From NCBI GenBank assembly GCA_016787085.1, contig JAEUVJ010000053.1, positions 186,001 to 250,000 of the forward strand: DNA of 64,000 nucleotides, given 5' to 3'. This DNA is from Chitinophagaceae bacterium (GTDB lineage Bacteria > Bacteroidota > Bacteroidia > Chitinophagales > Chitinophagaceae). Of the stretch, positions 1 through 64,000 are shown one piece after another; positions within the stretch are counted from its first letter, which is position 1, and each line of letters begins with the position of its first letter. The notes beneath the pieces are model-generated. The model ran no database searches. It was given only the letters and a program-made list of their open reading frames with translations, and had not been told where the DNA came from. A program made the translations under genes and the position numbers.

Positions 1-24
1 AATTTGGTTAAAATATTGGTAAGG

Positions 25-60
25 AAAATCTGTCCCGCTCACAGGCAGGACAGATTTTTT
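25..60. terminator. Rho-independent terminator hairpin
   Basis: A 10-bp perfect stem (AAATCTGTCC at 26-35 with GGACAGATTT at 48-57) and a 12-base loop are followed by a run of T. It most likely ends a plus-strand gene lying before the window. The A-rich left flank would also let it work on the other strand. Confidence 0.8.
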
Positions 61-122
61 TGTTACGCAACTTATTGGCTAAATTGGCACGTCTTTTTAT
101 TACTTATCAGCAGGATTAAAAC

Positions 123-788
123 ATGGGAAAGATAAACAACATAGCGGTCGTGCTTCTTGGGCTGGTTTCTTCTTTTAACGCCGTTGGTCAGAAGAAACTG
201 ACAGAAGCGACTATTTCTTATGATATCGTCATCAATACCAGCAATACAGTCCCTCAGGCAGCTGACCTGCTTGACGGGGCAACCAGTGTGGTTTACCTGA
301 AAGGCAATTCCAGCCGGTCTGAGATGATCAGTTCTTTAGGTACGCAATCCACGATTGTGGATGGCAAGACGGGTAATGTCACCATTCTGAAAGATTATGG
401 GGAGCAGAAGTACATGATCACGATGACGCCGGAGAATTGGAAAGCCTCCAACAAGAAATATGAGGGTATTACGTTCACTTACGAAAATGAATTTAAGACC
501 ATTGCCGGTTATAATTGCCAGAAAGCTGTAGGCAAACTTACAGACGGCAGTACTTTCACTGTGTATTTTACAAAGGATCTGATCCCTGTGAACAAGGACT
601 TCCAATATCTGAACAAGAATCTTCCCGGTCTCGCTATGCAATACGAGGCTACACTCGGTAAATTAAAAGTTACTTATACTGTGTCTTCTGTCAACCTGAA
701 TTTAGTGCCTACAGCAAAATTTGACCTGCCTAAATCTGGCTACAGGGTGATGACTTACGAAGAAAGTGTGGGAACAGGCGGAAATTAG
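123..788 (+). CDS. secreted GLPGLI-like family protein
   Basis: 221-residue exported protein with a Sec signal peptide (residues 1-22, cleavage near AVGQ). The body is beta-rich. The segment around residues 160-168 (LPGLAMQYE) resembles the motif that names the GLPGLI family of Bacteroidota porin- or TonB-associated secreted proteins; the DUF4412 family is an alternative. No catalytic residues are evident and the function is unknown. It stands alone behind a terminator, and its stop overlaps by 4 bases the stop of a convergent minus-strand gene. The family call rests on one motif and overall layout. Confidence 0.7.
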   Translation: MGKINNIAVVLLGLVSSFNAVGQKKLTEATISYDIVINTSNTVPQAADLLDGATSVVYLKGNSSRSEMISSLGTQSTIVDGKTGNVTILKDYGEQKYMITMTPENWKASNKKYEGITFTYENEFKTIAGYNCQKAVGKLTDGSTFTVYFTKDLIPVNKDFQYLNKNLPGLAMQYEATLGKLKVTYTVSSVNLNLVPTAKFDLPKSGYRVMTYEESVGTGGN

Positions 789-1147
789 CGGCGGGTAGCC
801 TCATTAGGATTGAAGACGACCTTATTATTAAGAACCACCTTCTTTTTAAGCGGAACTATATAAGTCGTATTTCCTTTTTGATAGCTAGCGACAGTATTAA
901 GTGTAATAAAGCTGCTGTTCTGTGTATTGATTACCTGGCTACCGCGAAAATTATATCCTGAGTGTAAAGAGAATGTACCGGGTTTGGTGATGGTTTTGCC
1001 TGAAAGCAGTGATTTTTTTACAGGTTTGGTATGTGTGGATTTGCCATCGCCTAATGTTGCAAAGGCAACCGCACCTACCGCCATCATTATAATGAGGGCT
1101 ACAGTTCCGCGGAACGCTTTTAACAATATTGAAGAGTTAGTTTTCAC
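785..1147 (-). CDS. small membrane-anchored or secreted hypothetical protein
   Basis: 120 residues. A hydrophobic segment at about 14-32 (ALIIMMAVGAVAFA) after a short basic N-terminus suggests an uncleaved anchor or signal peptide. The remainder is basic and rich in Ser, Thr, Asn and Lys, as in exported Bacteroidota proteins. I recognise no domain. Its tail overlaps the convergent upstream gene by 4 bases, so the two probably end at the same point. Coding status is supported by the clean N-terminal signal and the tight packing. Confidence 0.6.
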   Translation of the reverse strand: MKTNSSILLKAFRGTVALIIMMAVGAVAFATLGDGKSTHTKPVKKSLLSGKTITKPGTFSLHSGYNFRGSQVINTQNSSFITLNTVASYQKGNTTYIVPLKKKVVLNNKVVFNPNEATRR

Positions 1148-1411
1148 TGCTCTGCAAATTTAACAATAAAAGAGGGATTAAATAAAACCGTTTATCCAGA
1201 ATTTTAATACTTATTTAACGGCGCTCATCCGAAATTGTTACACAATCGGCAAAAAAAACTTCTCTATTTTGCACATCTGGGGAAAATTACCTGCTGGAAT
1301 TACCCTTTTATTTCGGTTAACTTGTTGATTATAATCGGCTTTTCATCGGAGTCAAATACCAGTTCTTTTTTTGTGCATTAGTCAGTAACTTACTAAAACT
1401 AACCCTCATTC

Positions 1412-2833
1412 ATGAAAGAGAACCCTCAGCATCCTGACCAGGAACAGATACGGGAGCTTCTGAAGCAATATGAAAATCTCAGGCAGGGGCGCAGTCATTC
1501 CTTTATCGAGGAAGAAGCATTTGAGAAGATCATCAACCATTTTGAGGAAAACGAGAATATGGTAAAAGCGCTGGAAGCTGCTGAAACGGCCATTGAGCAT
1601 TTTCCCTTTTCGTCCACACTTCTCATCAAAAAGGCTGATGTATTGCTGGCCAATAGGCAATACCAGAAAGCGTTGGAGATACTAGAGCAGGCGGAATTGT
1701 TCGATAGCGGGGATATCAACCTGTATATTCTGAAAACGGATGCCTATCTGGCCCTTGACCAGCAGGAAAAAGCTGTAATCCTGTTGGAGCAGGCGCTTGA
1801 GATGTTTGATGGAGAGGAAAGGTTGGAGCTGCTTTTTGAACTTGCGGACGTATATGACGATTATGAAGAGTTCGATAAAGTGTTTGATTGCCTTAAAATG
1901 ATACTTGAGCAGGATCCGAATAACGAGGAGGCCTTGTACAAAATATGCTTCTGGACCGATTTTACAGGCCGTAATGAAGAAGGTATCCGTCTTCACCAGC
2001 AGATCATAGATGAGTTTCCTTATAATGAGTTGGCGTGGTTCAACCTTGCCGCTGCCTACCAGGGCCTGAAATTATACGAAAAGGCCATTGATGCCTACCA
2101 GTATGCCATAGCCATAGAGGAAAAATTTGATTATGCCTACCGCAATATGGGTGATGCGTATATAAGACTGCGGAAGTACAAGGAAGCGATCGAAGCGCTG
2201 GAAAAGGTTACCGAACTGTCAAAACCAGAGGATGTGATCTATGAAGCGATAGGCCATTGTTATGACAGGCTGAAGAATTATGCGCAGGCTAGATTCTATT
2301 ACCGGAAAGCAACACACCTGAATCAGGAGGATAGTAAATTATTTTACAAAATAGCGGTCACTTATTTTAATGAGCAACAATGGGAAAGCTGCATGAAGCA
2401 GTTGGATCACGCTTTGAAGATACACCGGTTGCAACCGGAATACAATCTGTTGATGGGCGAATGCAAACTGAAGTTGGAGCTATATAAAGATGCATTACAA
2501 TATTTTTCCAATGTTGTCCGGATACGTCCTAAAAATGTTTCGGGATGGGAAGCGCTTATAAGGTGTCTTTACCGGGGGGAGTTCATAAGTGAAGCACTGG
2601 AACAGGCCGATGCGGCTTTGCAGGCTACCAATAACAAACCGCTATTTATTTTTTATAAAGTAGCCGTCCTGTTAGCAGCCGGCAAGACAAAAGAGGCCAT
2701 GTTGCAATTGGAAAATGCGATGAGCAAAGCTCCAAAGTTGTTGAAAAAGCTGATCGAACTGAATCCAGCTGCCCTGCAAAACCAGCAACTGGTAGATGTT
2801 GTAGCAAAGTTCAAGCGTAACAGGTCAATCTGA
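1412..2833 (+). CDS. tetratricopeptide repeat protein
   Basis: 473 residues without a signal peptide, made almost wholly of 34-residue helical repeats. The clearest units are near 205-275 (LAAAYQGLKLYEKAIDAYQ and the following NMGDAYIRLRKYKEAIEAL), showing the TPR pattern of small residues at positions 8 and 20 and Pro near 32. There is room for about a dozen units. It is probably a cytoplasmic scaffold for protein-protein contacts; the partner cannot be told. A 264-base gap precedes it, and the sulfolactate synthase gene follows after 118 bases with its own promoter-like motif. Confidence 0.9.
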   Translation: MKENPQHPDQEQIRELLKQYENLRQGRSHSFIEEEAFEKIINHFEENENMVKALEAAETAIEHFPFSSTLLIKKADVLLANRQYQKALEILEQAELFDSGDINLYILKTDAYLALDQQEKAVILLEQALEMFDGEERLELLFELADVYDDYEEFDKVFDCLKMILEQDPNNEEALYKICFWTDFTGRNEEGIRLHQQIIDEFPYNELAWFNLAAAYQGLKLYEKAIDAYQYAIAIEEKFDYAYRNMGDAYIRLRKYKEAIEALEKVTELSKPEDVIYEAIGHCYDRLKNYAQARFYYRKATHLNQEDSKLFYKIAVTYFNEQQWESCMKQLDHALKIHRLQPEYNLLMGECKLKLELYKDALQYFSNVVRIRPKNVSGWEALIRCLYRGEFISEALEQADAALQATNNKPLFIFYKVAVLLAAGKTKEAMLQLENAMSKAPKLLKKLIELNPAALQNQQLVDVVAKFKRNRSI

Positions 2834-2882
2834 TCATACACTGGCTGATAAACATCATTAACAGTTACTCCTTATTCTTCCC

Positions 2883-2890
2883 TATTTTTG
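2883..2890 (+). promoter_or_regulatory. Bacteroidota -7 promoter motif upstream of comA
   Basis: TATTTTTG matches the TAnnTTTG -7 consensus of the primary Bacteroidota sigma factor and lies 62 bases before the comA start. No clear TTTG is found at the expected -33 position, so the assignment is tentative. Confidence 0.4.
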
Positions 2891-2951
2891 CGGCTGTTTT
2901 AAAATTTCTTGACGCATTTACTGTATTAACAGCGAATAAAAATTTTGGTGC

Positions 2952-3722
2952 ATGAATTTCAACCTATCCCAGATTCCTGATCGTTTGCTACGGCCACGTA
3001 TTTCCGGTATCACTATGGTCATGGACAAAGGGCTGAGCGTAAATGAGGCGCAGAATTTCCTGAGTGTTTCTTATCCTCATGTAGATATAATCAAGCTTGG
3101 CTTTGGTACCTCGTTCGTTACCCCAAATCTTACAGAGAAGCTGGAGGTGTATCGTTCATATGATATCCCGGTATATTTCGGAGGCACTTTGTTCGAAGCT
3201 TTCCTGATCCGTAACCAATTTGATGATTACTTAAGAGTGTGTAAGGACTATGGCATCAGTTATATGGAAGTAAGTGACGGTTCCATTACCATACCTCACG
3301 CAGAGAAATGCGGCTATATCGAAAAACTGACAAAATACGGAACGGTATTAAGTGAAGTAGGAAGTAAAGATGCGGCACATATCATTCCTCCTTATAAGTG
3401 GATCGAACTGATGCGGGCCGAATTGAGCGCCGGTTCTACTTACGTCATTGCGGAAGCACGGGAGGCCGGTAATGTGGGTATTTATCGTGGTTCAGGGGAG
3501 GTGAGAGAAGGATTGGTACAGGAGATACTAACCCAGATACCCGGAGAGAAAATCATTTGGGAAGCCCCCCAGAAAGCCCAGCAACTGTACTTTATAGAAT
3601 TGCTCGGATGTAATGTTAATCTGGGCAACATTGCCCCGACGGAGGTAATACCCCTGGAGGCTATGCGTCTCGGTTTGAGGGGAGATACTTTCAGTTTATA
3701 CCTTGATAAAAAAGAAGCCTGA
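2952..3722 (+). CDS. comA: phosphosulfolactate synthase (ComA family)
   Basis: 256 residues, the normal length for the family. ComA joins sulfite to phosphoenolpyruvate, giving (2R)-3-phosphosulfolactate, the first step toward C3 sulfonates (coenzyme M in methanogens, sulfolactate in some bacteria). Visible family features are the N-terminal PRxxGxTMVMDKG, the TIM-barrel strands VDIIKLGFGTS and VYFGGTLFEAF, SYMEVSDG near residue 100, VGSKD, and the late EAPQK and LGNIAP motifs. It overlaps aroE by one base (TGATG), so translational coupling is likely. Bacteroidota relatives make cysteate-derived sulfonolipids, so a lipid role is possible, but none of the later enzymes is nearby. Confidence 0.88.
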   Translation: MNFNLSQIPDRLLRPRISGITMVMDKGLSVNEAQNFLSVSYPHVDIIKLGFGTSFVTPNLTEKLEVYRSYDIPVYFGGTLFEAFLIRNQFDDYLRVCKDYGISYMEVSDGSITIPHAEKCGYIEKLTKYGTVLSEVGSKDAAHIIPPYKWIELMRAELSAGSTYVIAEAREAGNVGIYRGSGEVREGLVQEILTQIPGEKIIWEAPQKAQQLYFIELLGCNVNLGNIAPTEVIPLEAMRLGLRGDTFSLYLDKKEA

Positions 3723-4453
3723 TGCGGCTTTTCGGACTTATTGGCTACCCGCTGACCCATTCTTTTTCTAAGAAATACTTTTCAGCAAAATTTGAAAAGG
3801 AAGGTATCGGTGATTGCCGTTATGAGCTCTTTTCTATTGCTTCTATTGATCAGCTGAAAGAGGTATTGTCTCAGCATCCTGAACTTACCGGTATCAATGT
3901 CACGATCCCCTACAAAGAGCAGGTATTATCTTTTCTTGACGAAAAGGATGAGGTGGTACGGAAAATAAAGGCCTGCAATTGTATCACCATTACCACTGGA
4001 AAGCTGAAAGGATTTAATACAGATGTGACGGGATTCGAACGTTCATTGAAAGAAAAACTGCAGCCGCATCATCAAAAAGCTCTTGTACTTGGTACGGGCG
4101 GGGCTTCTAAAGCTGTAGAATTCGTTTTGAGAAAACTGGGCATTTTATTCAGGAATGTTTCCCGCAAACCATCCGTCCATAACTATTCGTATGAACAGCT
4201 GACACCGGCTCTTATTGCTGATCATACCCTGATCATCAATACAACACCTTTGGGTACTTTTCCGGCCGTAAACGAAGCCCCCCCTTTGCCTTATGAAGCA
4301 TTAACCCATCAGCATTACCTTTTTGACCTGGTGTATAATCCTGCAAAAACTTTATTTCTGCAAAAAGGGGAAGAAAAAGGGGCTGTGATAAAAAACGGGT
4401 ACGATATGCTGGTGATCCAGGCGGAGGAAAGCTGGAGAATATGGAATGAATAA
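3722..4453 (+). CDS. aroE: shikimate dehydrogenase
   Basis: 243 residues; NADPH-dependent reduction of 3-dehydroshikimate in chorismate and aromatic amino acid synthesis. The N-terminus GLIGYPLTHSFS binds substrate. The catalytic lysine is in NVTIPYK (K65) and the aspartate in GFNTD (D101). The nucleotide-binding loop is VLGTGGASKA (about 115-125), and TTPLG and the C-terminal NGYDMLVIQA are typical. It is somewhat shorter than the E. coli enzyme, as is usual in Bacteroidota. The start overlaps the comA stop, and a shared transcript is likely because comA consumes PEP, which also feeds the shikimate pathway. Confidence 0.93.
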   Translation: MRLFGLIGYPLTHSFSKKYFSAKFEKEGIGDCRYELFSIASIDQLKEVLSQHPELTGINVTIPYKEQVLSFLDEKDEVVRKIKACNCITITTGKLKGFNTDVTGFERSLKEKLQPHHQKALVLGTGGASKAVEFVLRKLGILFRNVSRKPSVHNYSYEQLTPALIADHTLIINTTPLGTFPAVNEAPPLPYEALTHQHYLFDLVYNPAKTLFLQKGEEKGAVIKNGYDMLVIQAEESWRIWNE

Positions 4454-4577
4454 TCGAAAGGAATGTCCCTGATGAATATCGTGGCAACGAAGTGAGGGAA
4501 GTGAAAGCAGGGTGTCATTTTTGACTTTCAAAAGCAGCAGATGTAAAATTTCCGGGATCCGGTTCAGCTATTTCTTT

Positions 4578-5021
4578 TTAAAGCAGGTTCTTTTTAGCGT
4601 CTTCGGGTATGGCAGCTATCTTTTTGTTTTTATAATCATAACATACCATTCCTGTTTTAGCTGCCGCTACCAATACCCGTTTTCCGTTTACCTCCTTTTC
4701 CAGTTTATAGTACACATCAAAGCTCACTTTGCTGATATTGGCTGCGGTGACGGACGCAATGACGATATCCCCATAAAATAATTCACTTTTAAATTCAATA
4801 CCCACATCAGCCATGATCATTCCCGCACCGGCAATATTCATTTCAGTATAACCCTTGCTTTTCAGGAACTGTATCCTTGCTTCGTGAATGAGGCTAAGTA
4901 TAGTATCATTACCGGTATGTCCGCCATAGTTTATATCCGTAATGCGGATAGGAATGGAAGCAGTGAAAGAGAAATTTTCCGGCAGGTCAATTTTAATTCT
5001 TGACATCGGGATGTTTTGCAA
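4578..5021 (-). CDS. hotdog-fold acyl-CoA thioesterase (YbgC/FadM type)
   Basis: 147 residues or 142 if the second Met (5006) is used, which gives a more typical N-terminus. The hotdog fold is indicated by RITDINYGGHTGND at about 27-40, the family signature around the central helix, followed by IHEARIQFLKSKGYTE and the FKSELFYGDIV strand. In this subgroup, Asp, Asn and His near the signature take the catalytic role. It should hydrolyse short or medium acyl-CoA thioesters in the cytoplasm; the substrate is unknown. It is the last gene of the minus-strand run, only 16 bases after the anti-sigma gene. Confidence 0.85.
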   Translation of the reverse strand: MQNIPMSRIKIDLPENFSFTASIPIRITDINYGGHTGNDTILSLIHEARIQFLKSKGYTEMNIAGAGMIMADVGIEFKSELFYGDIVIASVTAANISKVSFDVYYKLEKEVNGKRVLVAAAKTGMVCYDYKNKKIAAIPEDAKKNLL

Positions 5022-5037
5022 TAAAATTAGGTAAAAA

Positions 5038-5913
5038 CTAAAGTTCGGTCTCGTTCAGCGAACTGATCAAACTGAGAATATCCATAAAATTGCCTGGCGC
5101 CGCTGCTACAGGAGTGGTAGCTAATTTTTCCTGCAGTTTCCTAATCTGGTCCTTACAGTCATCGGTTTGTTCTTCACCAGCAACACAACATACGATATCA
5201 CCTAATTTTTTTGACATACGAATGATGCCGTTAGGTGTCATCAGCATCACATACCTGTCGGCGAGATTGGGTGTATGTTCATTGTATGCATAGAAGGCTT
5301 CCGTTGGAGAAATATCGCCATTAAGGGCATAGCCCGCTTTTGCTCTTTTAACAGGATTTGGTCTTGTTTCGTCAGTTGAGGAAGAGTGACTGGTTACTAC
5401 GTCGGGAACTGTATTTTCCGGACTTTTATTATTTATTACCTGATCATTGTCCTCAGGTAAAGGGGCCTCCTGTCTTACGGGAATATTATGCTCTTCGGAT
5501 GTAGCCATGCTTTCATTGACCGGCTTATTATTTCCGCCAACAAGTTTGATAACACCGAAAGCTACCGCTCCGATGAAGACCACAGCTGCCGCATACCTGA
5601 ATAAAGGGAAGCTTTTCCCTGGCATTGGTATGACAGGAGTGTGTCCGGTGTCCAAAGAACCAACTATTTTATCCCAGGCTGATACGGGAGGCGAAGCCTC
5701 AGTATTATATAGCCTTTCTGCAATCCGGTTCTCATCCAAAGCAATACTTATTTTATCCCAGACTATTTCTGCGGGTAGAACTTCTGACTGATATAATCTG
5801 GAAGAAAATTTGTCTGAGATATGTGATTCATCCAGGGCAGCAGCAATCTTATCCCATGCCTTTGCAGGTGGGTTTTGCTCAGAGTTATATAATTTATTTC
5901 TCAGGCTGCTCAT
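5038..5913 (-). CDS. membrane anti-sigma factor with triplicated N-terminal module
   Basis: 291 residues. The start overlaps the stop of the ECF sigma gene by 4 bases, the usual arrangement for a cognate anti-sigma factor. A single membrane helix at about 104-124 (FRYAAAVVFIGAVAFGV) separates a cytoplasmic N-terminal part from a C-terminal periplasmic part. The N-terminal part contains three copies of a roughly 21-residue module (LYxxExxPPxxxWDKIxxxLD), centred on W20, W52 and W80. Bacteroidota anti-sigma factors normally show this once, so this is an expansion. No zinc-binding anti-sigma motif is seen. The partner assignment comes from gene order. Confidence 0.75.
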   Translation of the reverse strand: MSSLRNKLYNSEQNPPAKAWDKIAAALDESHISDKFSSRLYQSEVLPAEIVWDKISIALDENRIAERLYNTEASPPVSAWDKIVGSLDTGHTPVIPMPGKSFPLFRYAAAVVFIGAVAFGVIKLVGGNNKPVNESMATSEEHNIPVRQEAPLPEDNDQVINNKSPENTVPDVVTSHSSSTDETRPNPVKRAKAGYALNGDISPTEAFYAYNEHTPNLADRYVMLMTPNGIIRMSKKLGDIVCCVAGEEQTDDCKDQIRKLQEKLATTPVAAAPGNFMDILSLISSLNETEL

Positions 5914-6488
5914 GACTTTGCCCTCACATCCTTATTTTGATCTATAAACTTTTTCACCATGTCCTGCAGTATCACTTTGGCTCTTGAAAGCTGGGATTTA
6001 CTCGTTCCTTCGCTGATACCGAGTATATCTCCGATCTCTTTATGCGTGTAGCCTTCCACTACGTACATATTGAAAACGGTACGATAACCGGGTGACAACT
6101 GCCTCACCAGTTCAAGAATATCTTTTTCAGCTAAGCCATCCAAGGCAGAAAGGCTTTTGCCTTCAAGTGTATTCTCTTCTTTTTCTGTCACGGGCTGCAG
6201 ATAGCGTTTGCGGCGGAAATGCTCAATAGCCGTATTGACGAATATCCGGCGTATCCAGCCTTCAAACGACCCCTCGCCACGGAAACTATCCAGCTTTTTA
6301 AAGATCTTAATAAAGCCTTCCTGTAAAATATCTTCTGCTTCATCGGAACTGCCGGCATAGCGGAGGCAGACAGCGTACATACGGGGAGAAAAGCGGCGAT
6401 ACAATTCTTCCTGCATTCGCCGGTTGCCTTCAATGCATCCACTGATTAAGTCGCTTTCGGAAATAGTATGGTTGCGTTCGGGACTCAA
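5910..6488 (-). CDS. ECF-type RNA polymerase sigma factor
   Basis: 192 residues. Region 2 includes YRRFSPRMYAVCLRY and the DEAEDILQEGFIKIFKKL segment that contacts core and the -10 element (about 30-75). Region 4 includes the helix-turn-helix YTHKEIGDILGISEGTSKSQLSRAK (about 145-170). Regions 1 and 3 are missing, as expected for group 4. The gene begins 4 bases inside the end of rdgB and overlaps the anti-sigma gene, so expression is probably linked. The regulon is unknown; one common Bacteroidota theme is envelope or nutrient-uptake control. Confidence 0.92.
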   Translation of the reverse strand: MSPERNHTISESDLISGCIEGNRRMQEELYRRFSPRMYAVCLRYAGSSDEAEDILQEGFIKIFKKLDSFRGEGSFEGWIRRIFVNTAIEHFRRKRYLQPVTEKEENTLEGKSLSALDGLAEKDILELVRQLSPGYRTVFNMYVVEGYTHKEIGDILGISEGTSKSQLSRAKVILQDMVKKFIDQNKDVRAKS

Positions 6489-7078
6489 AATTTATGTATT
6501 GGTTCAAGGGTATTCAAAAATGCTACCAGTTTTTCAGTGGCCTTCTTCCGGTGACTAAATCGGTTTTTTTCCTCCATCGTCATCTCTCCGAAGGTTTTAT
6601 CTGATCCATCAGGGATAAAGACCGGGTCATATCCGAAGCCTGCTGCTCCCTTTTTTTCGTTAATGATACGGCCTTCACAAATTCCTTCGAAAAGGGTCTC
6701 TTTTCCTTCAATAATGAGAGAGACTACCGTCCTGAATCTTGCGCTCCGGTCGGGCATATCCTGTAGTTTTTGCAAAAGCTTATCTATGTTCTTGTCAAAA
6801 GACCGGTCATTCCCGGCATAACGGGCACTTTTTACGCCAGGCTCACCATTTAGTGCCTTTACCTCGAGCCCTGTGTCTTCACTGAAACAATTTGTTTTGG
6901 TAAGACTATAAATGACCTTTGATTTTTCTGAAGCGTTTGCCTCAAGGGTGTCGTAGGGTTCTGGTATATCCACATCAATACCTGCTTCCTTCAGCGTAAT
7001 TACCTGTATCGAATTGCCAATAACTGCATTTATTTCATCTGCTTTATACTGGTTGTTGGTGGCAAAGATCAGTTTCAT
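6485..7078 (-). CDS. rdgB: non-canonical purine NTP pyrophosphatase (RdgB/HAM1 family)
   Basis: 197 residues from the Met at 7078, which begins the family N-terminus MKLIFATNNQYKADEI; 19 further upstream codons are open but unlike the family. The enzyme removes ITP, dITP and XTP from nucleotide pools. Family landmarks are SEDTGLEVKALNGEPGVKSARYAG near residue 70 with the catalytic Asp, GFGYDPVFIP near 145, and the late SHRKKA. It overlaps the sigma factor gene by 4 bases and lies just downstream of the HolD-like gene. Confidence 0.93.
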   Translation of the reverse strand: MKLIFATNNQYKADEINAVIGNSIQVITLKEAGIDVDIPEPYDTLEANASEKSKVIYSLTKTNCFSEDTGLEVKALNGEPGVKSARYAGNDRSFDKNIDKLLQKLQDMPDRSARFRTVVSLIIEGKETLFEGICEGRIINEKKGAAGFGYDPVFIPDGSDKTFGEMTMEEKNRFSHRKKATEKLVAFLNTLEPIHKF

Positions 7079-7101
7079 AATAACAAAGTAAGGGGAAAAC
7101 A

Positions 7102-7620
7102 TCAAATGCCAAAGATGCGGCGCAGGCAAACCCATAATTTACTTTTTAGCACTCCGTCTTTCCTGCATTCTTCCAGCGCAGGTGTATAAAGAAAAGTTAC
7201 ATTGGCAAATGACTGTACCTGGAAATGGGGGAAATCAACAGGTAGTCCGAATGAAAGAGGGGCTATTCCAAAAAGGAATATTATACGGCTTTTAAAATGG
7301 GTGATGGCGTCTTTATACCCTATGCCTTCATCAGTACTGCTGTTCACTACGGCAACGTCAGCCAAACTAAGTTTACATGCGGTCAGCATATTGGTCAGGA
7401 AATTAAGCTCCTCATCAGGCAGGTAAACTGTACCCGGGTAATTGACAAGCACGAGGATATTCTTCTGGTTCTCGCCGAGATATTTTCGAGGCTTAGTGAC
7501 AATAGTTTCCTGAGATGTCATCCTCCCTGATTTAGCAGGTGCCTCATTCGTTTCAACAAGCGAGGACCGGTAGAGATCGGCCATTATCGCAGGAGGGATT
7601 TGTATTTGATTCAGGCTCAT
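7102..7620 (-). CDS. conserved hypothetical protein, possible HolD-like fold
   Basis: 172 residues, no signal peptide. After a poorly structured N-terminus (1-50) there is an alpha/beta domain: NILVLVNYP, then LPDEELNFLTNMLTAC, a VAVVN strand, IIFLFG, and a C-terminal LYTPALEE...LKSKLWVCLRRIF. The order 'strand, acidic helix, strand, PALxxL, LW helix' resembles the DNA polymerase III psi subunit HolD. I see this as an analogy from memory and claim no homology. It is divergent from ilvE (61 bases apart) and upstream of rdgB. Confidence 0.55.
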   Translation of the reverse strand: MSLNQIQIPPAIMADLYRSSLVETNEAPAKSGRMTSQETIVTKPRKYLGENQKNILVLVNYPGTVYLPDEELNFLTNMLTACKLSLADVAVVNSSTDEGIGYKDAITHFKSRIIFLFGIAPLSFGLPVDFPHFQVQSFANVTFLYTPALEECRKDGVLKSKLWVCLRRIFGI

Positions 7621-7681
7621 ATTGTCATGAATGCGCTAATAAGTGTTAGCTTTTTTTCGTTTCTTTGCGCATCAAAAATAA

Positions 7682-8758
7682 ATGATTATGACCGCAGCGC
7701 CGGATATTTTGATCACCAGGGCAGAAAGGAGCAAATTGCAGGATATAAACCTTGAGAATATACCGTTTGGCAGGTACTTTACAGACCACATGCTCGAAGC
7801 GGATTATGAGAAAGGGGAGTGGAAAAATGTCGAGATTAAACCTTATCAGCCTTTACTACTGGAACCGTCATTGGCTGCTTTGCATTATGGGCAGGCTATT
7901 TTTGAAGGTATCAAGGCGTATAAGGACCAGCAGGGCAATGCTTACATTTTCCGTCCGCAGGATAATTTCAAGCGCTTTAACCGTTCGGCTGAACGTATGA
8001 ACATGCCCCTGGTTCCTGAGGAAATATTCATGGATGGTATGAGTAAACTGATCCACCTTGATAAAAGCTGGATACCGGCGAAAAAAGATCATTCCCTGTA
8101 CATACGTCCTGTGATGTTCGCCACAGATGAGTTACTGGGTGTAAGACCTTCAGAAACCTACAAATTCCTGATCATCCTCAGTCCTACAGGCCCTTATTTC
8201 GTTGACCCTATGAAGATATTGGTCGAAGAAAAATATACCCGGGCAGCACCGGGCGGCGTTGGTTTTTCCAAAAATGCGGGAAACTATGGTGGAAGTATGC
8301 TGGCGGCGACAGAGGCTAAGAAGAAAGGTTACGACCAGGTGTTGTGGACAGATGCTTTTGAGCATAAATGGCTGCAGGAAGTGGGTATGATGAACGTATT
8401 CTTTGTTATTGACGGAGTAGCGATAACCCCGTCCCTCGAGGAAGGTACTATACTCGAAGGGGTGACTCGGGACAGTGTTATGAAGGGCTTGCAGGAGATG
8501 GGGGTAAAAGTAGAAGAAAGAAAGATCAGTATTGATGAAATGGTAGCCGCCTATAATGCCGGTAAGGTATCGGAGGTCTTTGGAACAGGTACTGCCGCTG
8601 TTATTGCCCCTATAAAAGAATTGAATTACAAGGGGTTCGTCATGAAATTTGACCCCAATACCTACAAAATTTCAAAAGCTATCAAGTCCTGGCTCAATGA
8701 TATCCGGGAAGGTAAACTGGAGGATAAATTCAGCTGGATGTGGAAAGTTAGTGCTTAG
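7682..8758 (+). CDS. ilvE: branched-chain amino acid aminotransferase
   Basis: 358 residues, class IV PLP-dependent transaminase that interconverts Leu, Ile and Val with their keto acids. Features are LHYGQAIFEGIKAY (about 67-80), RFNRSAERMNMP, YIRPVMFATD, and GFSKNAGNYGGS with the Schiff-base lysine K197. The EVGMMNVFFV strand and GTGTAAVIAP carry phosphate and cofactor contacts. The length fits the long bacterial/eukaryotic-type BCAT group. The Met at 7682 is kept although ATG at 7688 is equally possible. It is transcribed away from the HolD-like gene and is followed by the rpsL promoter. Confidence 0.95.
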   Translation: MIMTAAPDILITRAERSKLQDINLENIPFGRYFTDHMLEADYEKGEWKNVEIKPYQPLLLEPSLAALHYGQAIFEGIKAYKDQQGNAYIFRPQDNFKRFNRSAERMNMPLVPEEIFMDGMSKLIHLDKSWIPAKKDHSLYIRPVMFATDELLGVRPSETYKFLIILSPTGPYFVDPMKILVEEKYTRAAPGGVGFSKNAGNYGGSMLAATEAKKKGYDQVLWTDAFEHKWLQEVGMMNVFFVIDGVAITPSLEEGTILEGVTRDSVMKGLQEMGVKVEERKISIDEMVAAYNAGKVSEVFGTGTAAVIAPIKELNYKGFVMKFDPNTYKISKAIKSWLNDIREGKLEDKFSWMWKVSA

Positions 8759-8869
8759 TTGATAGCTGGGATAGGAGCAGGTCTGGAAATTCTCTGCTTT
8801 TCAGGCTTTTAAGGAAGCAGTTTATCCGGATTTACTTTAAAGAAATTTGGCAAATAGATTTCCTGTTTT

Positions 8870-8900
8870 TTTGCATTCTGACCTGAGCCCCTTACCTTTG
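8870..8900 (+). promoter_or_regulatory. Bacteroidota-type promoter for rpsL-rpsG
   Basis: TTTG at 8870-8873 is followed after 19 bases by TACCTTTG at 8893-8900. Both elements fit the Bacteroidota -33/-7 consensus (TTTG and TAnnTTTG), and the -7 element lies 25 bases before the rpsL start. This is the best promoter in the window. Confidence 0.8.
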
Positions 8901-8925
8901 CCCTCCCAAAAATAAAAGGTTCAGA

Positions 8926-9306
8926 ATGCCTACTATTCAACAATTAGTAAGAAAAGGAAGAGAAATCATCAGGGCGAAAAGCAAATCAAGGGCTTTGGAT
9001 AGCTGTCCGCAGCGTCGCGGTGTATGTACCCGTGTCTATACCACTACCCCCAAAAAGCCTAACTCAGCTCTGCGTAAAGTTGCCAAGGTTCGTTTGACCA
9101 ATAAAGTAGAGGTGATCGCCTATATCCCTGGTGAGGGGCATAACCTGCAGGAGCACTCTATCGTTCTGATCCGTGGCGGTCGTGTGAAGGATCTTCCGGG
9201 TGTTCGTTATCACATTGTTCGCGGTTCACTGGATACTGCCGGTGTAAAAGACCGTAAGCAAAGCCGTTCCAAATACGGAACCAAGAAAGAAAAAGCCAAG
9301 AAATAA
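8926..9306 (+). CDS. rpsL: 30S ribosomal protein S12
   Basis: 126 residues. S12 sits at the decoding centre of the small subunit. The near-invariant blocks [25 protein letters not shown] (about 27-51) and [14 protein letters not shown] are intact. The lysines whose mutation gives streptomycin resistance (K43 and that of RVKDLP) are wild type. It is first in a two-gene unit with rpsG, 26 bases apart, under a strong promoter. Confidence 0.98.
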
Positions 9307-9332
9307 TTAATAAGATAATTCAAGAATAAGTC

Positions 9333-9800
9333 ATGCGTAAAGCACAAGCAAAGAAACTCCCTTTAGCACCCGATCCTAAGTTCAACGACAAACTGGTAAC
9401 CCGTTTTGTCAATAACCTGATGTGGCAGGGAAAGAAGAGCGGGGCATTCAATATTTTCTATGATGCTTTGGATAAAGTAGCCAAGCAAACCAACGAAGAT
9501 GGTTATGAAGTATGGAAAAGGGCTTTGGCAAATGTTACTCCTGCCGTTGAAGTACGCAGCCGCCGTATCGGTGGTGCTACTTTCCAGATACCGGCGGAAG
9601 TACGTCCTGACAGGAAAATATCTTTGTGCATCAAATGGCTGATCCGCTACAGCCGCGAGAGAAACGGCCGCAGCATGGCTGATAAACTGGCCGGAGAGAT
9701 CGTAGCCGCCAGCAAAGGTGAAGGCGCTGCTTTCAAGAAAAAAGAAGATACACACCGTATGGCTGAAGCCAACAAGGCTTTTGCTCACTTCAGGGTGTAA
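9333..9800 (+). CDS. rpsG: 30S ribosomal protein S7
   Basis: 155 residues; binds the 3' major domain of 16S rRNA and nucleates head assembly of the small subunit. The family blocks [28 protein letters not shown] and [14 protein letters not shown], with [19 protein letters not shown]-like C-terminus, are all present. It follows rpsL directly and ends at a strong hairpin. fusA, the usual next gene in the str operon, is not here. Confidence 0.98.
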
Positions 9801-9824
9801 AAGATACAAGAACACGTTCCTCAT

Positions 9825-9858
9825 AAACCATCCGCTGTGGCGGATGGTTTTCTTTTTT
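9825..9858 (+). terminator. Terminator of the rpsL-rpsG unit
   Basis: A 10-bp perfect stem, AACCATCCGC (9826-9835) with GCGGATGGTT (9840-9849), has a 4-base loop and is followed by TTCTTTTTT. It lies 25 bases after the rpsG stop and before the convergent peptidase gene. Confidence 0.9.
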
Positions 9859-9869
9859 CAGGGGAAATA

Positions 9870-11813
9870 TCAGAACCCTTTTTTGATCTTCCCGGGGTCA
9901 GGTAAAGTTTCTTCCAGCCATTTATAAAATTCACGCTGCCATACCAGGGCATTCTGCGCACTCAGCACCCAGTGATTTTCATCCGGCAAGTACAGTAATT
10001 TACTTTTTATCTCCCTTAACTGAGCGGCCTGGAATGCCTGTAAACCCTGTTCAACAGGAACCCGGTAATCTTTGCCACCCTGGATGATCAGTATCGGGGT
10101 GTTCCATTTATCTACCTTGTTGATCGGGTTGAATTCATTGTAGGATCGCTGCGCCGCTGTGTTCTTTTTATCCCAGTAAGGGCCGCCCCAGTCAAAATTC
10201 ACGAACCACATTTCTTCCGTTGTGCCATACATGCTGCGCATATCGAAGATGCCATCATGGGCGATAAAGGATTTGAAACGGTTATTGTGGATACCCGCCA
10301 GCATGAAAGCAGAATAGCCACCATAACTGGCGCCTACGCAACCAAGACGGTTCTTGTCCACATACTTCTCTTTGCTTACAGCATCAATAGCTGACAGGTA
10401 ATCTTTCATCACCTGCCCGCCATGATCTTTGCTGATCTGTTCATTCCATTTGGTACCATGGCCCGGCATTCCTCTTCGGTTGGGAGCTACTACTATATAT
10501 CCCTGCGATGCCATCAGTTGAAAATTCCAGCGGAAAGAATAGAACTGTGTTAATGGTGACTGTGGTCCGCCCTGGCAATAAAGTAAAGTTGGATATTTTT
10601 TGCTGGCATCAAAATCCGGGGGATAGATCACCCATACCAGCATTTTCTTTCCGTCAGTAGTGGTCACCCATTTTCTTTCTGTTTTGCACATGCCAATAGC
10701 GTTATAAGTATCGTCATTGACATGTGTCAATTGAGTCATACTCCCATCAGCAATATCCACTGAGTATAGTTCTGCAGCATGGTTCATGTCTGTTCTGGAA
10801 ACGATCAATGTATTTCCGCTTTGCCCCAGGATGCCATTGATGTCATGATCGCCTTTGGTGATCTGGCGAATGGCAGGAAGCATTTTGGTAGCGCCGGTAT
10901 AGATGACTTCAAATAATTGTAATGTTCCATTGACCGGCGCCCAGAAAAATATCTTTTTCCCATCATCACTCCATCTGAAACCTTCAACATATATATCATC
11001 CCTGTGAGCAGTCAGGTTAACTACTGCATCACCCAGACCGGTAAAGGCAACAAGGTCCTGTTTGTCTGCTTCATATCCATCTCTTTTCATACTCATCCAG
11101 GCCAATACTCCTTTGCCGCTGTAAGAAGGATTAATATCGTATCCCATTCTTCCTTCGGTCAGGTTCTTTGTTTTTCGGGTCTCTATGTCGTATTCGTATA
11201 AGTCTGTGTTGGTACTTACAGCGTAATCTTTTCCATATTTCTTTTTGGTAACATACACTACCGCTTTACCATCCGGTCGCCATACATAGTCTTCATCACC
11301 TCCAAATGGTTTTTGAGGACAATCATACGGCTCATCCGGCATGATGTCTTTTCCTTCGGAAGATTTATCAGTGGGAGTGATGAAAACATGATCAAAACTG
11401 CCGTCTTCCCAGGTATCCCAGTGACGGTTGTTCAGGTTGTCGAAAACGTACACATTCGATTTGGTCAGCTCAGGGTAGTAGTCTTTACCACTGATCTTTT
11501 TAATTTTTGCTTCTTTATGGCCGAGTACAAATTTCCCATCGGGCGAAATGTTTTTGTCGGCTAGTAAACTGTCGGGTTTACTGATCAGTACCGGAGTACC
11601 TCCTTCGACAGGGATCATATACGATTTACGGCTGCTTTTATTGGCCTCCCAGTCAGGTGTACTGACAGAGTAAACGATGTGTCTGCCGTCTTTTGAAATA
11701 CCCAAACCTGATACCCTTCCTAATTTCCAGAGCAATTCAGGGGTCATTTTGTTTTGAGAAAAAGCGAAGGCAGGAAGCAGCAGCAAAAAAGCCGGTACAA
11801 ATCTTTTATACAT
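9870..11813 (-). CDS. secreted S9 family peptidase (prolyl oligopeptidase superfamily)
   Basis: 647 residues with a Sec signal peptide (1-19, ending AFAFSQ). An N-terminal seven-bladed propeller (about 25-380) contains WD40/TolB-like strands such as SKDGRHIVYSVS and WRPDGKAVVYV. The C-terminal alpha/beta hydrolase domain has the nucleophile in GASYGGYS (S496), the acid in GGKDYRVP and the histidine in DENHWVL. It resembles acylaminoacyl-peptidase or dipeptidyl-peptidase members that act on peptides in the periplasm. It converges on rpsG and appears monocistronic. Confidence 0.92.
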   Translation of the reverse strand: MYKRFVPAFLLLLPAFAFSQNKMTPELLWKLGRVSGLGISKDGRHIVYSVSTPDWEANKSSRKSYMIPVEGGTPVLISKPDSLLADKNISPDGKFVLGHKEAKIKKISGKDYYPELTKSNVYVFDNLNNRHWDTWEDGSFDHVFITPTDKSSEGKDIMPDEPYDCPQKPFGGDEDYVWRPDGKAVVYVTKKKYGKDYAVSTNTDLYEYDIETRKTKNLTEGRMGYDINPSYSGKGVLAWMSMKRDGYEADKQDLVAFTGLGDAVVNLTAHRDDIYVEGFRWSDDGKKIFFWAPVNGTLQLFEVIYTGATKMLPAIRQITKGDHDINGILGQSGNTLIVSRTDMNHAAELYSVDIADGSMTQLTHVNDDTYNAIGMCKTERKWVTTTDGKKMLVWVIYPPDFDASKKYPTLLYCQGGPQSPLTQFYSFRWNFQLMASQGYIVVAPNRRGMPGHGTKWNEQISKDHGGQVMKDYLSAIDAVSKEKYVDKNRLGCVGASYGGYSAFMLAGIHNNRFKSFIAHDGIFDMRSMYGTTEEMWFVNFDWGGPYWDKKNTAAQRSYNEFNPINKVDKWNTPILIIQGGKDYRVPVEQGLQAFQAAQLREIKSKLLYLPDENHWVLSAQNALVWQREFYKWLEETLPDPGKIKKGF

Positions 11814-11934
11814 GATACATGCGTTTTGTATCCGGCTAATTTACGTAATAAGTCTAAAGTAAATGCTTTAGGTTCAAAGTTGACGCTATCGGATAACTGT
11901 CCATTTCGTCAAACAATATCTCTGACAATAAGCC

Positions 11935-12903
11935 TTATACTTTCCTCAATGACCACACATCATTGCTGTAAATAAATTCTGTTTGCCCGTCTATGCCGGG
12001 GCCGCCATACTTGCCTCCAGTCATAAATATTTCTCCATTATAAATACAAGCTGCTATTCCGCCTCTCGGACTCCATGGCGCTCTATGTGCTTTCCATTGT
12101 TTTCCGTCAGAGCTGGTAAGTATCTCGCTTTTGAAGGTCCCGTTACGGTTACATCCAAGCAGCCATATCTTGTTGTCAAATACTAAAGAAGCGTAGCCAA
12201 ATATTGATTCGCCATGGACGATCTCTTTTGTTTCCTGTTTCCAGTTCAGACCATCATCAGATGACCACACATCGTTGCCCAGCATATAGATCCTGTCATT
12301 AAAGACTACAAATTGATCGCCTTCTCTTTTTCCGAAAGGCATATTGTCTGCTCTTTTGATCCAGTGAACACCATCATCGGAATTCCATACGTCAGCGAAA
12401 GAATCTGTTCCGTTACTTCCGCCGATGATCCATATTTTATTTTTGAATACAAAAGGATGATAAAAGAATCTTACGGGTAAGTTACTTTCCTTTGCCAATA
12501 CTGACCAGTTCCTCATGTCCGTGGTTTGGTATATCTCTGTAGTGAGGCTGTACTGATTGATATTTCCTTCAAAATGCCCGAGCCCCAGTATCTTATTGCC
12601 GAATGCTGCATAGTCAAGAAAAGCCAGGTTGTTGATGCTATTAGGAAGCTGGCTTTTAGCCCAGTCTTTTCCGTTAACAGAGTACCAGGTTCCCGCCGGA
12701 TGGAAGGCCCATAACGTATCACGTACAGTGAATAACTGAAAATTGTAACTTTTGGAAAATGGTGCAGCAGGTGTTTGCTCTGTCCATTGGTAGCTCCCCG
12801 GTTTAGCGGAACCTGTGACCAGAACAGGTCCCGAATATCCGTTACAGGAGATAAATGTATAACCCGGCAACAGCGCTATTATCAGGATAATAAGATTTCT
12901 CAT
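11935..12903 (-). CDS. lipoprotein with kelch-like beta-propeller
   Basis: 322 residues. The N-terminus ends in FISC, a lipobox with Cys at position 20, so it is probably anchored as a lipoprotein. The rest is a chain of repeated units of the form 'kIWIiGG...dvWnSdDGvhW' (for example near 150-175, 195-215 and 240-265), typical of kelch/galactose-oxidase or sialidase-like propellers. No catalytic residues can be assigned. It lies 11 bases downstream of the dioxygenase-like lipoprotein gene and is probably co-transcribed with it. Confidence 0.75.
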   Translation of the reverse strand: MRNLIILIIALLPGYTFISCNGYSGPVLVTGSAKPGSYQWTEQTPAAPFSKSYNFQLFTVRDTLWAFHPAGTWYSVNGKDWAKSQLPNSINNLAFLDYAAFGNKILGLGHFEGNINQYSLTTEIYQTTDMRNWSVLAKESNLPVRFFYHPFVFKNKIWIIGGSNGTDSFADVWNSDDGVHWIKRADNMPFGKREGDQFVVFNDRIYMLGNDVWSSDDGLNWKQETKEIVHGESIFGYASLVFDNKIWLLGCNRNGTFKSEILTSSDGKQWKAHRAPWSPRGGIAACIYNGEIFMTGGKYGGPGIDGQTEFIYSNDVWSLRKV

Positions 12904-12914
12904 GCTTTTGTATT

Positions 12915-13583
12915 TTATTGTTTAGGATAATCAGTTACATTCAGTCCAAGGATGATATTGCGGGTAGCGTAAAGCATATCCCCTTTTTTGGTCGTCTTTA
13001 ATACACCGTTACTTCCCCTGGGGTTCGGCCTGTTTCTTTCCTTTTCGGGTAAAAGCGGATCATCATCAAAAACAAATTCATCTATCCAGTACTCCGTTTT
13101 TCCAGGCTCTTTGATGGTCGGGTGTATGTGTTTGGGATTATTGCTATTGGGATAAGAAGCTGGCACCAGGGTGTAAAATCTATACTCACCCTTTTTATTG
13201 GTCTTTACCCAGCCACGGATATAACCATGCCGCTTTGCCCATCCTTTTTCATCACCCTTTGTGGCATAGATACCTTTCTGGTCGGTGTGGTAAACATATA
13301 GTATGACACCCGGGGCCGGCGTTTTCCCGTCCGGCTGGTAGATCACTCCGCTGATCTCTATCTTAGGGCCTGCTGCATTAAAGCCGGGCAAAGTATCTGT
13401 TTCATTCAATTGATCGAATGGAACAGGGCATTCGTAAATAGCTTCACACCCTTCGCAGGAACCACCTGCTTTCAGGTCCTTTGGGTTAGCGGAATTGCCC
13501 TTTGAGGAAGATGCGTTGTTTTGCGAACAGCTGCTATGACTGAACATAACGGCGAAAAGGAGCAGGATGATCAGGCGTTGCAT
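12915..13583 (-). CDS. lipoprotein homologous to intradiol ring-cleavage dioxygenases
   Basis: 222 residues from the Met at 13583; the longer open frame lacks a signal, whereas this start gives a lipoprotein signal ending SSC. The body matches the protocatechuate 3,4-dioxygenase/catechol 1,2-dioxygenase beta-sandwich: GVIYQPDGKTPAPGVILYVYHTD, then GIYATKGD, VPASYPN and KHIHPTI. These positions hold two Tyr and two His that correspond to the Fe(III) ligands. Family members cleave catechols between the hydroxyls. A surface-anchored intradiol enzyme is unusual, and no aromatic-degradation genes are near. The substrate is unknown. Confidence 0.82.
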   Translation of the reverse strand: MQRLIILLLFAVMFSHSSCSQNNASSSKGNSANPKDLKAGGSCEGCEAIYECPVPFDQLNETDTLPGFNAAGPKIEISGVIYQPDGKTPAPGVILYVYHTDQKGIYATKGDEKGWAKRHGYIRGWVKTNKKGEYRFYTLVPASYPNSNNPKHIHPTIKEPGKTEYWIDEFVFDDDPLLPEKERNRPNPRGSNGVLKTTKKGDMLYATRNIILGLNVTDYPKQ

Positions 13584-13753
13584 AATGTGTATGTTTAATA
13601 CCCAAAATTGCATCCTGCCGGGCCGCATCGCAAATAGTTTTAGATGAGCGGACAGCCTTACTTGACAAGTAGTATAACGGCAGGTGGTCACGGTAAAATA
13701 GCCATTGATGTAAACTCTTTTACCAGTGGTAATTTGTACTTTTATTTTGGACT

Positions 13754-14785
13754 ATGAGAAAACGATCCTTCTTTTTCCGATACAGGCTGCATCATGTTCT
13801 GATATGGATGCTGGTATTTTGCCTGTGGTATTATCTCCGCTACCAGGACTATTCAACCCGTGAAAAGGCGTTTAAGATCACTTTGCTGAAAGTTACTGAC
13901 CTGGCGCTGATGATCTATCTGGCTAACTATGTCCTCGTCCCCGCATTACTTTATAGAAAGAAGTACGTGTGGTTTGGTCTTGGTTACCTTACCATGATAT
14001 TGCTGAGCAGTTACGGCAAGATGCAGCTCATCGGGAGTATCCTGGGCAATCCGGGTCTCTTTAGTATCACTTCCACTAACTTTAAAATGAGAGTGTATGA
14101 TAACCTGATCCCGCATTTTTTCCTGGTCACGGCAGGTGTGGCTGTTAAACTGGTGATGGATTATATCCGGACACAACAGCGGCTGAATGAAATGGCTAAA
14201 GAAAAAGCGGAGGCAGAGCTGAATTTTTTAAAATCACAGATCAACCCGCATTTCCTGTTTAATTCACTCAATGCAGTTTATTTCCTGATCAGTAAAGAGA
14301 ATAGCGAAGCCCGGCAGGCATTGCATAAGTTCTCCGACATGCTGCGTTACCAGTTGTATGAGATGAACGGAGCCAGCATCCCGATCGAAAAGGAGGTAGC
14401 GTACCTGAAGGATTATGTGGACCTGCAAAAACTCAGGAAAGATGAAAATTACCGGGTGGAGTTCAATTGCGGGCCGGAAGTAAAGGGATTTTCTATAGAG
14501 CCGCTGTTGCTGATCCCTTTTGTTGAGAATGCATTCAAACATATTTCTCATAAGACGAATGAACAGAATTTTGTCAGGTTGAATATGTCGCGGCAGAACG
14601 GGCATTTTGTTTTTTCAATTGAAAACTCGAAAGAGACAGACCGAACCACCGAAAAACACGGTGGGATAGGGCTGAGCAACGTGAAAAGACGACTGGAGCT
14701 TCTGTACCCCGGCAACTATGAGCTGGAGATAAAGAGCAGGGAAGATAGTTATGGTGTACATTTAAAGCTTAAGACAGATCAGTAG
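13754..14785 (+). CDS. LytS/YehU-type sensor histidine kinase
   Basis: 343 residues. About four membrane helices occupy 14-135. A short coiled linker (140-160) leads to the His_kinase block NFLKSQINPHFLFNSLNAV with the phospho-acceptor H166. The C-terminal HATPase domain shows LLLIPFVENAFKH (N box) and GGIGLSNVKRRLELLY (G box). It should autophosphorylate and pass the phosphate to the LytTR regulator two genes later. The signal is unknown, because the sensor part is only the membrane region. Four bases separate it from the next gene. Confidence 0.93.
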   Translation: MRKRSFFFRYRLHHVLIWMLVFCLWYYLRYQDYSTREKAFKITLLKVTDLALMIYLANYVLVPALLYRKKYVWFGLGYLTMILLSSYGKMQLIGSILGNPGLFSITSTNFKMRVYDNLIPHFFLVTAGVAVKLVMDYIRTQQRLNEMAKEKAEAELNFLKSQINPHFLFNSLNAVYFLISKENSEARQALHKFSDMLRYQLYEMNGASIPIEKEVAYLKDYVDLQKLRKDENYRVEFNCGPEVKGFSIEPLLLIPFVENAFKHISHKTNEQNFVRLNMSRQNGHFVFSIENSKETDRTTEKHGGIGLSNVKRRLELLYPGNYELEIKSREDSYGVHLKLKTDQ

Positions 14786-14789
14786 ATCA

Positions 14790-15617
14790 ATGAGACCTCC
14801 GATAGATATATTGCCTTTATTCCCTGTACTGAATGAACAACTGGTGTCTTTTTTAAAGAACCTGTCGCCTGCGGATTGGCAACGGCAAACCGTTGCCCGT
14901 GAATGGAAGGTAAAAGATGTAGCGGCGCACCTGCTGGATGGGAACTTTCGCCGTATTGCCGTGCACCGGGATGAGTGGACCGTTTCTGTGGCCGATCCTA
15001 TTCATTCTTATGACGACCTTGTGCGCTACCTGAATGGGTTGAATGCGGATTGGGTAAAAGCCGCCAGGCGATTGAGCCCGGCAATCATTATTGAATTGCT
15101 GGAATCAACGAATGAAGAGGTGTATAACATATTTAAAGGCCTTGATCCTTTTGCAGAATCTGTTTACCCGGTGAGCTGGGCTGGCGAAAACAGGTCGTTT
15201 AACTGGTTTGATATCGCCAGGGAATACACTGAGCGATGGTTGCACCAGCAGCAGATAAGAGAGGCGATGAATAACAGGGATATCATGACGCAACAGCTAT
15301 ATCACCCATTCCTTGACATTTTTATGCGGGCATGGCCGGTAGCCATGAATGTAGCAGGAGAAGAAGGAACTGCTTTAAGAACAACGATTACAGGTGAGGG
15401 TGGAGGAGTATGGTACTTACATTTTGAAAAAGGGAACTGGGAAATAAAAAATACTGAGCCGGCAAGCTTCGCTGCGGAAACGAGTATTGACGGGAATGTA
15501 GCCTGGAAACTATTTTCTAAAAGCATAAGGAAGCAGGATATAAATGGTGATTACCAGGTAAAGGGGAACCAACTGCTGGGAGAGAAAGTATTAGATATGA
15601 TCTCTGTAATGGCATAA
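14790..15617 (+). CDS. DinB-like / maleylpyruvate isomerase N-terminal domain protein
   Basis: 275 residues. The N-terminal half (LSPADWQRQTV...WKVKDVAAHLLDGNFRRI, about 25-55) is the four-helix DinB/MDMPI fold, with H46 of the VAAHLL motif as a likely metal ligand. In actinobacteria such enzymes use mycothiol; Bacteroidota do not make it, so another thiol or a different chemistry must apply. The C-terminal part (about 170-270) may be an SCP2-like or MDMPI C-terminal domain. It sits inside a two-component operon, 4 bases after the kinase and 3 before the regulator. Confidence 0.75.
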   Translation: MRPPIDILPLFPVLNEQLVSFLKNLSPADWQRQTVAREWKVKDVAAHLLDGNFRRIAVHRDEWTVSVADPIHSYDDLVRYLNGLNADWVKAARRLSPAIIIELLESTNEEVYNIFKGLDPFAESVYPVSWAGENRSFNWFDIAREYTERWLHQQQIREAMNNRDIMTQQLYHPFLDIFMRAWPVAMNVAGEEGTALRTTITGEGGGVWYLHFEKGNWEIKNTEPASFAAETSIDGNVAWKLFSKSIRKQDINGDYQVKGNQLLGEKVLDMISVMA

Positions 15618-15620
15618 ATA

Positions 15621-16349
15621 ATGATGATCAACTGTATTATCATAGATGATGAGCCGCTGGCACGGAAAGGATTGAAAGAATACATTGCTGATGTTGATTT
15701 CCTGCAATTAACAGGAGAATTCGATAACCCTGTCAAAGCAATGGACACACTTGCCAAAGAGGAAGTGCATTTGCTTTTTCTCGATATACAGATGCCGAAG
15801 ATCACCGGGTTGGATTTTTTTAAGACCCTGCAGCATCCTCCTCCTGTTATATTTACCACTGCATTTCCCCAGTATGCGCTGGAAGGGTTTGAACTGAATG
15901 CACTGGATTATCTTGTAAAGCCTATATCATTCGATCGCTTTCTGAAAGCGGCCATGCGGGTCAAAGAGTTTTATGAGGTCAGGCAGAAGAATATAGCAGA
16001 ATCGGTTTCTATGCTCGATGCTGCAGGTTATTTCTTTATTAAAGCGGATAACAGGCTGGTAAAGATTTTGTATGATGAGATCCTTTTTGCTGAGGCTTTA
16101 CAGAACTATGTTGTTATTCATACCAACGACAAGAAATACATCACCTATCTTACTTTTAAGTCGGTAGAAGACTATCTTCCGTCTGATCAATTTATCAAAA
16201 CTCATAAGTCCTACATCATTGCGGCTGCCAAAGTGGACAGTATTGAAGCCAATGATATCCGCATAGGGCCTCATCATATTCCTGTCAGCCGTAACCTGAA
16301 AGACGAAGTGATGGAAAGATTGCTGAAAGGAAAATTTCTGAAACGGTAA
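15621..16349 (+). CDS. LytTR-family response regulator
   Basis: 242 residues. The receiver domain (1-120) has the acidic pocket IIDDEP, the phospho-acceptor D55 in LLFLDIQMP, the switch Thr in FTTAFPQ, and the Lys of DYLVKPI. The LytTR DNA-binding domain (about 135-235) shows FAEALQNYVVIHT, FIKTHKSYIIA and HHIPVSRNLK. It is the expected partner of the kinase at 13754. The targets are unknown; autoregulation is common for these systems. Confidence 0.94.
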   Translation: MMINCIIIDDEPLARKGLKEYIADVDFLQLTGEFDNPVKAMDTLAKEEVHLLFLDIQMPKITGLDFFKTLQHPPPVIFTTAFPQYALEGFELNALDYLVKPISFDRFLKAAMRVKEFYEVRQKNIAESVSMLDAAGYFFIKADNRLVKILYDEILFAEALQNYVVIHTNDKKYITYLTFKSVEDYLPSDQFIKTHKSYIIAAAKVDSIEANDIRIGPHHIPVSRNLKDEVMERLLKGKFLKR

Positions 16350-16671
16350 TAATACCTGCTGATTTTACGTACCAGTATCTTTTTACTGTGGACAGATTGT
16401 GCATACCCGATTTTGGAAACAGGCATAGCGTTTATAGTTTTCGGCCACGTGCTTCTGGCACTTTTGATCATAAATCCAATACACTATGTCACCCGATCTT
16501 TCACTCTATGGTTCCTTGCTTACCGAGGAAAAATGGATTTCATTTACCAGCTTAAAGCCCACTGCGATTGTGGGGAGGAAAATCACAGCCGCTTCCTGGA
16601 TTTTCTGTATAGGCTTCCTTTCTGTATGGTCACCCGCAGCCGGTGTGGAAAGATACTGGTCAGGTAACGGG
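16350..16671. other. gap with no convincing gene
   Basis: 322 bases between the response regulator and the SET-domain gene. Two overlapping open frames of 81 and 84 codons exist here but disagree in frame, have no recognisable domain and no signal peptide. I see no hairpin terminator or promoter that stands out. Confidence 0.5.
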
Positions 16672-17094
16672 CTATCCCTCATATTTTTCGATATCCTCTA
16701 CAATATGTTCATAATTGATCAGCAATTCTGAACCCGCAGGGATGTCTGTCAGCGCTTCAAAGTCTTCCCCGTCGTTGATGGAAGTAATATTGGGACTGGA
16801 AGAGTGGTTGAGATAATTGACCATGTCCATCACTTTAAACCCATAGTCCGGTACAAAGTAATTCTCTTCGTCAAACACACAATAGGTTTCCACCAGATTC
16901 TTTGAGTGGAGAGGGAGTCTTTCTACTTCTGCAATGGGTACCTTTATCCATTGCCCATGGCCTTTGGAAAATATATTGCGGCATCCTTTCGGGATATCCC
17001 TGATGGCAAATACGCCTATTCCATGAACAAGAGAGGGTTTGAGTATAGCATAGGTTTGGCCGGTCAATTCTTCCAGCAGTTGATCTTTGGTCAT
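16672..17094 (-). CDS. small SET-domain protein
   Basis: 140 residues from the ATG at 17094; the longer frame would need a TTG start. It is essentially a bare SET domain: SLVHGIGVFAIRDIPKGCRNIF near the start (cofactor loop), VMDMVNYLNHSSSPN near 90-105 (the N-H-S pseudoknot strand), and ALTDIPAGSELLINYE at the end with the catalytic Tyr. SET domains are lysine methyltransferases using S-adenosylmethionine. The short length lacks pre- and post-SET zinc clusters, as in other bacterial members. The substrate is unknown. Confidence 0.82.
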   Translation of the reverse strand: MTKDQLLEELTGQTYAILKPSLVHGIGVFAIRDIPKGCRNIFSKGHGQWIKVPIAEVERLPLHSKNLVETYCVFDEENYFVPDYGFKVMDMVNYLNHSSSPNITSINDGEDFEALTDIPAGSELLINYEHIVEDIEKYEG

Positions 17095-17209
17095 TCTTTT
17101 ATATTCATTATTCCGGTTCAAATATAAGGGATTCAAAAATCAGGATGGATGGTATTGGCTGCTGTCCGATAATTTCGGAAATTAGGATCATCGTTGCCGG
17201 CAATAAAAT

Positions 17210-18235
17210 ATGAAAGCGATCTTCAGTTTACTATTCATGACCATTTTGGTACAACTTGCCCGTGGCCAAAAAGGCCATATACCATCTGCTTTTATTGACC
17301 GGGAGGTAAAAGCATATGAGACATCCACACCGGCATTATTAGTAAAAGAGGTAACTGCTCCGTACCAGAGTGACAGACAAAAGATCACCTCCATTTTCCG
17401 CTGGATCACGGATAATATATCCTATAATATAAGGGCGGCAGGAAGAAACAGGAACATCCCGGCCATTTTCGAAGAGCCTGATGATGATACGGGAACCGTT
17501 TTAAAACCACTCAACCTACGGGTAGCTGAAACAGTACTGCGGAGAAGAATGGCTGTTTGTGATGGATATGCCAGGCTTTTTAAAACGATGTGTGATCATG
17601 CCAATATTCCGAGCGAAGTGGTTACCGGTTATGCCAGGACAGGATGGAACAGAAGACGTTCGAATTTCGGATCCAATCATACATGGAATGCTGTATATAT
17701 TGACAGCGCCTGGTACCTGCTGGATGCGACATGGGCTGCCGGGCATACCAATTTGAGGGGAGACGAGTATATCCGGTTCTATGATGCCCGGTATTTTCTG
17801 ACAGATCCTGTCCAGTTCATTCTTGATCACTACCCGGAAGATATCCGGTGGACGTTATTGAAGGAGCCACCGCCACTTACTGAATTCAACTATTCCCCGT
17901 TCCGGTACAAAGGGTTTATTAAAACGGGAATACACTCTTTCTACCCGGCAAGAGGTGTAATTGAAGCAACTGTTGGTGACAGTATCCGGTTTGAAGTGAA
18001 TTCTTCTGTGATGCAGGGCTTGCTGGAAGTCGTTTCCGGTGATCAGCCTGAAGACTCGATCGGTAATGATGACGACCCCGTGATCATTGGCGGCAGAAGA
18101 AAGGCATTCACTTATACAGTAACCCCGGAAACAGGAGAGTGGCTGTATGTGATCTGCAACGGGTATGTGGTGCTTCGCTATAAATTGATCATCCGTAAAC
18201 CAGGGGACAAAGAAGGAACGCTATCCCGCCAGTAA
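17210..18235 (+). CDS. secreted transglutaminase-like cysteine protease homologue
   Basis: 341 residues with a signal peptide (1-19, ARGQ). The transglutaminase core (about 50-185) has a complete triad: C117 in MAVCDGYARLF, H157 in SNHTWNAV and D172 in LLDATWA. The layout matches CYK3-like bacterial proteins, which are thought to act as peptidases or cross-link hydrolases in the periplasm. The C-terminal 120 residues form a beta-rich domain resembling an Ig-like or KTSC-type segment of unknown role. It ends 2 bases from the convergent neighbour. Confidence 0.88.
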   Translation: MKAIFSLLFMTILVQLARGQKGHIPSAFIDREVKAYETSTPALLVKEVTAPYQSDRQKITSIFRWITDNISYNIRAAGRNRNIPAIFEEPDDDTGTVLKPLNLRVAETVLRRRMAVCDGYARLFKTMCDHANIPSEVVTGYARTGWNRRRSNFGSNHTWNAVYIDSAWYLLDATWAAGHTNLRGDEYIRFYDARYFLTDPVQFILDHYPEDIRWTLLKEPPPLTEFNYSPFRYKGFIKTGIHSFYPARGVIEATVGDSIRFEVNSSVMQGLLEVVSGDQPEDSIGNDDDPVIIGGRRKAFTYTVTPETGEWLYVICNGYVVLRYKLIIRKPGDKEGTLSRQ

Positions 18236-18237
18236 AC

Positions 18238-18702
18238 TCATGAATGATTGGAGCAAACCTCCGGATCCAGGATATTTTTTTTGTTAGTAAAACTAAAGGC
18301 GATAGTGGAGATCTGGTTCCGGAAGCTGGTAAAACCAATAAAGCCTCCCAATTTTTCTGCCTGTGCTTGCAAGACAGGCATGTGATGGACGATGGATTCG
18401 TATTGTAAAATGCCGTCGTTCTTGATATGGATCAGTATTACGCTGTTGTAATTCTTTGCGGTGATCCTGATGCTGCCATTTTCAGTATGGGTGATCACAC
18501 GGGTCATAATCCCCGACAGGATTGCGGAAAGCAGGTACTCGTCTGTATCCACTTCAATATTGTCGGGAATATCATTGATGACCAGGCTTCGGTTTTGAAT
18601 AGCCGGGATCTCCAGCTTGCTGACAAGGACATCCAGCAAGTGACTTAGATTCTTTTTGTATCCTGATTCCAGGATAACAGAAAGCTGGTATTCAGTTTTC
18701 AT
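18238..18702 (-). CDS. orphan HATPase-like domain protein, probably ATP-binding defective
   Basis: 154 residues, no membrane segment. The pattern follows the end of a histidine kinase: a helical hairpin (1-60), then DTDEYLLSAILSGIMTRVITHTENGSIRITA at the N-box position, a VILIHIKNDG strand, and a terminal LQAQAEKLGGFIGFTS...ISTIAFSF. The N-box Asn is absent (R in its place), and the G boxes are degenerate. It is therefore more likely a regulatory or dimerising remnant than a kinase. The start lies within an overlapping short upstream frame. Confidence 0.55.
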   Translation of the reverse strand: MKTEYQLSVILESGYKKNLSHLLDVLVSKLEIPAIQNRSLVINDIPDNIEVDTDEYLLSAILSGIMTRVITHTENGSIRITAKNYNSVILIHIKNDGILQYESIVHHMPVLQAQAEKLGGFIGFTSFRNQISTIAFSFTNKKNILDPEVCSNHS

Positions 18703-18763
18703 ACGATTGTTCTTGATGAATAAAATAGATCAGCCCAATAGTACGGCTGTTATGGTTTTTCAT
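18692..18763 (-). CDS. possible short upstream ORF overlapping the HATPase-like gene
   Basis: 23 codons (MKNHNSRTIGLIYF...), ending in TATGAAAACTGA, where the downstream gene starts at the ATG. The reading frame stays open further upstream to about 18805 and reads like the end of a PAS or GAF domain (LIQVSVPMKN...TIGLIYF). It may be a truncated sensor domain once fused to the HATPase-like domain, or a translation-coupling leader. Confidence 0.3.
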   Translation of the reverse strand: MKNHNSRTIGLIYFIHQEQSYEN

Positions 18764-18936
18764 CGGTACGGATACCTGAATGAGGTCAGCTTCAGGCCCG
18801 GGTACGCAACGCAGCTATTTTCATTCATTGCGCCTGTACGATGGTGCAAATAAACCTATGGAAATGGTGCCGGTAAATAGGGGTATGAGTCATTCAGCAG
18901 TAATTTTTCTTCGATGAGTCTGTAGAATACATACTA

Positions 18937-18969
18937 CAAAAAAACAGCGCTGGCAGGCACTGTTTTTTC
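18937..18969 (-). terminator. Terminator after the YceI gene
   Basis: An A-rich left arm AAAACAG (18941-18947) pairs with CTGTTTTTT (18960-18968) around a GC-rich loop with one mismatch. It lies 20 bases beyond the yceI-like stop and gives a U-run on the minus strand. Confidence 0.65.
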
Positions 18970-18988
18970 ACCGGCAGGGGCTTGATTA

Positions 18989-19519
18989 TCAAGCCTGGCG
19001 GACAAGCTGTATCTCACAGAGTATCCTTACTTCATTACTGACCACCACCTGGCCTGCTTCAGTAACTGCATCCCATTCCAGTTTGAAATCTTTTCTTTTG
19101 ATCTTGCCTTCCAGGGTGAAACCTGCTTTTGTTTGACCGTAAGGGTCAGTCACAATACCCCCGAATTCCACATCTAATGTGATAGTTTTTGTAATATCAC
19201 GAATGGTAAGATCGCCTTCCAGTTTGAAGGCATCTCCTGATTTCTCAAGTTTCTTGCCTTTAAACTTTAGTTGGGCAAATTGTTCGGCAGCAAAGAAGTC
19301 CGGAGATTTCAGGTGACCATCTCTCTGTTCGTTGCCGGTAGTAATAGAATCAATATCAGCCGTAAAATCAATCGAAGCTTTGGTAAAGTCTTCGCCTTCT
19401 GTCACTACTGTCAGATCATATTTACTGAAATGACCGGTTACGGTCGTTATCATCAGGTGTTTTACTTTGAACTGGACCTCGGAATGGGAAGGGTCCACTT
19501 TCCATGTAGTTTGTGCCAT
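18989..19519 (-). CDS. YceI-family protein
   Basis: 176 residues from the ATG at 19519, which begins MAQTTWKVDPSHSEVQFKVKHLM; longer frames add an atypical hydrophobic leader. YceI proteins form a lipocalin-like beta-barrel that holds a polyprenyl or other amphipathic ligand. Family marks are DPSHSEVQFKVKH, DFTADIDSITTGNEQRDGHLKSPDFF and GDLTIRDITKTITLDVEF. No signal peptide is seen, so a cytoplasmic member of the family is suggested. It is a single gene with its own terminator. Confidence 0.92.
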   Translation of the reverse strand: MAQTTWKVDPSHSEVQFKVKHLMITTVTGHFSKYDLTVVTEGEDFTKASIDFTADIDSITTGNEQRDGHLKSPDFFAAEQFAQLKFKGKKLEKSGDAFKLEGDLTIRDITKTITLDVEFGGIVTDPYGQTKAGFTLEGKIKRKDFKLEWDAVTEAGQVVVSNEVRILCEIQLVRQA

Positions 19520-19652
19520 ATGCGGTAATATTTGATGTTTAAACAACGAAATTAATGAAAAAGTTCGCATGAAGGGCAAAGGCAATAGATTTTTTGATTT
19601 TACTAACTAAAGTGTGGGAAAAGTAACGATGGGGATAATCTTGTCACTGGAT

Positions 19653-20102
19653 TTATTTAAGTTTCGTGAACCTCATCATGGCAATATCTCCCATGATAAG
19701 GTTGAGTGTGGATGTGTCGGTGACCGCCCATAGGTTGACCTTCTTAAGTGTCTCCAGGAAAACCATTTCTCCTTCATCCGGGCAAAACATTTTTGTCAGC
19801 GCAAGCGACTGGCTGAAACTGATCTTGCTGCCTTCAATAGTGACCGGCCCGGAAAAATTATTGCAACCTGTGTTGCCACTGATACGGGAACCTGTTACAT
19901 CGAAAACGATCTGCGGTTTTTTCCCGGGATACAATTCTTCAAAAGCTATCTTAGCCCCGCCAATATAGTTCAATTGCCAGGCGCCATTCAGCTCAGCAGG
20001 GTTTGCTACCACTTTTTTAGATACAGCAGTGCTCTGCCGGGGGGTATGGCAGGCCGTCAAAAAACAGATCAGCGCCGCGAGAAAAAGCAGTGCCTGTTTC
20101 AT
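19653..20102 (-). CDS. META/HslJ-domain lipoprotein
   Basis: 149 residues. The signal ends in FLTAC, giving a lipidated Cys at position 18. The META domain (about 37-148) has the signature LNGAWQLNYIGG, then ISGNTGCNNFSGPV and ISFSQSLALTKMFC. This fold occurs in HslJ, which is linked to heat and novobiocin resistance in E. coli; a role in envelope stress is possible but is inferred. The Cys pair flanking the NTGCNNF and MFC motifs is conserved in the family. Confidence 0.88.
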   Translation of the reverse strand: MKQALLFLAALICFLTACHTPRQSTAVSKKVVANPAELNGAWQLNYIGGAKIAFEELYPGKKPQIVFDVTGSRISGNTGCNNFSGPVTIEGSKISFSQSLALTKMFCPDEGEMVFLETLKKVNLWAVTDTSTLNLIMGDIAMMRFTKLK

Positions 20103-20324
20103 TTTTCTATTTTTAAAAAAATCCGGGTGAGCGATATTTAAAGTTAGTATTCTTTAAGTATTAAAAAAACAGGATAATTATTCATGCTGCTTTTCCCGGA
20201 AATAAATAATCTTACCTTTAGTTTGCTATTGTTCTTTGCATACCTTTTTTGCCGATGGAAAGAGAGGCTGTGGGGAAGTTTTGGAGTGGAAAACATTATT
20301 ACATCACCGTTTAAAACTTCTTTT

Positions 20325-20717
20325 ATGAACCAGCACATCATTGCCAGGGCTGCCATCTATCTCTTGTCTGTTATTATGATCATCTTTGGGGTTTACCACC
20401 TGCAGAACCCCAGGAATATGGTCGCATTTGTACCCGCCAACCTGCCCGGTGGTATCAACTGGGTTTATTTTGTAGGGGTCGTTCTTATATTAGCTGCTGT
20501 TGCATTTATCCTGAATAAATTTGTCAAGGTCACCGCTTATCTGCTGGCTTTACTACTGATCGTTTTTGTCATTGTGATCCACTGGCCTGCCTATCATGAT
20601 GCAGGGGATGTTGATATACGACGCACAGCATTCATTGATATACTTCAGAACCTTGCGATGGCTGCTTTTGCGCTGCATATTGCCGGCAGCGCAGATAGTC
20701 ATGGAATGAAATACTAA
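20325..20717 (+). CDS. DoxX-like four-helix membrane protein
   Basis: 130 residues from the ATG at 20325. Four hydrophobic helices lie at about 7-24, 43-62, 68-86 and 105-122. The order and the short loops with PANLPGG and HWPAYHD fit DoxX/DUF6041-type inner-membrane proteins of Bacteroidota. The in-frame 47-codon extension upstream adds a strongly charged stretch and is unlikely to be translated. DoxX relatives are linked to thiosulfate:quinone oxidation or respiratory stress, but that role cannot be inferred here. Confidence 0.7.
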   Translation: MNQHIIARAAIYLLSVIMIIFGVYHLQNPRNMVAFVPANLPGGINWVYFVGVVLILAAVAFILNKFVKVTAYLLALLLIVFVIVIHWPAYHDAGDVDIRRTAFIDILQNLAMAAFALHIAGSADSHGMKY

Positions 20718-20733
20718 GATCTTTCCATTGGTG

Positions 20734-20877
20734 ATGAAAGCAACTGGTTTTGGCTTTGCGCCAGGCGAAAGCTGCATCCGCTTCAAGAAGCCTGATCAAA
20801 TACCTTACAAGCTGATAGGAGAGCTGGTAAAGAAGATCAGCGTGAAGGAGTGGATAGCATATAGGAGAAAAATATAA
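20734..20877 (+). pseudogene. DUF1801-type C-terminal remnant
   Basis: A 47-codon frame opens near 20710 and ends at 20877. Its ending (SCIRFKKPDQIPYKLIGELVKK...VKEWIAYRR) resembles the last third of DUF1801 (YdhG-like) proteins, which are usually over 110 residues. The N-terminal part is absent, so this is probably a remnant of a truncated gene. It could also be an independent small protein. Confidence 0.35.
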
Positions 20878-20907
20878 AGACCTTACCCGGTACCGGGTTA
20901 AGGTCTT
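20868..20907 (-). terminator. Minus-strand terminator
   Basis: A long inverted repeat, AAGACCTTAACCCGG-like arms meeting at GGTACC (20877-20907), is followed on the minus strand by TTTATATTTTT. It lies 26 bases past the stop of the small secreted protein at 20933. Confidence 0.65.
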
Positions 20908-20932
20908 ACGTATATCAAAAACGGTGTTTTAT

Positions 20933-21334
20933 TTAAAACCCTTTTTTAACGTCAGGTCTGGATAGTAAATATCTTGTCATAAAAATACCGCCGGCACCGC
21001 TATCGTTCTGGCTAAGCGTAAGCGAGGTTACCTGTTCCAGTTTCCAGCCTTCATCAGTATAGGTCTTCAGCGTTTTTACCAGGTTGTCTTCATTTTCCTT
21101 GATGTTCTTGAAATTGATACCCGTCATACTGAACAGGTTGTTGAGATCGGAGTCTTTTTGTGTTCCGTCAGGATGGGTAATGATAATTTTGGAACGGCCA
21201 AGTCCGCCTGCCACGACAGATTCCACTGTAGTGATCTGCATAAACTGTTTAACCGGCTCCGGTTTTACCTCCTGGGCCTGCACAGTACTGAAAAGGGCAA
21301 TAATGAGAATAATGGAGAGAATGATCTTCTTCAT
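20933..21334 (-). CDS. small secreted hypothetical protein
   Basis: 133 residues with a clear Sec signal peptide (1-20, cleavage after VQA). The mature part has a mixed alpha/beta pattern with ITTVESVVAGGLGRSKIIIT and a C-terminal EGWKLEQVTSLTLS...GIFMTRYLL strand. I do not recognise the family. It is monocistronic and followed by a hairpin. Confidence 0.7.
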   Translation of the reverse strand: MKKIILSIILIIALFSTVQAQEVKPEPVKQFMQITTVESVVAGGLGRSKIIITHPDGTQKDSDLNNLFSMTGINFKNIKENEDNLVKTLKTYTDEGWKLEQVTSLTLSQNDSGAGGIFMTRYLLSRPDVKKGF

Positions 21335-21473
21335 ACAATAAAGTTTAATAGTTGGTTGTTATCTGATTCAATTTAAAATAAAAATACTTGCGAAGGATAG
21401 GCAGGCCAACTGTACTATGTACAGATTGGCGAAATAATTGCCTGAATTGATCAGGCTGGATACGCCATGCGAC

Positions 21474-22526
21474 TTACCTGTTGGAATTGATGATCCGGCA
21501 AAGAGTATTCATCCTTTCTTCTACATGATTCAGATTCAGGTTGATCATGTCTGCCTGGCGGCTGTCATTATACAACTTGTCAATTTCACTGTTTGTTTTG
21601 GCAAGCTGCTCCTCGTTAAGGTCCGGGATGGTATTTTTCAGCGATGCCAGCAGCTCTTTGAGTTGTTTGTAATTATCACTATACAGGGCTTCAAATTCCT
21701 TTTGCAACTTCTTTACACCGGAGGTTAATAGCTTTGCACTGGTAGGAGCATCGAATGGGTACATCAGTTCGCCCGACCTGCAACGGGCGGAAGTATCCAG
21801 CCAGTGCTGCAGCTTTTGTGGATCATAATAACGCTGCAACAACACCTCAACCTGTATCTCTGCCATGGAGGGTTTTGCCAGGCTTTTATCCATTGTACAG
21901 ATGCAATCGATCAGGAATTCTTTCAACTCCTCTTTTATTTCTTCTGATCTTTCTACCAGTTCCTGCAGGTGGTGACCAAACTGCTCATTGATGGTATTCA
22001 GATTTTCATACTGGGAAAAGTATTGCTGTACCCTCGCAATAAACTGGTTCAGGTCTTCCCGGGTAATGCTTCTCTCTACAATAACCAGGTTGCCTACCAG
22101 CGAAAGAACGGTGCTGAATATACCAAGTACGGGCATGTATTTTTTTACAGAACTGATACCGTTCTCTTCCGGGTTGCCGAGGAAGTTCTCAATGACGCCC
22201 CTGAATTTTCCGGGATCGGTTCTTTTTACTTTATCCAGTATAGGTTTCAGTGCGGCCAGTATCTCATTTTTCAGACTGAATCCGAGTTCATTGTTGACGG
22301 GATTGTTAAGTGTCGTGATCTTGTTCCTGTAATTATCTTTCTTCAGCAGGCTGTTTAATGAATTGACGGAATTGTTGGCACTTTCTATAAAGTAAGCAAT
22401 CGAGAGAATGGCCGGCTTGTTATTTCTTTGAATGTTGGCTTGTCCGCGGGCAGTAGTTACGAAAGCTGTCGTGAGTAATGAAATGAATATGGCCTTTGTT
22501 AGAAAATGATGGGTCCCTGTTCTCAT
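21474..22526 (-). CDS. exported helical hypothetical protein
   Basis: 350 residues from the Met at 22526, chosen because it starts a signal peptide (FLTKAIFISLLTTAFVTTARGQA) that the 13-residue longer form would push inside. The mature protein is mostly amphipathic helix, with heptad-like stretches at about 110-165, 200-225 and 280-330. I recognise no family. It is flanked by gaps on both sides and is probably a single gene. Confidence 0.65.
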   Translation of the reverse strand: MRTGTHHFLTKAIFISLLTTAFVTTARGQANIQRNNKPAILSIAYFIESANNSVNSLNSLLKKDNYRNKITTLNNPVNNELGFSLKNEILAALKPILDKVKRTDPGKFRGVIENFLGNPEENGISSVKKYMPVLGIFSTVLSLVGNLVIVERSITREDLNQFIARVQQYFSQYENLNTINEQFGHHLQELVERSEEIKEELKEFLIDCICTMDKSLAKPSMAEIQVEVLLQRYYDPQKLQHWLDTSARCRSGELMYPFDAPTSAKLLTSGVKKLQKEFEALYSDNYKQLKELLASLKNTIPDLNEEQLAKTNSEIDKLYNDSRQADMINLNLNHVEERMNTLCRIINSNR

Positions 22527-22726
22527 ACCCTGCCGACGGCAGCAGGAAGCAGGTAATTTTTTCATTACATAGGCTTGTGGTTAGCGAAGAACGCTATTCT
22601 GCTTTTGAACAGTATAAAAGTTCTGTTAAGATGCGCAAAAGGAAAGCTTAAACCTTACTGTATATAAAAACGTCGGCCGCCACCAGGGCAATTGAGCCGG
22701 ACTTCGTACTTCACAGTACCTAGTCA

Positions 22727-24640
22727 CTAAAAGGCTTTTTTCGGTGCTTCAGGTTTATTGACCACCAGCCGCTGCACATCATCCTGCAGCATCTCTTCGT
22801 AGAATTTTTTTAACCCGGCAAAACCGGCAGCAGGTATCTTATGTGTTTTTAAAACAAGCGATGTCGCTGAATACACAGCATTTTCTTTTTCATTATACCA
22901 GTAGCCGGAGCGATACACTGCATAATCGCAGGCAAGTTCTTTCCCAGCAGGCAGTGCATCCGGCTTTACACCTGCCGGCAGCCTGAATATGGTTGTATCA
23001 TGTCTTTCAAAAGGGTACTGGAAGTAGTAATCGTATTTCCGGTTATCCGTTTTGGGAAGTTTAGCCTGCCACATCTTGTAGATACGCGGTGCCATGAACA
23101 GTTTGTTCCCTGCATTGAACTCAGGCATTTTCAGCACGACCATTTTCAGGGTTGTTTTATATACATCACCCGGTGCAGGATCAGACATGATAAAATCATC
23201 CGGTTGCCTGGCTCCGAAATAAAAAACAAGCGCTTCTTTCTGACGGTCCCTTTTTTCTTTCAGGATCTCCCGCATCAGGTCTTTATACGCTCCGCTGGCA
23301 GTAAAAGCAGTTTCGATTAACCCGGAAAGATCTTCTTTGAAATCTATTGTGGTCACCATGGACAGGCTGTTGGCGCCAGGGTTGCTTTTAGGGGTTGATA
23401 CCAACACCCCGCCATTGTCTGTGATCAGTAAGGCATTCCTGTTTTCTGTAAATGTTCCCAGTTCTCCAAAACCGGCCGTAGCGCTAGTACACTCCAGCCA
23501 CACTGAATCAGCCTGGCCGGGTACGCAAAGAATGACATGGTTGAATTCATTGGCCGGGAAAGCGGCATCTACCGGTTCCTGGTTGTGCCCGGCATTGATG
23601 ATGGCAACATGGCTTGGGATGCCTACCGATCTCAAAGCCGCTTTCATATAATTGCTAAGCGCTTTACAGTCGCCGTATTTTTTCTTATCGGTAAAATCTG
23701 CCGAAAAAGGTTTTAACCCCCCGATCCCTAATTGAATGCTCACGTACCTGAAATTATCCTGCATATATCGGTATATACGCCTGATCTTTTCTTTATCTGC
23801 CGGCGCATCTTTTACTAATTGCTGAAAGAATTGCTGGCGTTCCGCTGGCAGTATATCAAGCCCTTCATACAGGTTTTTTATCCAGGCGCCGAAACTGTTC
23901 CATGAGGACAGTTCGCCTTTGAATCCGTAATGGGAAAATTTTTCCGGTGCAAAGGTGACATGGGGATACCGGTCAATCGCTGCCACCGATCCCTCTTCAT
24001 ATTCTACAGGAGAAAGGTTTTTGACGGTCCATTTATATACTTTGAATTTTCCTTCATCTGTTATAACAGGTTCTATAGAAGTATTTTTGTTCAGGTAACG
24101 TAACCCTACCTCGGGTAGTACCCTGGCAGTGTAGCTGGCTTCAATCACCCCTTCTTTCGGATGAATGAACCGGAAAGCCGGGATATTAAGGGTGCTTTTG
24201 AATACCTGTTCATATTTCACCTCAACGGTAACAGGATACGAAGGCGCCCGGATGGGGTAGTAAGTGACATAACCGTCTTCGATCAGGCCTTCCCCGGTAG
24301 CCACTGTATTCATATCCTTTTTTTTGTACTTCCCGGTTTGTTTACCATTGGCATCAAATACCCTGATCTCCACATCCTCGAGTGAGATATCCCGGGAGCT
24401 GTATTCGTTGAATACAAGGGCATCGTCCCCGTCTTTGCTGACAACAGTGAAAATCCGGTGAATACTGAGCCGGGCCTTATCCGGGCTTTCTACTTCGAGC
24501 TCTGTATTATACAGGTGGGTGATGATCGCCGCTTTGTTCTTTACAGGTTCCGGAACTGAAGCCAGGTTATAAGGAGCCTGCCCTGATACGGTAACTGATG
24601 ATGTAGCAGCTATTGCAAGAAAAAGGATGACTGATCTCAT
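22727..24640 (-). CDS. DUF3857 and transglutaminase-domain protein, catalytically complete
   Basis: 637 residues with a signal peptide (1-20). The DUF3857 domain (about 60-220) is followed by a transglutaminase core (about 270-390) and a C-terminal beta domain. The core keeps Cys in KKYGDCKALS and His in FNHVILCV; at the third position WLECTS has Glu where Asp is usual, as in many Bacteroidota homologues. These proteins are thought to act in the periplasm, perhaps on peptides taken up by SusCD-like systems. It follows its paralogue 26 bases later on the same strand. Confidence 0.87.
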   Translation of the reverse strand: MRSVILFLAIAATSSVTVSGQAPYNLASVPEPVKNKAAIITHLYNTELEVESPDKARLSIHRIFTVVSKDGDDALVFNEYSSRDISLEDVEIRVFDANGKQTGKYKKKDMNTVATGEGLIEDGYVTYYPIRAPSYPVTVEVKYEQVFKSTLNIPAFRFIHPKEGVIEASYTARVLPEVGLRYLNKNTSIEPVITDEGKFKVYKWTVKNLSPVEYEEGSVAAIDRYPHVTFAPEKFSHYGFKGELSSWNSFGAWIKNLYEGLDILPAERQQFFQQLVKDAPADKEKIRRIYRYMQDNFRYVSIQLGIGGLKPFSADFTDKKKYGDCKALSNYMKAALRSVGIPSHVAIINAGHNQEPVDAAFPANEFNHVILCVPGQADSVWLECTSATAGFGELGTFTENRNALLITDNGGVLVSTPKSNPGANSLSMVTTIDFKEDLSGLIETAFTASGAYKDLMREILKEKRDRQKEALVFYFGARQPDDFIMSDPAPGDVYKTTLKMVVLKMPEFNAGNKLFMAPRIYKMWQAKLPKTDNRKYDYYFQYPFERHDTTIFRLPAGVKPDALPAGKELACDYAVYRSGYWYNEKENAVYSATSLVLKTHKIPAAGFAGLKKFYEEMLQDDVQRLVVNKPEAPKKAF

Positions 24641-24666
24641 TTGGATGCAGGATAAGGTAAGGTAAA

Positions 24667-26604
24667 TTATTTTTTCTTACGGAGCACGTACTGTTCGTTG
24701 AGCATATCGAATAACTGTTTGTAGAACTCATGTAATTCCTCGTACTGGGAAGACTGGTAAATAGGTTTTTTAAAATCAAGCTGGATCCTCGACATGACCA
24801 CGTTGCCTGACTGCTGCGAACTCCGGGCAATGGAAATGCTCGTATCGCTCATGATCATCCTGATGTTTTTAGGCAACCCTTCCAGTTCGTACCCGTCCGG
24901 TAGGGTAAAGTTTGACAAGATGGTGTACTGTTGTTTGAACCCAAAGAAAACATCGGAAAAACGGCTGTCGGCTACAAAGGGATTTTTTTCAAGCCCGGTA
25001 AGAATATTGTTCGAAAAATAACGGTAGTCGCCGGAAGCATTTAACGGCAGCTTGAACTTGACCTTTTGTATCAGTGGGAGAGAATCCGATTCCACGTTCT
25101 CAAATGCCACTTCATCTACAGTCAATCCCGGCATGGCGCCGGTGGCATATTTTTCAATATACTTTTCTTTACCTTCTTTCACAGCGGGCAACCTCATCAG
25201 GCGGGCATAATCAAAACTGTTGATGTTTACTTCTCCTTCCATTTTCCCCGACTCATCTATCATGCCTATCACTTGTATCACATTCCGGGCACGGAGGTCA
25301 TCATGCCATAGCTGGCGCCATCCCCAGTTAAAGGTTTCGATCTTCTCGATCACAAGCCCTTCCGTCAGCAGGATATCTGCCGGGATCAGGTGCGGGGGTG
25401 TTTCTTTCTGTGAAGCATCCAGCACATAGACCTTGTTATCTATTTTGACATAGGCCATCACTTTATTGAACTGGTAAAAACCGGGATAATCATAGGTACC
25501 GGCATCGCTTGCATTCACAATGCCATTGTCATGGGTGCTTACCAATACAGGAAAAGCGTCGAGGCCGGCATCTTTGAGCAGGTTGACAAGGATCAGGTTG
25601 ATCTCGCCCACCGTTCCTTTTTTATCCTTCCAGGCAGCTTTTACCCCGTCCAATGCCCAGATACCTTCATACTTGTTCCATTCCATGTTATCCTGCACGT
25701 ACTTATAAATGGTCTTCATTTTTTCATAAGGAGCAGTGATGCCCTTGAGTTTCTCATCCAGCTCGGCCGTACGGGGAATATTCTTTTTGATCTGTACGCC
25801 AAAGTCCTCATCTTCCATCAGGTATTTTATCACCTGTACCCAGTTCACCACCCGGTTCGTTCGCCGGCCATTGATATTGAAAGCGGTCACTTTTGTTTCC
25901 AGGTGATCACGATAAAAATCTTCGTTAAGGATAAATGGCTCATCCCTGAACCCCGGTACATTGCTCATGGAATAGGTCTTGACCGTACGGGTGGATTTTT
26001 CATCCGTTTTCTGTTCATAATTCCTTGAACAACGAGGGGTGGTATGCGTTTCGATCTCATGCGGAAAATCGGTGATGAACCTGCTATATCTTACCGGGAT
26101 AGAACGCTGAAAATACCAGTCTATCAGCCCGATGCCGGTGTGTTTGAATTTGTATTCTATCACCGATCCCACTTTTACTTCCGGGAAGGTGAATACTTTT
26201 TCCGTGAATTTCTTATTCAGCTTTTTTTCATAGATCAGTTTCTTTTCCACTTTGGTAACAATAATATTGCCCGCGGGGTCAAGATTATACGTTTGCGCAT
26301 CAATACTGCTGATATTCTGTGCCGCGGCTTCGCTGCGGTAGGAAAGGTGTACGTTGGCCCAGTCCATGCCTTTATCGCTGAGTATTTTGATACGAACCCT
26401 TCGTCTCATTTCCATACCGGAGGAAGGAATAAAGCTCAGGTCTGCTTCATCCAGCAGTATCATCGCTTCGGCTTTCTCATCAAAATCGCATTCTTTCATC
26501 TCCAGGTCGGCTTTGTCCACTTTGCCAAAAGCGGGAAGGTCTTTTTGAGCGGATAAGGCAGTAGCGGTAAACAGCAGGACAAAAAAGAAAGTGAGTCTTT
26601 TCAT
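24667..26604 (-). CDS. DUF3857 protein with degenerate transglutaminase domain
   Basis: 645 residues, signal peptide 1-18 (ALSAQ). It has the same domain order as the next gene (DUF3857 at about 55-220, transglutaminase-like at about 280-395, C-terminal domain beyond). The Cys position reads GTVGEINL, with Val instead of Cys, and the His position reads FNKVM, with Lys; VLDAS keeps the Asp. It is therefore almost certainly catalytically dead and may serve as a partner or binding subunit of the active paralogue. The two genes form a minus-strand pair. Confidence 0.87.
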   Translation of the reverse strand: MKRLTFFFVLLFTATALSAQKDLPAFGKVDKADLEMKECDFDEKAEAMILLDEADLSFIPSSGMEMRRRVRIKILSDKGMDWANVHLSYRSEAAAQNISSIDAQTYNLDPAGNIIVTKVEKKLIYEKKLNKKFTEKVFTFPEVKVGSVIEYKFKHTGIGLIDWYFQRSIPVRYSRFITDFPHEIETHTTPRCSRNYEQKTDEKSTRTVKTYSMSNVPGFRDEPFILNEDFYRDHLETKVTAFNINGRRTNRVVNWVQVIKYLMEDEDFGVQIKKNIPRTAELDEKLKGITAPYEKMKTIYKYVQDNMEWNKYEGIWALDGVKAAWKDKKGTVGEINLILVNLLKDAGLDAFPVLVSTHDNGIVNASDAGTYDYPGFYQFNKVMAYVKIDNKVYVLDASQKETPPHLIPADILLTEGLVIEKIETFNWGWRQLWHDDLRARNVIQVIGMIDESGKMEGEVNINSFDYARLMRLPAVKEGKEKYIEKYATGAMPGLTVDEVAFENVESDSLPLIQKVKFKLPLNASGDYRYFSNNILTGLEKNPFVADSRFSDVFFGFKQQYTILSNFTLPDGYELEGLPKNIRMIMSDTSISIARSSQQSGNVVMSRIQLDFKKPIYQSSQYEELHEFYKQLFDMLNEQYVLRKKK

Positions 26605-26820
26605 GTGGAATAGTTTAAGGTTCAGAATGGTCTGTTATGCTTGTATTTAAAAAGTTCAGTTGTCCGTGGGGAGGAAACAGCAGGCCTAAAATAGTAAAAT
26701 GTTCTTTTCAATAGCATTTTTCTTAACGCTTTCTGCCGGCGTAACAGGCCGTTTGCATACAGAAAGGGGCTGGTGCATGGTTTCTACTTATTTTCTGAAC
26801 GCTAAGTATATCTTCTGTTT

Positions 26821-26828
26821 TACATTTG
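26821..26828 (+). promoter_or_regulatory. -7 promoter motif before the YiaK-like gene
   Basis: TACATTTG matches the Bacteroidota TAnnTTTG element and ends 39 bases before the chosen ATG. A TTTT/TTTC stretch near 26791 could be a spaced -33 element but is off the usual distance, so confidence is limited. Confidence 0.4.
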
Positions 26829-26867
26829 AGGAATACAGGCCGCATTTCACACAATTATTTTCCGTTT

Positions 26868-27887
26868 ATGATGCCAGGTAAAGAAGATATCCTTGTCCCG
26901 TATGCTGACATGAAAAAGATCTTTAGTGAGATACTGCTCAAACAGGGATTCACTGAAGATAAAGCAGGCCAATGTGCGGAGATATTTACAGCCAGCAGCG
27001 CTGACGGGGTCTATACCCATGGTGTGAACCGCTTTCCCACATTTGTCAGCTATATAAAAAAAGGATATGTAAAACCTGCTGCCGAGCCGTCATTAAAAAA
27101 TAGTTCCGGAAGTATGGAGCAATGGGATGGTAACCTCGGGCCCGGGCCTTTGAATGCGATCGCTGCTACAGACAGGGCCATGCAACTGGCTGACCAGTCA
27201 GGTATCGGCTGTGTGGCATTAAGTAATACCAATCACTGGATGCGGGGAGGTACATACGGCTGGTATGCAGCCAAAAAAGGGTATGCCTTTATCGGGTTTA
27301 CCAACACCATTGCCAATATGCCTGTATGGGGCGGTAAGGATAAGAAGCTTGGGAACAACCCGCTTATCATAGCCATACCTTACAAAAAGGAAGCGATCGT
27401 ACTGGACATGGCCATGAGCCAATATTCGATCGGTTCTTTACAACAGGCGAAAATGAAAGGAGAGAGGCTCGCGGTGAATGGAGGCTTTGATGCAGACGGG
27501 AACCTGACCAATGATCCGGCGGCTATCATCGGATCAAAAAGGCCCTTGCCTGTAGGTTACTGGAAAGGAGCGGGGATGGCTTTGCTGCTCGATATGCTGG
27601 CGGTATTGTTGTCGGGAGGGCTGGCCACCCATGAGATCAGCAGTAAGCAGGCGGAATATGGATTGTCGCAGGTATTTATTGCCATTGACCTTTCAAAACT
27701 GCATCCTGCTTCCAGTATGAACAATATACTTGAAGCCATAATACTGGATTATCACAGCGCTGAAAAAGCGGATGCTGACGGCAGGATATTGTATCCCGGT
27801 GAACGGATATTGGCAACAAGAAAAAGAAACCTGGAAAAGGGGATACCGGTGTTGCGAGCCGTATGGGAGGAGATCGGTGCTTTATAG
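26868..27887 (+). CDS. dlgD: 2,3-diketo-L-gulonate reductase (YiaK/DlgD family)
   Basis: 339 residues from ATG 26868; the frame further upstream starts with TTG and overlaps the promoter motif. The NAD(P)H-dependent enzyme belongs to the malate/L-lactate dehydrogenase (Ldh2) superfamily. Long blocks agree with E. coli YiaK: SADGVYTHGVNRFP, NANHWMRGGTYGWYAA-like NTNHWMRGG, NNPLIIAIP, VNGGFDADGNLT and PVGYWKGAGMALLLDM. It would reduce 2,3-diketo-L-gulonate to 3-keto-L-gulonate in L-ascorbate or sugar-acid breakdown. Since the rest of the yia pathway is absent, a related keto-acid substrate is possible. Confidence 0.85.
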   Translation: MMPGKEDILVPYADMKKIFSEILLKQGFTEDKAGQCAEIFTASSADGVYTHGVNRFPTFVSYIKKGYVKPAAEPSLKNSSGSMEQWDGNLGPGPLNAIAATDRAMQLADQSGIGCVALSNTNHWMRGGTYGWYAAKKGYAFIGFTNTIANMPVWGGKDKKLGNNPLIIAIPYKKEAIVLDMAMSQYSIGSLQQAKMKGERLAVNGGFDADGNLTNDPAAIIGSKRPLPVGYWKGAGMALLLDMLAVLLSGGLATHEISSKQAEYGLSQVFIAIDLSKLHPASSMNNILEAIILDYHSAEKADADGRILYPGERILATRKRNLEKGIPVLRAVWEEIGAL

Positions 27888-27919
27888 GTTTTTTACACAA
27901 TTCATGTTGGACGTAATTT

Positions 27920-28420
27920 TTATGAAGCCTTGATTCTTATAAAAATTATTGTGTCTGTAATTATAGGATTCAACCATCCTTTAGAAGTGTCAGTATTTTT
28001 CTGTTCTAAAAGAACTTTCATGTTGTCGAATAAACTCTTTGGACATAGTTGACACAGACCTTCTTTTCCAGGTCCAGGGTTTGTAAACATTTGATTTGTT
28101 TTGTCCGCCAAACTTAAAGTGAATGTAAAGTTTTCCAAACTGTCATTCTCTACAGGAATTGAAAAATGATAACCGTATGAACTATCAAGAATTCGATTAC
28201 CATTTTTATATGTAAAACTTACCTCTGTCCATGCTGTATCAATTTTCATTTCGGTTCCATCAAGAAGTTTGAAAGTTGATTTGTTTGGGAAATATTCTGC
28301 GATACTTGACCCATTTGCTTTCGCCTCTTGTTTGGATTTACTATGTCCGAACAAACCGTCTGTATTGTCGCAACTTGAAACAACAGTCAGTAGGCATATT
28401 AGGGGTAAAATGATTCTCAT
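27920..28420 (-). CDS. hypothetical lipoprotein
   Basis: 166 residues; the signal ends in TVVSSC with a lipidated Cys near position 17. The mature part has a Gly/Ser-Lys-rich spacer and then beta-strand pattern (KLLDGTEMKID, FTFTLSLADK). No domain is recognised. The gene is AT-rich compared with the neighbouring core genes, its start sits 42 bases from one end of the dispersed repeat at 28463, and it opens the accessory region. Confidence 0.65.
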   Translation of the reverse strand: MRIILPLICLLTVVSSCDNTDGLFGHSKSKQEAKANGSSIAEYFPNKSTFKLLDGTEMKIDTAWTEVSFTYKNGNRILDSSYGYHFSIPVENDSLENFTFTLSLADKTNQMFTNPGPGKEGLCQLCPKSLFDNMKVLLEQKNTDTSKGWLNPIITDTIIFIRIKAS

Positions 28421-28462
28421 AAATTAATAGTTGCCTAACCCCTCCATCTTGGGATGTCTAAC

Positions 28463-28785
28463 TAAATTACGTACAACGTCAGTCACTGAAAAAACTAGTC
28501 ACAGGTGCTGAATAAAAATACAGAAAACCGGGCAACAGCAAAGGGTAAAATTTGTCTGCACCGGGCAGGAAGAATAAGGTTTATCCACCCTGATTAATAA
28601 ATTTTCTACTAAGGTTTGCCTGTCGGTGTGATAAGGTTGATTCAGTTGTCACAACCTGCATCCGTTGCGGCTCACGCCGGACCTTAGTAGAAATCAACCA
28701 GTGGTCAGGCCGACCTTATTACCTTATTGTTTAACCACCTGTCATAACACAAGGCCCGGAACAGGAGACTCAGTACGGAAAAGAT
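28463..28785. repeat. dispersed 323-base repeat, copy 1, with internal fold-back
   Basis: This sequence returns almost unchanged at 30211-30532 and with a central deletion at 32806-32950. Its centre holds a perfect 13-base inverted repeat (TTTCTACTAAGGT at 28603 and ACCTTAGTAGAAA at 28681) separated by 65 bases, nested inside CCTGA/TCAGG and AATAAGGT/ACCTTATT pairs. An inner stem AGGTTG/CAACCT lies within the loop. It occupies most of the gap between the lipoprotein and the ABM gene; no ORF is convincing. Confidence 0.85.
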
Positions 28786-28819
28786 CGTGCTTCATGCTAT
28801 GCGTATTTTTTCTTCACCG

Positions 28820-29212
28820 TCATTTTTGCATTTTTCGAAATATTTCAGCCATTGTCAGCGGATCAATGCTGCTCATGTCTACAAGTTTCAAAGACTTAAC
28901 CATTTTAAGAGTGCTTGTTTTATACTTCTGAAAATGCGTTGTTTTTAAATGTGCCTCATAAGCTTCCCGGTTTGCATAAATTTCTAAAATACGAACCTGC
29001 ACCGGATTTTCTTTTTGATACATTGGATAAATAGCGATAACTCCTGCTTCTGATAGAACCGATGCCCGGGATTCTTCCTGTAGGATAGCATTGTATTCTT
29101 TAAGATAATTTGAGTCAATCTCTATCTCAGATAATCGAATCATCATATTTTTTGTTTGGGCTGAAACCTCGTTGGTGTATATGAAAATTAAAAGGACAAA
29201 TAAATGTTTCAT
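28820..29212 (-). CDS. secreted ABM-domain protein (antibiotic biosynthesis monooxygenase fold), copy A
   Basis: 130 residues with a signal peptide (1-18, EVSAQ). The rest is one ferredoxin-like dimeric alpha-beta barrel: MMIRLSEIEID, LKEYNAILQEES, GVIAIYPMYQKENP, VRILEIYANREAYEAHLKTTHFQKYK. This is the YgiN/ABM pattern with the His of the final helix. Members are quinol monooxygenases or dimeric barrel enzymes; export is less common. It is about 81 percent identical (105 of 130 residues counted by eye) to the gene at 35278. It follows the MBL gene by 27 bases. Confidence 0.82.
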   Translation of the reverse strand: MKHLFVLLIFIYTNEVSAQTKNMMIRLSEIEIDSNYLKEYNAILQEESRASVLSEAGVIAIYPMYQKENPVQVRILEIYANREAYEAHLKTTHFQKYKTSTLKMVKSLKLVDMSSIDPLTMAEIFRKMQK

Positions 29213-29239
29213 TGTGAGGCAGGTTTAAAGAGCAGTCAA

Positions 29240-30142
29240 TTATTTTTTCAAGCGTCTGAGAACAAATGGTTCTCCTGGTGCCAATACTTTGATTCGTTCA
29301 GGATTAACAACTACATCATATAGTTTTTTGGGGTCTCCATTAAATGGCGAAAAGTCTGGTGAATCTACCGAACCCCAATGGCAAAGTAATAGTAGTGCGT
29401 CAGGATAGGCATTAGCAATCTTAACAGCTCCCTCAAAAGTAAAGTGCCATTCGCTATCTGAAAAGTCAAATAAAATGGCATCAGGAGCTTTCATTGTCAG
29501 ATGCTCAGGCATTAACCTGGAATCACCTGTCGCCCAGATAGTACCGTCTGGTGTGTCAAACCAAAAACCGCAGGCATCTTCATTTTTGAACCAACGGTTA
29601 CTCATACCTGGATAAGCATTCTGATAGGCATGGTCAGCCGGGGTCAATTTTATAGAAATGTTTTTCACTTTGAAGGTCTCTCCAATGTTATGTCCGACAG
29701 ATCTGAGGTTTAAGTTTCTCATCAAAGAATCAACATAAACTGTCGAATGGTAAACATCTGTAACTTTTGACATGGCAACATTAGTCGGAACACTAAAATG
29801 GTCATTGTCGGCATGCGTTACGAAAACGGCATCCAGATGAGGAACGTCCTTAGCCAAAACAGGAAAATTAATTAAAAGAGGCATATCAAAGCCTTCCAAT
29901 AATGGGTCAACCATGAAAGTTGTACCACGGCTATTGACTAAAAATCCCGCCATGCCTAACCAGCGGAGTGTTGTCTTTTTTGATTTACCGAAAGCTTTTT
30001 TGCCAAAAGGTTGCGTTGCCGGAGCCTTAGCCTGGTATTTTTTCTGAGTAGCTTTTGTGCTGTCAGAAGCGGGTTGTGCGTTTGTATTAATGGTGGCAAA
30101 AAGTGTGGTGAGTATGATCGTAGTAAAACATAGGTTTTTCAT
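29240..30142 (-). CDS. secreted UlaG-like metallo-beta-lactamase-fold hydrolase
   Basis: 300 residues; signal peptide 1-22 (TNAQ). After a Lys-rich linker the fold begins at TTLRWLGMAGFLV. The metal motif is THADNDH (H110, D112, D114, H115), a variant of HxHxDH seen in UlaG-like and zinc phosphodiesterase proteins. Further ligands are H in TPADHAYQ, D in WATGDSRL and H in LLCHWGS. The exported location and substrate are unknown. It forms a minus-strand pair with the ABM gene, and repeat copy 2 lies 68 bases before its start. Confidence 0.83.
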   Translation of the reverse strand: MKNLCFTTIILTTLFATINTNAQPASDSTKATQKKYQAKAPATQPFGKKAFGKSKKTTLRWLGMAGFLVNSRGTTFMVDPLLEGFDMPLLINFPVLAKDVPHLDAVFVTHADNDHFSVPTNVAMSKVTDVYHSTVYVDSLMRNLNLRSVGHNIGETFKVKNISIKLTPADHAYQNAYPGMSNRWFKNEDACGFWFDTPDGTIWATGDSRLMPEHLTMKAPDAILFDFSDSEWHFTFEGAVKIANAYPDALLLLCHWGSVDSPDFSPFNGDPKKLYDVVVNPERIKVLAPGEPFVLRRLKK

Positions 30143-30210
30143 TTTGTCAAAGTTTTCGTACTTGAAATAGCTGGTTTTTCATTGTATGTCTCATTGAAAT
30201 GGAGTGATGC

Positions 30211-30532
30211 TAAAATTACGCACAACATCAGCCAGTGAAAAACGATTAACAGGTTTGAATAAAATTACAGAAAACCGGGCAACAGCTAAAGGGTAAAATT
30301 TGTCTGAACCGGGCAGGAAGAGTAAGGGTTATCCACCCTGATTAATAAATTTTCTACTAAGGTTTGCCTGGCGATATGATAAGTTTGATTCAGCAGTCAC
30401 AACCTGCATCTGTTGCGGCTCACTTCGGACCTTAGTAGAAATCAACCAGTGATCAGGCCGACCTTATTACCTTATTTTTTATAGGCTGTCATGACACAAG
30501 GCCCGGTACAGGAGACTTCGTGCGGAAAAGAA
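30211..30532. repeat. dispersed 323-base repeat, copy 2
   Basis: Nearly identical to the sequence at 28463-28785 in the same orientation, 322 bases long. The 13-base inverted repeat is perfectly kept (30351-30363 and 30429-30441), with the same 65-base spacing; the AGGTTG inner stem is broken here (AGTTTG). The left end lies 68 bases upstream of the MBL gene start. The rest of the gap to 30666 has a degenerate CTCTGTG-rich stretch. Confidence 0.85.
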
Positions 30533-30569
30533 TCAGCGTTTCGCGGAGAAAACTACAATGATGTTCAAA

Positions 30570-30620
30570 ACCCTGTGTTTCTCTGTTGCTCAGCAACTCT
30601 GTGTTGGAAGACCCTTTTGA
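30570..30620. repeat. degenerate CTCTGTG word repeat
   Basis: The stretch contains CCCTGTG, TTCTCTG, and ACTCTGTG with a short palindrome TTGCTCAGCAA between them. Such word-based intergenic repeats are common in some Bacteroidota genomes. This is the part of the 30533-30666 gap that shows any structure; nothing else is apparent there. Confidence 0.4.
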
Positions 30621-30666
30621 GGCTACTTCCTCTCTATGCATAGAATTACGACTGACCCACGAGCTT

Positions 30667-31728
30667 TTAATTGATCACAGCATTGATCTTTCCCCACAGC
30701 TCATTGTCAAAACCTGATAAGGCAAAATTGGGATTCGCCGGGTCGGAAGCATTCCCCATGCGGATGACCACCATTTTTTTCGAAGGGACCACATAGATAC
30801 GCTGGTCTTCGGCGCCCATAGCGGCATACATTTCCGAAGGCGCATTGGGTACCAGTGTACCGGTATAGACCGTCTGGCTGCCCGGGAGCATGGCGCTGCT
30901 CTTGCCGTTCAGCCACCAGAAATACCCGTAAGACGGATTTATCGTTTGCGAGCTATTGATGCTTTCTTCAAAAAAAGTTTGATTAATGATCTGTTCGTTC
31001 TGCCATTTGCCTTTATTCAGCGCCATCAGGCCGAAGCGGGCCATGCTGCGGGTATTGCTGTGATAAATTTTAAAAATGACCCCATTGTTCCAAAAACCAT
31101 CCATCCCGAGTTTATCCCGGAGTTTGGCGTTGAAATAATTTTCGTAAGATTGACCGGAAGCGGCAGCCACCACATCCATCAGTTTCTGAAATACGTTATG
31201 ATATGACCAGCGGGTTCCTGCATCGGCCATATATGTCAGGTTTTGCTTTATCACCAGGTTACTCGAATCATTCAAACCTGAGGTCATTGTCAGCAGGTGC
31301 CGGTTAGTGACCAGGTTTTCCTTAAGCAGCGGGGCGCTTGTCCAGCCTGTGCCGATATAGTCGGAGACTTTGTTATTGATCTGCAGCAGGCCTTCCTGTG
31401 CAGCAATACCGGTGAGGGTGCCCGCGAGGGTTTTGCCGGCGCTGTTCCATTGCCAGGTTGAATCTTTGGTATGCCCGTCAAAATATTCTTCCATCACGAT
31501 CCGGCCGTTTACCAGGATCATAAAGGATTTGCTGTTTTTTTGCTGCAGGTAATCTTTCAACGGTTGTATCGCTGCCGTATTCCAGCCAAGGGAGGACAGG
31601 GATTTCGTTTCCCAGGCTGTGCTTCCGCTGGGCGGAAAATACATGGTTTCTTCCGGGGGCGTCACTGTTTTATCTTTCTGACAAGAGGCGAGGGGCAGTA
31701 AGGCGATCAGCAGGCAAAAATATTTCAT
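30667..31728 (-). CDS. lipoprotein serine hydrolase (class C beta-lactamase-related)
   Basis: 353 residues; signal peptide ends LASC, giving a lipidated Cys at 16. The penicillin-binding fold keeps S96 and K99 (SxxK in WQWNSAGK) and Y176/N178 (SYHN). The third motif (HTG/KTG) is not clearly seen near the C-terminus (a KKMVVIRMG strand occupies that place). This layout fits the serine hydrolase/esterase EstB-like branch rather than true antibiotic resistance. It is anchored outside the inner membrane. The next ORF downstream is 524 bases away. Confidence 0.88.
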   Translation of the reverse strand: MKYFCLLIALLPLASCQKDKTVTPPEETMYFPPSGSTAWETKSLSSLGWNTAAIQPLKDYLQQKNSKSFMILVNGRIVMEEYFDGHTKDSTWQWNSAGKTLAGTLTGIAAQEGLLQINNKVSDYIGTGWTSAPLLKENLVTNRHLLTMTSGLNDSSNLVIKQNLTYMADAGTRWSYHNVFQKLMDVVAAASGQSYENYFNAKLRDKLGMDGFWNNGVIFKIYHSNTRSMARFGLMALNKGKWQNEQIINQTFFEESINSSQTINPSYGYFWWLNGKSSAMLPGSQTVYTGTLVPNAPSEMYAAMGAEDQRIYVVPSKKMVVIRMGNASDPANPNFALSGFDNELWGKINAVIN

Positions 31729-31891
31729 AGATAGCGGAATTGCGGGGTGTTGGATGGATTTCCGGGGGTTGGGTTTAATGGGCCGTTAATTTTTTTTGGC
31801 AGCCTATAATAAACGAAACAGGAGGGGAAAAAGTATGGCAGATTATGTTGGCCGCCTTTTTTTTGTTGAATCAATAATGTAGCTATTTTCA

Positions 31892-32770
31892 TTACTTTGT
31901 CGTAACTGTTTCAATCATTGTCCAATCTATAGTGCCATCAGGTTTTTTGTTTGGAAAATAAGGATGTATGTCGATAACAGGGCTAAAATTAGAAATATAA
32001 TTGCTAAATAATTTCGATGCGGGAAGCCAAACATTTTTAAATTGAGCAAACTTGTATATCTGAGTATAGATTCCTTTTCGTAATGCAATTGTCGCAACGT
32101 AAGTGATTTTTGAATCTGTCAGCTGAGCATCAGGAATTGGTCTTTCGAGTAAAACAATTCCAGCCTTTTGATTTAAGTTCTTGTTTTCTGAAAGATAAGG
32201 AATGTAAAACGAGTAGTTAAGATCTGGATCCAATTTAGAACTGGGATAACCGTCAGACCTTGATTTGTTCCATTTTAATTGAGGTTTCTCTAATGTTATT
32301 TGAATGTTTTGCAAAGGATAGTCGCCCGAGTTTGTCAGACTAATAATCTCCATAAATTTCGTCTTTTGATCTAAATAATTAGGAACAATTCTGATATCTA
32401 AGTAGCAATAACTATTTCCACCAGTCATTTCATTTATCATCTGATTCTGTAAATTGTTTAATTCTGCTGCTTTTCTTTGGTTGTTTTGTTGTAACGTAAT
32501 TACTTCTCTTTGCTTTTCAATTAACTTCATTTGTTGTTCATTCAAACTGTCAAGACGTTTTGAGGACTGTTCATAATATTCTGCTGATTGTTTATCAGTC
32601 TTATTTTGTAACTCAACGATGGTGTCTCTGGCTGACTGTAAATTCTTCCTGTACTTTTCGTCTTTTAGCTGGGCGTCTTGCTTTTCAGCCCTATCTTTTC
32701 TTATGGTAAAATAAGTAATAGCGCCTGCTGAAATGAACGTTATTAAACCAATTATTACGGTGTAATCCAT
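31892..32770 (-). CDS. membrane-anchored coiled-coil hypothetical protein
   Basis: 292 residues from the Met at 32770. The alternative start at 32929 would read through repeat copy 3 and is rejected. A membrane helix at about 4-20 (VIIGLITFISAGAITYF) is followed by a long coiled coil (about 24-110, rich in Glu, Lys and Gln) and a beta-rich C-terminal domain (about 120-290). I recognise no family. The gene is clearly AT-rich relative to the core, and an 'edge' of repeat copy 3 starts only 36 bases before the start codon. Confidence 0.65.
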   Translation of the reverse strand: MDYTVIIGLITFISAGAITYFTIRKDRAEKQDAQLKDEKYRKNLQSARDTIVELQNKTDKQSAEYYEQSSKRLDSLNEQQMKLIEKQREVITLQQNNQRKAAELNNLQNQMINEMTGGNSYCYLDIRIVPNYLDQKTKFMEIISLTNSGDYPLQNIQITLEKPQLKWNKSRSDGYPSSKLDPDLNYSFYIPYLSENKNLNQKAGIVLLERPIPDAQLTDSKITYVATIALRKGIYTQIYKFAQFKNVWLPASKLFSNYISNFSPVIDIHPYFPNKKPDGTIDWTMIETVTTK

Positions 32771-32805
32771 CTTTATTTTCACTGACTTATGTTGAAGATT
32801 AAAAT

Positions 32806-32950
32806 GGCGGCTAACGACAGACTGTGGAAAAATATTCACATCTGTTGAATAAAAATACAGAAAACCGGGCAACGGCTGAAGGGTAAAATTTGCCTGCACG
32901 GAGTCCATGCATGACACAAGTCCCGCCACAGGAGACTTCGTATGGAAATA
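32806..32950. repeat. dispersed repeat, copy 3, with central deletion
   Basis: The left part (AATAAAAATACAGAAAACCGGGCAAC at about 32848 and onward) and the right part (ATGACACAAGTCCCG... ending near 32950) match copies 1 and 2, but about 175 central bases, including the fold-back, are replaced by a short filler (about 11 bases). It occupies most of the gap between the AT-rich coiled-coil gene and the AraC gene; from 32951 to 33124 I see nothing further. Confidence 0.75.
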
Positions 32951-33124
32951 AGCTACACCTGGTCCAGCCCTTTCACTTTATTTAGAGGACCTGATTGGGT
33001 TTGTTCAGGAGATCAGTTCACAGATTTTCATGAAACATTCTCGATATGGTCAATACCAGTCTTTTGAGAGTCATGACCAGGCTGTTACTTAAAGTATTTC
33101 TGGCGCAAAACCATTATTTCTTAA

Positions 33125-33940
33125 TTATGGATTTAATTGTCCCAACAACTCGGTAGGTGCATAACCAAAGTGCTTCTTAAAAGCAAAAGAAAAATGCGAT
33201 AGATTTTCAAACCCTGTTTCGTAACAAACATCAATCGGTTTCTTCTTCTTCTCTACAAACTCGTAATGGGCCAGCTCCAATCGCTTTTGTGTCAGCCATC
33301 GCTGTGGTGTGGTATTGAAGGCCTTTTTAAAATCTCTTTTGAATGTGGTCAAACTTCTTCCTGTGAGATACCCGAATTTCTCGATAGGCTGGTTAAACAT
33401 AAAATTTTTTTCCATGTATTCAACGAGGTTGATTTTTCCGGGCTCATCAAAATTGGCCAGTACATGATCAATATCTTTATTGAGTGTTCTGAGAATGCTG
33501 ATGGCCTCAGTGATTTTCAGGGAAGCAATTTCCGGCGGCACTTCTTTCATATCAAAGTAAGGAACCAGCGAGGCCAGGCAACTTTCAAGCAGAGGATGAT
33601 CATTGAAACTGTAAATTTTCTGTGACTTCAGCGGTCTTGACTTAATATTAAGTCTGGCATAAAAATCTCGTAACCTTTCCACCGATAAATGCATCACTAC
33701 TGTTTTGTGGGGCAGCCCGTCTTTGGGATAATTAATAATGGTGGCTAATTGATTTCTCGGGATCAGGAAAATATCACCTTTCTGGAAAAAGTAGGTTGAA
33801 TCGGCCTGCACGATCTTGGTTTCACCGGAGAGGAACCAAACCAGCATGTGCTGGTCAAACATGATATCTGACTTGAAGAATTTATCTTCATAGCTGGAGA
33901 GCTTTATATCTTCTGTGATATACCTGGCTTTATATTCCAT
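33125..33940 (-). CDS. AraC-family transcriptional regulator
   Basis: 271 residues from the Met at 33940 (MEYKARYITEDIK); the upstream 20 residues of the open frame are dispensable. An AraC_N-like cupin sensor (about 20-150) with QADSTYFFQKGDIFLIPRN precedes the DNA-binding domain. That has two helix-turn-helices, RSLTTFKRDFKKAF and KPIDVCYETGFENLSHFSFAFKKHFG, near the C-terminus. It lies on the same strand as the SDR gene (86 bases downstream of it) and may regulate it. Confidence 0.9.
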   Translation of the reverse strand: MEYKARYITEDIKLSSYEDKFFKSDIMFDQHMLVWFLSGETKIVQADSTYFFQKGDIFLIPRNQLATIINYPKDGLPHKTVVMHLSVERLRDFYARLNIKSRPLKSQKIYSFNDHPLLESCLASLVPYFDMKEVPPEIASLKITEAISILRTLNKDIDHVLANFDEPGKINLVEYMEKNFMFNQPIEKFGYLTGRSLTTFKRDFKKAFNTTPQRWLTQKRLELAHYEFVEKKKKPIDVCYETGFENLSHFSFAFKKHFGYAPTELLGQLNP

Positions 33941-34026
33941 GATACTTTTCTTTAGTTTTACTACGAAAGAATGTATGAATGCAAAAATAATGAGCATCAT
34001 CCGTTCCGCTTTGTTTTAAAGTCCAT

Positions 34027-35022
34027 TTAATAAACAGGAAATGCGATCCCTGTCATTTCTTCACTTAACGTCCATAATTTTTTTGCTCCGGCTTCATCCA
34101 GCGAGTAGGCTTTTACTCCTTCCGACATAGCAGTATCTGAAGCCAGCCTGGCGATATCTGCATCTTCACAATAAACGCCACCGATATGATTGAGCAGCGA
34201 ACTGGTGGCACACCAAACGGTAGTGGCAGCTCCCTGGGGTATTGTTTTTAACGAAGCAGCTACTTCAGGAAGCAGGTTTCCATCTGCATCACAAAAACCC
34301 ATTTGCTGAAACAATTCAAGCGGAGCCTCTCTTCCCAGTTCTGTGCCCCCGATAGAACCGGGATGAACTGAATAAACTCTTACGTTTGATGATTGGGAAC
34401 GACTATCCAGTTCAAGTGAAAACAGGTTGACAGCCGTTTTGGATTGCCCGTAACCTTGTAAGGTCTCGTATTCCCTGTTCATAAAATTGGGGTCCTCAAA
34501 ACTAAATGGTGCAAACTGATGCCCATGTGAAGAAACATTGACAACCCTTGCACCATTTGCCATTTTCAGTGCAGGCCACAATCTTGCAGTGAGCTGAAAC
34601 AGGGCCAGATAATTGGTGGCCAGTTGCGATTCGATACCACGTTTGTCCCGGCGTAAAGGCACCCACATAATGCCTGCATTATTGATCAGCAAATGAAGGG
34701 CCCTGCCGGATGCCAGAAATTTGTAAGCAAAACCATCAATAGACAAGGGATCCATCAAATCCATTGCTTCCAGCTCTACGTTGGAAGTTCCCTGCAGGTT
34801 TCTTTTTGCCTTTTCAATATCTCTTGCCGGAACGATCACTGTTGCGCCGGCCGCTGCCAGTGTTTTTGTTGTTTCAAGCCCGATACCTGTGTTGCCTCCT
34901 GTTACGATGGCAATTTTTCCTGTAAGGTCTATTCCTTTGATCACATCACTTGTAGTTGATGTAGCGTTGAAGCCTGAGCCGGTAGGTTGTTGCAAGGCTC
35001 CCTGGTAATTGTTCTGTTTCAT
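34027..35022 (-). CDS. short-chain dehydrogenase/reductase
   Basis: 331 residues with a Rossmann fold; the nucleotide motif TGGNTGIG begins at residue 41. The structural NNAG motif (LLINNAGIMWVP), the catalytic Ser (NVSSHG) and YxxxK (YGQSKTAVNLF) are all present. It resembles long-insert SDRs related to WW-domain oxidoreductase or retinol dehydrogenase. The N-terminal 30 residues are Gly/Ser/Thr-rich. It is probably co-transcribed with the following AraC regulator. Substrate unknown. Confidence 0.9.
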   Translation of the reverse strand: MKQNNYQGALQQPTGSGFNATSTTSDVIKGIDLTGKIAIVTGGNTGIGLETTKTLAAAGATVIVPARDIEKAKRNLQGTSNVELEAMDLMDPLSIDGFAYKFLASGRALHLLINNAGIMWVPLRRDKRGIESQLATNYLALFQLTARLWPALKMANGARVVNVSSHGHQFAPFSFEDPNFMNREYETLQGYGQSKTAVNLFSLELDSRSQSSNVRVYSVHPGSIGGTELGREAPLELFQQMGFCDADGNLLPEVAASLKTIPQGAATTVWCATSSLLNHIGGVYCEDADIARLASDTAMSEGVKAYSLDEAGAKKLWTLSEEMTGIAFPVY

Positions 35023-35277
35023 TTTTTATTTTTTTGTTGAAACAAAAGTAGTGAGCCATATAACCGTCAACTTTGTTTAAAAGTCCGTATTTGCTTTGTT
35101 TATAAGGTCGCTGTTTTATTGGTGAAACCAACCGTATCTTCCCGAAATCAACGGGTACAGCCTGTTCATAATTCTGGGCAATGTCCATGGTAAACGCACA
35201 ACTTGCCCGTATAGCGGGATAACCTGGTGTGAGACGCGGGCAGGAAAGGACGAAAAGGAGACATCGGCAGGGAACAG

Positions 35278-35670
35278 TCAATTGTGCATTTTACGAAATA
35301 TTTCAACCATTGTCTGTGAATCAATGTTGTCCATGTCTACAAGTTTCAAAGACTTTACCATTCTAAGAGTGCTTGTTTTATATTTCTGAAAATGAGGCGT
35401 TCTTAAATGCGCCTCATAGGCTTCCCGGGTTGCATAAATTTCTAAAATACGGATCTGCGTCGGGTTCTCTTTTTGATACATTGGATAAATAGCAATAACT
35501 CCTGGTTCTAATTGAACTGATGCCCGGGATTCTTCCTGAAGGATAGACTTGTATTCTTTAAGATAATTTGAATCAATCTCTATCTCAGATAATCGAATCA
35601 TCATATTTTTTGTTTGGGCTGAAACATCGTTGTTATATATGAAAAATAAAATAGCTAATAAGTATTTCAT
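35278..35670 (-). CDS. secreted ABM-domain protein, copy B
   Basis: 130 residues, with the same architecture as the copy at 28820: signal peptide to about 18 (DVSAQ) and one ABM ferredoxin-like barrel. 105 of 130 residues agree with copy A by eye; the differences fall mostly in the signal peptide and C-terminus, as expected for a recent duplication under selection. Upstream, at 35702-35725, a remnant of the MBL gene end sits in the same relative position as in copy A. Confidence 0.85.
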   Translation of the reverse strand: MKYLLAILFFIYNNDVSAQTKNMMIRLSEIEIDSNYLKEYKSILQEESRASVQLEPGVIAIYPMYQKENPTQIRILEIYATREAYEAHLRTPHFQKYKTSTLRMVKSLKLVDMDNIDSQTMVEIFRKMHN

Positions 35671-35701
35671 CGTCAGGGAAGTTTTTGAATTTTGGCATGA
35701 A

Positions 35702-35725
35702 CTATTTTTTAAAGCGTCCGAATTT
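35702..35725 (-). pseudogene. remnant of the MBL hydrolase 3' end
   Basis: Read on the minus strand, AAATTCGGACGCTTTAAAAAATAG aligns with the last codons of the MBL gene at 29240 (GTTCTCAGACGCTTGAAAAAATAA). It lies 31 bases before the ABM copy B start, compared with 27 for copy A. It looks like the residue of an MBL-ABM block duplication whose MBL part was deleted. Confidence 0.45.
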
Positions 35726-35748
35726 TAGGGACACTTACAGGCCGTTTT

Positions 35749-36420
35749 TTAGAAATCAGCTTCGTAGCCATGTCCATTTTTGCCGTAAAATATTAACCAC
35801 TTAGCCAAAGAAAATACTATATGCAATTTGCTTTCTATGGTGTCTTCATCACTGTCAGGCGGCAGCCGTTGTGTTTTCAAATACTCTAAATTTTTTTCTT
35901 TGGCTATTTTGTCAGCTACAGCCATAAGTCTGTTTCCATAGTCCAATGTCTCGTTAGCAAATTTTGTTTCCCATGCTTCGTTAACTAAATCTTCTCCAAT
36001 TATATCAATACAGTCTTGAAGAAACTGTCCTCTAAACACATTTTCGTCCTGTCCCATTGCTATATAAACGGGAACTCCGTCTTGTTCTTTTGCAAGTTCA
36101 ATAACATAATAGCCATCATGCTCTTTCAAGAATTGTTCAAACGACGGCTTTTGTTCAAGTTCGTTGTATTTGTGTCTAATCCATTCGTCTGCTTCTTTGT
36201 CTCGTCCAACTCTCGGTGCCTTGATGGTCTCATAAGTCTGGATTTGATTTGCAAACCATTCTTGTAAAAGTTCGTCCTTTGTCGGATACTTTTTCCCTTT
36301 TAACTTGTTAAGAAATGAAGGTTGAGGAATTGTGTCTTTACTTACCATTTCAAAAATGTCAGCAAAGCGTTTTTCGAATCCTGGTTTGGGTTTCCCCATT
36401 GGTCGCATGTCTAAACCCAT
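35749..36420 (-). CDS. hypothetical protein of unknown family
   Basis: 223 residues, no signal peptide or membrane segment. Acidic and helical, starting MGLDMRPMGKPKPG. The central region (about 60-125) has QTYETIKAPRVGRDKEADEWIRHKYNE, and the C-terminal part ends SLAKWLIFYGKNGHG. I do not recognise it. The gene is AT-rich, its start lies near GTTACAGGC (minus strand), and it marks the edge of the accessory region before pyk. The size and lone placement would fit an immunity- or stress-type protein, but that is speculation. Confidence 0.6.
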   Translation of the reverse strand: MGLDMRPMGKPKPGFEKRFADIFEMVSKDTIPQPSFLNKLKGKKYPTKDELLQEWFANQIQTYETIKAPRVGRDKEADEWIRHKYNELEQKPSFEQFLKEHDGYYVIELAKEQDGVPVYIAMGQDENVFRGQFLQDCIDIIGEDLVNEAWETKFANETLDYGNRLMAVADKIAKEKNLEYLKTQRLPPDSDEDTIESKLHIVFSLAKWLIFYGKNGHGYEADF

Positions 36421-36630
36421 GATATAATTTGGTATGTCGATTTAAAATTGCCTGTAACGCCTGTATTTGCGCTATTATCCGAAACTACAAAAAATATAGC
36501 ACCTGACTTTCAGACAGATGATGTTGTACATTCTGTATTTACCAATAGCGTCAATACCCGATAGCAAAGGGGTAGTAAGTATTTATAAACGATTTCTCCC
36601 GGTTAACAGGCTAAAGAAGATCCCTGCTGC

Positions 36631-38121
36631 TTAATCCACCTTCGTTATCTTCAGCACATTCGTGGGCAGATGCAGATGTACCGGGGTGCTGCCCGTACTT
36701 ACCACGATATCACCGGTCTTCAGAAAACCTCTTTCCTTCAGTATATTCAACTGGTCCTGGAAGATATCATCGAGGCTGATCTCTTCATTATAATGAAAGG
36801 CCCGTACGCCCCAGCTCAGGCTGAGCTGGTTTACCAGCGATCGTTCTTTGGTGAAAATATATAAAGGAGATTTGGGACGATAGCTGCTCAGCATAAAACC
36901 GGTATAGCCGCTTTGCGTCATCCCTATCAGCGCATCCGCATTACAGTCTTTGGCGAGGTTGCAGGCATTGTAACAAACAGCATCGCTGAGGAAAGAAGGA
37001 GAGTGGGGCTGCGGCTGCAGCATCTCTTCCAGGTTATAGCGGTAATCGGTCTTTTCTACTTCTTCAATGATCTTGCACATGGTCTGCACTACCAGCGCCG
37101 GGTGTTTGCCGGTGGCAGTTTCACCACTAAGCATCACCGCATCGGCGCCTTCCAGTACCGCATTGGCCACGTCGGTGATCTCGCTGCGGTTGGGTTTCAC
37201 CCTGTCTATCATGCTTTCCATCATCTGTGTGGCCACGATCACGGGTTTGGCACGATGGAGTGATTTACGGATCAGTTGTTTTTGTATCAGCGGCACTTTT
37301 TCAACCGGCAGTTCCACACCCAGGTCGCCACGGGCTACCATGATGCCGTCCGATTCGATAATGATGTCCCGGATATTGTTCAGCGCCTCGGGCATTTCGA
37401 TCTTGGCAATGATCTTGGTCTTGCTCTTATGTTTGTTGATAATATTCCGGAGCTGCGTGATGTCTTCTGTGCGGCGCACAAAGGACAGGGCTACCCAGTC
37501 CAGTTGCTGCTGAATGATGAAGTCAAGATCAGCCAGGTCTTTTTCCGTCAGCGCCGGTAAGGATATTTTGGTATCGGGCAGGTTAATGCCTTTTTTGGAA
37601 GAAATGGTACCGCCAAGTGTTACTTCCACCTGCACATCATTGTTCGGCAATATCTGTTTCACTACCACTTCCAGCTTGCCATCATCAATCATGATGGTGT
37701 TGCCCACCTTTACATCCTTGTGCAGGCCGGTATAGGAAACGTAGATCCTGTCCTTGTTGCCTACCACCTTTTCATTGGTAAAAGTGAGAATATCTCCCGC
37801 TACCACCGGCAGGGCATTGTTCTCTATTTCACCTACACGGAGTTTAGGCCCCTGCAGGTCGCCGAGGATGGCGATATTATACGGCTCGTTCTTATTGATC
37901 TTGCGGATATATTCAATGATCTTTGCTTTATCCTCATGGGCGCCGTGTGAGAAGTTCAGGCGGAAGACATTTACTCCTGCCTGTACGAGTTCCAGCAGTT
38001 TTTCATACGTATCGCAGGCAGGCCCTACGGTAGCTACGATCTTGGTGCGGTGATGGGTATGCATCAGTCCTGCATTCTTGTCCATCTCCTTGTGAAAATA
38101 CTTCTCTGCGTTTCTTGACAT
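36631..38121 (-). CDS. pyk: pyruvate kinase
   Basis: 496 residues from the Met at 38121; the longer open frame overlaps pfkA and lacks similarity. It makes pyruvate and ATP from PEP and ADP. Landmarks are RTKIVATVGPACD, GVNVFRLNFSHG, LGDLQGPKLRVG, the metal/PEP motif KIEMPEALNNI and the ARGDLGVELP loop, then ATQMMESM...NRSEITDVANAVLEGADAVMLSGETATG. The C-terminal allosteric domain (about 370-496) is intact. It is 68 bases downstream of pfkA, so the two glycolytic control enzymes form an operon. Confidence 0.95.
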   Translation of the reverse strand: MSRNAEKYFHKEMDKNAGLMHTHHRTKIVATVGPACDTYEKLLELVQAGVNVFRLNFSHGAHEDKAKIIEYIRKINKNEPYNIAILGDLQGPKLRVGEIENNALPVVAGDILTFTNEKVVGNKDRIYVSYTGLHKDVKVGNTIMIDDGKLEVVVKQILPNNDVQVEVTLGGTISSKKGINLPDTKISLPALTEKDLADLDFIIQQQLDWVALSFVRRTEDITQLRNIINKHKSKTKIIAKIEMPEALNNIRDIIIESDGIMVARGDLGVELPVEKVPLIQKQLIRKSLHRAKPVIVATQMMESMIDRVKPNRSEITDVANAVLEGADAVMLSGETATGKHPALVVQTMCKIIEEVEKTDYRYNLEEMLQPQPHSPSFLSDAVCYNACNLAKDCNADALIGMTQSGYTGFMLSSYRPKSPLYIFTKERSLVNQLSLSWGVRAFHYNEEISLDDIFQDQLNILKERGFLKTGDIVVSTGSTPVHLHLPTNVLKITKVD

Positions 38122-38189
38122 AGTGTTGTTGGTGGTTACTGGATTCTGGTTTCTGGATTTTTGATTCTTGTGCCTTGTACCTTCTTCCT

Positions 38190-39173
38190 TTACGATGCTA
38201 AGATCTTTACGATCTTCATCCATTCTTCACTGATGCTGCCTTTATTCTTGACGGCTTTTTCCAGTGGTATATAATGCATCCGGTTGTTCATGATACCGAC
38301 AAATACATTGTGTTTGCCTTCCATCAGGCATTCTACGGCATGGTAACCCATACGGCTGGCGATCAGCCTGTCAATACCGGTAGGTGATCCTCCACGTTGT
38401 ATATGCCCGAGTATCGCTACCCGTATTTCGGCCTTGGGCAAATGTTCTTTGAGGATCTTTTCAACCTCCACGGCACCGCCGAACTCATCGCCTTCCGCCA
38501 CTACGATCAGGTTCACTAATTTTTTGCGGCGTTCTTTTTCCTGCAGCGAATGAATGATGTCTTTGATATTCGTTTTTCTTTCCGGTATCAGGATGTTCTC
38601 CGCCCCGGTAGCAATACCGCTGTGCAGCGCAATATAGCCGGCATCTCTTCCCATCACTTCAATGATGAAGATGCGGTCGTGTGCATCCATCGTATCCCGT
38701 ATCTTATCAATGGCCTCAATGGCGGTGTTGACGGCCGTATCAAAACCGATGGTATAATCACTGCCATGAATGTCTTTGTCTATGGTACCGGCAAGACCTA
38801 CGCAGGGAATATCAAATTCCTGGCTGAACTTCACCGCACCGCGGAACGAGCCATCGCCGCCGATGATGACGAGGCCATTGATCCCCTTTTTCTTCAGGTT
38901 ATCATACGCTTTTTTACGGCCTTCGGGTTCATAGAATTCTTTACACCGGGCCGTTTTAAGAACGGTACCGCCGCGCTGAATGATATTGGCCACCGACCGG
39001 CCTTCCATTTTAATAATATCTTCGTCAATCATCCCCTGGTAACCACGCATAATACCATATACTTCCAGGCCATAATAGAGACCAGTGCGTACCACAGCCC
39101 TGATAGCTGCATTCATGCCGGGTGCATCACCTCCAGACGTAAGAACTCCGATCCGGGAAACTTTCTTTGTCAT
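38190..39173 (-). CDS. pfkA: ATP-dependent 6-phosphofructokinase
   Basis: 327 residues; phosphorylates fructose-6-phosphate. GGDGS at 105-109 marks the ATP-using (not PPi) class. GVLTSGGDAPGMNAA binds the nucleotide, and the catalytic loop reads AGTIDKDIHGSDYTIGFDTA. Here a Lys occupies the place of Asn in the usual TIDND, with both Asp kept. VMGRDAGYIAL, HIQRGGSPT and RMGYHAVE complete the substrate site. It is upstream of pyk on the same strand. Confidence 0.95.
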   Translation of the reverse strand: MTKKVSRIGVLTSGGDAPGMNAAIRAVVRTGLYYGLEVYGIMRGYQGMIDEDIIKMEGRSVANIIQRGGTVLKTARCKEFYEPEGRKKAYDNLKKKGINGLVIIGGDGSFRGAVKFSQEFDIPCVGLAGTIDKDIHGSDYTIGFDTAVNTAIEAIDKIRDTMDAHDRIFIIEVMGRDAGYIALHSGIATGAENILIPERKTNIKDIIHSLQEKERRKKLVNLIVVAEGDEFGGAVEVEKILKEHLPKAEIRVAILGHIQRGGSPTGIDRLIASRMGYHAVECLMEGKHNVFVGIMNNRMHYIPLEKAVKNKGSISEEWMKIVKILAS

Positions 39174-39593
39174 TTCTGTAATTCAAATAACGGTTTAACA
39201 ATAAGATCTGCATGGCAAGCAGCGATCATACGATCGTTTTCAGGCATTCAAAAGTAAGACTTTGTTGCCGAATGTGTGTGGCGGTGACACATTATCTCTT
39301 ATCGCCGGCACGAATAACTGTTCGGCTGTCAGTTTTTTGTGAACAATCAGCCCGGTACTGTACGAAGATCAGTACCGGAAATGTTTTTTTGTTGTATGGC
39401 AAATAGCTATTTCAGGAGTAGACAGTCTTAATTCTTCGCTATTTTTCACCATATAGAAACATAAGACACATAGTTTGACACGCCTATACGTGGTCTATGG
39501 GGTGAGTTTCAAACTGACCCATTGCCACTGTTTTTTACAATTCCGTGAGCTTTTTGAAAAAGTGTACCTTCCAGTATATGCAAGAATGAACTG
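39174..39593. other. gap before the GxxExxY gene, containing the left repeat arm
   Basis: 420 bases with no gene I can support. The only structured part is at 39449-39474, a copy of the repeat seen after the next gene (ACCATATAG..CACATAG; 21 of 26 bases agree with the copy at 40084). The following 39486-39502 has a related CTATACGTGGTCTATGG. Nothing else stands out. Confidence 0.6.
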
Positions 39594-40010
39594 ATGCAAA
39601 TAACCAAAAAATACCTGGACGAGCTTACCTATAAGGTGATAGGTTGTGCGATAGAAGTGCATAAACACCTTGGACCCGGTTTGCTGGAAAGCGTATATGA
39701 AAAGTGTTTTGTGAGGGAACTGGAGCTAAGGGGTATCCGGTATAAACGACAACTGTGGGTACCACTGGAGTATAAAGGGCTGCAGATTGATACAGAGCTA
39801 CGGCTGGATGTATTGGTGGAGGATATTCTCTATGCTGAACTGAAGTCGAATGAAGGGCTGGCGCCGATCCATGATGCCATTTTATTATCGTATATGAAAA
39901 TGTTGAATAAGCCAAAAGGTATATTGATCAACTTCAATTGCGTCAATATTTTTAAAGAGGGCCAGCGTACATTGGTGAAGGATCTTTTTGCAAAACTCCC
40001 TGATGAATAA
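39594..40010 (+). CDS. GxxExxY-family protein (PD-(D/E)XK_3-like)
   Basis: 138 residues. The family signature GPGLLESVYE is at 29-38, after the amphipathic helix VIGCAIEVHKHLG. The C-terminal part has the nuclease-like core LRLDVLVEDILYAELKSNEGLAPIHDA, with D, E and K placed as in PD-(D/E)XK restriction-like folds. The family is widespread in Bacteroidota, often with variable repeats, and its role is unknown. Here it stands alone between two sets of CACATAG repeats. Recent transfer or selfish behaviour is plausible. No methylase, transposase or defence partner is adjacent. Confidence 0.85.
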   Translation: MQITKKYLDELTYKVIGCAIEVHKHLGPGLLESVYEKCFVRELELRGIRYKRQLWVPLEYKGLQIDTELRLDVLVEDILYAELKSNEGLAPIHDAILLSYMKMLNKPKGILINFNCVNIFKEGQRTLVKDLFAKLPDE

Positions 40011-40026
40011 TAAAGCTATGCGAAAC

Positions 40027-40278
40027 CCTATGTTCCTATGTGTCTATGTGGTTTTGGTTGCTGGCCTCAAGAGATTAATATTTACCACATAGGAACAATA
40101 GGCACATAGACCGCACATAGGATATTAACTTCCATATGATTTCTTATGTTTCTATGTGGTTCTGATCGGGCAACCCGGCTTTAAGAAAATAATATTTACC
40201 ACATAGGAACAATAGGTACATAGACCGGCACATAGATTTTCGGCAGTACTAAGTAAATATCTATGTTTTCTATGTGCC
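40027..40278. repeat. palindromic CACATAG/CTATGTG repeat array
   Basis: Two repeat units plus a fragment fill the 378-base gap after the GxxExxY gene. Unit A: left arm 40027-40052 (ending CTATGTGGT), right arm 40084-40121 (ACCACATAGGAACAATAG...). Unit B: left arm 40141-40160, right arm 40198-40235. A fragment lies at 40259-40278. Arms of each unit are partly complementary and can pair. Their inner spacers (about 30 and 37 bases) differ in sequence but both end TAATATTT. The rest of the gap to 40388 shows a weak TAACTTTA promoter-like motif only. Confidence 0.85.
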
Positions 40279-40388
40279 ACAGCCTGCCCTGACAAAGGAA
40301 GGGTGGTTCAACAGATAAAATGAAACCGGTAAATCCTTTTATTTTTCCAGCCCGTTTCTGCTAACTTTAACCGCTCAAAAGCTGAAAT

Positions 40389-42599
40389 ATGAAAAAGTGT
40401 TTATTTCTATTCGTTATGACAGGCTCATTCATCGCACAGGCACAGATAAAGTATCCTGATACCAAGAAAGAGGATTTAATGGAAAATTATCATGGCACTC
40501 AGGTAGAAGACCCCTACCGCTGGCTGGAGGATGATAACAGCGATATGACCAAAAGCTGGGTAAAAGAACAGAACAAGGTTACGTATGATTACCTCTCCGC
40601 TATTCCTTTCAGGGGTAAAGTGAAGAAAAGACTGGAAGAACTCTGGAACTACCCCAAATATTCTTCGCCATTCAAAAAAGCAGACCACTACTATTTTTTC
40701 AAGAACGACGGATTGCAGAACCAGGCCATACTCTACCGTCAGAAAGGGCTGGGTGGTGAACCGGAAGAATTTTTAAATCCCAATACGCTGAACAAAGACG
40801 GTATTGCGGCATTGGGTAGTATCAATTTCAGTAAAAGCGGCAAATACCTTGCTTATTCCATTGCGGTAGCCGGCAGCGACTGGCAGGAGATATTTGTGAT
40901 GGAAACGGCTACCAAAAAGGTCATCAGTGAGAAAATAGAATGGACCAAATTCGGAGGCGCTAACTGGAACGGGGATGAAGGTTTTTATTACAGCGGCTAT
41001 GACAAACCCGATGAGAAATCAAAGCTCAGCGGGCAGAACAAGTTTCATAAGGTCTTTTATCATAAAATAGGGACCCCGCAATCGTCTGATAAATTAGTGT
41101 ATGAAGATAAACAGCATCCCTTGCGATACTATGGCGCCGGCTTGACAGAAGATCGTCGTTTTTTAATATTGAGTATATCCGAGGGGACCAGCGGGGCGGA
41201 AATATGGTACCGGGATATGAAAGACCCTGCACAAACCGGTTTTAAATTGCTGATAGCCGGGTTTAAAACCGAACCCGATGTAATTGACAATAGCGGCGAT
41301 AAATTACTGGTAAAGACAAATGACGGGACGCCCAATTACAAAGTAGTACTGGTTGACCCGAAGAACCCGGATAAGAAGAACTGGAAGACCATCATTCCTG
41401 AAAAAGAAGAGGCCTTGCAGGGTGTAGGCACCGGTGGCGGATACCTTTTTGCCAGTTATCTTAAACATGCGTCCACGAGAGTGTACCAGTATGATTATAC
41501 CGGCAAACTGATTCGTGAGATACAATTGCCGGGTATTGGCACGGCCAGTGGGTTCGGCGGTGAAAAAGAAGATACTGAGTTCTTCTACTCCTATTCGTCT
41601 TTCAATACCCCGCCGGCCATTTACCGGTATGATATGGCAAGTGGCGGATCGTCTTTATTCCGCAGCACCAAGATCCTGATGAATACTGCAAATTTTGTGA
41701 CGGAACAGGTGTTCTTTACCAGCAAAGACGGCGCCTATGTACCCATGTTCCTTACTTATAAAAAAGGATTGGAAAGGAATGGTAACAACCCTGTGTTGCT
41801 CTATGGGTATGGCGGATTTAATATACCGATGACGCCCGGGTTCAGTATCAGCAATGCATTCTTTATTGAGCAGGGTGGTATCTATGCGGTAGTGAATCTT
41901 CGTGGGGGCAGTGAATATGGTGAAAAATGGCACCAGGCAGGCATGCTGGAAAAAAAGCAAAATGTCTTTGATGATTTTATCGGTGCGGCAGAATACCTGG
42001 TCAAAGCCCAATATACCAGCAGCCAGAAGATCGCTATACGGGGAGGCAGCAATGGTGGATTATTGGTTGGTGCGGCCATGACACAGCGGCCCGACCTGTT
42101 CAAAGTAGCGTTGCCGGCCGTGGGTGTTATGGATATGCTGCGTTTTCATAAGTTCACGGTAGGATGGGGCTGGGCTGTCGAGTATGGCAATGCTGATTCC
42201 GCTTCACAGTTTGGTTACCTGTACAAATACTCTCCCTATCATAACCTGAGATCTGGTGTCAGTTACCCGGCTACATTAGTGACCACTGCCGATCACGATG
42301 ACAGGGTGGTGCCTGCTCACTCATTCAAATTTGCTGCACGCCTGCAGGAATATCATTCGGGCGATAACCCGGTACTGATCCGCATTGAGACCAATGCAGG
42401 ACATGGGGCTGGCAAACCTACCAGTAAACAAATAGATGAAGCAGCGGATGTCTGGAGTTTTGTGATGAAAAACCTGGGAATGAATTTTGAAGACAACCCC
42501 GAAATATTATCCAACAAACAACCGGAAGGCCGTTTGCAAAAAGCGATGGACAAAAGATCGGGCGACAATAAGGGGGATAAAAAGCAAAAGGGCTTTTAA
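40389..42599 (+). CDS. prolyl oligopeptidase (S9A family)
   Basis: 736 residues with a signal peptide (1-18, AQAQ). The propeller domain (about 30-450) includes YPDTKKEDLMENYHGTQVEDPYRWLEDD, the typical POP opening. The hydrolase domain has the nucleophile in GGSNGG (S554), Asp in DHDDRVVP and His in NAGHGAGKP. It cleaves after Pro in short peptides, in the periplasm. It is the second S9 enzyme in the window and is followed by a strong terminator. A Lys/Asp-rich C-terminal tail (about 715-736) is unusual. Confidence 0.95.
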   Translation: MKKCLFLFVMTGSFIAQAQIKYPDTKKEDLMENYHGTQVEDPYRWLEDDNSDMTKSWVKEQNKVTYDYLSAIPFRGKVKKRLEELWNYPKYSSPFKKADHYYFFKNDGLQNQAILYRQKGLGGEPEEFLNPNTLNKDGIAALGSINFSKSGKYLAYSIAVAGSDWQEIFVMETATKKVISEKIEWTKFGGANWNGDEGFYYSGYDKPDEKSKLSGQNKFHKVFYHKIGTPQSSDKLVYEDKQHPLRYYGAGLTEDRRFLILSISEGTSGAEIWYRDMKDPAQTGFKLLIAGFKTEPDVIDNSGDKLLVKTNDGTPNYKVVLVDPKNPDKKNWKTIIPEKEEALQGVGTGGGYLFASYLKHASTRVYQYDYTGKLIREIQLPGIGTASGFGGEKEDTEFFYSYSSFNTPPAIYRYDMASGGSSLFRSTKILMNTANFVTEQVFFTSKDGAYVPMFLTYKKGLERNGNNPVLLYGYGGFNIPMTPGFSISNAFFIEQGGIYAVVNLRGGSEYGEKWHQAGMLEKKQNVFDDFIGAAEYLVKAQYTSSQKIAIRGGSNGGLLVGAAMTQRPDLFKVALPAVGVMDMLRFHKFTVGWGWAVEYGNADSASQFGYLYKYSPYHNLRSGVSYPATLVTTADHDDRVVPAHSFKFAARLQEYHSGDNPVLIRIETNAGHGAGKPTSKQIDEAADVWSFVMKNLGMNFEDNPEILSNKQPEGRLQKAMDKRSGDNKGDKKQKGF

Positions 42600-42616
42600 A
42601 TAAGGATAACTTTTAT

Positions 42617-42646
42617 GCAGATCCCTTTTGCAAAGGGATCTTTTGC
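42617..42646 (+). terminator. Terminator after the prolyl oligopeptidase gene
   Basis: A 10-bp stem, AGATCCCTTT (42619-42628) with AAAGGGATCT (42632-42641), has a 3-base loop and a short T run. It lies 17 bases beyond the stop. Confidence 0.8.
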
Positions 42647-42679
42647 CGGCCGGGCAGCGGCCATGATCAATTTACAAAT

Positions 42680-43567
42680 ATGAAAGTACTGGTAACAGGG
42701 GCCAATGGTTTTCTCGGGTATTACCTGTGTGAAATGCTGCTGGCAAAAAACTATACGGTGGTCGCTACAGGAAAAGGGGATTGCCGGCTGCCTTTTCACG
42801 ACCAGACAGGTTTTATTTACGAACCGATGGACTTTACCGATCCTTTTTCCGTGCATGATGTATTTGAGGAGCATAAACCGGCAGCCGTGATCCATGCAGG
42901 GGCTATGAGCAAGCCGGATGAATGTGAGCAGAACCAGTGGCAGGCTTATGTGGTCAACACAGAGAGTACGATCACCCTGCTGCTGAATGCAGAAGAGTGT
43001 AAAAGCTTTTTTGTGTTTATCTCTACCGATTTTGTTTTTGATGGTGAAAAAGGAATGTACAAAGAGGACGATATGCCTTCTCCCGTTAATTTTTATGGCA
43101 AGACCAAGCTGGAAGCGGAAGAAGCGGTAAAGGAATATAAGCATCATTGGGCCATTATCCGGACGGTGCTGGTGTACGGAAAGACACAAATGGGAAGATC
43201 CAACCTGCTGACCATCGTAAAAGATAAACTAGAGAAAAGGGAAACATATAATGTAGTGGACGACCAGGTGCGTACTCCTACGTATGTGGAAGACCTCGCT
43301 GCCGGTATTATTGCAGTAATTGAAAAAGAGGCGACAGGTATCTATCATCTATCCGGTGAAGATGTACTGACTCCTTACCAGATGGCGGTCAAAACAGCAG
43401 AGTATCTTGGACTGGACTCCTCATTGATCAATAAAGTAACTGCTGCCAGCTTTACACAGCCCGCCAAACGGCCGCCAAAGACAGGGTTTGTAATTGATAA
43501 AGCAAAAAAGCAACTTGGTTTTCAGCCTTTATCTTTTATACGAGGCCTGAAAAAAACGTTTGAATAA
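42680..43567 (+). CDS. RmlD-like NAD(P)-dependent sugar reductase (extended SDR)
   Basis: 295 residues. A Rossmann motif TGANGFLG (7-14), VIHAGAMSKPDECE (substrate loop), ISTDFVFDGEKG and catalytic YGKTKLEAE fit dTDP-4-dehydrorhamnose reductase and similar extended SDRs. The C-terminal 100 residues are the substrate domain with VVDDQVRTPTYVEDLA. It may act on a nucleotide sugar or other cofactor-bound ketone, but no dTDP-rhamnose operon is near. It converges with the DUF1684 gene, with only 9 bases between them. Confidence 0.85.
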   Translation: MKVLVTGANGFLGYYLCEMLLAKNYTVVATGKGDCRLPFHDQTGFIYEPMDFTDPFSVHDVFEEHKPAAVIHAGAMSKPDECEQNQWQAYVVNTESTITLLLNAEECKSFFVFISTDFVFDGEKGMYKEDDMPSPVNFYGKTKLEAEEAVKEYKHHWAIIRTVLVYGKTQMGRSNLLTIVKDKLEKRETYNVVDDQVRTPTYVEDLAAGIIAVIEKEATGIYHLSGEDVLTPYQMAVKTAEYLGLDSSLINKVTAASFTQPAKRPPKTGFVIDKAKKQLGFQPLSFIRGLKKTFE

Positions 43568-43576
43568 AAAAAGCAT

Positions 43577-44167
43577 TCAGTCTTTTGCGTAATTCTTTTC
43601 TCCTGCTACAACAGCGATGCGGAGATGATTCTCTTTGGGCGGTACCGGGCAATTGTATTTGCCGCTTACATAAGCGCAGTAGGGGTTGTAGGCTTTGTTG
43701 AAATCAATGACCACTTTATCGCCGGCGATGTCACTAAAAGAAAGATCAATATAGCGGCCGGAAGAATAGGATGCCTCTCCTGAAGTAAGGTCGGTAAAGG
43801 GCAGGAATAAATGCTCTTTATATTCTTCCACGGTCATCAGTTGCTGCGACTGGTAAATGTTCAGGGTTTGTATGGTGTCGTGAATCGTAAAGTGTATCCG
43901 TCCATATACCCGGAAAACTTTCTTCATCGTTCCGGAAGTTTCCATGCTGAACCAGGCGCCATCCTTTACCCTTTCAAATGCTGCCATCACCCGGTAGGTT
44001 TCATTCACAGGAAAGAATTGCATGAGCTTTTTATCATCACCGGTGACGACTTCATGTTTGTCTATATAATCAGCAATATATCTTTTTATAGAGTCAGCAT
44101 AGTTGACCTGGCCCAAAGCAATACAGGCAATTGATAACAGGAAGGCACAAAAAGAAATTCTTCGCAT
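43577..44167 (-). CDS. DUF1684 secreted protein
   Basis: 196 residues; a signal peptide at 1-18 (CIALGQ). The conserved ending DFNKAYNPYCAYVSGKYNCPVPPKENHLRIAVVAGEK is typical of DUF1684, with the paired Cys of PYCAY and YNCPVP. Function unknown; members are predicted exported beta proteins. It forms a minus-strand neighbour pair with the CtlX gene (19 bases upstream). Confidence 0.87.
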   Translation of the reverse strand: MRRISFCAFLLSIACIALGQVNYADSIKRYIADYIDKHEVVTGDDKKLMQFFPVNETYRVMAAFERVKDGAWFSMETSGTMKKVFRVYGRIHFTIHDTIQTLNIYQSQQLMTVEEYKEHLFLPFTDLTSGEASYSSGRYIDLSFSDIAGDKVVIDFNKAYNPYCAYVSGKYNCPVPPKENHLRIAVVAGEKNYAKD

Positions 44168-44186
44168 TTTGCAAAGATATACCTGG

Positions 44187-45098
44187 TCAGCGAACCGGCA
44201 AATGCACCTCTGCCATCATACATCGGGCGCTGCCGCCGCCATTGGTCTCAATAGTGGTAAGAGGGGAGTGGATGATCGTATTGTAAGACGCCAGTTTCTT
44301 TTTCTGCTCATCCGTCAATGATTCATACGCCTGCGATGACATGACGAGTAGTTTTTCGCCCTGTTTATTTTCCACCTGCAGCATATTACCTGCAAAGCGG
44401 TTCATCTGATCAAGTGTTATTTCTATGATCTCTTTACCGGTTTTTTTGATCGTATCAATGGTACTTATTTTTTCGTTTTCATCTTTTATAGAATCGAGGC
44501 AGATCACGATGTATTTATCCGCTACACACATCATGACGTTGGTATGGTAAATATCCCGGTCATTGGCATCGGTGGCATGAAACAGGCAGGCTTTGTATCC
44601 CATCTGTTTGCAGAAATCATTCAGTACTTTTTCATTTGTGCGGGGAGAAAGACAGGCGTATGCAATTTTATGATCCCGGTCAAGCACCATGCTGCCGGTA
44701 CCTTCCAGGAATATATTCTCGCTTTCGTACCCGCTCAGGTCAATTCTTTTACTTACCTGAAAACGTTCGGCGATCTTATCCAGTACATGCTGCTTTCTTT
44801 CGGCTCTTCTGTTTACCGCATACATCGGGTACAGTAGCAGGCTGCCATCATCATGAAACGAGACCCAGTTATTCGGAAAGACAGAGTCGGGTGTATACGG
44901 ATCGGGTGTATCGTCAATAACGGTGACATCCACCCCGTTCTTACGAAGCACATCAGCAAAGGAATCAAATTCTTTTAATGCTTTGTTTTGTATGTCTTCA
45001 TCAGTACTCTTTACCTGGAACGCATTATTTACGGCGGTTTCGGCATTGTAGCCAAAATTCACCGGGCGGATCATTAATATATGGGCGGTTGTTTGCAT
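44187..45098 (-). CDS. ctlX: citrulline utilization hydrolase-like protein (CtlX family)
   Basis: 303 residues of the guanidino-modifying pentein fold. The active-site elements are PDSVFPNNWVSFH near 70-82, the His in DIYHTNVMMCV, and the Cys in GGGSARCMMAEVHLP close to the end. CtlX-type enzymes hydrolyse citrulline or a related ureido compound. It precedes the arginine deiminase-like gene on the chromosome and is separated from it by about 100 bases of word-repeat sequence. Confidence 0.85.
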   Translation of the reverse strand: MQTTAHILMIRPVNFGYNAETAVNNAFQVKSTDEDIQNKALKEFDSFADVLRKNGVDVTVIDDTPDPYTPDSVFPNNWVSFHDDGSLLLYPMYAVNRRAERKQHVLDKIAERFQVSKRIDLSGYESENIFLEGTGSMVLDRDHKIAYACLSPRTNEKVLNDFCKQMGYKACLFHATDANDRDIYHTNVMMCVADKYIVICLDSIKDENEKISTIDTIKKTGKEIIEITLDQMNRFAGNMLQVENKQGEKLLVMSSQAYESLTDEQKKKLASYNTIIHSPLTTIETNGGGSARCMMAEVHLPVR

Positions 45099-45102
45099 AA
45101 AA

Positions 45103-45199
45103 TCGAAGTCAGAGGTTTGAGGTCAGAAGCCAGAACGAATCCTACCCGGAAATTTATTTTGTATTGGAGACATCTCACATCTCACTTCAGACTTCTGCT
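45103..45199. repeat. degenerate TCAGAAG/CTTCTGA word repeat
   Basis: The gap between the two arginine-pathway genes contains AAGTCAGAGG, GTCAGAAGCC, CATCTCACATCTCAC and CAGACTTCTG, so its two sides are near inverted copies. It resembles other short word repeats in this window. Confidence 0.45.
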
Positions 45200-46648
45200 T
45201 TATTCAATCTCGTCCCGCAACAACGGCATGCTCATACAATGGAAGCCGCCTCTTGCTCTCGAAAGTTCAGCAGATGGCATAGTGATCAACGTGTTCTCCA
45301 TTTCATCCGGGTTAATTTCGCCGTTTTCTAGTTTAGGTACCAGGTCATGCGCATGAATAATGGTAAATCCTGCTTCTTTGAATGCTTCGATCGTTTTATC
45401 ATTCCGGTCATAGCCGAGTACGACACCTTCTTTCAAAGCTAGCAGGTTGCAGGAGTCGGTCCACTGTTCGCGGGCATCGAAAGGAAATTCGTTGTTGCCG
45501 GAATAAATGAATTTCACTTTACCCTTTGCGCCAAGGTCATTTTCACTGATATCTGCAAGTAGTTCTTCCAGGTTGTCGTAATAGACAGGATCTGACGGAT
45601 CTTTCTTCCTGAACTGTGTGATCTCGATCTTATCATCTTTTTTCTTTCCTTCAAGGATGCGTTGCACCGGGTCGGCATCTTCCTTTTTGATCGCTTTTTT
45701 AGAAAAGTTACCAAGCATCACCCATACATTTCTTTTTACCTGGGTGAATACCGTATCAATATGCATGTAATCTCTCTTCTTGGGTATCTTGATCACCGTG
45801 ATCTTTTTGACAATGTTCTTCTCGAACAAAATATTGATCACCTGGTGGGCTGCTTCCTGCGTGGTTCTTTCGCTAAGGCCAATAAGCAGATGGTCTTTTG
45901 TGATGACCATGATGTCTCCGCCCTCCAATGTTGATTTTCTGTCATCACCTTCTCTTGGCAGCAGGAAATGATGTGATGTTTCCGGTATCTCAATGATGTT
46001 TTCGCGGAAGGATACAAACATCGGGTGGTTGAAGAAAATATACTTCACCAGCAACGCTTCTCTTGTCCTTGCTTTTTTTGCAGGCTTATTTAATAAGATA
46101 TGATCGTTGATAGTGATACCTATGTCCCGGGTGAAGATCAGGTTCGGCACCGGTGGAAAGATCATTTCTTTTTCATTCATCGAGCCGCTTATAAAGACCT
46201 TTGCCAGTTTTATGGGCGCAAGAGAGGCCAGTTCATTCTGTGTCTGGTACGTACAGTTCTCAATAGCGCATACCGAAGCGATCAGTTTGAGCTTTATTTC
46301 ATGGTCTTCGAGTATTTCTGCCAGCAGCCATTCCAGTTCCACCACTTTGTCAGAGCGGAAAAATTCAGGATGCCCGGGTTTATAAAAGCTGAACTGGTTA
46401 CCCGGGTCATCTATTTTTGCAAGGCGGCCCTTTATTTTGACCGGGTCAAGGAAATACAGCAACAGTTTTGTGTAGAAGTCGTATTCTTTTCTGCGTATGG
46501 TCTCCAGGTGAACGATGTCTTCAAACAGCCAGTCCTGTGCTTTCGACGGGACTACTTTACCCAGTCCGCTATCAGGGCTGTGAACCAATATTCGTCTTAG
46601 TGCACCTATTTCAGATGTAACGGATATTTTATTATCGTTTTTTGGCAT
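45200..46648 (-). CDS. arginine deiminase-family protein
   Basis: 482 residues, longer than typical ArcA (about 410). It keeps LEGGDIMVI and its glycine-rich loop, MHIDTVFTQV with the active-site His, and RARGGFHCMSMPLL, in which Cys is the nucleophile. Arginine deiminase makes citrulline and ammonia from arginine, which would supply the CtlX enzyme next door. The extra length is spread over insertions, so amidinotransferase activity cannot be excluded. Both genes run on the minus strand. Confidence 0.87.
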   Translation of the reverse strand: MPKNDNKISVTSEIGALRRILVHSPDSGLGKVVPSKAQDWLFEDIVHLETIRRKEYDFYTKLLLYFLDPVKIKGRLAKIDDPGNQFSFYKPGHPEFFRSDKVVELEWLLAEILEDHEIKLKLIASVCAIENCTYQTQNELASLAPIKLAKVFISGSMNEKEMIFPPVPNLIFTRDIGITINDHILLNKPAKKARTREALLVKYIFFNHPMFVSFRENIIEIPETSHHFLLPREGDDRKSTLEGGDIMVITKDHLLIGLSERTTQEAAHQVINILFEKNIVKKITVIKIPKKRDYMHIDTVFTQVKRNVWVMLGNFSKKAIKKEDADPVQRILEGKKKDDKIEITQFRKKDPSDPVYYDNLEELLADISENDLGAKGKVKFIYSGNNEFPFDAREQWTDSCNLLALKEGVVLGYDRNDKTIEAFKEAGFTIIHAHDLVPKLENGEINPDEMENTLITMPSAELSRARGGFHCMSMPLLRDEIE

Positions 46649-46866
46649 ACTGTTTTTATTTATAGAAGGAAGCGGCGATCCGGTTCATTGCAGGTTGTCA
46701 ATAAGTCAGTCTGGAATATAAAAATTGACCGGAAGCATTCCGGCAAACTTATAAATGCGGATCATATAAAGATATCGCATACCACCAGCAATCGTATGGC
46801 AAAGGTAGGGAAAAGGGATAATTACCTGTATTGTGCGCAATAGAGAGAGCTTTACAACCTGTCAGC

Positions 46867-47658
46867 TTATTCGTGTGCTGCAAGTAAAGGAACAGTGGTC
46901 TGGTAGGCTAATTTTTCTGTATGACTGCCCCCCAGTATGCGGTCCATAAATGAACGGTTCCGCGGAATGATCACCATCAGGTCAATGCCTTTATCTTCTG
47001 CGAACTGGTCAATGGCATCAAAGAAATCATTCATGCCGATGAAATAGAATTCGGGATTAAATCCATTGAACAGCTTCTGCATTTTGACCTTTTCAGCGAC
47101 ATATTCATCAGTAAGGGATACATAGTGTTCACTGTCCACATTTACAATATGCAGGCTTGCATTGAACAGTTCCAGCACGGCTTTGATAGAAAGGATCGGC
47201 GTAGTGCCTTCCACATCTTTGAAATCAGAGGCCAGTGCAATATTCCTGATACCGGTATACGAAGAAGAAGGCGGAATGATCATGACAGGGCAGATGTTCT
47301 GCTCAGCCATTTTTATGGTATTGCTGGTGCTGCCGAAAAGCGGCTTTTTATCTTCTTTGCCGGTAATGCCCATGACGATCAATTCGGCGCTTTTCTGGTA
47401 AGCCAATCTGCCAAGTGAGTCTATCAGGTCTTCACCCAGCTCTTTGACACATTCGATATAATCAGCTACTCCCTTCTGCAGCATTTCTTTCTTCAGGTTC
47501 TCCAGGTAAGCGCCGGCTGATTCTGATTCCTCTGCAGCTGCAAACATGTTATAAAGTATCACATGTACATCAGGTTTTCCGCTAAGCATGGCAGCCGCAT
47601 AGCGTACAGCATTCAGGGATGTCTCAGAAAAGTCAACAGGGATGATGATGTCTTTCAT
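46867..47658 (-). CDS. universal stress protein, tandem UspA domains
   Basis: 263 residues made of two UspA domains (about 1-138 and 140-263). The first begins KDIIIPVDFSETSLNAVRYA and ends with the ATP-motif-like VMGITGKEDKKPLFGSTSNTIKMAEQ; the second includes GSHTEKLAYQTTVPLLA at the end. Such proteins bind ATP or other ligands and respond to starvation or stress. It is flanked by short gaps and looks monocistronic. Confidence 0.92.
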   Translation of the reverse strand: MKDIIIPVDFSETSLNAVRYAAAMLSGKPDVHVILYNMFAAAEESESAGAYLENLKKEMLQKGVADYIECVKELGEDLIDSLGRLAYQKSAELIVMGITGKEDKKPLFGSTSNTIKMAEQNICPVMIIPPSSSYTGIRNIALASDFKDVEGTTPILSIKAVLELFNASLHIVNVDSEHYVSLTDEYVAEKVKMQKLFNGFNPEFYFIGMNDFFDAIDQFAEDKGIDLMVIIPRNRSFMDRILGGSHTEKLAYQTTVPLLAAHE

Positions 47659-47724
47659 CGGGATTCTGCTTTGGTTTTGATTGGTGTGAACAAAGAAACT
47701 GAAAAATCAGCAATATCGGCAAAG

Positions 47725-48414
47725 TCATTGAAGGGCAAAATCCACAGCCGCTGCAGCATGGATACGGGTGGTATCAAAAACAGGCACTTCTACATCTTCC
47801 TGCCGTATCAGAAGGGGTATTTCTGTGCAGCCAAGGATGATGCCTTCTGCGCCTTCCCTGACCAGGGAACCAATAACCGCCAGGTATCGCAGGCGGGTCT
47901 GAGGGTTAATAATACCTTTCCCCAGTTCTTCAAAGATCGTATCATGAATGAACTGGCGGTCACCGGGCGGAGGTATGATGGTGTCAATGCCCTGCGCTGC
48001 CAGCTTACTGGTAAAGAAGTCTCTTTCCATTGTAAACTTTGTGCCGAGTAAACCCACTTTCCTGCATTGTTGTTTCCTGATGACAGTGGCGGTGGCAGAG
48101 GCAATGTGAATGAGCGGCAGGTTGATGCCTTCCCCGATCCTGTCGGCGATCAGGTGCATGGTATTGGCACAAAGAAGAATGGCCTCGGCGCCGCTGTTCT
48201 CCAGGCGAAGACAGGCTTTGGAAAGAAGGAGAAAAGTGGCATCCCAGTCATTGGCGTCGTTGTTCCTCTTAATGTCAGCATAGTTAAAGGAATAAATAAT
48301 ACACTGTGCAAAATTCAATCCTCCCAGTTTTTCATTGATCCCCTCATTGATCAGTTTGTAGTAATCAGCTGTGGAAACCCAGCTGATTCCGCCGATGAGC
48401 CCGAGTGTTTTCAT
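47725..48414 (-). CDS. aspartate/glutamate racemase family protein
   Basis: 229 residues. The two catalytic Cys are present: C82 in LLCANTMH and C196 in ILGCTEIP, with the typical GLIGGISWVST start. PLP-independent racemases of this family interconvert L- and D-aspartate (or related) amino acids, and D-Asp or D-Glu supplies peptidoglycan or signalling pools. It stands alone on the minus strand. Confidence 0.92.
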   Translation of the reverse strand: MKTLGLIGGISWVSTADYYKLINEGINEKLGGLNFAQCIIYSFNYADIKRNNDANDWDATFLLLSKACLRLENSGAEAILLCANTMHLIADRIGEGINLPLIHIASATATVIRKQQCRKVGLLGTKFTMERDFFTSKLAAQGIDTIIPPPGDRQFIHDTIFEELGKGIINPQTRLRYLAVIGSLVREGAEGIILGCTEIPLLIRQEDVEVPVFDTTRIHAAAAVDFALQ

Positions 48415-48501
48415 GCGAATGCTTTACGTTTTACTGTGAAAAATGCAAACAGTGAAAGTAGCGTTTAATTTTTATTGACTATTTTCATTGGAAGAAATAA
48501 C

Positions 48502-49410
48502 ATGAAAAAAATACTCAGTCTTATACTTATTGCCGGTTGCATTCAAAATGCTTTGTTATCACAGGAGGTGATCCCATTGTACGGCAAGGTACCTAACAGC
48601 AAACCTTCACCGGATAAGGAGGAAAGGGTGGTAACGGACAATATGCTGCGGATAAGCAGGGTCTCAGTGCCCACACTGACGATGTATGCATCCGCGGTGC
48701 CTGGTGACAAAAAAACGGCTATTATTATTTGTCCCGGAGGCGGGTATGCAAGACTGGCTGCCAGTCACGAAGGGGTGGATGTCGCCAAAGTATTTAATGA
48801 ATGGGGCATCACAGCTTTTGTACTGAAGTACCGCTTGCCCGATGATACGATCATGGAGGATAAATCTATCGGGCCTTTGCAGGATGCTCAGCGTGCATTG
48901 CAGCTTGTACGGGAAAATGCAGGCAAATGGAATATTGATCCTTCAAAGACCGGCATCATGGGATTTTCCGCCGGCGGACATCTCGCCGCCACGGCCTCCA
49001 CTCATTTCAATAAAGCTGTTATTGAGAACAATGAATCTATTTCACTGCGACCCGATTTCTCTGTACTTATTTATCCTGTGATCAGTTTCTCGGATAGCTT
49101 AGCCCACATGGGAAGCCGGAATAACCTGGTCGGCAAAATGGCTTCACCGGAGAAAATAGCGGAATATTCCAATGAACTGCAGGTAACACAGCAAACACCG
49201 CCGGCATTCCTTGTTCATGCCGGGGATGACAGGACAGTAAAAGTGCAGAATAGCATCCGGTACTATGAATCATTATTAAAGAATAGCATCCCGGCGGAAT
49301 TACATCTTTATCCCAAAGGAGGCCATGGGTTTGGTATGAATAATAAAACAACGGCCGACAAATGGATGGAAAGACTGAAGAACTGGTTACAAAGCAGCGG
49401 ATACCTGTAA
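48502..49410 (+). CDS. secreted alpha/beta hydrolase (acetyl-xylan esterase-like)
   Basis: 302 residues from the ATG at 48502; the longer frame would start with TTG. Signal peptide to about residue 20 (LLSQ). The oxyanion segment CPGGGYARLA, nucleophile GFSAGG (S156), acid HAGDDRTV and GGHGFGM with His complete the triad. The family includes BD-FAE and Axe-type carbohydrate esterases. The MOSC gene follows 7 bases later on the same strand. Confidence 0.88.
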   Translation: MKKILSLILIAGCIQNALLSQEVIPLYGKVPNSKPSPDKEERVVTDNMLRISRVSVPTLTMYASAVPGDKKTAIIICPGGGYARLAASHEGVDVAKVFNEWGITAFVLKYRLPDDTIMEDKSIGPLQDAQRALQLVRENAGKWNIDPSKTGIMGFSAGGHLAATASTHFNKAVIENNESISLRPDFSVLIYPVISFSDSLAHMGSRNNLVGKMASPEKIAEYSNELQVTQQTPPAFLVHAGDDRTVKVQNSIRYYESLLKNSIPAELHLYPKGGHGFGMNNKTTADKWMERLKNWLQSSGYL

Positions 49411-49417
49411 GTACTGC

Positions 49418-50209
49418 ATGGAAAAACTGAAGATATCTGAAATATGGATCTATCCCGTCAAATCACTCGGCGGAATAAGGATGTCGTATTCACGGGTTTT
49501 CCCAAAAGGGCTGGAATATGACAGAAGATGGATGCTGATAGAAGATACAGGTAAGTTCATGACGCAACGGATGTATCCTGAAATGTCCCTTTTCAAAGCA
49601 AAATACCATTCCGGGTCTTTTTCGATCCATTACAATAATGAATCTATCCAACTGCCGTTTACATCTATAGATTCCTCTTTGACGGCGCAGATATGGAATG
49701 ATGAGGTAACAGTACATGAAGTGAGCCGCGAACATAGTGTGTGGTTTTCGGAAAGATTAAAGCAAGAATGCAAGCTGGTCTCTTTTCCGGAGAACAACCC
49801 GCGACCGGTTGACAGGAATTATGCGGTTAATAATGACCAGGTAAGTTTGGCGGATGCTTATCCGTTGCTCATTATAGGGCAAAGCTCATTGGATGACCTG
49901 AATCAAAGATTAACTGTGCCGGTGCCCATGAACCGTTTTCGTCCCAATATCGTTTTTACAGATGGTGAACCTTACATAGAAGATGGCTGGAAATATTTCA
50001 GGGCGGGTAAGAACCGGTTCGCAGCGGTCAAACCTTGTTCCAGATGTGTGCTGACCACCATTGACCAGGAATCAGGCGCCAAGGGGTATGAACCTTTATC
50101 CACCTTATCTGTTTACAGGATGAAAGATAATAAAGTGTATTTCGGGCAAAACGTTATCCCGTTAAATTATCATGAAATTACAGAAGGGGATGAGATCGTG
50201 CCGGAATAG
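49418..50209 (+). CDS. MOSC-domain protein with MOSC N-terminal barrel
   Basis: 263 residues. The MOSC_N beta-barrel (about 1-115) begins ISEIWIYPVKSLGGI. The MOSC domain (about 130-263) holds the likely molybdenum-ligand Cys in KPCSRCVLTTID (about residues 206-212). It resembles YcbX/mARC-type proteins that reduce N-hydroxylated substrates with molybdenum cofactor; related members only bind sulfur. It sits in a three-gene plus-strand run with two alpha/beta hydrolases. Confidence 0.9.
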   Translation: MEKLKISEIWIYPVKSLGGIRMSYSRVFPKGLEYDRRWMLIEDTGKFMTQRMYPEMSLFKAKYHSGSFSIHYNNESIQLPFTSIDSSLTAQIWNDEVTVHEVSREHSVWFSERLKQECKLVSFPENNPRPVDRNYAVNNDQVSLADAYPLLIIGQSSLDDLNQRLTVPVPMNRFRPNIVFTDGEPYIEDGWKYFRAGKNRFAAVKPCSRCVLTTIDQESGAKGYEPLSTLSVYRMKDNKVYFGQNVIPLNYHEITEGDEIVPE

Positions 50210-50226
50210 TTATTATTTTAAACTGT

Positions 50227-51129
50227 ATGGAAAAGCAAAAGAGAAAATTCCGTTGGCTGCGTCGGTTAATGAGAGTGATCACGGTGCTGGTCATACTGTT
50301 CATTATCGCCTGTTTTATTTTTGACTATTTTGTACAGTTCCGTAAATCAGATGATGAACTGCAAAAGATCTTTGCAGAGCGGAATATAGATGGCAGGATC
50401 GGGTATTATGAGTCGGGCGGAAGAAAGCTGCGTTATTCCAGCGCCGGTAATGATAGTCTTCCCGCTTTGTTAATGCTTCATGGTTCTCCCGGCTCGATCA
50501 GTTATTATAGCGGCCGGTTTGCAGATAGCACGATAAAAAAACATTTTAAGGTCATTGCAGTGGACAGACCAGGTTATGGCTACTCAGGCTTTGGCGACCC
50601 GGAGCCTTCTATTCAAAAGCAGGCAGCGATGATAAGACCGGTACTTGACAGCATTCACAAGGTCAATCACCCGGTGATCGTAATGGGCGGATCGTACGGC
50701 GCTGCGGTAGCTTGCCGCCTGGCTATAGATTATCCCGGTTTGGTGGATGGGCTTGTTTTAACCGGTCCAGCTATTGGTCCCGGTCATGAAACCTATTTCT
50801 GGTTTACCAATATCATTGAAAATGGAGCTATCCGATGGTTCATCCCGCGGTTATTCAGGTCGGCCAATACGGAGAAAGTTCATCATAAATCCGAGTTGGA
50901 AAAAATGCTTCCTCATTGGAAGGATATCACCGTTCCGGTTGCATTCCTGCAGGGCGAAAATGATGATATTGTAGATACCTCCAATGCGGGATTTGCCCGC
51001 AGGCATCTTATCAATACACCTTTTCTTGATATTAAAATGATCAAAGGAAGGGAACACCGGCTGGCACAATTTGAATGGCCCGCTATCCGGGAAAGCATCA
51101 TGAAAGTTTACAGCCTGGCAAAAAAATAA
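50227..51129 (+). CDS. membrane-anchored alpha/beta hydrolase
   Basis: 300 residues. An N-terminal membrane helix (about 13-34, LMRVITVLVILFIIACFIF) anchors a hydrolase domain with oxyanion HGSPG, nucleophile GGSYGA (S156), and later Asp (ENDDIVDT) and His (REHRLAQ). It is of the proline iminopeptidase/haloalkane dehalogenase-like fold. It is 17 bases after the MOSC gene and ends at a terminator. Substrate unknown. Confidence 0.88.
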   Translation: MEKQKRKFRWLRRLMRVITVLVILFIIACFIFDYFVQFRKSDDELQKIFAERNIDGRIGYYESGGRKLRYSSAGNDSLPALLMLHGSPGSISYYSGRFADSTIKKHFKVIAVDRPGYGYSGFGDPEPSIQKQAAMIRPVLDSIHKVNHPVIVMGGSYGAAVACRLAIDYPGLVDGLVLTGPAIGPGHETYFWFTNIIENGAIRWFIPRLFRSANTEKVHHKSELEKMLPHWKDITVPVAFLQGENDDIVDTSNAGFARRHLINTPFLDIKMIKGREHRLAQFEWPAIRESIMKVYSLAKK

Positions 51130-51149
51130 AGCCGGCATGCCGGCTTTTA
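51128..51149. terminator. Bidirectional terminator
   Basis: A perfect palindrome AAAGCCGGCATGCCGGCTTTT (51128-51148) with A-run before and T-run after can stop transcripts from both directions. It directly follows the hydrolase stop and faces the convergent secreted protein gene. Confidence 0.85.
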
Positions 51150-51184
51150 TCAAAATAATGAATATAGTGTTCAGGCATCTGTAT

Positions 51185-51805
51185 TTACTTTTTTACCGGT
51201 ATGTGAAATTTTGATACCCAGGAGGGATCAATGGTACCGGGTGTATTGATGTCAGCACCGGGATATTTTTCCAGGTCAACTGTTAACAGGTAAATATGAT
51301 GCGGATCGTCCTTCAATGTTGTTTTCTCCCACAAATACGTACAGGAATGCTGCCCTTTTAATTCATTATCAGGTATAGGTCTGCTGTTCGCAGCGCCGCT
51401 CCGGTTGGTGCGGTAAGTTCCTTTCTCAGCTTTCGTGATAAAAATATTTTGCCCTTTGGCATCTTTGGTGAACTCAACCGTGCCTTCCACATGTGTCCAG
51501 GCTTCATTCATCATACCATAGATGTTGGCCTGCACGTACAACTGGAATTCAAACCGGTTATTGGGTTTGAAACGGAACTTCACCAGCATTCCTCCGCCGC
51601 TGGTGTATGTATTATAGTTCGGGCCGGAAGTAGTGTTCACATAGCCCACTGTTGAAATAGTGGAGATGGTCCAGTAAGTAGTGTCATTGGTTATTACTTC
51701 GGCAGGAACGGTATTAGTGATGGTCTGTGCCGGTTTGGATTTTGCGGTTTGGCCGTACAAGGAAGCCATTGAAATAAGGCTTACAAAAAGAAAAAGAATT
51801 TTCAT
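51185..51805 (-). CDS. secreted hypothetical protein
   Basis: 206 residues from the Met at 51805, which starts a signal peptide (LFLFVSLISMASLYGQ); the longer open frame adds a low-complexity prefix. The mature chain is beta-rich, with Thr/Tyr-rich TYWTISTISTVGYVNTT, then FRFKPNNRFEFQLYVQA. It resembles an uncharacterised Bacteroidota secreted family, possibly of ligand-binding type. No known domain is recognised. Confidence 0.7.
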   Translation of the reverse strand: MKILFLFVSLISMASLYGQTAKSKPAQTITNTVPAEVITNDTTYWTISTISTVGYVNTTSGPNYNTYTSGGGMLVKFRFKPNNRFEFQLYVQANIYGMMNEAWTHVEGTVEFTKDAKGQNIFITKAEKGTYRTNRSGAANSRPIPDNELKGQHSCTYLWEKTTLKDDPHHIYLLTVDLEKYPGADINTPGTIDPSWVSKFHIPVKK

Positions 51806-52040
51806 GTTCCAGGTTTTAATGAGATACGAAGCTATGCCTGACAAGAATAAAAGTAAAGCCATGCGGTTTTGAATTGATGCAGGAAAAGGATGAATTGGTA
51901 AATGACGGGAAGGAGTGAAGGCTGACCGGCAGCCGGAGGGGGCACAATTTCTGCACATGGACAGGCCGTTGACCTGAACATGTCAAAAGATCGGTACATT
52001 TAATAGCCATTTCTTATTCATTAACCTAAAACCTTTTTCT

Positions 52041-53600
52041 ATGCCCTTCTTTGATTTTCATATTCATCCTGTATTAAAATCGCAGTTCAGCGAGAAAACA
52101 ACCACAACAGAAAAGTTCAGTCCCTGGGAAAAAGTGCGCCGCCAGGATATCCCTTTTATGATCAAATGGTGTACGGAGTTTGAGTACATACTCGAATCAC
52201 AGGCCAATCTTTCTCAGTTAGTGGTAAATGATTGTAACCTTATTTGCGCTGTGCTGTATGTGGCTGAGCCCGGTATGATCAATAACGGGCTGGTGAAAAG
52301 TGCAGCCAAAGGAAAGCTAAGCCGTTATCTGCAACAGCCGAGAATTGATGCGATACTTAACGGCAACCCGTATGACCTGATGATGAATGATGACCTGAAA
52401 ACACTGACTGATGCAGCCCTCTTTGGCGTAACGGACAGGCAGGTGAAGATCATTACCCGCCGTGATCAGTATGATGAAGCCGACAGTAAGACCATACACG
52501 TAGTATTTACGCTGGAAGGTTGTCATTCGCTCTGCAGCAAACTGCGTAATTATAAGAAGGAAACCATCCTGCAAAACCTGGATGACCTCCGTTCAAGACT
52601 GCCACTGATATCCGTGAACCCTACCCACATGGAGCAATCCACGGTATGCAACCACGCATTTGCTATGCCGTATATGAGCGATGAGATTTTCAAACCGACG
52701 GGTAACCGGATATCCAATGATGGCATTGACATCATTGATCACTGTTATCAAAATGATATACTGATCGATGTAAAGCACATGAGTCTTGGTGCAAGACTTT
52801 ATTTGTATGAGTTGCGGAATTTTGGCCGGTTTGGTGCCAATGTACCGCCGCTGGTTTGTACACATGCAGGCTTTGCCGGTATTTCCACCAGCGAGATACC
52901 GGATTATATCGGCGACTATAACAGACCATCCGGAAAGAGTTATACCAGGATACAGTTTGGCAAACCGGTAAAGTATGGAAGCAATTTTGCCAGGCCTTCT
53001 TTTAATCCTTCCAGCATTAACCTGTATGATGAGGATATAACGGCTATCCTGGACTCGGGGGGTATGATCGGGCTTTCACTTGATAAAAGGATACTGGGGT
53101 ACCAGTCTTATGAAGAGAATTCACAGTATGCATATCCCATTGAGGAGGAGTATGTTTCTTATAAGGAAGAGAGTTTGTTCCTGCCTGTTGAGGATGGAGC
53201 AGAAGTGGGTAACGCTATTGCAGATGGCCTTTGCATGACCTGGAGTGAAATAAAAGAAGGTGGGGTTGTCAATCCGAATGTCTCTTTTCAGCACCTGCGG
53301 CATTTCATGGCACATGTACTGCACGTGATCGTATTATCAGGCAATAAGGCGTCACAGTCACTGAAACAATTGTGTATTGGCTCCGATTTTGACGGGCTCA
53401 TCAACCCGATCTGGTGCTGTGAGACTACGGATGAAGTATATCACTTCAAACAGGATTTTGAAGACCATTTTGAAGATTTTGCAGAACAAAGCGAGGTCAG
53501 TTTGCCTGCCGGCTTTGATGTCAAAGTTTTTTCGGAAGATCTTTTCTTCCGGAACGGTAGGGATTTTGTCATGGCAAGATTAGATGTGCTGAACTCATAG
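52041..53600 (+). CDS. divergent membrane dipeptidase (M19)-like amidohydrolase
   Basis: 519 residues, no signal peptide. The order of metal motifs follows M19/renal dipeptidase: FDFHIHP at the start, TLEGCHS near 159, DVKHMS near 245, VCTHAG near 272 and CIGSDFDG near 453. The HxH in the first motif replaces the canonical HxD. Insertions make it longer than usual (about 370-400). Members hydrolyse dipeptides or related amides. It is probably translated from its own promoter; the phosphodiesterase follows 28 bases later. Confidence 0.82.
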   Translation: MPFFDFHIHPVLKSQFSEKTTTTEKFSPWEKVRRQDIPFMIKWCTEFEYILESQANLSQLVVNDCNLICAVLYVAEPGMINNGLVKSAAKGKLSRYLQQPRIDAILNGNPYDLMMNDDLKTLTDAALFGVTDRQVKIITRRDQYDEADSKTIHVVFTLEGCHSLCSKLRNYKKETILQNLDDLRSRLPLISVNPTHMEQSTVCNHAFAMPYMSDEIFKPTGNRISNDGIDIIDHCYQNDILIDVKHMSLGARLYLYELRNFGRFGANVPPLVCTHAGFAGISTSEIPDYIGDYNRPSGKSYTRIQFGKPVKYGSNFARPSFNPSSINLYDEDITAILDSGGMIGLSLDKRILGYQSYEENSQYAYPIEEEYVSYKEESLFLPVEDGAEVGNAIADGLCMTWSEIKEGGVVNPNVSFQHLRHFMAHVLHVIVLSGNKASQSLKQLCIGSDFDGLINPIWCCETTDEVYHFKQDFEDHFEDFAEQSEVSLPAGFDVKVFSEDLFFRNGRDFVMARLDVLNS

Positions 53601-53628
53601 GCCCTGCTTTTAGCCGGTCTAAAAGTGT

Positions 53629-54909
53629 TTGTCCCTTCGTTACATTTGCGGAGTGGGAAAACAACTTTCATTTGTAGGACTTACTTTTTATGTTCTTGCG
53701 TGCAGTGCACAACCAGACACTGTGCAAAAGATCATCACCGGAAGGACCAACAGCGCTGAACAACAGCAGAAACCTTATGTGATATTGATATCAGCGGATG
53801 GTTTCCGGTATGATTATGCAGAGAAATATGGGGCAAAGAACCTGCTGGCGCTGGCCAATAGCGGGGTAAAAGCGGAAGCGATGATCCCTTCTTATCCGAC
53901 GGTGACCTTTCCCAATCATTATAGTATCGCTACGGGCCTGTATCCTTCCCATCATGGCCTGGTCAATAATTATTTTTACTCACCAGGCCGGAAACAGTTT
54001 TATTCTATGAAGGACAGGCAAGCGGTGAGAGATGGGACCTGGTATGGAGGTATTCCTGTCTGGGTATTGGCCGAACAGCAGCACATGCTGTCTGCCAGCT
54101 TTTACTGGGTAGGTTCTGAAGCGGCCATCAAAGGGATCCGGCCAACTTATTATTACCAGTATAATGAGGATATACCGATAGAAAGAAGGATACAGGGGGT
54201 AGTGGACTGGTTAGAACTACCCGCTGACCGGCGCCCGCATTTGATCACCTTTTATATCCCGGAAGTGGATGACGCAGGTCATGATTACGGACCTGATGCG
54301 CCTGAAACAGCCAGGGCGGTGAAATGGGTGGACTCAGTTGTGCAAAAGCTTTATGAGACGGTACAGGCTACCGGGCTGCGGGTGAACTTCCTGTTTGTAT
54401 CAGATCATGGCATGACTAACATAGAAACTATTCATACCCTGCCAATGCCTGCTGCTGTTGATACCGGTAAATTCTATATACCAAGAGGGTTCGAGCTGGC
54501 AGCATTATATGCAAAGAATAAAAAAGATATCAGGCCTGTTTACCGGAAGCTAAAAAAACAGGAGAAAGGTTTTACCGCATATCTTAAAACCAACATGCCT
54601 TCATACCTGTGTTACAGTAAAAAGGACGACCACATGAATGTGATCGGGGATATATTGCTGGTACCTGACTGGCCAAGGACCTTTAACTTTTATTCAGGTC
54701 ACCCCGATCCAGGCGCCCATGGGTTTGATCCTTTGCGGGTAAAGGATATGCAGGCGGTGTTTTATGCCTGGGGGCCTGATCTTAAGAATATACAGATCCC
54801 TGCTTTTGAGAATATTCATGTCTATCCCGTTATGGCAAGGCTGCTCGGGCTTTCTTACACACATACAATAGATGGCAATGCGGAACTAGCTGACAGGATC
54901 GTGAAATAG
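53629..54909 (+). CDS. NPP-type alkaline phosphatase superfamily protein
   Basis: 426 residues if the TTG at 53629 is used; a GTG at 53653 gives an equivalent lipoprotein signal (LTFYVLACSAQ with a lipidated Cys). The catalytic block SADGFRYDY and PTVTFPNHYSIATGLYP holds the Thr nucleophile. Later metal residues are DDAGHDYGPD, SDHGM and HPDPGAHGFD, matching nucleotide pyrophosphatase/phosphodiesterases. It cleaves phosphodiester or pyrophosphate bonds outside the inner membrane. A TACATTTG motif at 53641 overlaps the N-terminal region and leaves the start unsettled. Confidence 0.88.
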   Translation: MSLRYICGVGKQLSFVGLTFYVLACSAQPDTVQKIITGRTNSAEQQQKPYVILISADGFRYDYAEKYGAKNLLALANSGVKAEAMIPSYPTVTFPNHYSIATGLYPSHHGLVNNYFYSPGRKQFYSMKDRQAVRDGTWYGGIPVWVLAEQQHMLSASFYWVGSEAAIKGIRPTYYYQYNEDIPIERRIQGVVDWLELPADRRPHLITFYIPEVDDAGHDYGPDAPETARAVKWVDSVVQKLYETVQATGLRVNFLFVSDHGMTNIETIHTLPMPAAVDTGKFYIPRGFELAALYAKNKKDIRPVYRKLKKQEKGFTAYLKTNMPSYLCYSKKDDHMNVIGDILLVPDWPRTFNFYSGHPDPGAHGFDPLRVKDMQAVFYAWGPDLKNIQIPAFENIHVYPVMARLLGLSYTHTIDGNAELADRIVK

Positions 54910-54953
54910 AATGTTGTTGGTCATTACCTTTACATAGTTTCCTATCTCACCTC

Positions 54954-56171
54954 TTATATATTTTTTCTTACTTTAACTGGTGTACCCGGGTCTTTTTTTG
55001 AAATGATAGAAATGTAAATCGTTCCGCTGCAGAGGGTGGTGTTGGGATACCTGACCGTAAATCCTGTTGACCTGTCTGCTGACGTAAGCGACCTTAGTAC
55101 ATTATTGATAGTGATATCATATCTCACCTGCTGAATGCTGTTCAGGTATTTATTGTCCCCCTTTAGCAAAAACCGGCAATAATTAGTATTGTTCCGGTGG
55201 TCCCTGACCCTTGCGGATGCCACAGTGATATTGTTGGCTATTTCGAGGGCTGTTTTAAGTGTGTCACAGTATTTTGTATAAGCTGAGTGGCCGGCTTCAT
55301 GTCCAAGATCTGCTGATAACCGGTAATCATTACAAGCATTATTTAATTTATTCAGGGATTGATAGCAGCGTCCACGCAGAAAAAGTGCTTCAGGTTTTTT
55401 GTAATTTTTCTCCATCGCAGCAGTGAAATCATTTATTGCTTTTTCATAATTTCCGGCATTAATAGCTGTCATGCCATTCTGAAAAGAAAGTTCTCCTGTA
55501 TTGTCAGGTTTGGGCGAATCAGTTTTTGGCTGAGTTTCTTTATCCGTACCAGATGTGTTTTTATCCTGCGTGTCTTTCGGGTTTATCGATGTATCTGTTG
55601 TGATGGGCCGGGCAGTATCTCCTTCTGATGTTATTCTGTTTTTAATGTCACTTTTTTTATTCACGACTCCTTTTGTAATGAATATAGTTGCGAGAATAAC
55701 AATAATGCCGATCAGCACATAAAGAAAAGTTCTGCTTTTTACAAAAGAGAGAAATTTATTGCTGTCACTCCCCGACTGGAATGGGGCGGAGCCTGGGTTC
55801 AATTTGGATATCAATTTCCTTAGCCCTTCATCATAGCTTTTTGTAAAGTCCACGTATTGCAGCCTCCTGATACGAAAAGGGATCTGACAACTCTCCGCCA
55901 AAACCGGAATGACCTGTTTTCTTTCATCGAGTGCGTAGCTGATCTCGTCCATCACATTGTGCGAACCAACAGAAGCCGGTGTCAGGATCACAATAATACC
56001 GGGGGCATTTTTTAAGGCCTTCTCCACTTCCGTATCCCATCTTGAACCTGGAGGAATATCCATCTGGTCAATCCATACATTAGTTCCGGAGTTTTTTAGG
56101 TCACTTGCCAGCTTTAAGGCGAGTTTTTCGTCGGAGCGTGTATAGCTCAGGAATAGCAGAGGATCAGGCAT
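54954..56171 (-). CDS. TIR domain - membrane helix - TPR protein
   Basis: 405 residues from the Met at 56171. The TIR domain (1-135) has the opening PLLFLSYTRSD, then VWIDQMDIPPGSRWD and SHNVMDEISYALDE, where E76 is placed like the catalytic Glu of NAD-cleaving TIR domains. A membrane helix follows near 160-180 (FLYVLIGIIVILATIFI). After a Ser/Thr/Asp-rich linker, two TPR units occupy about 240-310 and a beta-rich end follows. It may be a membrane-bound sensor or defence protein, or a signalling scaffold. There is no recognisable effector gene adjacent. Confidence 0.85.
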   Translation of the reverse strand: MPDPLLFLSYTRSDEKLALKLASDLKNSGTNVWIDQMDIPPGSRWDTEVEKALKNAPGIIVILTPASVGSHNVMDEISYALDERKQVIPVLAESCQIPFRIRRLQYVDFTKSYDEGLRKLISKLNPGSAPFQSGSDSNKFLSFVKSRTFLYVLIGIIVILATIFITKGVVNKKSDIKNRITSEGDTARPITTDTSINPKDTQDKNTSGTDKETQPKTDSPKPDNTGELSFQNGMTAINAGNYEKAINDFTAAMEKNYKKPEALFLRGRCYQSLNKLNNACNDYRLSADLGHEAGHSAYTKYCDTLKTALEIANNITVASARVRDHRNNTNYCRFLLKGDNKYLNSIQQVRYDITINNVLRSLTSADRSTGFTVRYPNTTLCSGTIYISIISKKDPGTPVKVRKNI

Positions 56172-56321
56172 AATGGAGGTATTAAAAATGAAATGGCCCA
56201 TCTGTTTGACGGGCCGGTATCACAGACAAGGTACAAAATTTCCGTAATTGGAAGAGATAGTGAACAAGGCTTAAAAAATGAGATTTCGTTTACTCTGCTG
56301 CCAATGTAAGATCATGATGAA

Positions 56322-56356
56322 TGAAAAAAGCTGCCTCATCAGGGGCAGCTTTTTTA
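56322..56356 (-). terminator. Hairpin terminator, bidirectional in form
   Basis: AAAAAGCTGCC (from 56325) pairs with GGCAGCTTTTT (to 56354) around TCATCAGG. The A- and T-runs suit either direction. It lies 22 bases beyond the stop of the DUF4382 gene. Confidence 0.85.
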
Positions 56357-56377
56357 TAGGCAAAAGTTACTTCCAGT

Positions 56378-56896
56378 TTATTTTATTTTCAATACCGGTT
56401 TTAATTTATAATCGCCGGCGCCTGTTTTTAGGATAGAAAGAGCCGCATCAAAATCAATGATCAGCGAATCCAGCGAAACATTCAGTTGCTTGTTCAGTTT
56501 TATTTTCAGGCCTGATTCGCTGCCGCTGGGAATGCTGAGCGGGTAAGAAATACTGTCAATCACAATGCTGTTATCGCTGCCCAGTACAAAACGTACTTCC
56601 TTTAATGTGCCGGTGGGAATGATGCCCTGTGCCAGCAGCGTATCAATACCGTTTTGCAGTTCAAGCAGGTTATACACACCGGCATGGGTATTTAGCCGGA
56701 TCCAGCCGGTAGAGTCGTCATGAATGTTGACCCTCACTTCCCGTATATCCACGTTTACTTCTGTAGCATTATAAGGATTGTCCGTTAGCCGGATACGGAG
56801 GGTAGTGGAGCCTGAGCTGTTATCTTTCTGGCAGGCATAAACCAATACGGATAAAATAGGGATAGCCAATAACCAGGTAATTTTACGAAGTGTCAT
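56378..56896 (-). CDS. DUF4382 lipoprotein
   Basis: 172 residues. The signal ends VLVYAC with a lipidated Cys near 22. The DUF4382 body (about 30-170) shows LRIRLTDNPYNATEVNVDIREVRVN, LLELQNGIDTLLA, GTLKEVRFVLGSDNSIVID and SGLKIKLN. Function unknown; this domain is common in Bacteroidota lipoproteins. It precedes a large T9SS cargo gene on the same strand. Confidence 0.88.
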   Translation of the reverse strand: MTLRKITWLLAIPILSVLVYACQKDNSSGSTTLRIRLTDNPYNATEVNVDIREVRVNIHDDSTGWIRLNTHAGVYNLLELQNGIDTLLAQGIIPTGTLKEVRFVLGSDNSIVIDSISYPLSIPSGSESGLKIKLNKQLNVSLDSLIIDFDAALSILKTGAGDYKLKPVLKIK

Positions 56897-56999
56897 GATT
56901 AATTTTTTTACAAATCAGAAAAAATCATGCCGTTTCATCTTTAGGTGATGGATGTGTAAAATTATAGCGTAAAAGAGTGTGATTTTCCAAACAGGGCAT

Positions 57000-58958
57000 C
57001 TATTTTGACAAAACGATCTTTTTATTGAATAATTCATTGCCCACTTGTATAACACCCAGATAAATTCCCCGTGGTCTATGGGCAAGTGCATCCAGGGTTA
57101 TGACATTGCTTCCCCGTTGTACAGATTGATTTATTGTACTGATCAATTTGCCTGACGGATCGTAGATGTCTACCTTGACTCTTGTACTGGCCGGGGCCGA
57201 CACCTGTATTTGCAGAACGTCCTTTACAGGATTGGGGTAGATGTTTACGGCTTCTATCTGTGTTTTAGTAACAGGAAGCGTAATGATATTACTGAATTTG
57301 GCCGTATTGTCAATATTTACAAGTTTGATCCGGTAATATACATTGCGATCGGGCTGGTTACCCAGATCATCCCGGTAATTATAAGTTGCAGAGCTTTCGG
57401 ATGATGCATTAGTGATTCTTCCTATGGTAGTAAAGTTTATTCCGTCCGTACTTCTTTGTATCTCAAAATAGCCGGCAGATTGATTATTGATCACTTTCCA
57501 GTTCAATAGAGAGATACTATTATTCAGGTTTCCCCTCAGATCAAACAAACTTGCAGACAGGGCCTCACAAAGAGGGAAGCTACCGATTTGGATAGTGTCA
57601 CTGGTATAAGCGCCACAACCAGTCAGCAGGTGTTGTGTGACGATGTAAGTGCCGGGGGTATCAACTGTAATAGATTGCCCGATGGGACTGCTTATGATAT
57701 TCCCGTTGGGTGTTGTCCAGGTATAAATAGAGGTAGAAAGGGGGTTGGACACATATATCTCGGAAATAGATCCTTCGTTACAAATAACTGGTGTTTCGGA
57801 TGCAACCTGTGCCATTGGTGGATCGAAAAAGGCGAATGGGGCCACAAAGTCTTTCAACTCAGCAGTGAAAGAAGCGGAAGCCCTTGTTTTTACAATTATT
57901 CTGCGAAAAGGCATACCGCAGGGATCGCCGCCTAGTCTTGTCAGCGGATCAAGCCCGAGTTTGGTGAGATTGACAGAGAGTTCTACAAATTGCCTGGCAT
58001 CATAATCGGTGGCAATGGCATCGTTCTGCAGTATAATCGAGAAAGGACCTCCCCATGTATTGTTACCGCATTGCAATCCTGTATAATAAGTACCGGCAGT
58101 TTTGGGTTGAATGCTGGCGTAGCCATATACAGAACCGGCGCTTGCCCCATTAAATTGTCCGCTCCAGTTGAACGCTGCAGGAGTAATGGACAGTTTTGAT
58201 TGATGTACCCAGATACGGGCTTCAATAAATGTGAGTGAAGAACTCTGGTATTCCGCACTAAAAATAATATCACCTGCTTTAGTGATATTGCCGGTCGCAT
58301 CAAATTCCCAGCTTGTATGGCCTTCATCAGGCCCTTCTCCTCCGAATTGTAATCCAGGTCTGTCGTAAAAGAAATCAGTCTGGAACATTTCGAAGTCGAG
58401 GTATCGGTTACCTGTAGTATTATCTAATGAGAGGCCGCCAAACATCCATAGCGAGTCAGTACCGTTGGGACCCGCCCTTCTTACATGTACGAGCATGTCC
58501 AGGATGTCATTTTTATCAGGGATACCCTGGGAGACCGGTGTTGTCCAATCGGCAGGGTTGTCGCCATTCTTATTACTGCCCGAGGCAAATACTGTCGAGT
58601 CATCGCCATGAAAGTCCCGTACAAGAATTGCATCAAGCAAGGTGCGGTTGTTGATGATACTATAAGCAGGAAACCTCATGGAACGGGCAAAGGTTGTCCG
58701 GCGAAAAGGAACATCAATTGCATAACGTGCAATGATACCGGCCGCACCGGTGGTATCAATTATAAATTGACCAGCGCCGGCGGTTCCCGGCAGGTTATAC
58801 CAGTCATCATTGCCGGGCTGTAATGCATTGTTGAAATAATTGGCCCTCAGATCCGCATCTACACCAAAGTTTGCCTTGATCACAGCGCTTGTGATCTGGG
58901 AGTATCCCTGTTGTGAAACGATCAGTAAAGGCAGCAAGATGTGTACAATTCTTCTCAT
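57000..58958 (-). CDS. secreted protein with type IX secretion sorting domain
   Basis: 652 residues; signal peptide 1-21. The C-terminal 75 residues (YPNPVKD..., VDIYDPSGKLIS, ...GIYLGVIQVGNELFNKKIVL) form a T9SS type A sorting domain, so the protein is exported through the outer membrane and attached or released. A PKD- or Ig-like segment lies at about 400-470 (CxEGSISEIYVSNPLSTSIYTWTTPNG), and an FN3-like one at about 480-570. The N-terminal half is not recognised. It is probably co-transcribed with the short FN3-like gene 41 bases upstream. Confidence 0.88.
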   Translation of the reverse strand: MRRIVHILLPLLIVSQQGYSQITSAVIKANFGVDADLRANYFNNALQPGNDDWYNLPGTAGAGQFIIDTTGAAGIIARYAIDVPFRRTTFARSMRFPAYSIINNRTLLDAILVRDFHGDDSTVFASGSNKNGDNPADWTTPVSQGIPDKNDILDMLVHVRRAGPNGTDSLWMFGGLSLDNTTGNRYLDFEMFQTDFFYDRPGLQFGGEGPDEGHTSWEFDATGNITKAGDIIFSAEYQSSSLTFIEARIWVHQSKLSITPAAFNWSGQFNGASAGSVYGYASIQPKTAGTYYTGLQCGNNTWGGPFSIILQNDAIATDYDARQFVELSVNLTKLGLDPLTRLGGDPCGMPFRRIIVKTRASASFTAELKDFVAPFAFFDPPMAQVASETPVICNEGSISEIYVSNPLSTSIYTWTTPNGNIISSPIGQSITVDTPGTYIVTQHLLTGCGAYTSDTIQIGSFPLCEALSASLFDLRGNLNNSISLLNWKVINNQSAGYFEIQRSTDGINFTTIGRITNASSESSATYNYRDDLGNQPDRNVYYRIKLVNIDNTAKFSNIITLPVTKTQIEAVNIYPNPVKDVLQIQVSAPASTRVKVDIYDPSGKLISTINQSVQRGSNVITLDALAHRPRGIYLGVIQVGNELFNKKIVLSK

Positions 58959-58999
58959 GGGCGGAATTTTGTTATAGTAAAATGGCCCTGTTTATGGTC

Positions 59000-59410
59000 T
59001 TAATGACTGAGGATTCGTACACCCGACACCTCAGATATTACAGAGCTGCCATCTGCCATCATAGCTGTGATCCGGTAATACATTTGCCCGGGCAGCACAT
59101 TCTCGTCGGTATATTTAAATGAACGGGAAGGATTAGCGATAACGGTAGTTACATCTTCCCAGTAGGAATAAGGATCTGCCGGGTCCTGGTAAGTCTTTTG
59201 GACAATGAAACTAACGACACCATCAACAGATGTCAGTCCCCATGTTGCCGTAATATCATTTTTCCCCTGGCGGTGTGTCCGGAAAAAGGAGAACTCAGTA
59301 TTCTGAGGAGCGGAAACAACCGCGGACTTATTATCCGGAAATGATGAAAGACTCCCCTGTGTATGAAAAAGTATGACGGCCGTTGAAAAAAGCAGTAATT
59401 GCGCTTTCAT
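59000..59410 (-). CDS. short secreted FN3-like protein
   Basis: 136 residues from the Met at 59410, which gives a signal peptide (LLLFSTAVILFHTQG). The mature part follows an FN3-like pattern: ITATWGLTSVDGVVSFIVQKTYQ, SFKYTDENVLPGQMYYRITAMMADGSS. The neighbouring T9SS cargo has a similar module, so both may act in the same surface process. No sorting domain is present in this one. Confidence 0.72.
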   Translation of the reverse strand: MKAQLLLFSTAVILFHTQGSLSSFPDNKSAVVSAPQNTEFSFFRTHRQGKNDITATWGLTSVDGVVSFIVQKTYQDPADPYSYWEDVTTVIANPSRSFKYTDENVLPGQMYYRITAMMADGSSVISEVSGVRILSH

Positions 59411-59832
59411 AAGGTATATGTTTTTATGATGTAAAGCTATTGGCTTTGCGAATCCCAAACAAGGTAAATGCACCACTTATAAAAATTGCAGTATATACTT
59501 TGACGGCAGATTATATTAGAAAGGAAAAGCGCTTTCTACCTGTAGAAAATACTACCGGAGAAATGGTAATGTCTGCAAAACGAAATGAACTGTAACCTAC
59601 TTTTTACGAAGTAAGTGTTAGCATGTATCCCTTTTTGACAATAATGCTTACCCCTTATGCACTCTTTTTTTGGATTTTCCGATTATTATTCTATTGAAAA
59701 CAGGATCCTTGACCTTGTCTGGGGCCGTGTCATAATGGGTGCAGGCCAGGAGAAACAATATTGGCTGGCAGCGTTGATCTGAACGGGTATGGAAGAACTG
59801 CTGGTTGTTTAATATCTCCTTACAGTCCCGGA
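59411..59832. other. gap with no convincing gene
   Basis: About 420 bases between the FN3-like gene and the terminator of the 37-residue protein. There is no ORF of quality and no clear promoter motif. I see nothing else in it. Confidence 0.5.
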
Positions 59833-59861
59833 AATAAAAAAAACCGGCTATAAGCCGGTTT
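59833..59861 (-). terminator. Minus-strand terminator
   Basis: AAACCGGCT (59841-59849) pairs with AGCCGGTTT (59853-59861). On the minus strand this is followed by a long T-run (complement of 59833-59840). It lies 26 bases past the end of the 37-residue protein gene and supports its transcription. Confidence 0.88.
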
Positions 59862-59886
59862 AAATCATTTTAGCAAAGCTCCGTTA

Positions 59887-60000
59887 TTAAGAACGGTAAT
59901 AAGCCCACACGGAAATCAATGCAGTTAAAAGAAATACACCGCCGACGACAAGCGTAGCCTGCACTTTTTCATCTTTTAATAGAGAGTTGATCTTTTTCAT
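59887..60000 (-). CDS. 37-residue single-helix membrane protein
   Basis: A complete short frame, MKKINSLLKDEKVQATLVVGG...WAYYRS, with one hydrophobic helix at about 16-33 and positive charges at both ends. It ends just upstream of a strong terminator on the same strand. The size is below normal ORF cutoffs. Its function is unknown; small single-span proteins often act as regulators of membrane complexes. Confidence 0.65.
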   Translation of the reverse strand: MKKINSLLKDEKVQATLVVGGVFLLTALISVWAYYRS

Positions 60001-60203
60001 GCACAAAAGTTTTAAGAGTTTCGGAAAAAAATAATTAATAGCATCCAGTCGGATACGGAATTTTCGAAATCAGTCTTTCTTTTGTGATTTTTACAGAGGG
60101 ATCGGGTAGGTGAGGCAAAACTATACAATATTAGTATGCTGGTCAAGTTTCCAATACCGCTTTTTTAAAATTAGAAGATAGCAGCCTGATGTTTTTATCC
60201 GCT

Positions 60204-61043
60204 TTATGAGAAAAGGGATAGCTGGCTGGCTCCTGGTTGGCCTTTTATTCGTGTTTTTACGATTCCTGCAGGCTGTTTGCCATTGATCCGGAACACCGGG
60301 GTCTCCTGGTATCGTGAAGCTACGATGATCGCTGTATGGCCGGCCTGTTCGCCGAACAAACGCTGCACCAGTTCCGGCGAATTGTTGTTCTTTGAAAGGT
60401 GCGAGAGCAAGAGATGGCTTAACTGCTTGCCCCTGTATTTCATGAATAACTCCAGCGCCTGTGTATTGGATAAATGTCCTTTGTTGCTGCTGATACGTTT
60501 TTTTAGATGCACAGGATAGCTCCCTTTGGCCAGCATGTCTTCACAATAGTTGGCTTCCAGGAAAGCCGCATGGCATTGCGGAAAATATTTTTTCATATTC
60601 CGGCAGGCGTACCCGATATCAGTAAAGACGCCAACGTTCACATCGGTAAAGGAAATGATAAAGCTGTAAGGGTCTGCGGCATCATGAGATTTGGAAAATG
60701 GTTTGACAGACAACCGGCCGATAGTGACGGTTTCATCGGGCTGAAAACTTTTCACCAGGTGTTCCTGTACGGGTATATTGCTGTTTTGTAATGTCCCTTC
60801 CGTGATATAGACCGGCATCTGGTATTTTTTGCTGATGGCGGGAATACCGGTGATATGGTCAATATGCTCGTGGGAGACAAAAATGGCTTTCACCAAAGAC
60901 ATACTTAGCCCGAGTTTCTTCATTCTTCTTTCTGTTTCCCGGCAGGAGATGCCCGCATCAATTAATACCGCTTCGGTATCGTTGCCGATGTAATAACAAT
61001 TACCATTGCTCCCCGAGTTGAGTGAACTGATGAATAAAGACAT
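60204..61043 (-). CDS. WalJ/YycJ-like metallo-beta-lactamase-fold hydrolase
   Basis: 279 residues from the Met at 61043 (MSLFISSLNSGSNGNCYYIG); the longer open frame is antisense to the kinase gene. The metal motif is SHEHIDH, with IDAGISCRETERRMKK before it and SHLSKNNNSPEL near 210. This is the WalJ/YycJ branch, reported as 5'-exonuclease or WalKR-linked in Firmicutes; the Bacteroidota role is not established. It is divergent from the PfkB-family kinase. Confidence 0.88.
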   Translation of the reverse strand: MSLFISSLNSGSNGNCYYIGNDTEAVLIDAGISCRETERRMKKLGLSMSLVKAIFVSHEHIDHITGIPAISKKYQMPVYITEGTLQNSNIPVQEHLVKSFQPDETVTIGRLSVKPFSKSHDAADPYSFIISFTDVNVGVFTDIGYACRNMKKYFPQCHAAFLEANYCEDMLAKGSYPVHLKKRISSNKGHLSNTQALELFMKYRGKQLSHLLLSHLSKNNNSPELVQRLFGEQAGHTAIIVASRYQETPVFRINGKQPAGIVKTRIKGQPGASQLSLFS

Positions 61044-61173
61044 ATCACTCAAAAATACGCCAGGGAAGGTAACCGGTGCGGATAAATGATTTTTTCCGGA
61101 CGGCAGCGTTCCAAACAGGGGAGAAAAGTGCGATATTTGAACGGCTTTCTTTTGTAAATGGCCGGCACTTTGT

Positions 61174-62199
61174 ATGCATAAGAAAAAAGTACTTTGTTTC
61201 GGAGAACTCCTGTTCCGCATATCGCCTTCTTCCGCTGAAGACATGGCGGAAAAAAACCCCATGTTGCTGTATGTTGGAGGAGCTGAGGCTAATGTGGCTA
61301 CAGCGCTGGCCGGCTGGAACGTGCCTGTAAAATATTTTACGGCGCTGCCTGATAATTTCATGAGCCGGCATGTGATAGATTATCTTGAGTATAAAGGCAT
61401 CTACACCTCTTCCATACTTTTTTCCGGCAGCAGGATAGGGGTGTATTACCTCGAAAGAGGAGCTGACCTGAAGGGCAGCGTCGTATATGATCGGGAGCAT
61501 TCTTCTTTTTCTGAATTGAAAAGAGGCATGGTGGACTGGGATAAAGTACTCAGGGATGTAGAGTGGCTCAATTTGTCTGCGATCAGTCCGGCCCTTACGG
61601 CCAATGTGGCGGATGTATGCCTGGAAGCTGCCGAGGCCGCTTCACGGAAAAATATTGTGATCTCGTTGGATCTCAATTACCGTTCCCGCTTGTGGAAGTA
61701 CGGCAAACAACCCATTGAGGTGATCCCTGCCATAGCCTCATATTGCGATGTACTGATGGGAAATATCTGGAGTGCAAACAGTTTGCTTGGTACAGCGATT
61801 GATGAGCATATCCATGATAAAAAAAGCAAGCAGGCTTACCTTGATCATGCGACATCAACGGCAAAAGAGATCATGCAGCGGTTCCCGAAATGTAAGACCG
61901 TTGCCAATACATTCCGCTTTGATGGCAAAGACAGCCAGGTAAAATATTATACGGCATTATTCACGGGTGATAAAGCATACAGTTCTCCGGAGTTTTCCTG
62001 TGAGGGTGTAATGGACCGCAGTGGCAGCGGCGATTGTTTTATGGCCGGGCTGATCTATGGTATATACAACCAGCAGGAGCCACAGGAAGTATTGGATTAT
62101 GCGACCGCAGCGGCATTCGGCAAATTGCAGGAGCAGGGAGATGCTACCGGGCAGGATGTACTGACGGTAAAGAAACTCAGGAAGGAAGTGGAAGAATAG
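61174..62199 (+). CDS. kdgK: 2-dehydro-3-deoxygluconokinase-like PfkB sugar kinase
   Basis: 341 residues of the PfkB/ribokinase family. Early VGGAEANVATALAGW binds substrate, and the ATP/catalytic motif GSGDCFMAG holds Asp 287. The pattern fits KDG kinase, making 2-keto-3-deoxy-6-phosphogluconate from sugar-acid breakdown. No kdgA aldolase is present here, so a related sugar acid is possible. It shares its upstream gap with the divergent WalJ-like gene. A YiaK-type sugar-acid dehydrogenase also occurs in this window but far away. Confidence 0.82.
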   Translation: MHKKKVLCFGELLFRISPSSAEDMAEKNPMLLYVGGAEANVATALAGWNVPVKYFTALPDNFMSRHVIDYLEYKGIYTSSILFSGSRIGVYYLERGADLKGSVVYDREHSSFSELKRGMVDWDKVLRDVEWLNLSAISPALTANVADVCLEAAEAASRKNIVISLDLNYRSRLWKYGKQPIEVIPAIASYCDVLMGNIWSANSLLGTAIDEHIHDKKSKQAYLDHATSTAKEIMQRFPKCKTVANTFRFDGKDSQVKYYTALFTGDKAYSSPEFSCEGVMDRSGSGDCFMAGLIYGIYNQQEPQEVLDYATAAAFGKLQEQGDATGQDVLTVKKLRKEVEE

Positions 62200-62335
62200 A
62201 CGCGGGTTTTCGTCTCACAGAAAATTACGGTTGGTAATTAGTTCGTGATAATACGAGCCATTTTGTCCCTTTCAGTAAGGGCAGTTACCATTGCAGGTAT
62301 TCTCCTCTTTTGGTAATTTGCTCTTTGTCCACCTT

Positions 62336-62542
62336 ATGAAAAAACTGTTATCCATTATTTGCTGTGTGCTGTATATGCGCAGTGTGGCCCATTCTTCCAC
62401 AGATATACGTATCTCCTCCCCAAAATCATCAGGAGAAAAAGTTTTGGTCAAAGCAATCAGCGCTATTATCAACCGTGAGGGCAGGAAAAAAGGACCGGTC
62501 AAAAAGGTCAACCTACCTTCGTCCGGATATCCATGGGTATAA
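62336..62542 (+). CDS. small exported peptide candidate
   Basis: 68 residues from the ATG at 62336, with a signal-like N-terminus (KKLLSIICCVLYM). The rest is Ser- and Lys-rich without recognisable motif. The frame is complete but short, so coding is uncertain. Confidence 0.4.
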   Translation: MKKLLSIICCVLYMRSVAHSSTDIRISSPKSSGEKVLVKAISAIINREGRKKGPVKKVNLPSSGYPWV

Positions 62543-62733
62543 ATAAGCGAAGGACAGTATCTTTTGCTTTTGTTCAGCCATTTTACGGCTCTGAGCCATG
62601 TAGAAGCTAAGTTGTCATTTTCCGAAAATGTCTTTCATCTTCCCCGGTTAAAAAAGAGTGCACACGCAGCCTGTTATTTCCGGATGTTAGCGGAAGTGCA
62701 GTGGCTCTGCAAAATAGTAACGAAGAGCAAGTA

Positions 62734-63303
62734 TCACAACTGGGGTGCCAGGCATTCTTTACAGATACCTGCTTCTATCCCTTGTCTTTTTTTCAGTAAT
62801 TGCTCCAGTTCTTCTGCGTTTGCGGCCGGCACAGAGAATTCCATAATATGCCCGTACATGCAGCTTTCATAAAAGGCCTGGTATATAGTCAGGTTGTGGT
62901 ATAAAGGGAGTGCTTCGTAAAAGCTGATATTTGTTTCATCATGACTGGCAAGCACAACAAACCTTACGCCGTTCTCAATACTGCGTTGTTTTTTTATTAA
63001 CGGTAGCCGTAGATAACCACCAAGCTGCATCACTCTCACGTTATGTTCAGCGAAATGTTCTGAATGACGTTCCTTCATAAAGTTAAAACGGAAGTCATGT
63101 TCAGGTGATGTATGCCGGGACAGGTACCTGGTCTTGCCTGTGGAGATCGTGAGTTGCTGCAATACAGGCATATTCTTTTTGTCCATCCATTTTTTTGCAT
63201 AATGCTCCCACGCCGGTATGAATTCATACGGGCCAAGTTGGGTTATGAAAGAAACGAACTGGGTAATGGTATCTTTTTTCATCATTTTTTTTTTAGCAGT
63301 CAT
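62734..63303 (-). CDS. hypothetical protein
   Basis: 189 residues, no signal peptide. The sequence has YLSRHTSPEHDFRFNFMKERHSEH (about 60-83) and NGVRFVVLASHDETN, which suggest a compact alpha/beta fold, possibly of the dimeric alpha-beta barrel type. It starts with a Lys-rich leader, so Met 7 or 8 may be the true start. The family is not recognised. It is close upstream of nothing obvious and is followed by the fasciclin gene on the other side of a short gap. Confidence 0.6.
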   Translation of the reverse strand: MTAKKKMMKKDTITQFVSFITQLGPYEFIPAWEHYAKKWMDKKNMPVLQQLTISTGKTRYLSRHTSPEHDFRFNFMKERHSEHFAEHNVRVMQLGGYLRLPLIKKQRSIENGVRFVVLASHDETNISFYEALPLYHNLTIYQAFYESCMYGHIMEFSVPAANAEELEQLLKKRQGIEAGICKECLAPQL

Positions 63304-63324
63304 AAAAAACGGGAGGCGGATAAC

Positions 63325-63741
63325 TCAGAGAGGAAGGTTCACTGAGTCAACAGAATGGATCACACCGTTGGATCCCTGCATGTCACGGGCCAGTATCTTT
63401 GATCCATTGATACGGACTTCGCCGTCTTTTACTGTTATAGTTACTTCTTTCCCGTTAGCGGTTGGTAGCTTCTGTCCATCTCTGAAATCCTTCAGCAGTT
63501 TTTTGCCTTTCAGTACATGGTAGGAAAGAATATCTGTCAGCCGGTTTTGGTTACCAGCAACTTTTACGAGGTTTTCAAAAGTATCAGGATACGGCAGTTT
63601 ACCAAATGCGAGATTTACAGGAGCCAGCAGGGTGAACGGGCCGACACCATTCAATGTTTCTTCAATACCTGAAGCCTTTACCGCTTTCATCATAATGCTG
63701 AGATTCCTGTCTGTGCTGGCTATTTGTAAAATGGTTGACAT
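63325..63741 (-). CDS. fasciclin-domain protein
   Basis: 138 residues forming one fasciclin (FAS1) domain: MSTILQIASTDRNLSIMMKAVKASG, then GPFTLLAPVNLAFGKLP and SYHVLKGKKLLKDFRDGQKLPTANGKEV, and the end NGVIHSVDSVNLP. FAS1 domains mediate adhesion and are usually exported. No signal peptide or lipobox is visible here, which is odd unless the true start is elsewhere. It ends 21 bases from the hypothetical gene on the same strand. Confidence 0.85.
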   Translation of the reverse strand: MSTILQIASTDRNLSIMMKAVKASGIEETLNGVGPFTLLAPVNLAFGKLPYPDTFENLVKVAGNQNRLTDILSYHVLKGKKLLKDFRDGQKLPTANGKEVTITVKDGEVRINGSKILARDMQGSNGVIHSVDSVNLPL

Positions 63742-63850
63742 GGCAGGTGATTTTTTACAGACAGAATGATCTGCAGGACATGTAATGTAACCTTTATTTG
63801 CCGGATGCTGGTTTATTTATTTGCGTACATGATGATGATGTGACTGCCGT

Positions 63851-63881
63851 AAAAAGAAAAAGAGCCTGTGAAAGGCTCTTA
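63851..63881 (-). terminator. Minus-strand terminator for the RRM gene
   Basis: AAGAGCCT (63860-63867) pairs with AGGCTCTT (63873-63880). On the minus strand a T-rich tract follows. It lies about 23 bases beyond the stop of the partial gene at 63904. Confidence 0.8.
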
Positions 63882-63903
63882 TCCAAAAAAAGGATGACTT
63901 TAT

Positions 63904-64000
63904 TTACCATCTTTTATTATCTGTTCTTGCCGCTTTTTCCCTTGCAACAGATACAGACATCTGGCGGCCTTCAATTTCTTTGTTGTTGAGCCCTTTGATA
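63904..64000 (-). CDS. RRM RNA-binding protein, 3' end only
   Basis: The last 31 codons of a frame that continues past the window edge. The sequence IKGLNNKEIEGRQMSVSVAREK closely follows the end of small RRM-containing (Rbp-type) RNA-binding proteins common in Bacteroidota, where 'LNxxEIxGRxLxVxxARx' closes the fold. The remainder lies outside the window. Confidence 0.75.
   Translation of the reverse strand, partial: IKGLNNKEIEGRQMSVSVAREKAARTDNKRW

Follow-up and report, generated by a model that had tools for sequence, protein, structure and literature searches.

GxxExxY genes of the PD-(D/E)XK nuclease family are bracketed by dispersed palindromes whose repeat unit follows the protein clade

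A 64-kb stretch of a Chitinophagaceae draft genome (the window) contains a small gene of the GxxExxY family surrounded by copies of the word CACATAG, which raises the question of whether gene and repeats belong together and, if so, what kind of genetic element they form. Exact CACATAG, read on either strand, starts at positions 39467, 40036, 40044, 40086, 40103, 40114, 40152, 40200, 40229 and 40270. These 10 words (CACATAG/CTATGTG) bracket the gene across ~0.8 kb (39467–40276), where the first-pass annotation had claimed at least nine, and the remaining four words of the window are isolated. Dinucleotide shuffles yield 6.2 words per 64 kb, and hence ~0.08 for a stretch of ~0.8 kb.

The words are organized into palindromes (Table 1). 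Two downstream units (40063–40113 and 40177–40227) are 90% identical over 51 nt, and in both of them TAATATTTAC adjoins the arm, which agrees with the earlier description of two paired units with a common inner-end sequence. In addition, positions 39448–39466 form a 19-nt inverted repeat, across the gene, with downstream palindrome 2, which has a relative on contig C74 of the same genome. The proposal that the arms can form hairpins held downstream, where both palindromes folded as single-stranded DNA better than shuffled sequences did, but not fully upstream, where the arm pair is degenerate (z −1.7). The upstream composite palindrome, whose outer limits we drew by eye, is laid out like some of the dispersed solo copies described below (L017, L023, L028 and L097), and the locus as a whole is mixed in type, the gene being followed by several hairpins. 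Its neighbors, which we named by eye, are pfkA on one side and, on the other, a gene for a peptidase similar to prolyl oligopeptidase.

Table 1. Palindromes and gene of the window locus, with loci compared in other places and genomes.
Feature	Position or loci	Strand	Details
Upstream composite palindrome	39412..39530		Outer arms GTAGACAGTCTTAATTCTTC / GAGTTTCAAACTGACC around degenerate CACATAG hairpin ACCATATAGAAACATAAGACACATAG...GGTCTATGGGGTGA
GxxExxY gene, 138 aa, PD-(D/E)XK family 3	39594..40010	+	E32, D72, E82 and K84 intact
Downstream palindrome 1	40025..40120		CCTATGTTCCTATGTGTCTATGTGG ... TTACCACATAGGAACAATAGGCACATAGACCGCACATAG; DNA fold z −2.4
Downstream palindrome 2	40141..40235		TTCTTATGTTTCTATGTGG ... 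TTACCACATAGGAACAATAGGTACATAGACCGGCACATAG; 51-nt repeat; DNA fold z −3.1
Terminal fragment	40255..40300		TATCTATGTTTTCTATGTGCCACAGCCTGCCCTGACAAAGGAAGGG: arm and flank motif also found in dispersed solo copies
Solo hairpin G000:C57:11171 and orthologous sites in G001–G006	L025, L309, L311–L314, L322
PF05635 loci of relatives and source genome	L099–L128, L332–L391		23S-IVP-like; units such as AGTCAGAAAGTCCGAAAG, GTGAATGGTGAATTGTGAG and AGTATTTAGTATTCAGTA

The encoded protein matched TIGR04256 (E 1.6e-35, 121.9 bits against a curated cut-off of 35) and PF13366 (E 2.5e-35, 121.8 bits against 22) in two profile libraries. Across 56 sequences E32, D72 and K84 were invariant and E82 was present in at least 90%, making up a complete PD-(D/E)XK active site of the form (E)...D...ExK. 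These family matches and conserved residues support the earlier view, formed without database searches, that the protein is PD-(D/E)XK nuclease-like. An AlphaFold model (pLDDT 95.4) was closest in the PDB to the Cas4 protein SSO0001 (Foldseek E 0.011, Z 9.1), and further matches (Z ≤8.1) included restriction enzymes and Hjc; these scores were middling or weak. A sequence search of the PDB found no solved relative of the protein, and the matches to S100 proteins that it returned were dismissed as noise.

The gene had been described as a lone one, which proved wrong: the source genome (G000, a 5.02-Mb draft) holds eight GxxExxY loci, and several of the other seven visibly have inverted repeats of their own, built for example of CACAGAG, CACGGAT, TCTGAAC or GATAAAG units. 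Bracketing of this kind was general. Flank inverted-repeat scores averaged 15.8 at 52 intact loci of relatives, compared with 9.5 for mismatched flanks, and 17.5 compared with 10.0 in a larger set of 141 GxxExxY loci, whereas 142 ordinary ORFs scored 9.6 compared with 9.4, with only one of them exceeding the 99th percentile. In the CACATAG class the arms closest to the gene point toward each other across it at 22 of the 36 two-sided loci, indicating that the gene fills the loop of a palindrome, and at 6 of the 36 it lies between complete hairpins.

Beyond the family, we found bracketed GxxExxY genes in Bacteroides finegoldii (CACAGAG), Bernardetia (CACAGAG), Gemmatirosa (CGCAGAG), Treponema (CACGGATT) and an Armatimonadota contig (AACAGGAT), as well as in Sphingomonas, where CGCGAAG arms accompany a gene located between fabD and fabG. 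The links in other Bacteroidota that the first-pass annotation had mentioned without verification were thus confirmed and reach other phyla; GxxExxY loci elsewhere that lacked repeats would have counted against its proposal, but the loci we examined generally carried clade-specific ones. On a plasmid of Sphingomonas parapaucimobilis (L423, 1465–1910), the 3′ CGCGAAG arm lies inside the end of the GxxExxY coding sequence itself. Matches to GxxExxY were found in 8 of 72,556 plasmid records and in none of 50,697 phage records (E limit 1e-5 for both), and we rejected the reading of the gene as plasmid or phage cargo on these counts.

Does the repeat sequence depend on the protein? A scan of genome contigs gave 79 GxxExxY loci, which we split at 53% identity into 47 closer and 32 more distant relatives. 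CACATAG words occurred within 600 nt of 45 of the 47 closer genes, which came from Bacteroidota and Ignavibacteria, but of just one of the 32 others (Fisher p 1.9e-18); the more distant relatives had words of their own with a related skeleton (CACAAAG, CACAGAG, CACGGAT, CATTAAG, CGCAAAG and others). On a tree of 141 domains, many forks of which are unresolved, the ATAG (CACATAG) label required 6 changes, compared with 38.4 when labels were shuffled (0 of 500 shuffles), and all repeat labels together required 35 compared with 82.7. A blind test that used no motif, and from which pairs with homologous flanks were left out, agreed: the share of pairs with self-repeated 6-mers in common rose from 2% to 51% as protein similarity rose. 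Some of this clustering is due to shared descent; most loci are nevertheless in different neighborhoods. The repeat type therefore follows the GxxExxY protein tree, which is what the suggested comparison of repeats with paralogues had been meant to test.

CACATAG palindromes also occur far from any such gene. Pattern searches, on which all of our genome-wide counts rest, with the tandem CACATAG motif CACATAGNNNCATAG found 29 matches in the source genome and none with the reversed control, which, together with the 10 words found where ~0.08 were expected, rules out chance clustering. The matches fall in ~20 places, mostly solo intergenic hairpins, and only the place in the window adjoins a GxxExxY gene; two unlinked solo palindromes align over 195 nt. 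Solo hairpins (L014, L019, L028, L097, L239, L251 and L257) often lie inside larger palindromes whose different outer arms are themselves conserved (TCAGTTTGAAAT.../...ATTTCAAAC; GTCCGGTTTTGAA.../...TTCAAAAATCGAAAACCGGAC) and have flank motifs such as CTTCGTCAGGGCAGGCTGTG in common. We also observed regular CACATAG arrays with a period of ~120–195 nt (G077:C84:98219-99065, G195:C10:24982-25362 and G195:C18:16999-17596), a layout that differs from that of the solo palindromes; within each array all matches are on the same strand.

Had the repeats been equally common in relatives without the gene, the proposed association would have been refuted. Among 195 genomes of the family, however, at least two matches to the pattern were found in all 13 that have a CACATAG-clade gene (≥53% identity; mean 24 matches) but in only 24 of the 182 that do not (mean 1.4; Fisher p 5.7e-11). 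The brackets of the gene itself contribute to the 13 of 13, yet most counts exceed what one locus could hold. One genome (G030, 98% complete) has 57 matches and no GxxExxY match. Together with the 24 genomes it indicates that copies persist, or spread, without the gene; for G030 itself, whose assembly lacks the gene, loss of the gene with persistence of the repeats is possible, as is another mover.

The richest view of individual copies came from a genome with more than 100 pattern matches (G171). Twenty sampled copies proved to be ~120-bp palindromes of the form TCTATGTTCcTTCTATGTTTCTATGATCCTATGTGGTAAA-(about 40 nt)-TTTACCACATAGGATCATAGAAACATAGAAGGAACATAG. Their ends are sharp and their flanks unrelated, identity being 85% within the arms and 28–30% just outside. 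The two arms of a copy were 95.9% identical to each other, compared with 91.3% when arms were re-paired among copies (0 of 20,000), and several positions had changed on both arms, suggesting that the hairpin is maintained, with the caveat that arm variants may in part be common to copies by descent. The gene-bearing copy of this genome has the GATCATAG variant, as does a large share of its solo copies; in another genome (G109) the arms at the gene differ from the commonest solo variants. Maintained hairpins and a modelled fold that matches Cas4/RecB-type and Hjc-type nucleases at middling scores could also point to a protein that serves the host, either a structure-specific nuclease that has been domesticated or a nucleoid factor, and binds dispersed palindromes which no longer move. 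We think this very unlikely, because the patchy distribution of GxxExxY (present in 118 of the 195 family genomes), the several paralogues per genome, the decayed copies and the polymorphic sites described next look selfish.

In the pfkA intergenic region, where the window gene lies, two sister genomes (G002, whose pfkA is 96% identical, and G006) have neither a GxxExxY gene nor CACATAG words; a third (G005) has a different hairpin, a fourth (G004) has a frameshifted GxxExxY gene at the locus, and a fifth (G003) carries its CACATAG-clade gene elsewhere, on another contig than the pfkA locus. No exact target-site duplication or insertion junction could be resolved at the element-free sites, the intergenic flanks of the empty pfkA sites being too diverged. 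A solo hairpin of the source genome (G000:C57:11171) is likewise missing from the orthologous site in G002 and G006, while the hairpins at this site in G001, G003 and G004 are of the CACAAAG/CACGAAG type and G005 has a different palindrome. With this hairpin, other types or none at one position, the site looks like a hot spot, or like one at which hairpin types replace one another.

Presence and absence at pfkA, the gene in the loop at 22 of 36 loci and the Sphingomonas gene between fabD and fabG would all suit a homing-endonuclease-like gene that sits inside its own palindromic site, its product cutting empty palindromes and repair copying the gene into them, with the palindromes spreading by other means. 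Homing endonucleases of the PD-(D/E)XK fold exist, for example I-Ssp6803I, and resemble the GxxExxY system in their nuclease fold, so far as the middling structure matches of the GxxExxY model show it, and in that its gene often lies within a palindromic site; the GxxExxY site, however, is a multicopy dispersed family, and there is no intron or intein host. Moreover, homing alone does not explain the strong multiplication of solo copies, their sharp ends and unrelated flanks or the motif tracking the clade, and at several loci, including that in the window, the gene stands beside complete hairpins, outside any loop. We therefore consider this explanation unlikely.

A complication came from a second family. 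Genes for PF05635 four-helix-bundle proteins, which have no nuclease motif, are surrounded by other unit-repeat palindromes, and 50 of 87 exceeded the 99th percentile of mismatched flanks, although the brackets tracked protein similarity more weakly than those of GxxExxY. Because these brackets occur without a nuclease motif, palindrome copying may not need a nuclease, and palindromes may have movers other than the nuclease; there are either two such systems or a common process of palindrome copying in which the cognate proteins differ. Small ORFs of both families might even be passive cargo, riding on palindromes moved by a host or third-party process such as replication slippage or a RAYT or insertion-sequence enzyme, and the copy-rich G030, with no GxxExxY gene, fits that idea as well. 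It is hard to reconcile with the matching of repeat and protein by clade across species, and no RAYT or other Y1 transposase qualified as a partner, 30 Y1 loci of these genomes having only three single CACATAG words near them. Passive carriage is accordingly improbable in our judgment.

Members of PF05635 (S23p) are also the ORFs of 23S rRNA intervening sequences, elements that carry an ORF flanked by inverted repeats and are cleaved by RNase III (PMC4990558). GxxExxY genes share the arrangement of a small ORF between inverted repeats, and the PF05635 genes in the genomes studied here have analogous unit-repeat brackets, but the GxxExxY locus is outside rRNA, its protein family (PF13366) is unrelated and its repeats are dispersed. 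The arms, with their hairpin potential, could by analogy be terminators or RNase III stems around a transcript. We regard this as highly improbable: the unit sequence follows the protein clade, one genome has more than 100 matches elsewhere, and terminators require no common 8-nt unit.

How does the system relate to known mobile repeats? In REP/RAYT systems (TnpA-REP, REPtron, REPIN, BIME), which the first-pass annotation invoked, a gene is flanked by and cognate to dispersed intergenic palindromes, each gene lineage having its own repeat type (PMC6006769). GxxExxY genes match this in being flanked by genome-dispersed, gene-lineage-specific repeats. They differ in the enzyme, which is PD-(D/E)XK (PF13366) rather than HUH/Y1 (PF01797); in the arms, which are tandem ~8-nt units rather than a single stem with a GT[AG]G foot; and in the frequent position of the gene in the palindrome loop. 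There is no HUH/Y1 transposase (PF01797) at the window locus, where the protein matches PF13366 only, and the GT[AG]G foot is absent from the consensus of the 20 G171 copies, which starts with TCTATGTTC and ends with GAACATAG. With two defining features not met, we did not file the system as REP/RAYT; the likeness in logic stands, and membership does not. The short, sharp-ended, non-autonomous palindromes with a rarer gene-bearing copy also recall MITEs and their parent insertion sequences, but the window locus has no DDE, HUH or serine/tyrosine recombinase, its sole gene being that of the 138-aa protein with its putative nuclease fold, and the element has no resolved target-site duplication.

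We favor, with moderate confidence, a selfish gene-plus-palindrome system that pairs each GxxExxY lineage with a palindrome family of its own; the brackets around PF05635 genes are the main reason that we hold a nuclease-driven version of it no more firmly. Beyond the bracketing, clade-specific cognate repeats, discrete dispersed copies, arm covariation, polymorphic sites and intact active-site residues that we observed, we infer that the protein binds and cleaves at its cognate units, and that its nuclease activity drives the spread. The arms are tandem ~8-nt units, often with (TTGAA)CCAC-NN-AG-n-CAC-NN-AG at the outer end (NN being AT in the window), and the PD-(D/E)XK protein would most likely recognize arrays of these units, probably in the form of extruded hairpins or cruciforms, and nick or cut them. 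From such a cut, repair or strand transfer would then carry copies of the palindrome, and sometimes of the gene too, into new intergenic sites. On this model the autonomous copies would be those that hold the gene, whether in their loop or between hairpins, and solo palindromes would correspond to non-autonomous, MITE-like elements. Whether this amounts to a new class of mobile element, in which a stand-alone PD-(D/E)XK protein of ~130 aa without a known transposase partner spreads cognate, clade-specific palindromes of ~8-nt units in several phyla, with a protein-to-unit code (CAC-NN-AG and variants) and a second class around PF05635, we can suggest only tentatively. In the open-licence papers, to which our search was confined, we found no description of a gene–repeat link for GxxExxY, PDDEXK_3, PF13366 or TIGR04256.

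GxxExxY is a widespread protein family that has so far been annotated solely by a sequence motif. The cognate repeat of each clade provides a first testable substrate for it and points to a simple code between protein and DNA. Should the protein indeed move the repeats, the system would be transposition-like while lacking any known transposase, and it would account for many short intergenic repeats of Bacteroidota and other phyla, a large class that has so far had no explanation.
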